In this document: piece after piece, positions 1-20,460 of the stretch | Layout of the letters: each line of letters begins with the position of its first letter | Position numbering within the stretch: position 1 is the first letter of the stretch | Translations under genes and position numbers: made by a program | IMG/VR virus record: IMGVR_UViG_3300009034_000237 | Coordinates: 1-20,460 of that record | Source: a virus | Length of the DNA: 20,460 bases | Strand: one strand, 5' to 3' | The notes under the pieces: generated by a model | Seen by the model: the letters and a program-made list of their open reading frames with translations, nothing else | The model's database searches: none | Told to the model about the DNA's origin: nothing

Positions 1-1
1 G

Positions 2-828
2 CGACAAGAGCGAGCAGAGTTGTTGACAGGTTTTCCCTCACTGGATAGTCATTTGAGTAGAGGGTTTGCTAAGGGCGAGTTTTCGATCATAGCGGCGAGA
101 CCGTCAGTGGGAAAGTCATCTTTGAAGTCGAACATTATTAGAAACCTTTGCGGGGGAGGATATAGCGTTCTCTCTATTACCCCTCAACAGGGATTTGATG
201 TAGATGCGATCGGATGGACGCCCTTATGCTTGGTATTCCCCTCCTCGAGATTCTGAGAATTCGTGGCTGGGAGAAGGATGACCTACGCAGAGGCATGTTA
301 GCAGAGAATCATGAGAGCATTGCACGAAATTGGCGGCTCTACTATGAGGAAGCTCGACTTATAGATTTTTCACTTGTAGTTCAGCGGTTGATGAGGATGA
401 AGGTGGATAGAGTTTCGCCTGACGTGGTTTTTATTGATCTGGTTGACAAGTTGCTGGATGTGAATGTTGTCCAGCATAAGCCGCAGGCTATCAGTAAGGT
501 GCTCGGTAGAGTAGTGGAGGCCGCTCAGAGATTTGAAACACACTTCTGCCTATTAGCTCAGATCCGGAGGCCAGGGGCGAAGATGCGAGAAGTTAGGCCG
601 AACTTGGATGAGCTAAAAGATTCAGGAGGCTATGAGGAGGATGCTGATTTGGTTCTACTGCTCTACCGAGAGGGGATGCACAATAAGGATGTGATGGATG
701 ATACTATTGAGGTAGAGATTGCCAAGCAGCGAAATGGGCCTGCGGGTTTCGGGACGAGGACGGAGCTTCTTTGGGATGCTGAGACCCTCAAGATTTCTGA
801 TTCTAAAGGGGAGAGAGTACCGTTTTAG
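2..828 (+). CDS. DnaB-like replicative helicase, 5'-partial, apparent frameshift
   Basis: This is the RecA-fold motor domain of a DnaB-family replicative helicase, which unwinds DNA at the phage fork. The reading frame is open from the window edge, so the N-terminal domain lies upstream; the TTG at 20 is probably internal. Walker A is AARPSVGKSS (about nt 92-121). In a second frame follow GIPLLEI, the Walker B-like VVFIDLVDK, the AQIRR motif, a DSGGYEEDADLVLLLYRE segment and AKQRNGP, all in DnaB order. The first frame ends at 256 with a non-homologous tail, while homology resumes in the -1 frame at about 205-214 (MDALMLGIPLL). No slippery heptamer is visible there, so this looks like a single-base indel, real or from assembly, rather than programmed frameshifting. 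The family call is sure; whether the gene is intact is not. Confidence 0.82.
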
Positions 829-832
829 GTTT

Positions 833-902
833 GGATAGGTAAATAGACCTTTAGAGGAAGATCATTGGTTAGAACCAATCTGAGGCAGTTTTAGAGGTAT
901 TT
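833..902 (+). promoter_or_regulatory. 70-nt intergenic element, copy 1
   Basis: A 70-nt block occurs twice in the window (here and at 15114-15183), without gaps and with 58 of 70 positions identical by hand count. Both ends are conserved: it begins GGATAGGTAAATAG and ends TTTTAGAGGTATTT. The middle forms a small hairpin (ATTGG, loop TTAGAA, CCAAT). It lies in the gap between the helicase gene and the first gene of the next cluster. It may be a promoter or structured 5' leader; it has no U-tract typical of a terminator. Function is inferred only from position and conservation. Confidence 0.6.
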
Positions 903-926
903 TAGAGCGAAGAAAGGAAGGGCGAT

Positions 927-1289
927 TTGAGAAGGAGGATTATTATAGAAGTTAGGAGCAATAGTATTCTTGACAGAACTGCATTGTTGCGAGTAGCGCA
1001 AGTAATGGATCAGGGAAGAATTAGTAAGGCAGGAACTGGGGAGCACTATTGCTGGCACACTGAGTTTGCTGATGGGATAGTGGTGAGTGTTCGGAGAAAA
1101 AGAAGAAATAGTTCGGCAGATTCTTTCGTTGTTTATCGAGAAGCCTTTCGAGAATGGTCGGAGAAGTATGGCGGTAAGATCGAGGCAGTTATCGAAAAGG
1201 AGGCTGGTGATGAAAAAGAAAGCTGTACTTTAAGGAGAGGTGGGAATGAGAATTCAGGAATATATTACGGAGTGGAACTGGCTGCGTAG
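927..1289 (+). CDS. hypothetical basic protein, 120 aa
   Basis: I do not recognise this protein. It would start at TTG 927, preceded by the purine-rich AGGAAGGG ribosome binding site; an ATG at about 1005 is an alternative. The N-terminal half is basic (RRR at residues 2-4, RRKRR at about 56-60) with a GEHYCWHTEF segment. The last part overlaps the next gene by 44 nt, so the C-terminal tail may be poorly conserved. It is the first gene after the 70-nt regulatory element and heads a cluster that includes a sigma-like factor. Confidence 0.5.
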   Translation: MRRRIIIEVRSNSILDRTALLRVAQVMDQGRISKAGTGEHYCWHTEFADGIVVSVRRKRRNSSADSFVVYREAFREWSEKYGGKIEAVIEKEAGDEKESCTLRRGGNENSGIYYGVELAA

Positions 1290-1563
1290 TAAGGTGAAGA
1301 GTTTCTTTGGTGTTTATGATCTTGGGGAACTTGTGACTGGGGCTCATTGTGGCTGTTGTGGGGCATGGATGGGGGATGAGATTGTTCCTGAATGTTGGGC
1401 TTGGTCTGTCTGTGATAAGTGTATTTCAAAGGCAGGAGAATTCGTAGTAAGATCTGCAAAGGAGGGCGGTCATGGTAACTCTCGAAGAGATCGAGGCGGC
1501 GAAGCAGGGAGGAAAGGCGTTCGAGAAGTTGTGGCAGAAGGAGAGAGGAATGATTCGATTTGA
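1246..1563 (+). CDS. small zinc-finger-like protein, 105 aa
   Basis: The start ATG 1246 has AAGGAG eight bases upstream, better than the GTG at 1240. Cysteines at residues 35, 37, 38, 50, 56 and 59 include the pairs C35/C38 and C56/C59, a zinc-ribbon-like arrangement. The C-terminal 30 residues are G/R/E-rich and overlap the downstream gene by 92 nt. That overlap is unusually long here; either it is genuine or the gene has lost its original stop by a frameshift near 1470. No family is recognised. A nucleic-acid-binding or regulatory role is only a guess from the cysteine pattern and the sigma-like neighbour. Confidence 0.5.
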   Translation: MRIQEYITEWNWLRSKVKSFFGVYDLGELVTGAHCGCCGAWMGDEIVPECWAWSVCDKCISKAGEFVVRSAKEGGHGNSRRDRGGEAGRKGVREVVAEGERNDSI

Positions 1564-1981
1564 AGTATTCCGAGATCGGAGTAGGATGAACGGAAGGGAG
1601 GATTTTGAGCTTTTATCGCAGGTGGGTCTTTGGTTTAGTGTACAGCATTATGATTCTACCAGGGGAGCTTCTTTCGAGACCTTTGCCAGGCTTTGTATGC
1701 TGTCAGAGATTTATAGTGAGCTTGCTAAGACTTGTGATGTCCCAGAGATGTTAGTGATTACAGATGCCTCTGATCGGGCCGTTGAGCCCGTTCATTGGGA
1801 GCTTTTGGATGATTTTGGTGAGCAACTAAGTGGGAATGCAAAAAGAGTTTGGCGAGCACTTATCTCAGATCCGAGTTTGCGAGAGTATGAGCTTGCTCAG
1901 CATCTTGGTGTGAGTTTTGCGAATTTTTCTGAGATAAAACGACCGATTAGACGTAAGTTTGTTGAGTATCTGTATGGCTAA
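1472..1981 (+). CDS. sigma-70-like transcription factor
   Basis: This is probably a phage-encoded, much reduced RNA polymerase sigma factor. Residues about 46-88 resemble sigma-70 region 2: the segment GLWFSVQHYDSTRGASFET matches the family pattern of a hydrophobic helix followed by aspartate, RG, then F-x-T at the -10 recognition end. Residues about 135-165 (REYELAQHLGVSFANFSEIK) form a helix-turn-helix consistent with region 4. At 169 aa it lacks room for regions 1 and 3. The start ATG 1472 follows AAGGAGGG. It could direct host polymerase to phage promoters, for example the duplicated 70-nt element; that link is inference. A sigma-like fold without sigma activity is the main alternative. 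Confidence 0.65.
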   Translation: MVTLEEIEAAKQGGKAFEKLWQKERGMIRFEVFRDRSRMNGREDFELLSQVGLWFSVQHYDSTRGASFETFARLCMLSEIYSELAKTCDVPEMLVITDASDRAVEPVHWELLDDFGEQLSGNAKRVWRALISDPSLREYELAQHLGVSFANFSEIKRPIRRKFVEYLYG

Positions 1982-2152
1982 GAAGGGTCGGGTGTTGGGA
2001 ATCTAATTTAGTTATTCTTGCAAAGAGAAGGGAAAAGTGTTAAGAGTTATCGTTGGTGATAGGATTAAGACAATAGATAGCGGATTTAGGGGTTGAATTA
2101 TGGTTTGTTTTTTCTTGGAAATGGATATTGCTGGAGAAAAGGGGGTTATGCA

Positions 2153-3262
2153 ATGGTTATAGAAATGAGCAGGTTGGACATACTGAAGTGCTTTCAATTG
2201 CTGCAGATTGTTGGGAAGCAGAAAAGCGATGGGGGGTATGCTCTTCCTTTTCATGGATTGGCTGTTTGGGAGCAGGAAGGGAGGATGGTTTGGTCTGTCT
2301 GTGACTCTAAGATGGTCTTGGATATTGTTTTGCCTATTGAGATAGACAAGAATATAGCATTTCAGATTGCTGATCTGTCTCGTATAGGGTCTTATATTCG
2401 GACTCTCTCTGATGATTCTGTGGTGATGTGGAAGGTTGACGATGACAAGTGTCTGATTAAGGAGGTTGGCAAACGGGGAGGTGTCAGGCTTTCTGTACTG
2501 GAATACTCTTTGATAGAGCAACCGAACTGGGGAGAAGTGCATGAATTAGACTTGATGGAGTTGGCCAGGCAGGGGAAGGTTGCTGGTAATTTCTGTGGTG
2601 AAGAGAAGGGGGATGTTTTTAAGGGTGTTTGTATTTCAGGAAATGATGTGTTTGCTGCTGATGGGATCTGGTTGGCTCGGCTCCACTTTCCTTTTCAGAA
2701 TGGGGTTGACTTGGGGGATGTCGTATTGCCTCCGAAGGTTTTTGATGTTTTGACAACCGGGACTCAGGGCACTGTTCAGTATAGTATGGCTAACGGGGCA
2801 GTTAGATTTGAGAAGGGAAATGTTCGATTGTGCACACGCCTTTTTGATGGGGATTTTCCTGTGCAGAGTGTAAGGGCTTTGGAAAAGCAGCACGAGTCAA
2901 CGGAGAGGTTTTGTTGGGGACTCGATGGGGATGCTATGGCGAAGGCATTGGCGAGGATACGTCTTTTTGCCTCAGCTCAGGGATGGAATGCCTATGGGAC
3001 TGCTTGTTATCTTCGAGTTGAGGGAGCAGATTTGATCGTTACTTCTGCAGATGAGACCATTGGCTTGGTGGAGGAATTCTTGGAGGTTGATGCAACTGGA
3101 GAGAGTGAGGAAATTTGCGTTGATATTTCCAGATTGGCTTGGTTGGTGGATCATGTGGTTGCTTTGGGGGAGAAGCTTGTCTTGCATTGTTCAGGGACTG
3201 CTCTCTGGATGAGATATGGAAACAACTTTTTCATGTTGATGCTTATACGAGGAAAAGACTAA
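2153..3262 (+). CDS. dnaN: DNA polymerase sliding clamp (DnaN-like)
   Basis: This encodes a beta-clamp-like processivity factor of 369 aa, close to the usual bacterial DnaN length (about 366-380). Family signatures visible are FAADGIWLARL at about residues 167-177 (like the ATDGHRL strand) and RLFDGDFP at 229-236 (like RLIEGEFP), with a C-terminal strand-rich third domain. The start was set at ATG 2153, preceded by AAAGGGGG, because DnaN proteins begin just before a helix like VIEMSRLDILKCFQ; the TTG at 2093 would add an unrelated 20-residue leader. The gap 1982-2152 holds no other gene and no promoter I trust. It probably works with the polymerase at 7036-10218. Confidence 0.75.
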   Translation: MVIEMSRLDILKCFQLLQIVGKQKSDGGYALPFHGLAVWEQEGRMVWSVCDSKMVLDIVLPIEIDKNIAFQIADLSRIGSYIRTLSDDSVVMWKVDDDKCLIKEVGKRGGVRLSVLEYSLIEQPNWGEVHELDLMELARQGKVAGNFCGEEKGDVFKGVCISGNDVFAADGIWLARLHFPFQNGVDLGDVVLPPKVFDVLTTGTQGTVQYSMANGAVRFEKGNVRLCTRLFDGDFPVQSVRALEKQHESTERFCWGLDGDAMAKALARIRLFASAQGWNAYGTACYLRVEGADLIVTSADETIGLVEEFLEVDATGESEEICVDISRLAWLVDHVVALGEKLVLHCSGTALWMRYGNNFFMLMLIRGKD

Positions 3263-3445
3263 ATGGAAAGTCTGGAAGTGGTCTTGAGTGCGGTTAAGTT
3301 GAAGTTGTTTGCGCAGAATCGAGGTGAGTGGCTTTTGGCTGTGGAAGGGGTTCTGTTTGGGGATGAGGACGTAAGATCAGTTGTCGAAAGAATGCATGAT
3401 GTTCTTAAAGAAGAACGGTTAATTTTGACGTTAAGGGAGGATTAG
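3263..3445 (+). CDS. hypothetical 60-aa protein
   Basis: A short protein whose ATG abuts the TAA of the clamp gene, so it is probably translationally coupled. It is mixed alpha with an acidic C-terminal end (HDVLKEERLILTLRED). It has no cysteine pairs, signal peptide or membrane segment. No family is recognised. Its position between the clamp and ParB-like genes suggests a replication-module accessory, but nothing in the sequence proves that. Confidence 0.5.
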   Translation: MESLEVVLSAVKLKLFAQNRGEWLLAVEGVLFGDEDVRSVVERMHDVLKEERLILTLRED

Positions 3446-3448
3446 TAA

Positions 3449-4423
3449 ATGGAAAGCGTGACAAAAGAAGAGTTCATGGAAATGTATGGGAGATATGGGG
3501 AGAAGGAATTGAGAGATGAGATTTTGGAGTTTGGGGAAGGGTTGGATTCTGCGGAGATGGGCTTGGAAGAAATGCGAGAAAGTCTGTGGAGTGCTTATCT
3601 TAGGGATGTTAAAGGGGAGGAGCTATCTGACGAGGGAGGGGTGGGAGAGATAGAAGAAAGTAGCGTAGAATTTAGATTGATTTCTGTTGCACATCTTGTA
3701 GAAGATGCAAATTCGCTGAGGGCAGAGGAGACTCTGGAAGTATCGGATGGTTTTGTGGAGACGGTCAAGCGATTTGGGATTCTTCAGCCTTTAGTTGTTG
3801 AATCGGAGGATGCTGAAGGCAACCATGTGGTAAGAATCGGCCTACGAAGACTCAGGGGAGCTATCAAAGCTGGTCTAACAGAAGTCCCTTGCATTGTGCA
3901 TGGTTCTGTATGCCTGTCGGAGCGATTGGTGGAGAATCAGCAGAGGCAGTCGCTTTCTCCGCTTGAAGAGGCTGTGGCGATGAGTGAAATGCTTTCTGAT
4001 GGGGAATACACTCAGAATCAAGTTGCTGAGGAGTTAGGCATCTCCCAAGCTTTTGTTAGCCAATCTCTGAGCTTGCTGAATTTGAGCAAGGACGTGCAGA
4101 GGGTGGTTCAAAGATCCGGTGGTATTCCGAAGGATGTTCTTCTCGAGGTGGCAGCTGCCGGAGATGAGGATGCTCAGAAGAAAGCTTTGAGTGATGTTCA
4201 GGATCGAAATGTTGGGGTAGGAGAGCTTAGAAAGGAGCGACAAGCGAAGAAGACTTCAAGGGGAAGGAGAGGAAAGACTCCTTTTCGGTACAGGTACAGA
4301 GCTGAAGATGGTTCGTACAAATTGTTGATTTCGTTCAGCAAGAAAGACGAGGTGAGCAATCGAGAGATTCTTGAGCTTCTCAGGGCTTTGGTGCTGGAGT
4401 TGGAAGGCGAGATTGGGGAGTAG
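3449..4423 (+). CDS. ParB/Spo0J-like DNA-binding protein
   Basis: The first 70 residues are an acidic helical extension. A ParB N-terminal nuclease/CTPase-like domain follows at about 75-166: GILQPLVV, GLRRLRGAIKAGLTEVPC (matching GERRxRA...AG...vP) at 131-148, and ENQQRQSLSPLEE from 162. The KorB-type helix-turn-helix is at about 187-212 (QNQVAEELGISQAFVSQSLS). The C-terminal part is basic, then strand/helix. ATG 3449 is preceded by GGGAGGA. No ParA gene is nearby, so plasmid-like partition is not supported. ParB-like proteins are common in phage clusters with DNA modification enzymes, and the methyltransferase and glycosyltransferase genes are next. In the CTPase motif the glutamate of GERR is replaced by leucine (GLRR), so nucleotide binding may differ. 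Confidence 0.8.
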   Translation: MESVTKEEFMEMYGRYGEKELRDEILEFGEGLDSAEMGLEEMRESLWSAYLRDVKGEELSDEGGVGEIEESSVEFRLISVAHLVEDANSLRAEETLEVSDGFVETVKRFGILQPLVVESEDAEGNHVVRIGLRRLRGAIKAGLTEVPCIVHGSVCLSERLVENQQRQSLSPLEEAVAMSEMLSDGEYTQNQVAEELGISQAFVSQSLSLLNLSKDVQRVVQRSGGIPKDVLLEVAAAGDEDAQKKALSDVQDRNVGVGELRKERQAKKTSRGRRGKTPFRYRYRAEDGSYKLLISFSKKDEVSNREILELLRALVLELEGEIGE

Positions 4424-4448
4424 CTGTGGGTGTGGTTGTTGCTGTTTC

Positions 4449-4475
4449 GAGGATTATTAGACGCTAATAATTCTC
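4449..4475 (+). other. 11-bp intergenic hairpin
   Basis: GAGGATTATTA pairs with TAATAATTCTC (one G-T wobble) around a 5-nt loop, GACGC. It lies in the 118-nt gap between the ParB-like and SNF2-methyltransferase genes. There is no U-tract after it, so it is a weak candidate for an intrinsic terminator. As a near-palindrome in DNA it could equally be an operator or ParB-type binding site. A TAATAAT in the right arm resembles a -10 box, but no convincing -35 is spaced from it. Confidence 0.45.
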
Positions 4476-4541
4476 CTAAAGCTATGTCTCTCTAAGGTTT
4501 GGGCAGACACGTTTTTGTTTTTTGTGCAGAAAGAAGGAACT

Positions 4542-6752
4542 ATGGAGAACTACAAAGTCTTTTTGAAGAACAAGCGAATTGTAGATGCTTCCTTTGGGAA
4601 AAATGTGTCTGATTCTGCAATTCATCCAATGCTTTTTCCTTTCCAGCGGGATATTGTTCGCTGGGCTGTGAAAAAAGGGAGAGCCGCGGTGTTTGCTGAT
4701 ACAGGTCTTGGGAAAACTCACATAGCAACTGAGTGGGCTAGACTTCTTGGAGAAAAAACGTTGATTGTGTCCCCTTTGTCTGTGGCAAAACAGACTGTCC
4801 TGGCGGCAGGAAAAACAGATACAGAGATTAAGTATGTTAGATCGCAGAAAGAGGTGGCGACTTCTTTTGATGTTGATTTATTTATCACAAACTATGAGAT
4901 GCTGGATGCTTTTGACTCCTCCTTTTTTGGGGCTGTTGTGTTGGATGAGAGTAGTATTTTGAAATCTTTTACGGGAAAAATTCGGACGAAGTTGATTGAT
5001 AAGTTTTCTGATACTCCTTATCGGCTTTGTTGTACTGCAACTCCTGCTCCAAATGATATAGCGGAACTTTCTAATCATTCTGCGTTTCTTGGTGTTTTAT
5101 CTCGTGAGAATATGCTTTCTACTTTTTTTGTTCATGATGATAAGGGATGGAGATTGCGGGGGCATGCGGAGGAAGCCTTTTTTCGTTGGTTGTCTTCTTG
5201 GGCAATAAGCTTGAAAAAGCCTTCTGATTTGGGTTTTGAAGATGATGGATTTATTTTGCCTCCCTTGAATGTGACTCCTGTTTTTGTAAGTTCGGAAGAT
5301 ATAGTTAAGGATCTTTTTTCTGATCTTGGTGGAATCCAAAGCAGATCAAAGATACGTAGAGAGACATTGAAAGTTCGCGTTTCTCGTGGAGTAGAAATTA
5401 TTGAAAGTGAAATTGATAAGCAGTGGATTGTTTGGTGTGGGTTGAATGACGAAAGCTCTGCTTTGTCTCGTCTTGTTGAAGGTTCGGTGGAGGTAAAGGG
5501 GTCGGATAGTTTGGAGTACAAAATTTGTTCTTTTGAATCCTTTGTGTCGGAAGATACTAGAATTTTGGTCACGAAGCCTCGCATTGCCGGTTTTGGGATG
5601 AATTTTCAGAATGCAAGCAGGATGGTGTTTGTGGGGCTGTCTGATAGTTTCGAGTCTTACTATCAGTGCATCAGAAGATCCTGGAGATACTTGCAGGATG
5701 AGCCTGTTGATGTGTACATTGTTCTTTCGGAGAGAGAGCGGGGAATATGGGAAAATGTTAAACGGAAGGAAAGAGAGGCAGAGAAAATGTCGGAAAGGTT
5801 GGTTGATTTTGTGAAAGAAGCACAGATTGAAGAACTGTCTCAGTTGGATTCTGGTGAGGGTGAGGGTGTTTTTCAAACAGCAAAGAGCAGTGTGATTACA
5901 GACAGCCACTCTCTTTTTTTGGGAGATAGCGTGGAGAAACTGAAGGATCTTGAAGCTGATTACGTTGATTTCTCTGTTTTTTCTCCTCCGTTTCTGAATC
6001 TTTACACCTATACTCCTTCCGAGAGAGATGTTGGAAATTCTTTGGACGAAGATACTTTTTTTGAGCACTTCAGCTTCATTATTTCTGAGCTTTTGAGAAT
6101 AACGAAGCCTGGGCGTATTTGTGCGGTTCATACTGCGGACGTTCCGGCGCTTTTGTCGAAGGACGGATTTATTGGATTGAAGGACTTTCCTGGAAAGACT
6201 ATCATAGCCTTTGAGCAGAGAGGTTGGATTTATCACGGGCGGGTTACGATTGACAAGAACCCGCAGGCACAGGCTATTCGGACGCACAGCAAGGCTCTCT
6301 TGTTTGTTCAGTTTGAGAAGGACAGTTCTTGGTCTCGACCTGCTATCGGAGACTATGTTCTTCTTTTTCGGAAGCCTGGTGAGAATGCTGTTCCGGTCTT
6401 GCCTGTGGAGAATGGAGAGATGACTCGTGATTTGTGGATTGAGTGGGCGCATCCCGTCTGGTACGGAATAAGGGAGTCTGATACGCTTCAGCACACTGAC
6501 GGCAGAGCTAAGGAGGATGATAAGCATATTTGCCCTTTGCAGCTTGGTACGATAGAGCGGTGCATAAAGCTGTGGTCAAATCCTGGGGAAGTTGTACTGT
6601 CTCCCTTCGCTGGGATCGGAAGTGAGGTATATCAGGCAGTTAAGTTGGGTAGGTATGGGATAGGGATTGAGCTTAAAGAAAGCTATTTTGCTCAGATGGT
6701 TCAGAACATGAGGATGCTGGATGCTGAGTCTCGACAGCAATTTATGTTTTAG
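4542..6752 (+). CDS. SNF2-type helicase / DNA methyltransferase fusion
   Basis: A 736-aa two-part enzyme. The N-terminal part is an SF2/SNF2 ATPase: motif I DTGLGKT at residues 53-59, motif II LDESS with D135/E136, motif III CTATPAPN, motif V GFGMNFQNAS and motif VI YYQCIRRSWR. The C-terminal part is an amino-methyltransferase: catalytic SPPF at 481-484 comes before the AdoMet-binding FAGIGSE at 689-695, the order of beta-class N4-cytosine/N6-adenine enzymes. ATG 4542, preceded by GAAGGA, is preferred to TTG 4515. A DNA-translocating methylase could modify phage DNA for protection from host restriction; target base and site are not readable. No endonuclease domain is seen, so it is not an obvious complete restriction system. 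Confidence 0.85.
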   Translation: MENYKVFLKNKRIVDASFGKNVSDSAIHPMLFPFQRDIVRWAVKKGRAAVFADTGLGKTHIATEWARLLGEKTLIVSPLSVAKQTVLAAGKTDTEIKYVRSQKEVATSFDVDLFITNYEMLDAFDSSFFGAVVLDESSILKSFTGKIRTKLIDKFSDTPYRLCCTATPAPNDIAELSNHSAFLGVLSRENMLSTFFVHDDKGWRLRGHAEEAFFRWLSSWAISLKKPSDLGFEDDGFILPPLNVTPVFVSSEDIVKDLFSDLGGIQSRSKIRRETLKVRVSRGVEIIESEIDKQWIVWCGLNDESSALSRLVEGSVEVKGSDSLEYKICSFESFVSEDTRILVTKPRIAGFGMNFQNASRMVFVGLSDSFESYYQCIRRSWRYLQDEPVDVYIVLSERERGIWENVKRKEREAEKMSERLVDFVKEAQIEELSQLDSGEGEGVFQTAKSSVITDSHSLFLGDSVEKLKDLEADYVDFSVFSPPFLNLYTYTPSERDVGNSLDEDTFFEHFSFIISELLRITKPGRICAVHTADVPALLSKDGFIGLKDFPGKTIIAFEQRGWIYHGRVTIDKNPQAQAIRTHSKALLFVQFEKDSSWSRPAIGDYVLLFRKPGENAVPVLPVENGEMTRDLWIEWAHPVWYGIRESDTLQHTDGRAKEDDKHICPLQLGTIERCIKLWSNPGEVVLSPFAGIGSEVYQAVKLGRYGIGIELKESYFAQMVQNMRMLDAESRQQFMF

Positions 6753-6764
6753 GATAGGGAGACA

Positions 6765-7046
6765 ATGGCTGTGGAGAAACCTGAAATGCAGCAGTTTCAT
6801 TTGTTTGGAGAACAGCAAGAAGAAGACAGTGAGTGGTGGGAAGAAGAGTGGCAGGGAATGCCTGAGTTTGTTCAGGAGGACTTGTCTTCTTATAGAATGA
6901 TAATGGTTCATTTTGGGAGCGAAGAGGCAGTGGATAGTTTTGCCAAACTTGTGGATCAGACGATAACTCCTCGGACCAAAAGTATATGGTATCCAAAGGT
7001 TGATCGGGAGAATCTACTGATTAGAAGGTGTGTTGATGAATCCTAA
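6765..7046 (+). CDS. small acidic protein next to the polymerase fusion, 93 aa
   Basis: The N-terminal half is acidic and rich in E, Q and W (EEDSEWWEEEWQGMPEF). The C-terminal half looks like a compact alpha/beta unit: VHFGSEEAVDSFAKLVDQ, then ITPRTKSIWYPK. From memory, short proteins with this ...IT..T.SIWYP end occur upstream of phage glycosyltransferase genes, but I cannot check that. It overlaps the next gene by 11 nt, so the two are likely translationally coupled. Function unknown; a partner or regulator of the fusion enzyme is an inference from coupling. Confidence 0.6.
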   Translation: MAVEKPEMQQFHLFGEQQEEDSEWWEEEWQGMPEFVQEDLSSYRMIMVHFGSEEAVDSFAKLVDQTITPRTKSIWYPKVDRENLLIRRCVDES

Positions 7047-10000
7047 ATATCCTGTGTATATCATATCTAAGGGAAGGTGGGAATCTCGCATGACAAGCAA
7101 GGCACTTGAGAAGATAAAAGTGCCTTACTATATTGTTGTTGAGCCTCAAGAATATGATAAGTATGCTGCTGTCATAGCTTCTAAGAAAATACTTGTATTG
7201 CCATTTTCTAACTTGGGGCAGGGATCAATTCCTGCCCGCAACTGGGTTTGGGAGCATTCAATTTCTATTGGAGCAGAAAGGCATTGGATGTTGGATGATA
7301 ATCTTAGGGTTTTTTATAGATTGAATAGAAACATAAAGTATAGAGTTGGTTCAGGGACGATTTTTAGAGTCATTGAGGATTTTGTGGATAGATATGAGAA
7401 CATCGGGATTTCAGGTATGGAGTATGAGTTGTTTATACAAAGAAAGGAGAAAGTGGCACCTTATAGACTCAACACACGAGTTTATTCCTGTATTCTCATC
7501 AAAAATGATATTCCTTTTAGATGGCGGGGGAGATACAATGAAGATACAGATTTGTCTATAAGGGTTTTGAAAGCTGGTTGGTGCACTATATTGTTTCAGG
7601 CATTTCTATGTGACAAAATGCCAACAATGAGTATGAAAGGTGGCAATACAGAGGAGCTTTACAAAGATGATGGTCGTTTGAAGATGGCCCAGTCTTTGCA
7701 GGAACAACACCCTGATGTCGTGAAGATAACAAAAAAATGGGGCCGTTGGCAGCATCAAGTGGATTATAGACCTTTTAAGGGGAACAAATTGATAAAAAGG
7801 CTGGGAGTATTTGTTCAAAAAGGAGTGAATAATTATGGGATGGTGCTGAAAAACATAGGTGAGCCTGTTCAAGAGATTATAGTGCATCAGCCTCAAGCAA
7901 TAGAGCAAGGTGCAAAAAGGCGCTGTGACGGTTGTAGATTTAGTTCAAAGATAGTCAGGGGAGAGGGGCCAGAGCTTTCTGATTTGGTGGTGGTTGGAGA
8001 AGGGCCTGGAAAGCAGGAGATGGATGCTGGACTACCTTTCCTTGGCGTTGCTCCTTCTGGAAAGCTGCTGAACAAGTGTCTAAAGGGTATTGGTTTTGAT
8101 AGGAAAGATGTTTATGTTACGAACGCCTTCCTTTGTGGAGGTTCTCATAGACCGAAGGAACTCTTAGGTCGGTGTAGGAGGGAGCTAATAGGTGAGGTAA
8201 AGCAGAGGAAGCCTAAAGTGATTTTGGCTTTGGGAGCTGTTGCCTCAAAGTGTTTTGGAGATACTGCTAAGGGAGAGGCTGTTTGGGTTGATGAGGTATG
8301 CGCTTTTGTGGTTTCAGCATACCATCCTGCCTTTGTTCTCAGGAATAAGTTTTTCAAGGGGAAGCTCTTAGAACAGTTTGACACGGCAGCAGCAGCTATG
8401 AAGCCTATGGAGGATGTAGATTACTGGTTGGTGGATACCTGGGAGAAGTTTGAATCATTACAGAGTGTTCTTGTTAATACAAAGAAGATTGCAGTGGATG
8501 TTGAGACCACGGGTTTGGATCGAGATGATAAACTTTTGGGGATTGGGATTTGTTGGGAGCGAGGGAGAGCTTCATATATTCCGATCAGGTGGCAGTCTTT
8601 TTTTGGAGAATTGGATTTATACTGGGGGAAACGTTCGGAGTGGGAGGTAGTAGATAAGTTTCTCTCTGATCTATTGAGTAGAGCGAGGAGCTGTTTTCAC
8701 AATGCTAAGTTTGATTTGAGATTCTTGTCTCAATCTGGAGTTGAGTCTGAAAAAGTAAAACTTGCTTTCGATACAATGTTGGCTTCCCATGTGTTGGATT
8801 GTGATCTGTCCCATAGATTGGAATCTCTTGGGAAGAGAAAGTTCCCAGCGCAGTTTGGGCGGTACAAGGAGGAGACATCTGAGGCTATTAAGAAGAAAGG
8901 AGGTTTGCTTGGACTTACCTTGAAGCAGGTAACGAGGCGTTGCTGTGGCGATGCGGACCTGACTTTTCGCTTGGCTGAACAGCAAGCAGAGGAGTTAGCT
9001 GCTAAAGGACTTGATGGGCTGTTCTATAATTTTTCGATGCCGATGGTCAAGTTTTTGTTGGACGTGGAGAATACGGGGGTGCAGTTTGATGTTGAGAGAG
9101 CCAAGGTGTTGTCTGAGGCTTTGGGGGAGCAAATTCGGTTGGTAGAGGAGAAAGTATTTAGGGTTGTGGGGGAGCGGTTCTTGATTTCCTCTGATCAACA
9201 GTTAGGCATGGTACTGAAAAAGATAGGTGTTCCTCTTAGGAGGAAGACTGCTAAGGGGCAAGTTTCTGTGGATGAAGATGCATTGTTGCCTTTTGAGGGC
9301 AAGTTTCCGATTGTAAGGAAAATTCTGGAATATCGGGGCCTGAGGCAATTGAAAAGCACTTTTGTTGATGGAGTTTTGCCACGAGTGGATTCATTGGGAA
9401 GGCTGCATACTACTTTTTCTCAGCATGTTACCCCGACGGGTAGATTGTCGAGTGAGAAGCCAAATCTTCAGAATGTTCCTACTATGAGAAAGGATAAGAG
9501 ATTTCGGCCTTTGTATATAGCAGGAGAAGGGAAGAAATTAGTTTGTGCTGATTATGCCCAAGAACAGTTGCGAATCTTGGCTTGGTATTCTAAGGATGCA
9601 AGCCTTTTGGCTGCATTTGAGTCTGGTGAGGATATTCATTTGAGGACAGGAGCGGATATATTTGGAAAGGATATTGTGAGTATAAGTTCGGAGCAACGAC
9701 AACAGGCGAAAGGTGTAAACTTTGGGGTTATTTTTGGGCAGTCAGCACAGGGTTTAGCTGAGGCGTTGGGAGTAACGGAGGCAGAAGCAACCAAGTTTTT
9801 GGATCGGTATTTTAAGGTATATGATGGTGTTAAGGCATGGGTAAAGGCAGTTGAGGATTTTGTTTTGAAGAATGGTTATGTTGCGAATGCTTATGGAAGG
9901 GTTCGGCCTTTGCCTTGGGTGGTGGATGAGAAGAAACGACAGGAAGCTTACCGAAAAGCAGTGAATACCCTTGTTCAAGGCACGGCAGCGGACTACGCAA

Positions 10001-10218
10001 ACTATGCGATGGTTAGAGTGGGGAAGGCCCTGAGGGAAGGAAATTATGGGGCAAGAGTAGTGCTGTTGGAGCACGACGAGATCGTGATCGAAGTTCCTAT
10101 TGAGGAAGTGGAGAAAGTGGTTCCAGTTATTAGGGAAGGGATGATAGAGCCTATACTGCCGGTGGACATAAAAATGGAAGTGGACATTAAAGTAGTGGAC
10201 AATTGGGGAGAAGATTGA
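7036..10218 (+). CDS. polA: fusion: glycosyltransferase (TAGT-like) - uracil-DNA glycosylase - DNA polymerase I
   Basis: One open frame of 1060 aa from ATG 7036. Residues about 1-260 resemble the TET-associated glycosyltransferase (GT-A) family: YPVYIISKGR start, WMLDDN as the DxD-type metal site, and NEDTDLSIRVLKAGW. Residues about 290-440 are a family 4 uracil-DNA glycosylase: GEGPGKQE...GLPFLG, an iron-sulfur cysteine set C297, C300, C367, C380, and AYHP. Residues about 480-660 are a 3'-5' exonuclease: DVET (D488, E490), D560 and D639. The polymerase follows: motif A DYAQEQLR (D839), O-helix K-GVNFG (F896 at the E. coli 762 position), motif C HDE (1013-1015). There is no 5' nuclease domain. 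It would copy DNA, excise or sense uracil, and perhaps add sugar to modified bases. Domain calls are firm for UDG and Pol, good for the glycosyltransferase; coupling of the activities is inferred. Confidence 0.88.
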   Translation: MNPKYPVYIISKGRWESRMTSKALEKIKVPYYIVVEPQEYDKYAAVIASKKILVLPFSNLGQGSIPARNWVWEHSISIGAERHWMLDDNLRVFYRLNRNIKYRVGSGTIFRVIEDFVDRYENIGISGMEYELFIQRKEKVAPYRLNTRVYSCILIKNDIPFRWRGRYNEDTDLSIRVLKAGWCTILFQAFLCDKMPTMSMKGGNTEELYKDDGRLKMAQSLQEQHPDVVKITKKWGRWQHQVDYRPFKGNKLIKRLGVFVQKGVNNYGMVLKNIGEPVQEIIVHQPQAIEQGAKRRCDGCRFSSKIVRGEGPELSDLVVVGEGPGKQEMDAGLPFLGVAPSGKLLNKCLKGIGFDRKDVYVTNAFLCGGSHRPKELLGRCRRELIGEVKQRKPKVILALGAVASKCFGDTAKGEAVWVDEVCAFVVSAYHPAFVLRNKFFKGKLLEQFDTAAAAMKPMEDVDYWLVDTWEKFESLQSVLVNTKKIAVDVETTGLDRDDKLLGIGICWERGRASYIPIRWQSFFGELDLYWGKRSEWEVVDKFLSDLLSRARSCFHNAKFDLRFLSQSGVESEKVKLAFDTMLASHVLDCDLSHRLESLGKRKFPAQFGRYKEETSEAIKKKGGLLGLTLKQVTRRCCGDADLTFRLAEQQAEELAAKGLDGLFYNFSMPMVKFLLDVENTGVQFDVERAKVLSEALGEQIRLVEEKVFRVVGERFLISSDQQLGMVLKKIGVPLRRKTAKGQVSVDEDALLPFEGKFPIVRKILEYRGLRQLKSTFVDGVLPRVDSLGRLHTTFSQHVTPTGRLSSEKPNLQNVPTMRKDKRFRPLYIAGEGKKLVCADYAQEQLRILAWYSKDASLLAAFESGEDIHLRTGADIFGKDIVSISSEQRQQAKGVNFGVIFGQSAQGLAEALGVTEAEATKFLDRYFKVYDGVKAWVKAVEDFVLKNGYVANAYGRVRPLPWVVDEKKRQEAYRKAVNTLVQGTAADYANYAMVRVGKALREGNYGARVVLLEHDEIVIEVPIEEVEKVVPVIREGMIEPILPVDIKMEVDIKVVDNWGED

Positions 10219-10500
10219 ATGTGTTATACAATATATGAGCAAAATGTGATCTTTTTGGCAGAGGAATTTTCTAAAGATCCTTGTGACCGAACGCTACATA
10301 ATCTTGTGGTGCTTGCTCAGATGAACGATTTGCAAGGTTTTGCAGAGCTGAAGATAGACTCGGATTTACCGGATGAATGGTTCAAAAAGCTGAATGATAA
10401 ATTGTGGTCAAGGAAGAAGGATTTGTTAAATGCCCCAACCGATCATAACCTTTCATGCGATAGAGAGATTTCAGCAGAGAGTGGAGGATGTGCCTTATGA
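10219..10500 (+). CDS. hypothetical 93-aa protein
   Basis: ATG 10219 directly follows the polymerase stop codon (TGA then ATG), so translation may be coupled. The protein is alpha-helical and acidic in the first two thirds (FLAEEFSKDPCDRTLHNLVVLAQM). The last 24 residues overlap the next gene by 71 nt and look atypical, so the natural end may have been altered. No family recognised. Confidence 0.5.
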   Translation: MCYTIYEQNVIFLAEEFSKDPCDRTLHNLVVLAQMNDLQGFAELKIDSDLPDEWFKKLNDKLWSRKKDLLNAPTDHNLSCDREISAESGGCAL

Positions 10501-10663
10501 GCAAGCTGTTGATCGGATATTGAGTGCTTATGATAGGTCTCACAATTTTGATACAGATAACGGTGCGGAGCGAAGATATGATGAGGTGGAGAGGATCATC
10601 TTGGTTTGTAGGGGGGAGAAAATTTTGACGATAGAAACCGCCTTTTGGGAGGAGCTTGAGTGA
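10430..10663 (+). CDS. small DUF4258-like protein, 77 aa
   Basis: The N-terminus, ITFHAIERFQQRV, followed by a spaced helix and a strand pair (RIILVCRGEKILTIETAF), resembles the HAxxRxxxR start of DUF4258-type and related small RNase-toxin-like folds. The match is by pattern only. It overlaps the preceding gene by 71 nt and its stop TGA overlaps the next ATG. No antitoxin-like DNA-binding protein is adjacent, so a toxin role is not supported by context. Confidence 0.5.
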   Translation: MPQPIITFHAIERFQQRVEDVPYEQAVDRILSAYDRSHNFDTDNGAERRYDEVERIILVCRGEKILTIETAFWEELE

Positions 10664-10842
10664 TGGAAAAGGTGGGATACAATCCGCCTCCGGTAGAACG
10701 GGTGAAGAAACCGAAGCCTACAGTGTTACCGCAGAAGGCAGAGTTAAATTGTAAGGGCTGTGTGTTGAGGGCGCAGTGCAGTTTGAAGTATTATATCAAG
10801 TATGGTATGCCTGGTATGGTACATTGTGGACTAATGTTTTGA
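10663..10842 (+). CDS. four-cysteine small protein, 59 aa
   Basis: The start ATG 10663 overlaps the previous stop (TGATG) and has GGAGG about ten bases upstream. A proline- and lysine-rich N-terminus leads into a CxxC pair (C30, C33) followed by C39 and C55. This spacing (CKGCVLRAQC...HCG) could hold zinc or an iron-sulfur cluster. Family unknown. Confidence 0.55.
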   Translation: MEKVGYNPPPVERVKKPKPTVLPQKAELNCKGCVLRAQCSLKYYIKYGMPGMVHCGLMF

Positions 10843-10866
10843 TGGGCCGAAGAAAGGAATTTTGAG

Positions 10867-11424
10867 ATGAACGTAGGTATTGACAAACTGGGTGTTGATC
10901 TTGACTCTGACCAGAGACACCTCATCGTCTCCTTCAAAGTTGGGGATAGGGAATATGAGGAAGATGTTGGCCTTCTTCTCCGTCTCGATTTCAAAGAGGC
11001 GGGATATACTGGGTTGGATGAGCAATTAGAAAAGCTTTCCTACTGGCGAGTTCTGTTTTCTGTAGCTTATGCTCAGGCTAAGGAGAGCAAAGAAGAACTC
11101 GAAAAGGAAAGGGAGCTGTGGGAGTGGAGGCAGCTGGACCGAGCGGAAGGCTTCTTGCGCTTGGAGCGAGTGGATGAAATGAAGAGCGGATTGAGGAGTC
11201 AGATTGGTCAAATTACAGCTCAGCAGTTGAAGAGTTGGGCCTTGGCGGACGAGGATAGGGAGAGGGAGTATAAGAAGATGGAAAAAGGGATTCGTGATTA
11301 CAAGAAGCAGGAGGAGATATTGAAGAGCGTTCGGGACTCGATGGTGGACAGGGCTATTGCTCTGATGGCTATTGCGAAGCGAAGATGGGAAGAGCGGGTG
11401 GCCGATTACCATGTTAATGGATAA
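10867..11424 (+). CDS. coiled-coil protein, UvsY-like candidate
   Basis: A 185-aa, highly charged, mostly helical protein. After an N-terminal strand region (about 1-35), residues about 50-180 are long amphipathic helices (KESKEELEKERELWEWRQLD; EREYKKMEKGIRDYKKQEE). The arrangement and its company of RecA-like recombinase, SSB-like protein and nuclease recall phage recombination mediators such as T4 UvsY, which load recombinase on SSB-coated ssDNA. No diagnostic motif exists, so this is a context-based suggestion; a structural coiled-coil protein is possible. It has a usable GAAAGGAA upstream of ATG 10867. Confidence 0.5.
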   Translation: MNVGIDKLGVDLDSDQRHLIVSFKVGDREYEEDVGLLLRLDFKEAGYTGLDEQLEKLSYWRVLFSVAYAQAKESKEELEKERELWEWRQLDRAEGFLRLERVDEMKSGLRSQIGQITAQQLKSWALADEDREREYKKMEKGIRDYKKQEEILKSVRDSMVDRAIALMAIAKRRWEERVADYHVNG

Positions 11425-11430
11425 GAACAT

Positions 11431-11460
11431 TTGATTTTTCTGATTTTCTTTGTATATTAT
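11431..11460 (+). promoter_or_regulatory. candidate sigma-70 promoter before RNA ligase
   Basis: TTGATT (11431-11436) and TATATT (11453-11458) are separated by 16 nt; TATTAT at 11455-11460 gives 18 nt. They sit in a distinctly A+T-rich 52-nt gap, just upstream of the GGGGAGGG ribosome binding site of the RNA ligase gene. The position supports a separate transcript for the ligase and downstream genes. Confidence 0.45.
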
Positions 11461-11476
11461 ATAGGGGAGGGCAAAG

Positions 11477-12118
11477 ATGTGCGAATATCCAAAGATCCAG
11501 ACTATATTTAAGCGTAATCCAGAGACGAAGTTTAAGACGGTGCTGGAGGGAGAGTTCTCAGAGGATTGGTTGGAATACCTCCAGTACAATGAATGGATTT
11601 TTACTGAGAAGGTGGATGGTACGAACATCCGTGTTCTCTGGAAAGGTAATGCTGAAGATATAAGCTTCAAAGGTAAGACTGATCGGGCTCAACTTCCGGC
11701 TCAATTAGTGGCTGTATTGGAAAAACGGTTCTTGTTTCGGGAGATGTGGGAGAAATTCTTTGAGACCTTTGATGGTGAAGCTTGTCTCTATGGTGAAGGC
11801 TATGGAGCTAAGATTCAGAAGGGAGGTGGAAACTATCGTCCTGATCAGGATTTTGTACTTTTCGACGTGAAAGTGGGGGACTGGTGGTTGAAGCGAGAGG
11901 ACGTGGAGGATGTGGCTAAGAAGTTGGGTATAGATATTGTTCCAATCGTCGGAAAAGGTGATTTGTGGTGGATGCTTCGCATGGTGCGAGATGGTTACAC
12001 GTCTCATTGGGGAGACTTCCTTGCGGAGGGGATTGTAGCTCGTCCTGCGACAGAGTTGCGGACTCGTTCTGGACAGAGGGTTATTACGAAGTTAAAACAT
12101 AAAGACTTCTTAAATTAG
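11477..12118 (+). CDS. RNA ligase (Rnl2-like nucleotidyltransferase)
   Basis: A 213-aa ATP-dependent nucleotidyltransferase of the RNA ligase fold. Visible motifs in order are motif I EKVDGTN with nucleophile K45, motif III YGEGYG at 105-110, IIIa FVLFDVKV at 126-133, motif IV AEGIVARP at 183-190 and motif V ITKLKHKDF at 203-211 with lysines 205 and 207. The set and the compact length match small RNA ligases/Rnl2-type catalytic domains rather than DNA ligases, which carry an OB-fold afterwards. Phage RNA ligases typically repair host-cleaved tRNA. ATG 11477 has GGGGAGGG upstream. No polynucleotide kinase partner is in the window. Confidence 0.85.
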   Translation: MCEYPKIQTIFKRNPETKFKTVLEGEFSEDWLEYLQYNEWIFTEKVDGTNIRVLWKGNAEDISFKGKTDRAQLPAQLVAVLEKRFLFREMWEKFFETFDGEACLYGEGYGAKIQKGGGNYRPDQDFVLFDVKVGDWWLKREDVEDVAKKLGIDIVPIVGKGDLWWMLRMVRDGYTSHWGDFLAEGIVARPATELRTRSGQRVITKLKHKDFLN

Positions 12119-12148
12119 AGTGTCACTTTGAGAAAAGGAGGAACAAAA

Positions 12149-13366
12149 ATGAACGTAGGCGTTCTGAAGGAGAGTAGGGAGAGGGCATCTCAGTCGCAGT
12201 TCGGTGACGTGATTTCTCTTAGCAAGCTCGATTTTGGTTTGTATCGTTTTCGTTTTGTTGAGGGGGTCGAGCGAGTTGAGAGGATATTCTGGCCGACGAT
12301 GGCTGAGAATGAAGACGGGGAGTTGGAATCTACTTGGCGAGCAGCGGTCTGTCCCAGGGAGCCGACAATTCTCGATAAGTTGGCCCAACTCGATAGGAGG
12401 ATTCAGATAGATGCAGGGGTGGAGCCCAGAGAGGTCAGGTCTCGTTTGGATCGTGGGGTTAAGTTCTTGTACCTGGGCTTTGATCGCAGGGAGTCGAAGG
12501 CAGCTATTCGTCAGATCGAGGTTGGGAAAAAGGTTTATGACGATTTGTGCAGGATTGAACTTGATCGAGATCCTGTGGACGGGAGCAAGCTTCTGAATGC
12601 TCTTCTGTTTATGTTTGACGTTGATGTCAAAAAGTGGAAGGATACAGCGAAAAAGGGCTGGTTCGCTATTTCGTATAGGGCTACGGCCGCTCCTAATAAT
12701 CCTTTCGCTGGAAAAGTCCCGGCAGCTTGGGGGGATACTCAGCCCATCCCCGAGTTTGACTATGTGAAGAAGGGCGTTTTTACGGAGCAAGAGATGGCAG
12801 CCATCAGCGCCTGCGATATTTCCTTAGCAGAGGAGGCCGAGCCGACTACGCCGGAGGAAGTGATGGATCGGCTTAGGGAGTTCCCGATTGATCTTTCGGC
12901 GATTCAGGATAACAAGCCGATCTTCTATGATTCCTCTGCTTTGAGAGGTCGGTTGGAGGAGTTGGAAGAGTTTGTTTTAGGGGAAGGTAAGCTTTTGGAG
13001 GCAGGGGCGGACTTTTCCCCATCTCCACCACCTGCTGAGGAGGAGGTTGATAAAGCAGAGGATTTGTTTCCTGATGCGGAAGAATCTGCACCAATAGATG
13101 TTACCTTCTCGGAAGAGGAAGTGGCAGAGGTTGCTGAGATGGAGAGGCGGGAGGCTCGAAGGGAGGGGATGGTGGGACAGCCAGCTTCCATCGAGGAAGG
13201 CATTACTGATCCTGAAGAAAAGAAGCAGTCCCTTCAGGCTAAGGTGGAGGAGGCTAAGAAAACTAAGGAGGCGGAGGAAGAAAAGGCTGAGAAAGAGTCT
13301 GGAGAGAAGCCCCAGGAGTATGAGCAGTCATCTCTTAAAGAGGACGAAGGTGTTCTGAGGTGGTAG
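12149..13366 (+). CDS. single-stranded DNA-binding protein candidate with acidic tail
   Basis: A 405-aa protein starting at ATG 12149 behind a near-perfect AAAGGAGG. The first ~210 residues look like a globular nucleic-acid-binding domain: a strand-rich start with aromatics (FGLYRFRF), a W-containing segment with a cysteine (WRAAVCPREP), then FLYLGFDRR and WFAISYRA. The last ~110 residues are low-complexity and very acidic (E/K/A-rich), ending EGVLRW; acidic tails of this type recruit partners in SSB and gp32-like proteins. The gene sits directly before a PDDEXK nuclease and near the RecA-like gene. I rate SSB/gp32-like as likely but not proven; the length is greater than typical. Confidence 0.6.
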   Translation: MNVGVLKESRERASQSQFGDVISLSKLDFGLYRFRFVEGVERVERIFWPTMAENEDGELESTWRAAVCPREPTILDKLAQLDRRIQIDAGVEPREVRSRLDRGVKFLYLGFDRRESKAAIRQIEVGKKVYDDLCRIELDRDPVDGSKLLNALLFMFDVDVKKWKDTAKKGWFAISYRATAAPNNPFAGKVPAAWGDTQPIPEFDYVKKGVFTEQEMAAISACDISLAEEAEPTTPEEVMDRLREFPIDLSAIQDNKPIFYDSSALRGRLEELEEFVLGEGKLLEAGADFSPSPPPAEEEVDKAEDLFPDAEESAPIDVTFSEEEVAEVAEMERREARREGMVGQPASIEEGITDPEEKKQSLQAKVEEAKKTKEAEEEKAEKESGEKPQEYEQSSLKEDEGVLRW

Positions 13367-13370
13367 TAAG

Positions 13371-13781
13371 ATGAAACCTGGAGCAGGAAAGCTAAAAGGG
13401 AATGCCTTTGAGAACAAGATTTTCAAGGACTTGAAGGCATTCCTTTCGGAGATTGCGGAGATTCCCGTCAGAAAGACCCTTGGATCGGGATCGGCGGAGT
13501 CTGATGCGGATCTGAAACTCGTAGGAAATTGGGTTGTTGAGACAAAGTGCTATAAGAAGCTTTCCGATGCGGATCTGAATAGGTTTTTTGACAAGGTGGT
13601 TGGAGAGGCCACTGCGTTGAGGAGGAAGCCGGTTCTTATCTTCAAAGAGAATTTTAGGGGAACTAAGGTGATGTTTTTGTTAGAGGGTCTGCGAGTGGTG
13701 GTTGAGTATGGGGACTGGAAGATGTATATAATGGCAGAGCTTGGGAAGGTGGAAGGTGGTGTGGACGTGGATTTGAGATAA
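13371..13781 (+). CDS. PDDEXK nuclease, Holliday junction resolvase-like
   Basis: A 136-aa protein with the core of a PDDEXK nuclease. E14 lies in KGNAFENKIFKDL, the active-site aspartate is in SDADLKL (D45 or D47), and the ExK pair is VVETK with E57 and K59. The GxxFE start helix, the small size and the basic residues between helix and aspartate resemble Hjc-type archaeal/phage Holliday junction resolvases. It would cut recombination or replication intermediates before packaging. The gene begins 5 nt after the SSB candidate's stop. RecB-like or other repair nucleases of the same fold are alternatives. Confidence 0.75.
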   Translation: MKPGAGKLKGNAFENKIFKDLKAFLSEIAEIPVRKTLGSGSAESDADLKLVGNWVVETKCYKKLSDADLNRFFDKVVGEATALRRKPVLIFKENFRGTKVMFLLEGLRVVVEYGDWKMYIMAELGKVEGGVDVDLR

Positions 13782-13806
13782 GGGGGAAAAGAAAGGAGAT
13801 AAGGTT

Positions 13807-14034
13807 ATGATGCCACATATCTGGATTGTAGAGGTAAAACTACCTTTTGCTGGTATTTGGCGCCCGTTGTCAGGTGACATGTGTTTGGGGCAATTTGTCC
13901 ATCATAGAACAAGAGAGGCCGCTCGTAAAGCAGCCAGGGCAATGTTTTCTACAAATTTCTTAAATCAAATACCTGATAAGTATCCTATTAGATATAGAGC
14001 AGCTAAGTATGTAAGAGAAGGGAGGAGAAGATAG
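13807..14034 (+). CDS. hypothetical 75-aa basic protein
   Basis: ATG 13807 (or ATG 13810) follows AAAGGAGA at proper distance. The protein has an aromatic strand start (HIWIVEVKLP), then a basic helix (HHRTREAARKAARAMF) and a basic tail (REGRRR). This looks like a small nucleic-acid-contacting protein, but no family is recognised. It ends 3 nt before the RecA-like gene. Confidence 0.55.
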   Translation: MMPHIWIVEVKLPFAGIWRPLSGDMCLGQFVHHRTREAARKAARAMFSTNFLNQIPDKYPIRYRAAKYVREGRRR

Positions 14035-14037
14035 TTA

Positions 14038-14985
14038 ATGTCCGTTTCCGTGACTAATTTTCTCAAAACATACGAAAAAAGATTTGGGGGAGGTGCTCGC
14101 TTGGCCAGTGAAATGCCAGATGTTGAAGCTCTTCCAACTGGATTTCCTGTTCTCGATGACTACGTATTGGGCATAGGGGGCTTTCCGAGAGGGAGGATCG
14201 TGGAGCTCTTCGGGGCGGTCTCGGGGGGAAAATCCTCTTTGGCCCAGGTTTTGGTGGGCCAAACGCAGAAAAATGGAGGGATGGTAGCATGGTTTGACGC
14301 GGAGGGAGCGTGGGACAATGAATGGGCAAAGAAGATGGGGGTGGATGTGGACAAATTGGTGCTTCCAGACTTTGATTTTGCGGAGGATGCTTTTGCAAAG
14401 GCTCTTTACTGTGTACAGCAGAGAGTAGATCTGGTTGTAATGGATTCTTTAGTGGCGTTCCAACCGAAGGTTTGGATGGAAGAGTCGGATAAGGGAGATG
14501 GGAAGGATCGGAGAATTGGGATGTCGGCTAAGGTGGTGGGGCAGTTTTGCAGGGATGCAGTGGCAGGTTCAGAGAACCGTCCTCCGTTGAAGGAGACTCC
14601 CACGTGTATAGTCAATGTGATGTTTGGGGATCCAATCACTACCCCCGGTGGTTGGGCTCCCAAGTTTTATGCTTCTTTGCGGCTTGAAGTAAGGCGCATT
14701 AGGGTAGAGAAGAAAGATGGTAGGCAGAAAATTAGGATTGCAGTAAAAAAGAGCAAACTTTCTCCTCCCTTTCGTGAGTGTGATCTCTGGCTATTTTGGG
14801 ACGGGCGATTTGAGGAAGCAGGGCGAGATTTGTTGGTACTGGCGAAAGAGAAAGGATTAGTGGAGGTTAGCGAACGTGCTGGATGGATAACTTGGCTGCC
14901 GACGGGAGAGAAGAGACAGGGTGCTGAGGCGTTAGGGAAGTATTTGGAAGAGTCTGGAGAGATAAGCAAGGTAACAGGAGGTTGA
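14038..14985 (+). CDS. recA: RecA-like recombinase
   Basis: A 315-aa strand-exchange ATPase, near RecA/UvsX length. Walker A is GAVSGGKSS (59-67), the catalytic glutamate region is FDAEGAWD (E89, as in RecA DAEHALD), and Walker B is LVVMDS (D136). A segment after an acidic loop (PTCIVNVMFGDPITTPGG) corresponds to the RecA L2 DNA-binding loop region (NQ...P..TTGG), with asparagine kept. Start ATG 14038 is preceded by GGGAGGAG. With the SSB candidate, the UvsY-like candidate and the resolvase-like nuclease it forms a recombination module for replication restart and concatemer formation. Confidence 0.85.
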   Translation: MSVSVTNFLKTYEKRFGGGARLASEMPDVEALPTGFPVLDDYVLGIGGFPRGRIVELFGAVSGGKSSLAQVLVGQTQKNGGMVAWFDAEGAWDNEWAKKMGVDVDKLVLPDFDFAEDAFAKALYCVQQRVDLVVMDSLVAFQPKVWMEESDKGDGKDRRIGMSAKVVGQFCRDAVAGSENRPPLKETPTCIVNVMFGDPITTPGGWAPKFYASLRLEVRRIRVEKKDGRQKIRIAVKKSKLSPPFRECDLWLFWDGRFEEAGRDLLVLAKEKGLVEVSERAGWITWLPTGEKRQGAEALGKYLEESGEISKVTGG

Positions 14986-14987
14986 TA

Positions 14988-15086
14988 ATGGCAGATTTTG
15001 ATTTTAATCAAGATTTTGATGAGTTTTACGAAAGGATTAGAAAGCATTATAGGAATTCCCATTGGGAAGATAGGTTTGCTATTTGA
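14988..15086 (+). CDS. 32-aa acidic/aromatic micro-ORF
   Basis: A very short ORF with a strong AGGAGG seven to eight bases before ATG 14988, two bases after the RecA-like stop. The peptide is D/F-rich at the start (ADFDFNQDFDEFYERIRKHY) and ends in TGA at 15086. Phage genomes often contain such coupled micro-ORFs. The ribosome binding site is the main evidence; no function can be read. Confidence 0.5.
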   Translation: MADFDFNQDFDEFYERIRKHYRNSHWEDRFAI

Positions 15087-15113
15087 TATCGGCAGGGCTT
15101 TGTTTCTGGGGCG

Positions 15114-15183
15114 GGATAGGTAAATAGGTATCTAATGGAAGATCATCGCTTAGAAACGATCTGAGGAGGTTTTAGAGGTATTT
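15114..15183 (+). promoter_or_regulatory. 70-nt intergenic element, copy 2
   Basis: Second copy of the element at 833-902, again in a gap before a gene cluster. The same hairpin is present: relative to copy 1 one stem pair changes from T-A to C-G (compensatory), while the closing pair next to the loop is lost. The conserved loop core TTAGAA and the 3' block TTTTAGAGGTATTT argue for RNA structure or promoter recognition rather than chance. Confidence 0.6.
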
Positions 15184-15194
15184 GAGGAGAGATA

Positions 15195-15347
15195 ATGAAG
15201 CTCGCAGAGAAGCTTATTGAAGCGGCAAAGAAGAAGAAGGCTGATCCCCAGTTTCGGAAAATGGTCTTTGATTCTGTGCGCAGGCACAAGGAGGAGGAAG
15301 AGAAGGAGAAGCAAAAGAAGCATTGGCATTGGTTGTCGAATTGGTAG
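15195..15347 (+). CDS. 50-aa highly charged protein
   Basis: ATG 15195 lies 12 nt after the conserved regulatory element, with GAGGAGA as a plausible ribosome binding site. The protein is almost entirely Lys/Glu-rich helix (AAKKKK; HKEEEEKEKQKK) ending in an aromatic HWHWLSNW tail. It is followed after 10 nt by the next gene. Function unknown. Confidence 0.5.
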   Translation: MKLAEKLIEAAKKKKADPQFRKMVFDSVRRHKEEEEKEKQKKHWHWLSNW

Positions 15348-15357
15348 AGGAGAGAGA

Positions 15358-15603
15358 ATGACGTTCTGGGAGAGAGTAGAGAGGTGTCAGCACAAGAATC
15401 TTTATCCTGATTACAGTGAGTTTGTCCCCTGTGGAACTCCGTATTGCTCAGGGGTAGAGGATCATTGTAAGGATTGTGGTGTCTTCATAACAGAATGCAA
15501 ATGTGGGTATTGTAATGGAATGTCTGGTTGGTCAAACAAACGTTGGGGACGACATTTTAGAAAACAGGCCATAAGAGGCAGAATGAAGGGAGGTGCAATG
15601 TGA
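15358..15603 (+). CDS. cysteine-rich zinc-binding-like protein, 81 aa
   Basis: The start was taken as ATG 15358 (GAGGAGAGAGA before it) because the open frame upstream is an arginine-rich shadow of the previous gene. Cysteines at 10, 25, 30, 37, 40, 47, 49 and 52, with histidines, include the cluster HCKDCGVFITECKCGYCNG. This would hold two zinc ions in a treble-clef or rubredoxin-like knuckle. The basic C-terminus (KRWGRHFRKQAIRGR) fits nucleic-acid binding. No family is recognised. Confidence 0.55.
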   Translation: MTFWERVERCQHKNLYPDYSEFVPCGTPYCSGVEDHCKDCGVFITECKCGYCNGMSGWSNKRWGRHFRKQAIRGRMKGGAM

Positions 15604-15908
15604 ACAAAAGGACGTTATCTGAGAAAGTATCCGATGAGATTGAGAAGAAGGACGAAGACGAGGTTGATTCCTATGGTCAGCTACTCATAGAAGTCAGGCG
15701 ATTTGTTGCTTCCTGTCCTTCTCATTGGAGGCTCGGCATGTATGAGGAGACACCGATGACGGCGGTAGTGTACCAGAGTGCTTATCACAATGTCCAAGCA
15801 AGGTTTAGAAAATCTGGATTTCACAGAGTGTACAGGGGATGGTTCAGGCATATATTATACGAAGATGAAGTATTGTGGAAGATGTTAGAAGGGAGGTTGA
15901 AAGAATGA
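15600..15908 (+). CDS. hypothetical 102-aa protein
   Basis: GTG 15600 overlaps the previous gene's stop (ATGTGA) and has GGGAGG six bases upstream, so it is a coupled start. The N-terminus is acidic/charged, followed by an aromatic region (HWRLGMYEE; FHRVYRGWFRHILYED). No motif recognised. Confidence 0.5.
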   Translation: MNKRTLSEKVSDEIEKKDEDEVDSYGQLLIEVRRFVASCPSHWRLGMYEETPMTAVVYQSAYHNVQARFRKSGFHRVYRGWFRHILYEDEVLWKMLEGRLKE

Positions 15909-16378
15909 AAGGTAAAGGATTGTTTTCCTGGATTGTCCCTATGACAGTAGGATGGATCGCTGCTCTGATATATGTTGGAGTTTTCGGGGGAGGGAGTCAA
16001 TGTGAGGGAGAAGATATTTCTGACTATGATAATGTTTATATGAAGGAAGGCTTTAGTTTTAGGAGCGGAAACAGCTTGCCAGTGGAGGAGGGCAAGGTTC
16101 TGGTGGAGTTGAAGATTTTCGATAGCGGCGAGGGGTATATTGTTGTTGGTGACAAGAGAGGCAAGTTGGCCTATTTTAATGTGCGGTTTGGTGTTAGAGT
16201 GAATGACTATTCCATCGGTGGATGTGAAGAAGGATATCGTCTTTGGTATCGGGAGCCTGGTGCTTATAGTTTTAGTTGGAAGGATGGTAAAACGGTTAGC
16301 GAGCCGATCTTCGACCTCCAACTTTTCGAGCCGCAGCCAGAGGAGAAGGATATTACGAAGGAGTTTCTGGGGGAATGA
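15905..16378 (+). CDS. single-pass membrane-anchored protein, 157 aa
   Basis: ATG 15905 overlaps the previous stop (ATGA) and has GGGAGG upstream. A short basic N-terminus (MKGKG) is followed by one hydrophobic helix at residues 6-27 (FSWIVPMTVGWIAALIYVG). The remaining ~125 residues are strand-rich and soluble, probably outside the cytoplasm. C33 is not in a lipobox (preceded by GSQ). Phage proteins of this design can alter the host envelope or block superinfection, but no such role is shown by the sequence. Confidence 0.6.
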   Translation: MKGKGLFSWIVPMTVGWIAALIYVGVFGGGSQCEGEDISDYDNVYMKEGFSFRSGNSLPVEEGKVLVELKIFDSGEGYIVVGDKRGKLAYFNVRFGVRVNDYSIGGCEEGYRLWYREPGAYSFSWKDGKTVSEPIFDLQLFEPQPEEKDITKEFLGE

Positions 16379-16713
16379 TGAATCTTGATGAGGGAACTCA
16401 CACGACTTTAGCAGAAGAGGATGACGAGCTTTTAACTTTTGAAAAGCTTGAGGAGGTTTGGGAGGGGCTGAGGGCATTTGAGGTAAAAATTCCATTTATT
16501 TTCTTTTCTGCGTTTTTTGTAGAAGATAGTCTTTATGGGGATGTGATTGATGGGATATTTGAGCGCTTGTTCCCTGCTTTTGATCTCTCTAAGCATAAAG
16601 GTTTTTTTGTTTCTGAAAAGCATCGAAAAGTTATTATGGATTTGATTGACGATAACTCTCTTTGGGGATCAAATTTGATAGTTGCTAAGATGGAAGACAT
16701 AAGGAGGGATTGA
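16375..16713 (+). CDS. hypothetical 112-aa acidic protein
   Basis: Two adjacent ATGs (16375 and 16378) overlap the previous stop; either may start. The protein is acidic at its N-terminus (TTLAEEDDELLTFEKLEE) with a hydrophobic, phenylalanine-rich middle (IPFIFFSAFFVED) that is probably a buried helix rather than a membrane span. Its last gene neighbour downstream is the terminase small subunit. Family unknown. Confidence 0.5.
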   Translation: MMNLDEGTHTTLAEEDDELLTFEKLEEVWEGLRAFEVKIPFIFFSAFFVEDSLYGDVIDGIFERLFPAFDLSKHKGFFVSEKHRKVIMDLIDDNSLWGSNLIVAKMEDIRRD

Positions 16714-16720
16714 GGGCAAA

Positions 16721-17572
16721 TTGGGCAAGCTAAAAGATAAAGTGGAAAGCCAGAAGGCCAGGTCGGGTCACAAAAAGCCGAGCAAGAAATGGCAGCTGGA
16801 CTCCGGTGAGGTTCGCGGCATCAAGTCTGAGGACGTGTGGCGAAAGCACTTCGATGAGAAGCAGTCCATAAAGGATATCGCGGAATCTTATGGCGTGTCG
16901 GTGGAGGCGATACATTATCACATTAGAAAGAAGACCAGGCTTCCGAAAGGTGTAAAGTCGGAGGACGTGTGGAGGATGCACTTCGATGAGGAAAAGCCTG
17001 CAAAGGAGATTGCTGCCTTCTACGGCGTGACGGTAGATGCGATAGGATACCACCTTCGCAAGCTGGACGACCTTTCTCGGGCGGCTAAGAAGAAGATAAA
17101 CAGGGGGAAAACGCTGAGGCTTCTCAGGAACAGGGAGTTGGTGGAAAGTAAGGGTTTGGAAGATCCAAGCGAGATTGGGAGAACTTTCGATGTATTTCTT
17201 GCGTTGTCGGATGCCAAAGAGATTGCTGAATCGGTTATAGACGAAGCTTATGATCACATAGACGAACAGAAAAGTCAGGATATACTTCTCCGCGCCGCTG
17301 GGGAGATTAGAAGGCAGGCAGAAGTTACGGCAGATCTTATAATGAAACTGGAGTTTTACAAGGACACAGAAGCAGCTCTGGACATGATCGTGAGCGTGAT
17401 CAGAGAGGAGTGCAATGAAGGAGTTGTCAGGAGGATACTCGACCGGCTCAAAATACGGGGAGGTACTCAGCCGGTTCCGCTCGAAGCTGTCGGGGGAGGT
17501 GGAGAAGCCGGAGGGAGCATCGAAGGCTTGGAGCAAGGAATTGGAGAAGGAGTTTCTGAGTCAGCCGATTGA
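16721..17572 (+). CDS. terminase small subunit-like protein with tandem HTH repeats
   Basis: A 283-aa DNA-binding protein directly upstream of the terminase ATPase, so probably the small terminase subunit that recognises packaging sites. It carries a duplicated unit at about residues 33-71 and 77-115, each reading SEDVW-x-HFDE followed by a helix-turn-helix (IKDIAESYGVSVEAIHYHI; AKEIAAFYGVTVDAIGYHL). A helical middle (about 140-245) fits an oligomerisation domain; the C-terminus is glycine-rich and overlaps the next gene by 158 nt. Start TTG 16721 with AGGAGGG 12 nt upstream. A transcription regulator is possible, but position favours TerS. Confidence 0.65.
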   Translation: MGKLKDKVESQKARSGHKKPSKKWQLDSGEVRGIKSEDVWRKHFDEKQSIKDIAESYGVSVEAIHYHIRKKTRLPKGVKSEDVWRMHFDEEKPAKEIAAFYGVTVDAIGYHLRKLDDLSRAAKKKINRGKTLRLLRNRELVESKGLEDPSEIGRTFDVFLALSDAKEIAESVIDEAYDHIDEQKSQDILLRAAGEIRRQAEVTADLIMKLEFYKDTEAALDMIVSVIREECNEGVVRRILDRLKIRGGTQPVPLEAVGGGGEAGGSIEGLEQGIGEGVSESAD

Positions 17573-18431
17573 GACGTTGATAGATGATCCTTACTTTCTG
17601 GGGAGAAAGGAGGATCTGTATCCGGCGCACAGGGACGATATTATTGAATTGTTTGCGAGGAAAGATGCGGGGGAAAGTCTGTACGTTTTTTTGGATACGG
17701 AGGCCATAGGCGCGGGAAAGACCTATAAGGCGGCAGTTATTTTATGGATACTTATATACAGATTACTATGTCGGACTAAGCCGCAGGAGTACTTAGGGTT
17801 GGATAGGGATTCTGTATTGTCATATATCTGCATGAGTAGAGATGAGAAAAAAGCGAAAAAAGTCACGTTCACAAAAATTATGTCATTTTTCGATTGTCAG
17901 TTCTTTAATGAGTATTTCCCTCCTGTGGTTGGCTTTAGACTTCTTCGGGAGTATGCTCAAGGAACAAGGAAATTTTATCCCTCTGAGATACGGTTTCCAA
18001 AAAATATAGTTCTTTTTCCTGGATCAGGGCAAGCTGCTTCTGCTCTTGGGTATGATTTGCTTGGAGGAATAGTTGACGAGACGAACTTTTTGGAATACAC
18101 TGAGCGAAGTAAAAAGCAGGCAAGTGATGATACTACGCATCTTTATGATGCTGCGGAGGACATGTTTCGCCACATAATTTCGCGGGTCGAAAGTCGGTTC
18201 ATGTATGGTGGAAAACTTCCTACGGAGTGTCTTTTAACTCTTATTTCTTCTCATCGTTACAAAAATGATTTTCTGGACAGGAAGATTAAGGAGTGCAAGG
18301 AAGGCAAAAATAAGCAAGCTATGTGGCGATGGCGAGCACTGTGGGAGGCAAAACCAAAGATGCATAAAAATCGTGTGATTTGGTCAGGAGAGGTTTTTTC
18401 GTTTGATACGGAAACGATGGAAGTTGTCTAA
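17415..18431 (+). CDS. terminase large subunit, ATPase part only (C-terminally truncated)
   Basis: The DNA-packaging motor ATPase: Walker A EAIGAGKT (96-103), Walker B LLGGIVDE with D221/E222, and the coupling motif LTLISSH (274-280). At 338 aa it lacks the C-terminal RNase H-like nuclease domain of typical TerL (usually 450-600 aa). The frame runs into the first array repeat and stops at its TAA (18429-18431), right after FSFDTETMEVV, a linker normally followed by more protein. The missing domain is not found later in this window. ATG 17415 has GGAG upstream; it overlaps the small-subunit gene by 158 nt. Likely truncated or split by the array/IscB insertion; the nuclease piece could lie beyond the window. 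Confidence 0.8.
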   Translation: MKELSGGYSTGSKYGEVLSRFRSKLSGEVEKPEGASKAWSKELEKEFLSQPIETLIDDPYFLGRKEDLYPAHRDDIIELFARKDAGESLYVFLDTEAIGAGKTYKAAVILWILIYRLLCRTKPQEYLGLDRDSVLSYICMSRDEKKAKKVTFTKIMSFFDCQFFNEYFPPVVGFRLLREYAQGTRKFYPSEIRFPKNIVLFPGSGQAASALGYDLLGGIVDETNFLEYTERSKKQASDDTTHLYDAAEDMFRHIISRVESRFMYGGKLPTECLLTLISSHRYKNDFLDRKIKECKEGKNKQAMWRWRALWEAKPKMHKNRVIWSGEVFSFDTETMEVV

Positions 18432-18607
18432 GTGCTAGTTGAGCCTCAACTACCATTACGACATCTTTAAGAGCTAAGGAGGTGAAGACGATGGACAGTC
18501 TAAGTGCTAGTTGAGCCTCAACTACCATTACGACCAACCATCCCGCTTCTGATCCCCTCATAAATAAACAGTCTAAGTGCTAGTTGAGCCTCAACTACCA
18601 TTACGAC
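18426..18607 (+). CRISPR. mini CRISPR-like array, three 37-bp repeats, two spacers
   Basis: Three identical 37-bp repeats at 18426-18462, 18498-18534 and 18571-18607 flank spacers of 35 bp (18463-18497) and 36 bp (18535-18570). Each repeat starts GTCTAAG and ends ATTACGAC, with an internal 8-bp palindrome TAGTTGAG-C-CTCAACTA. The spacers are unrelated to each other, except that both end in ACA next to the repeat. Repeat identity with near-constant spacing is the CRISPR signature, although two spacers is minimal. No cas1 or cas2 is in the window. The array runs straight into the omega RNA and iscB on the same strand, so spacers would sit 5' of repeats, as in Cas9/IscB guides. The first repeat contains the terL stop codon. 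Confidence 0.85.
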
Positions 18608-18814
18608 CGTTGTAATGGCGTTAGACCAGCCTAAGTCTTGAATAAAGACTACGTTATCTATGTCATGATACCTTTGGATGCTTCTCCAGTCTGAAGCCCT
18701 ATCGTCTGTTATTAAACAGTTCTGGGCACAGGAGCAGTGTAGCAGACATGAAAAGCATAGATAACATTGGCGAGGAGACCATAACCACCTTCGGGTGAGT
18801 TGGAGTAATCCAAA
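18571..18814 (+). ncRNA. omega RNA of IscB, including last repeat (scaffold)
   Basis: A non-coding stretch with nested stems immediately upstream of iscB, where the omega RNA lies in this family. Guide-proximal part: repeat 3 pairs with the next 20 nt, outer stem GTCTAA (18571-18576) with TTAGAC (18621-18626) and inner stem CCATTACG (18598-18605) with TGTAATGG (18611-18618). Next is the hairpin AGTCTT/AAGACT (18634-18650). A perfect 10-bp long-range stem, GTTATCTATG (18653-18662) with CATAGATAAC (18756-18765), encloses GTCTG/CAGAC, GCCC/GGGC and CTGTT/AACAG. A CACC-TTCG-GGTG hairpin ends just before the iscB start. The natural guide would be spacer 2. The 5' and 3' ends are not mapped. Confidence 0.85.
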
Positions 18815-20104
18815 ATGAGAGTTTTTGTATTGAGTAATACCAAGAAGCCGTTGATGCCGTGCAGCCCTGCTCGTGCACGCATATTATTAAAGGCGGGCAA
18901 GACTGCTGTGTATCGGAGACAACCGTTCACTGTTATTTTGAAATACCGGTCAGATGGGGATACTCAGCCGATCGAGTTCAAAGTTGATCCAGGAAGCAAA
19001 GTTACGGGCATAGCGTTGGTTGGGGTTTTTCCGAAACAGGGTAGAATAGTCCTCTGGGCAGCTAATTTGGAGCACAGGGGACAGGCGATTCGGTTGCGTC
19101 TCGGACGCCGCCGGATGCTGCGTAGAGGACGTAGAGGACGCAAGACTCGGTATCGCCCGCCGAGATTTCTGAACCGCACCAGGCCGAAAGGCTGGCTTCC
19201 GCCGTCTTTGAAGTCGAGAGTTGATAATGTTTCTCAATGGTATGGACGGATGTTGTTTTGTGTTCCTATCACTGAAACCCACGTGGAGACAGTGCGTTTC
19301 GATCTGCAAAAGATGGAGAATCCTGAGATTTTGGGAGTGGAATACCAGCAAGGGACTCTTTTGGGCTATGAATGCCGGGAATATGTTCTTGAGAAATGGG
19401 ATCGAAAATGTGCTTACTGTGGTGCAGAGCTTGTTCCGTTAGAAGTGGAGCACATTGCTCCCAGGAGCAAAGGTGGGTCGAATAGAGTTTCCAATTTGAC
19501 ACTGGCGTGTATTTCCTGTAATCAGGCAAAAGGGAATCGTTCAGTTGAGGATTTCTTGAAGGATAAGCCGGAAGTATTAAAGCGTATCCAAACTCAGGCT
19601 AAAGCTCCCCTGCGGGATGCCGCTGCCGTAAACGCAACTCGATATGCCATTGGGACAGAGTTGAAGGGCTATGGTCTGCCAACCTCGTTCTGGAGCGGAG
19701 GTAGAACGAAGATGAACCGGGTTGCACAGGGCTATGAGAAAGATCATTTTATGGATGCGGTTTGTGTTGGAGAGACAGGTGTCTCTGTTCATATTCCAAA
19801 TAATTTGAAACCTTTGCATATTAAGGCAACTGGGCAAGGAAAACATCAAGTAGTTCGGACGGATAAGCATGGTTTCCCTTGTGCAAAGGCTGGGAGAGTC
19901 AAGCGGGTTCATGGATTTCAAAGCGGGGATCTGGTTAAGTTGGTTCAGCCAAAGGGCAAATATGTAGGAACGTATTTTGGGCACTTGGCCGGTATTCGTA
20001 AATCTGGAAGCTTCGATGTGAAAACATTGTCAGGAAAGATTCCGGCTTCATGGAAACACTTCATATTGATTCAGCGTATGGATGGCTATGTTTACTCTAA
20101 GTAA
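18815..20104 (+). CDS. iscB: IscB RNA-guided DNA nuclease
   Basis: A complete 429-aa IscB. The PLMP domain is at the N-terminus (KKPLMPCSPARARILLKAGK), followed by RuvC-I KVDPGSKVTG (D58), an arginine-rich bridge helix (about 90-120), RuvC-II HVETVRFD (E158), an HNH domain with zinc cysteines C199, C202, C232, C235 and catalytic H213 in EVEHIAP, and RuvC-III KDHFMD (H311, D314). The C-terminal ~100 residues form the TAM-interacting region. All catalytic residues are present, so a double-strand-cutting nuclease is expected, guided by the adjacent omega RNA. There is no Cas9-like REC lobe and no TnpA transposase nearby. The start ATG 18815 has TTGGAG upstream. Unlike most IscBs it is attached to a CRISPR-like array, and it sits in a phage genome. 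Confidence 0.95.
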   Translation: MRVFVLSNTKKPLMPCSPARARILLKAGKTAVYRRQPFTVILKYRSDGDTQPIEFKVDPGSKVTGIALVGVFPKQGRIVLWAANLEHRGQAIRLRLGRRRMLRRGRRGRKTRYRPPRFLNRTRPKGWLPPSLKSRVDNVSQWYGRMLFCVPITETHVETVRFDLQKMENPEILGVEYQQGTLLGYECREYVLEKWDRKCAYCGAELVPLEVEHIAPRSKGGSNRVSNLTLACISCNQAKGNRSVEDFLKDKPEVLKRIQTQAKAPLRDAAAVNATRYAIGTELKGYGLPTSFWSGGRTKMNRVAQGYEKDHFMDAVCVGETGVSVHIPNNLKPLHIKATGQGKHQVVRTDKHGFPCAKAGRVKRVHGFQSGDLVKLVQPKGKYVGTYFGHLAGIRKSGSFDVKTLSGKIPASWKHFILIQRMDGYVYSK

Positions 20105-20117
20105 AAAGGAGAATCTA

Positions 20118-20456
20118 ATGAACATAGTAGAAAAGCTTGACTGCTTGGCCGAACTGAACTCAGAGATCGAGGCAATCGAGGCTCCACTGAGCAGTCAGAT
20201 TGATGCGCTGGCGAACCAGATGTTGGCCTTGTCCTCGGAGAAGAGGGAGCAAAGGGTGGGATTGGTGAAGTCTATTCAAAGCGATGTTCTCGAACTGAGG
20301 CAGACCATCCGAGGTGAGTTTCTCCAAGCGATATACCGAAAGGGTGTAGTTACTTGGGATGCTTCTGCTTTGCGGGAACATGCTATTGACCACCCTGAAA
20401 TTCTCGAACTGAAGAAGATGGGGAAGCCGAGCGTGCGGATAGCAGAGGTGAAATAA
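20118..20456 (+). CDS. coiled-coil phage protein, 112 aa
   Basis: ATG 20118 follows AAAAGGAG and starts 13 nt after iscB. Residues about 1-75 are heptad-like amphipathic helix (ELNSEIEAIEAPLSSQIDAL; QSDVLELRQTIR), then VTWDASALREHAIDHPEILELK with a basic end. The shape recalls small Gam-like or host-nuclease-inhibitor proteins of phages, but no signature proves it. It is not the missing terminase nuclease domain. Its stop overlaps an ATG at 20456 that begins a further gene cut off by the window edge. Confidence 0.6.
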   Translation: MNIVEKLDCLAELNSEIEAIEAPLSSQIDALANQMLALSSEKREQRVGLVKSIQSDVLELRQTIRGEFLQAIYRKGVVTWDASALREHAIDHPEILELKKMGKPSVRIAEVK

Positions 20457-20460
20457 TGGA

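What the first reader, a model, noticed from the sequence alone, without database searches (positions are those of the whole stretch)
18426..20104. CRISPR-array-associated IscB carried by a phage
Three identical 37-bp repeats with two 35-36-bp spacers, a structured non-coding RNA and a catalytically intact IscB are arranged head to tail on one strand inside a phage replication/packaging region. IscB is the RuvC/HNH nuclease family ancestral to Cas9; most members use a single guide at the transposon edge, and only a small minority were reported with CRISPR arrays. A phage-borne version with no TnpA and no Cas1/Cas2 in the window would be a minimal, multi-guide RNA-targeting locus used by a virus.
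Basis: partly seen in the sequence, partly recalled or inferred. Interest (0 to 1): 0.95.

Follow-up and report, generated by a model that had tools for sequence, protein, structure and literature searches.

The report
Phage IscB nuclease with CRISPR array
A virus of bacteria carries a small RNA-guided DNA-cutting enzyme, an ancestor-type relative of Cas9, whose guide RNA has grown into a tiny CRISPR array, and related viruses carry fuller versions with guides that match rival viruses, so these look like natural in-between stages in the origin of CRISPR-Cas9.

Summary
Three identical 37-nt repeats (18426, 18498, 18571) with 35- and 36-nt spacers precede an intact IscB (18815-20104). The array is therefore built from the omegaRNA's own guide-adaptor strand, and an anti-repeat follows immediately. 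Spacer 2 has a complete omegaRNA in cis; spacer 1 would need pairing in trans. The upstream terminase ORF is cut about 290 residues short exactly at repeat 1.

Relatives show this is not isolated. Three other viral contigs have the same fused layout. L189 and a group of cyanophages (L172-L184) have full arrays with a separate tracr-like omegaRNA. The cyanophage arrays turn over spacers. One spacer matches eight other phage contigs 37/37 (and also its own genome). Another matches, 36/37, the cas12u2 gene at the same locus in rival phages. No Cas1, Cas2 or TnpA was found in the records tested. On an IscB tree arrays need six changes of state.

Best reading: a virus-borne multi-guide CRISPR-IscB, probably for inter-phage competition. 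The window's own spacers have no found target, and activity is untested. Array-associated IscB is known; the phage split-guide forms appear to be a new variant.

The parts
17415..18431 (+). 5' part of the terminase large subunit gene (338 aa), truncated at repeat 1; homologues continue about 290 aa with the nuclease domain
   Evidence: tblastn to phages; alignment with 621-1062-aa homologues, where homology stops at ...MEVV/TAA inside repeat 1
18426..18462 (+). repeat 1 (37 nt); its flank upstream is terL coding sequence, a possible extra guide
18463..18497 (+). spacer 1 (35 nt), ends in an SD/ATG-like AAGGAGGTGAAGACGATGGACA
   Evidence: no target found
18498..18534 (+). repeat 2 (37 nt)
18535..18570 (+). 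spacer 2 (36 nt), the guide directly 5' of the complete omegaRNA
   Evidence: no target found
18571..18607 (+). repeat 3 = 5' strand of the omegaRNA guide adaptor
   Evidence: HEARO match starts at 18571
18609..18618 (+). anti-repeat GTTGTAATGG, pairs with the repeat 3' end CCATTACGAC (10 bp, one G-U)
   Evidence: (shuffle p 0.02)
18621..18626 (+). TTAGAC, pairs with repeat 5' end GTCTAA (helix P1)
   Evidence: direct reading; fold
18571..18785 (+). HEARO / omegaRNA (RF02033)
   Evidence: 129.2 bits, E=6e-27; MFE z -2.9
18815..20104 (+). IscB RNA-guided nuclease, 429 aa (PLMP, RuvC, HNH)
20118..20456 (+). small ORF (112 aa) directly after iscB, no homologue found; not the missing terL half

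Best explanation
This is a virus-borne CRISPR-IscB locus. The array arose from the omegaRNA itself: the repeat is the 5' (ascending) strand of the omegaRNA guide adaptor, and only the last copy is joined to the rest of the scaffold. Shown by sequence: the layout terL-fragment - R1 - spacer 1 - R2 - spacer 2 - [R3 + omegaRNA] - iscB, an anti-repeat beside R3, and an intact nuclease. Inferred: the transcript gives IscB a ready guide from spacer 2 in cis, while spacer 1 (and perhaps the terL flank before R1) is used as a crRNA pairing in trans with the anti-repeat, as the separated forms in related phages must do. IscB then cuts double-stranded DNA matching the guide beside a TAM. The most likely use is competition with related phages, since cyanophage relatives carry spacers that match other phages, including the cas12u2 gene sitting at the same locus in rivals. 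The element also lies exactly at a break in terL, consistent with insertion or homing into that gene.
For: Repeat 3 coincides with the HEARO start; intact IscB; exact repeats. Three other viral contigs have the same fused layout with unrelated repeat sequences: L007, L035, L080. L035 has three consecutive 33-nt spacers. Separated forms: L189 has arrays plus two stand-alone HEARO RNAs, and L172-L184 have arrays downstream of iscB and a HEARO RNA upstream. The repeat pairs with the omegaRNA 5' region in 9 of 9 loci tested, p 0 to 0.055 each. Spacer turnover between near-identical phages. Targets: spacer L175_1 matches eight other viral contigs 37/37 and Planktothrix phage PaV-LD 34/37. Spacer L175_11 matches 36/37 inside cas12u2 of L217/L212/L209, with the 3' 16 nt perfect. 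Arrays need 6 changes on the IscB tree. No omegaRNA-linked array in 145 cellular loci.
Against: No target for either window spacer. Only two spacers, so the array is near the lower limit. No promoter-like site above chance. Repeat:scaffold co-folding for the window alone is not significant (p 0.16), and a stem 2 of 9 bp or more also occurs in about 30% of array-less loci. Spacer L175_1 perfectly matches its own phage too, which fits poorly with an active targeting system. The 3' flanks of the two cyanophage targets differ (CATAAA, GTGGTT), so no TAM emerges. No adaptation gene explains how spacers enter.
Confidence: 0.7

Rival explanations
1. Single-guide IscB element with a decorative duplication: only spacer 2 (in cis) acts, and R1/R2 are by-products of slippage or recombination at the element's left end. 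IscB acts as an RNA-guided homing nuclease of an element inserted in terL.
For: terL is cut exactly at R1. L004's IscB likewise follows an apparently truncated gene (reading). The omegaRNA is complete only at R3. No target for spacer 1.
Against: Spacers are unlike each other and of near-constant length, and L035 has three of exactly 33 nt. Relatives have 10-20 repeats with spacer turnover and phage targets. Separated omegaRNAs can only act in trans.
Confidence: 0.2
2. Viral CRISPR mini-array using a host CRISPR-Cas system, as reviewed for other viruses in PMC11656645; the IscB next to it is a coincidence.
For: Viral mini-arrays of one or two spacers are common (PMC11656645). No Cas1/Cas2 here.
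Against: The repeat is the HEARO 5' strand. Four viral contigs with unrelated repeats all have the last repeat as the omegaRNA 5' end, which host-type repeats would not do.
Confidence: 0.04
3. Assembly artefact: a phage contig ending in terL falsely joined to a bacterial IscB element.
For: Homology to terL stops at the repeat boundary. The nearest IscB proteins are bacterial. The record ends 356 b after iscB.
Against: Phage contigs with IscB arrays are recurrent, and G001 and G002 carry terL, tape measure or portal genes. A downstream ORF follows iscB without a break.
Confidence: 0.06

Closest known systems
OMEGA IscB / HEARO (Weinberg 2009; Altae-Tran 2021, from own knowledge; PMC9755519; PMC9640706)
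   Same: Same nuclease family and same omegaRNA (RF02033) upstream of the gene; PMC9755519 reports over 16% of HEARO contigs as viral or prophage.
   Different: Typical members have one guide fused to one omegaRNA; here three repeats and two spacers.
CRISPR-array-associated IscB (Altae-Tran 2021, recalled as about 1% of IscB loci; Nat Commun 2025 16:10693, seen only as a citation)
   Same: IscB with a CRISPR array upstream of its omegaRNA.
   Different: Those papers could not be read here.
Cas9 type II crRNA:tracrRNA
   Same: Repeat-anti-repeat pairing feeding an HNH/RuvC nuclease. PMC9581776 proposes that omegaRNA guide-adaptor strands became the CRISPR repeat and tracrRNA.
   Different: IscB here has 429 aa, a PLMP domain and a 200-nt omegaRNA, with no cas1/cas2.
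Cyanophage type V-U2 loci (CL131, PMC6293099) and viral mini-arrays (PMC11656645)
   Same: Minimal phage-borne array plus a single transposon-derived nuclease, or phage arrays aimed at related viruses.
   Different: The effector is IscB; in the cyanophages the IscB and Cas12u2 modules replace each other at one locus.

Membership tests
IscB (OMEGA) | PLMP + split RuvC + HNH architecture with catalytic residues | tested here: met
   PF14239 E=8e-70, HNH domains; solved IscBs hit; D58, E158, H213, N227, D314 present
IscB (OMEGA) | HEARO omegaRNA just upstream of the gene | tested here: met
   RF02033, 129 bits
IscB (OMEGA) | RNA-guided dsDNA cleavage with a TAM | not testable with these tools
   needs biochemistry
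IS200/IS605 transposon | TnpA Y1 transposase | tested here: not met
   PF01797 absent in 7 viral records including the window
CRISPR array | regular identical repeats with unique spacers of similar length | tested here: met
   37-nt repeats, spacers of 35 and 36 nt
CRISPR array | spacers match mobile elements | tested here: inconclusive
   none for the window; yes for two cyanophage relative spacers
CRISPR-Cas adaptive system | Cas1-Cas2 adaptation genes | tested here: not met
   Cas1 absent in 15 records, Cas2 in 7
Type II CRISPR-Cas9 | separate tracrRNA with anti-repeat | tested here: inconclusive
   anti-repeat present but fused in cis to repeat 3 in the window; separate in L189 and L172-L184

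The most novel reading that the evidence does not exclude
Phages have repeatedly turned the omegaRNA of IscB into real CRISPR arrays, first fused (window, L007, L035, L080) and then split into crRNA and a tracr-like omegaRNA (L189, L172-L184), giving Cas9-like dual-RNA systems without Cas1/Cas2 that phages use against each other. The window would be a living intermediate between OMEGA and CRISPR-Cas9.
Probability: 0.45. Interest if true: 0.93.

Novelty: new variant of a known kind. Interest (0 to 1): 0.82.

Why it matters
How a one-guide transposon RNA became the CRISPR repeat plus tracrRNA of Cas9 is an open question; PMC9581776 could only propose that the guide-adaptor strands were reused. 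These phage loci show fused and split versions side by side, on a protein tree where arrays need six changes of state, and make the transition testable with 430-aa nucleases. They also point to a compact multi-guide weapon in phage-phage conflict, with two RNA-guided effectors (IscB and Cas12u2) swapping at one locus.

Tried and rejected
A longer stem 2 as a hallmark of array loci: rejected, 46 of about 155 array-less loci also have 9 bp or more. Co-folding energy as proof of trans pairing in the window: not significant (p 0.16). A self-target of spacer 2 at 2584-2619 minus (26/36): reached by 1 of 400 shuffles, ten mismatches, not accepted. Spacer targets in phages, plasmids and viral contigs for the window: none. 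The missing terL half elsewhere in the window: none. The isolate phages Microcoleus My-WqHQDG and Nodularia kac68v162 and the 484-kb LR756508: IscB without arrays. L019 and L042 arrays look like ordinary host-type arrays near IscB; L192 has two copies of a 36-nt repeat after iscB and is unresolved. A spacer-derived pattern (VHLDA.TP site shared by L174 and L172 spacers) found only the arrays themselves. Altae-Tran 2021 and the 2025 CRISPR-associated IscB paper are not held.

Full report
Observation. The three 37-nt repeats are exact, at 18426, 18498 and 18571, with 35- and 36-nt spacers. Downstream lies a 429-aa IscB (18815-20104) with RRXRR and HNH domains, similar to solved IscB structures and with all catalytic positions kept. 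The structured RNA is HEARO/omegaRNA RF02033 at 18571-18785. The repeat is the 5' strand of the omegaRNA guide adaptor, so the array consists of extra guide + adaptor-strand units placed before a normal omegaRNA.

RNA anatomy. After repeat 3 comes GTTGTAATGG (18609-18618), which pairs with the repeat's CCATTACGAC, and then TTAGAC (18621-18626), which pairs with the repeat's GTCTAA. The predicted fold of 18535-18812 has this three-helix junction and z = -2.9. In cis this makes spacer 2 a normal guide. In trans, repeat 1 or 2 could pair with the same anti-repeat. The shuffle test for the anti-repeat gives p 0.02 for the window and 0 to 0.055 for each of nine loci. Co-folding energy for the window alone is not significant (p 0.16), and stem 2 length does not separate array from array-less loci, so the trans step is inferred.

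Surroundings. The record is a 20,461-b viral contig with a helicase-like fragment, sliding clamp, ParB-like protein, helicase-methyltransferase, DNA polymerase, RecA, RNA ligase and a weak terminase hit. The terminase ORF ends inside repeat 1, while homologues of 621-1062 aa continue with the nuclease part. The element therefore sits at a break in terL. The other half is not in the window, and the contig ends 356 b after iscB, so insertion, gene splitting and misassembly cannot be separated. Cas1, Cas2 and Y1 transposase are absent.

Relatives, fused form. Among 109 viral loci fetched, three more have the last repeat as the omegaRNA 5' end: L007 (38-nt repeat, 28-nt spacers), L035 (28-nt repeat, three consecutive 33-nt spacers) and L080 (37-nt repeat). 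Their repeats are unrelated in sequence, and in these three the repeats decay with distance from the omegaRNA.

Relatives, split form. L189, in a 70-kb phage contig with terL and a tape measure, has three repeat blocks and two stand-alone HEARO RNAs, the one tested beginning with an anti-repeat. L172-L184 are cyanophage-like contigs (PaV-LD homology; terL in three) with arrays of up to 20 repeats downstream of iscB and an omegaRNA upstream whose 5' end is an anti-repeat. Near-identical phages share some spacers and differ in others. On a 145-row IscB tree the array label needs six changes (quick tree, counts gains or losses). No omegaRNA-linked array was seen in 145 cellular loci; one, L250, lies near an ordinary array. 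Sampling was by pattern, so this is not a rate.

Targets. Spacer L175_1 matches eight other viral contigs 37/37 and PaV-LD 34/37, but also its own contig 3.6 kb away. Spacer L175_11 matches 36/37 inside a gene of L217, L212 and L209; in L217 that gene scores as Cas12u2 at 357 bits, and the mismatch lies outside the 3' 16 nt. By PMC9640706 about 16 nt of guide suffice and the TAM-proximal 14 matter, so this target should be cut if the TAM fits (inference). L217, 94-98% identical to the IscB phage around the locus, holds cas12u2 with its own array at the same site, followed by one leftover IscB-type repeat; L209 shows the same leftover repeat. IscB and Cas12u2 modules thus replace one another, and one targets the other.

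Known and new. IscB on viral contigs is known (PMC9755519), array-associated IscB is known from Altae-Tran 2021 (recalled, not readable here), phage V-U2 arrays from PMC6293099, and viral mini-arrays aimed at rivals from PMC11656645. PMC9581776 predicts that guide-adaptor strands became the CRISPR repeat. No paper found in the held library describes phage IscB arrays with split guides or phage targets; that library is incomplete.

Verdict. New variant of a known kind, well supported as anatomy, function inferred. The window itself is the modest fused form; its relatives carry the strongest functional evidence.

Noticed in passing
7030-10218: One 1062-aa ORF joins a TAGT glycosyltransferase, a uracil-DNA glycosylase and a family A DNA polymerase.
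   Followed up: no
4515-6752: One ORF joins a phage helicase and a DNA methyltransferase.
   Followed up: no
L217 4290-6560; L209: Cas12u2 with its own array at the locus that holds CRISPR-IscB in near-identical cyanophages, with one leftover IscB-type repeat.
   Followed up: partly
L210 3902-3938 and 7509-7551: A cyanophage IscB-array spacer matches its own genome perfectly 3.6 kb away; how this is tolerated is unexplained.
   Followed up: partly
L189 2302-2501 and 4516-4678: Two copies of the tracr-like HEARO RNA in one phage locus, between three repeat blocks.
   Followed up: partly
18405-18425 and 18478-18497: terL end before repeat 1 (GAAACGATGGA) and spacer 1 (GAAGACGATGGA) share a near-identical stretch; may be chance.
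   Followed up: no
L004 2349-2735: An HNH-like gene appears truncated (...DMGPRPSRL stop) right before a single-guide phage omegaRNA, suggesting site-specific insertion of IscB elements.
   Followed up: no
L192 2924-3030: Two copies of a 36-nt repeat, 71 nt apart, after iscB at the contig end; no clear anti-repeat.
   Followed up: partly

Follow-up and report, generated by a model that had tools for sequence, protein, structure and literature searches.

The locus analysed here raises the question of why terL, the gene for the large terminase subunit and an essential gene, stops inside the first repeat of a short array that precedes iscB. A preliminary description of the sequence had proposed that the array and iscB form an element inserted in terL. 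The window, as the whole stretch of 20,460 nucleotides under analysis is called here, is a 20.5-kb fragment of an incomplete phage, and the record ends at 20461, about 2 kb past the junction of terL with the element. The features described between 16721 and 20456 lie on the plus strand.

The shortened terL extends from 17415 to 18431 and encodes the ATPase domain alone. Its last native codon is GTT (18423 to 18425), after which the frame reads GTC (18426 to 18428) and TAA (18429 to 18431), both within repeat 1, as had been described. The gene is thus made up of 337 native codons plus the GTC TAA of the repeat, and the 338-amino-acid product ends in ...ETMEVV*. The product was identified as a terminase ATPase, its best PHROG being the terminase large subunit; tblastn matched it to 233 phage records at up to about 35% identity, and among the matches listed most were annotated as terminase. 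The collections searched contained neither a TerL more than about 35% identical to that of the window nor a close relative in which the site is empty.

The TerL was compared with a set of 86 relatives (80 metagenomic relatives and six others). In 82 of them the ORF extends 212 to 596 amino acids past the point at which the window's TerL stops. The C-terminal half, of about 300 amino acids, is kept in 84, and the remaining 2 run off the ends of their contigs. None of the relatives lacking the element ended TerL at this residue, a result that could have gone against an insertion. Two relatives, L162 with a frame break and L155 with an internal stop, were considered as further broken TerLs and rejected, the C-terminal half being present in both.

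An HMM built from 78 full-length relatives matched the product with 202 bits over residues 34 to 316, and the match ended at model position 308 of 624, in agreement with the earlier statement that the ATPase is present and the nuclease domain is not. By inspection, the residues after the match (WEAKPKMHKNRVIWSGEVFSFDTETMEVV) resemble the conserved consensus WDvKPegrFsGkwFhVFiGDeTRKPRIL, in which the sub-stretch FsGkwFhVFiGDeTRKPRIL of the relatives corresponds to WSGEVFSFDTETMEVV in the window. Since the last residues resemble the next conserved stretch, terL is probably native right up to repeat 1. The cut had been placed in a linker (FSFDTETMEVV), a placement that we correct: it probably falls in a conserved stretch just past the HMM match, outside any free linker.

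The nuclease half was absent from the window. A profile search of all six frames over the whole window gave no match (best E = 0.94), and in the positive control the first 125 residues of this half alone gave E values of 5e-25 to 2e-49 in 12 relatives. Of the two parts of a functional TerL, the ATPase and the RNase H-fold nuclease half, only the former is present. The truncation of terL is real in the sequence, and chance is no explanation for it. A sequence-profile search of solved structures gave no match. Directly upstream, and overlapping the start of terL, an HTH protein is encoded (16721 to 17572), whose position and type would be those of a terminase small subunit; it showed no family match as TerS, but the relative L003 has an HTH protein similarly placed ahead of terL.

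terL is a known host of mobile introns and inteins in the literature, and the window resembles such cases in that terL is interrupted. The TerL of L003 (positions 6480 to 9656, 1058 amino acids) apparently carries an intein in the ATPase motif (GKC...HN/S), as judged by inspection. The window differs in having neither an intron family nor a splicing element, and its frame ends in a stop. Given that no intron or other Rfam family was found between 16700 and 20460, even at an E value of 10, splicing cannot rescue terL, and rescue by an intron or intein was rejected.

The array comprises three repeats of 37 nt. Repeat 1 (18426 to 18462; GTCTAAGTGCTAGTTGAGCCTCAACTACCATTACGAC) holds the terL stop codon, and repeats 2 (18498 to 18534) and 3 (18571 to 18607) are identical to it; spacer 1 (18463 to 18497) measures 35 nt and spacer 2 (18535 to 18570) 36 nt. 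Repeat 3 also constitutes the first 37 nt of a full-length HEARO RNA (omegaRNA, RF02033; 18571 to 18785), which was matched with 129.2 bits (E 1.4e-28; gathering score, 83) over model positions 1 to 211 of 211, the first base of the match being the first base of the repeat. Directly 3' of repeat 3 lies an anti-repeat, GTTGTAATGGCGTTAGAC, that pairs with the repeat. As read from the sequence, the array is the 5' stem of the omegaRNA in triplicate, separated by spacers of 35 to 36 nt. Because copies of the HEARO 5' stem are followed here by IscB, the locus is a CRISPR-associated IscB; the repeats do not make up a CRISPR standing on its own.

No convincing target was found for spacer 1, which resembles a ribosome-binding site plus ATG: matches within the window were at chance level, and phage records gave weak matches only (E 1 to 4). 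Spacer 2 had no target in phage records. An imperfect match of spacer 2 to positions 2584 to 2619 of the window (minus strand), inside a DNA-clamp-like ORF, was rejected; it covers 26 of 36 positions (equalled by about 0.002 of random real fragments) with 15 of 20 next to the repeat, and was thus taken as probably due to chance. The end of terL (18413 to 18420) and spacer 1 (18489 to 18496) have in common an 8-nt run, ACGATGGA, near the repeat (p ∼0.003). Neither the repeat sequence nor the terL end sequence occurred elsewhere in the databases searched.

The iscB gene (18815 to 20104) encodes 429 amino acids with RRXRR (PF14239, 8e-70) and HNH (PF01844, 2e-12) domains. Residues D58, E158, H213, H311, and D314 were invariant among 9 aligned sequences, and the nuclease is probably active. 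In the IscB tree the protein grouped with L179 (100/99) and then with L008 and L009, all of which are single-guide elements. Among the 92 loci examined, long tandem repeats in front of IscB were found, besides the window, only in L233 and in L238 and L239, the last two carrying the same repeat. The three array-bearing IscBs were placed in three separate spots of the tree, and the simplest reading is that the small array of the window arose separately. The array of L233 (2822 to 3511) has ten repeats of about 37 nt on a viral contig of 452 kb, and that of L239 (3377 to 3689) has five of about 36 nt on a viral contig of 223 kb; in both, the degenerate repeats are those most distant from IscB.

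Two further groups of known systems were compared with the locus. CRISPR-associated IscB loci were reportedly described by Altae-Tran et al. in 2021. The window is like them in having regular 37-nt repeats and 35- to 36-nt spacers in front of an omegaRNA and IscB, a layout also seen in L233 and L239. It differs in that it has three repeats only, its nearest kin in the tree are single-guide elements, and a protein-coding gene runs into the 5' end of its array; in L239, by contrast, the upstream ORF, which is dUTPase-like, stops just before the array. With HEARO-IscB elements (ISC, IS200/IS605-type OMEGA) the window shares a full HEARO directly upstream on the same strand, an IscB with RRXRR and HNH domains, a left edge at the GTC of HEARO, and a right edge before ATGA. 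Unlike these, it has three copies of the repeat instead of one, its two flanks cannot be traced to a single target gene, and its right end is short, without the CTAAAG...GGGTTTCC motif. CRISPR-associated IscB is already known, and the window adds a small example from a viral contig; the nearest members of its clade have single guides. Its one odd feature, the fusion to terL, is also the least secure. A 2025 "CRISPR-associated IscB system" appears in the reference list of PMC12991159, and an origin of CRISPR arrays from the omegaRNA guide-adaptor stem has been proposed (PMC9581776).

The element boundaries were taken from relatives. About ten near-identical copies in Vreelandella, with differing flanks on both sides, start at the GTC of HEARO and end directly before ATGA. 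In many other relatives the element likewise ends before ATG, mostly ATGA, about half of them with a long right end, CTAAAG...GGGTTTCC, and others just after the iscB stop, where they often supply the ribosome-binding site of the next gene. In a survey of 67 relatives the right-end motif lay close behind iscB in 33; among the 34 without it, not all of which were resolved, several have an ATGA no more than about 20 nt past the end of iscB. In the window the right end (20105 to 20117) is short, includes the ribosome-binding sequence AAGGAG, and reads TAAAAAGGAGAATCTA; it is followed at 20118 by ATGAAC, in accordance with the ATGA or GTGA expected at this place; the same layout was found in L214 and L226. 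From this right end, the predicted element spans 18426 to 20117, with the boundary before ATGAAC, and ORF112 (20118 to 20456) would be the flanking gene. The product of ORF112, complete with 112 amino acids, is unrelated to TerL and was predicted to form a two-helix hairpin (pLDDT 70). No Pfam match and one insignificant PHROG match were obtained for it, and no phage, plasmid, or IMG/VR match. A Gam-like protein was considered for ORF112 and dropped, with no result in its support, and ORF112 was rejected as the TerL C terminus for lack of similarity, even though joining the flanks places it in the frame of terL. Across the element, the joined flanks read from terL into ORF112 as one frame of 454 codons, for which the chance expectation is one frame in three.

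Stops at the left edge of such elements proved to be common. At 14 of 36 junctions, the window counted, and hence at 13 of the 35 others, an ORF of ≥80 codons enters the element from upstream and terminates there. A stop inside the first HEARO stem is therefore not diagnostic of a broken gene, and annotators may treat an upstream ORF stopping inside HEARO as ordinary. What is unusual here, unlike an ordinary stop inside the element, is an essential gene without its conserved half of about 300 residues. In L199, L201, and L180 the first G of the element completes the TAG stop of the upstream gene (TA from the gene, GTC from the element), as if the TAA of a TAATGA overlap had become TAG by insertion before ATGA. 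In L214 (404 to 6254), a viral contig, two HEARO-IscB elements lie a few kilobases apart, and both upstream genes stop within the HEARO stem.

A simple insertion predicts TerL directly after 20117. Since ORF112 is found there, either terL would be rearranged or defective at this locus or the contig would have been joined in assembly at the element, and the flanks do not form a single empty target site, the left one being terL and the right one having no similarity to TerL. The proposal of an insertion in terL thus held for the left side, where the gene is cut at the end of the array and IscB, and failed on the right. It could be kept if the cassette were longer, with ORF112 and later genes as cargo and the nuclease half beyond 20461. 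The left junction would fit this reading, and many positions in terL would suit an element that inserts in front of ATGA or a motif like it, but in 33 of the 67 relatives the right-end motif follows iscB closely, the relatives examined showed no recognisable cargo gene after iscB, and ORF112 begins at ATGA exactly where the element should end; we consider it unlikely. Plain insertion is thus unsupported, and the contig may be rearranged, defective at terL, or misjoined at the element. Highly improbable, in our view, is a naturally short TerL whose nuclease is encoded elsewhere, with the element placed between intact genes, the usual situation for elements of this kind. The start of ORF112 at the expected ATGA would agree with this, as would the 13 of 35 other elements with an upstream ORF stopping in the first stem or at the junction (in three of the 13 by the TAG mentioned above). 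Nevertheless, the C-terminal half is kept in 84 of 86 relatives, the other two being untestable at contig ends, and the in-frame reading of the joined flanks argues that the ancestral gene did not end here.

An assembly chimera, in which a phage with intact terL was joined to another replicon bearing the IscB array, is doubtful but has a clearly better chance than either of these. A spacer of about 36 nt derived from terL and lying before repeat 1 could have let the assembler cross, or two copies of the element could have been collapsed. Such a join would account for terL running exactly to repeat 1, where a spacer would end, and for a right flank that is not TerL; the loss of an essential domain would vanish, and the contig, a fragment of 20.5 kb, stops 2 kb further on. 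However, an overlap of 36 nt is shorter than the k-mers of late assembly rounds, which usually exceed that length, and the terL end and the repeat were found nowhere else. Codon usage is also equal in iscB (0.053) and terL (0.052). The base composition of the element (0.272) is close to the upper limit of the values seen elsewhere in the contig (0.203 to 0.275) and neither supports nor excludes a foreign origin; codon usage and tetranucleotides are likewise not decisive.

The explanation that we favour, tentatively and with somewhat less than even confidence, is a CRISPR-associated HEARO-IscB element sitting at a non-functional terL and carrying a terL-derived guide, with a second event after, or instead of, the insertion. 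Translation of the ATPase half would enter repeat 1 and stop, with the nuclease half missing beyond the element. The right flank is not TerL, which suggests that a second event followed or replaced a simple insertion, e.g., recombination between two element copies, or a deletion that brought terL and the element together. Two copies per contig occur in L214 and L184, so recombination between copies is possible. The genome would be packaging defective unless TerL were supplied in trans. It is unlikely that a free-living phage would stay without an essential gene for long, and this favours an assembly join and speaks against the explanation that we prefer.

In the IscB family the guide is the DNA just 5' of each repeat; on this logic the 3' end of the truncated terL would serve as the first guide. 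By analogy with TnpB, IscB could cut the element-free terL of co-infecting phages, as in homing or a gene drive, and the element's own copy of terL would be spared by replacement of the target-adjacent motif with the repeat. A TnpB element is reported as a gene drive that uses the flank of its insertion site as guide and cuts element-free copies (PMC11870625). The NTGA target-adjacent motif needed by IsrB, a related nickase (PMC9581776), agrees with the ATGA sites observed here. We regard it as distinctly unlikely that the window holds a new phage-borne IscB mini-array with the phage's own terL as first guide, i.e., a selfish single-guide element turning CRISPR-like and targeting an essential gene of rivals.

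Two further ORFs of the window were recorded. One ORF (7030 to 10218) combines, by Pfam, a TET-associated glycosyltransferase, a uracil-DNA glycosylase-type domain, and a DNA polymerase A with 3'-5' exonuclease. Such a fusion is unusual and suggests that the phage DNA carries modified bases; the polymerase gene, used as a route to close relatives of the phage, gave single-domain matches only. Another (4515 to 6752) begins with parts of an SNF2-type helicase and ends with an N6/N4 DNA methylase.

If the junction is an assembly join, it means that HEARO-IscB elements generate false-looking gene truncations in viral contigs. If it is real, the locus, in which the repeat is plainly the 5' stem of the omegaRNA, would bear on how single-guide OMEGA elements became CRISPR arrays, and on whether phages carry RNA-guided drives against the essential genes of their competitors.
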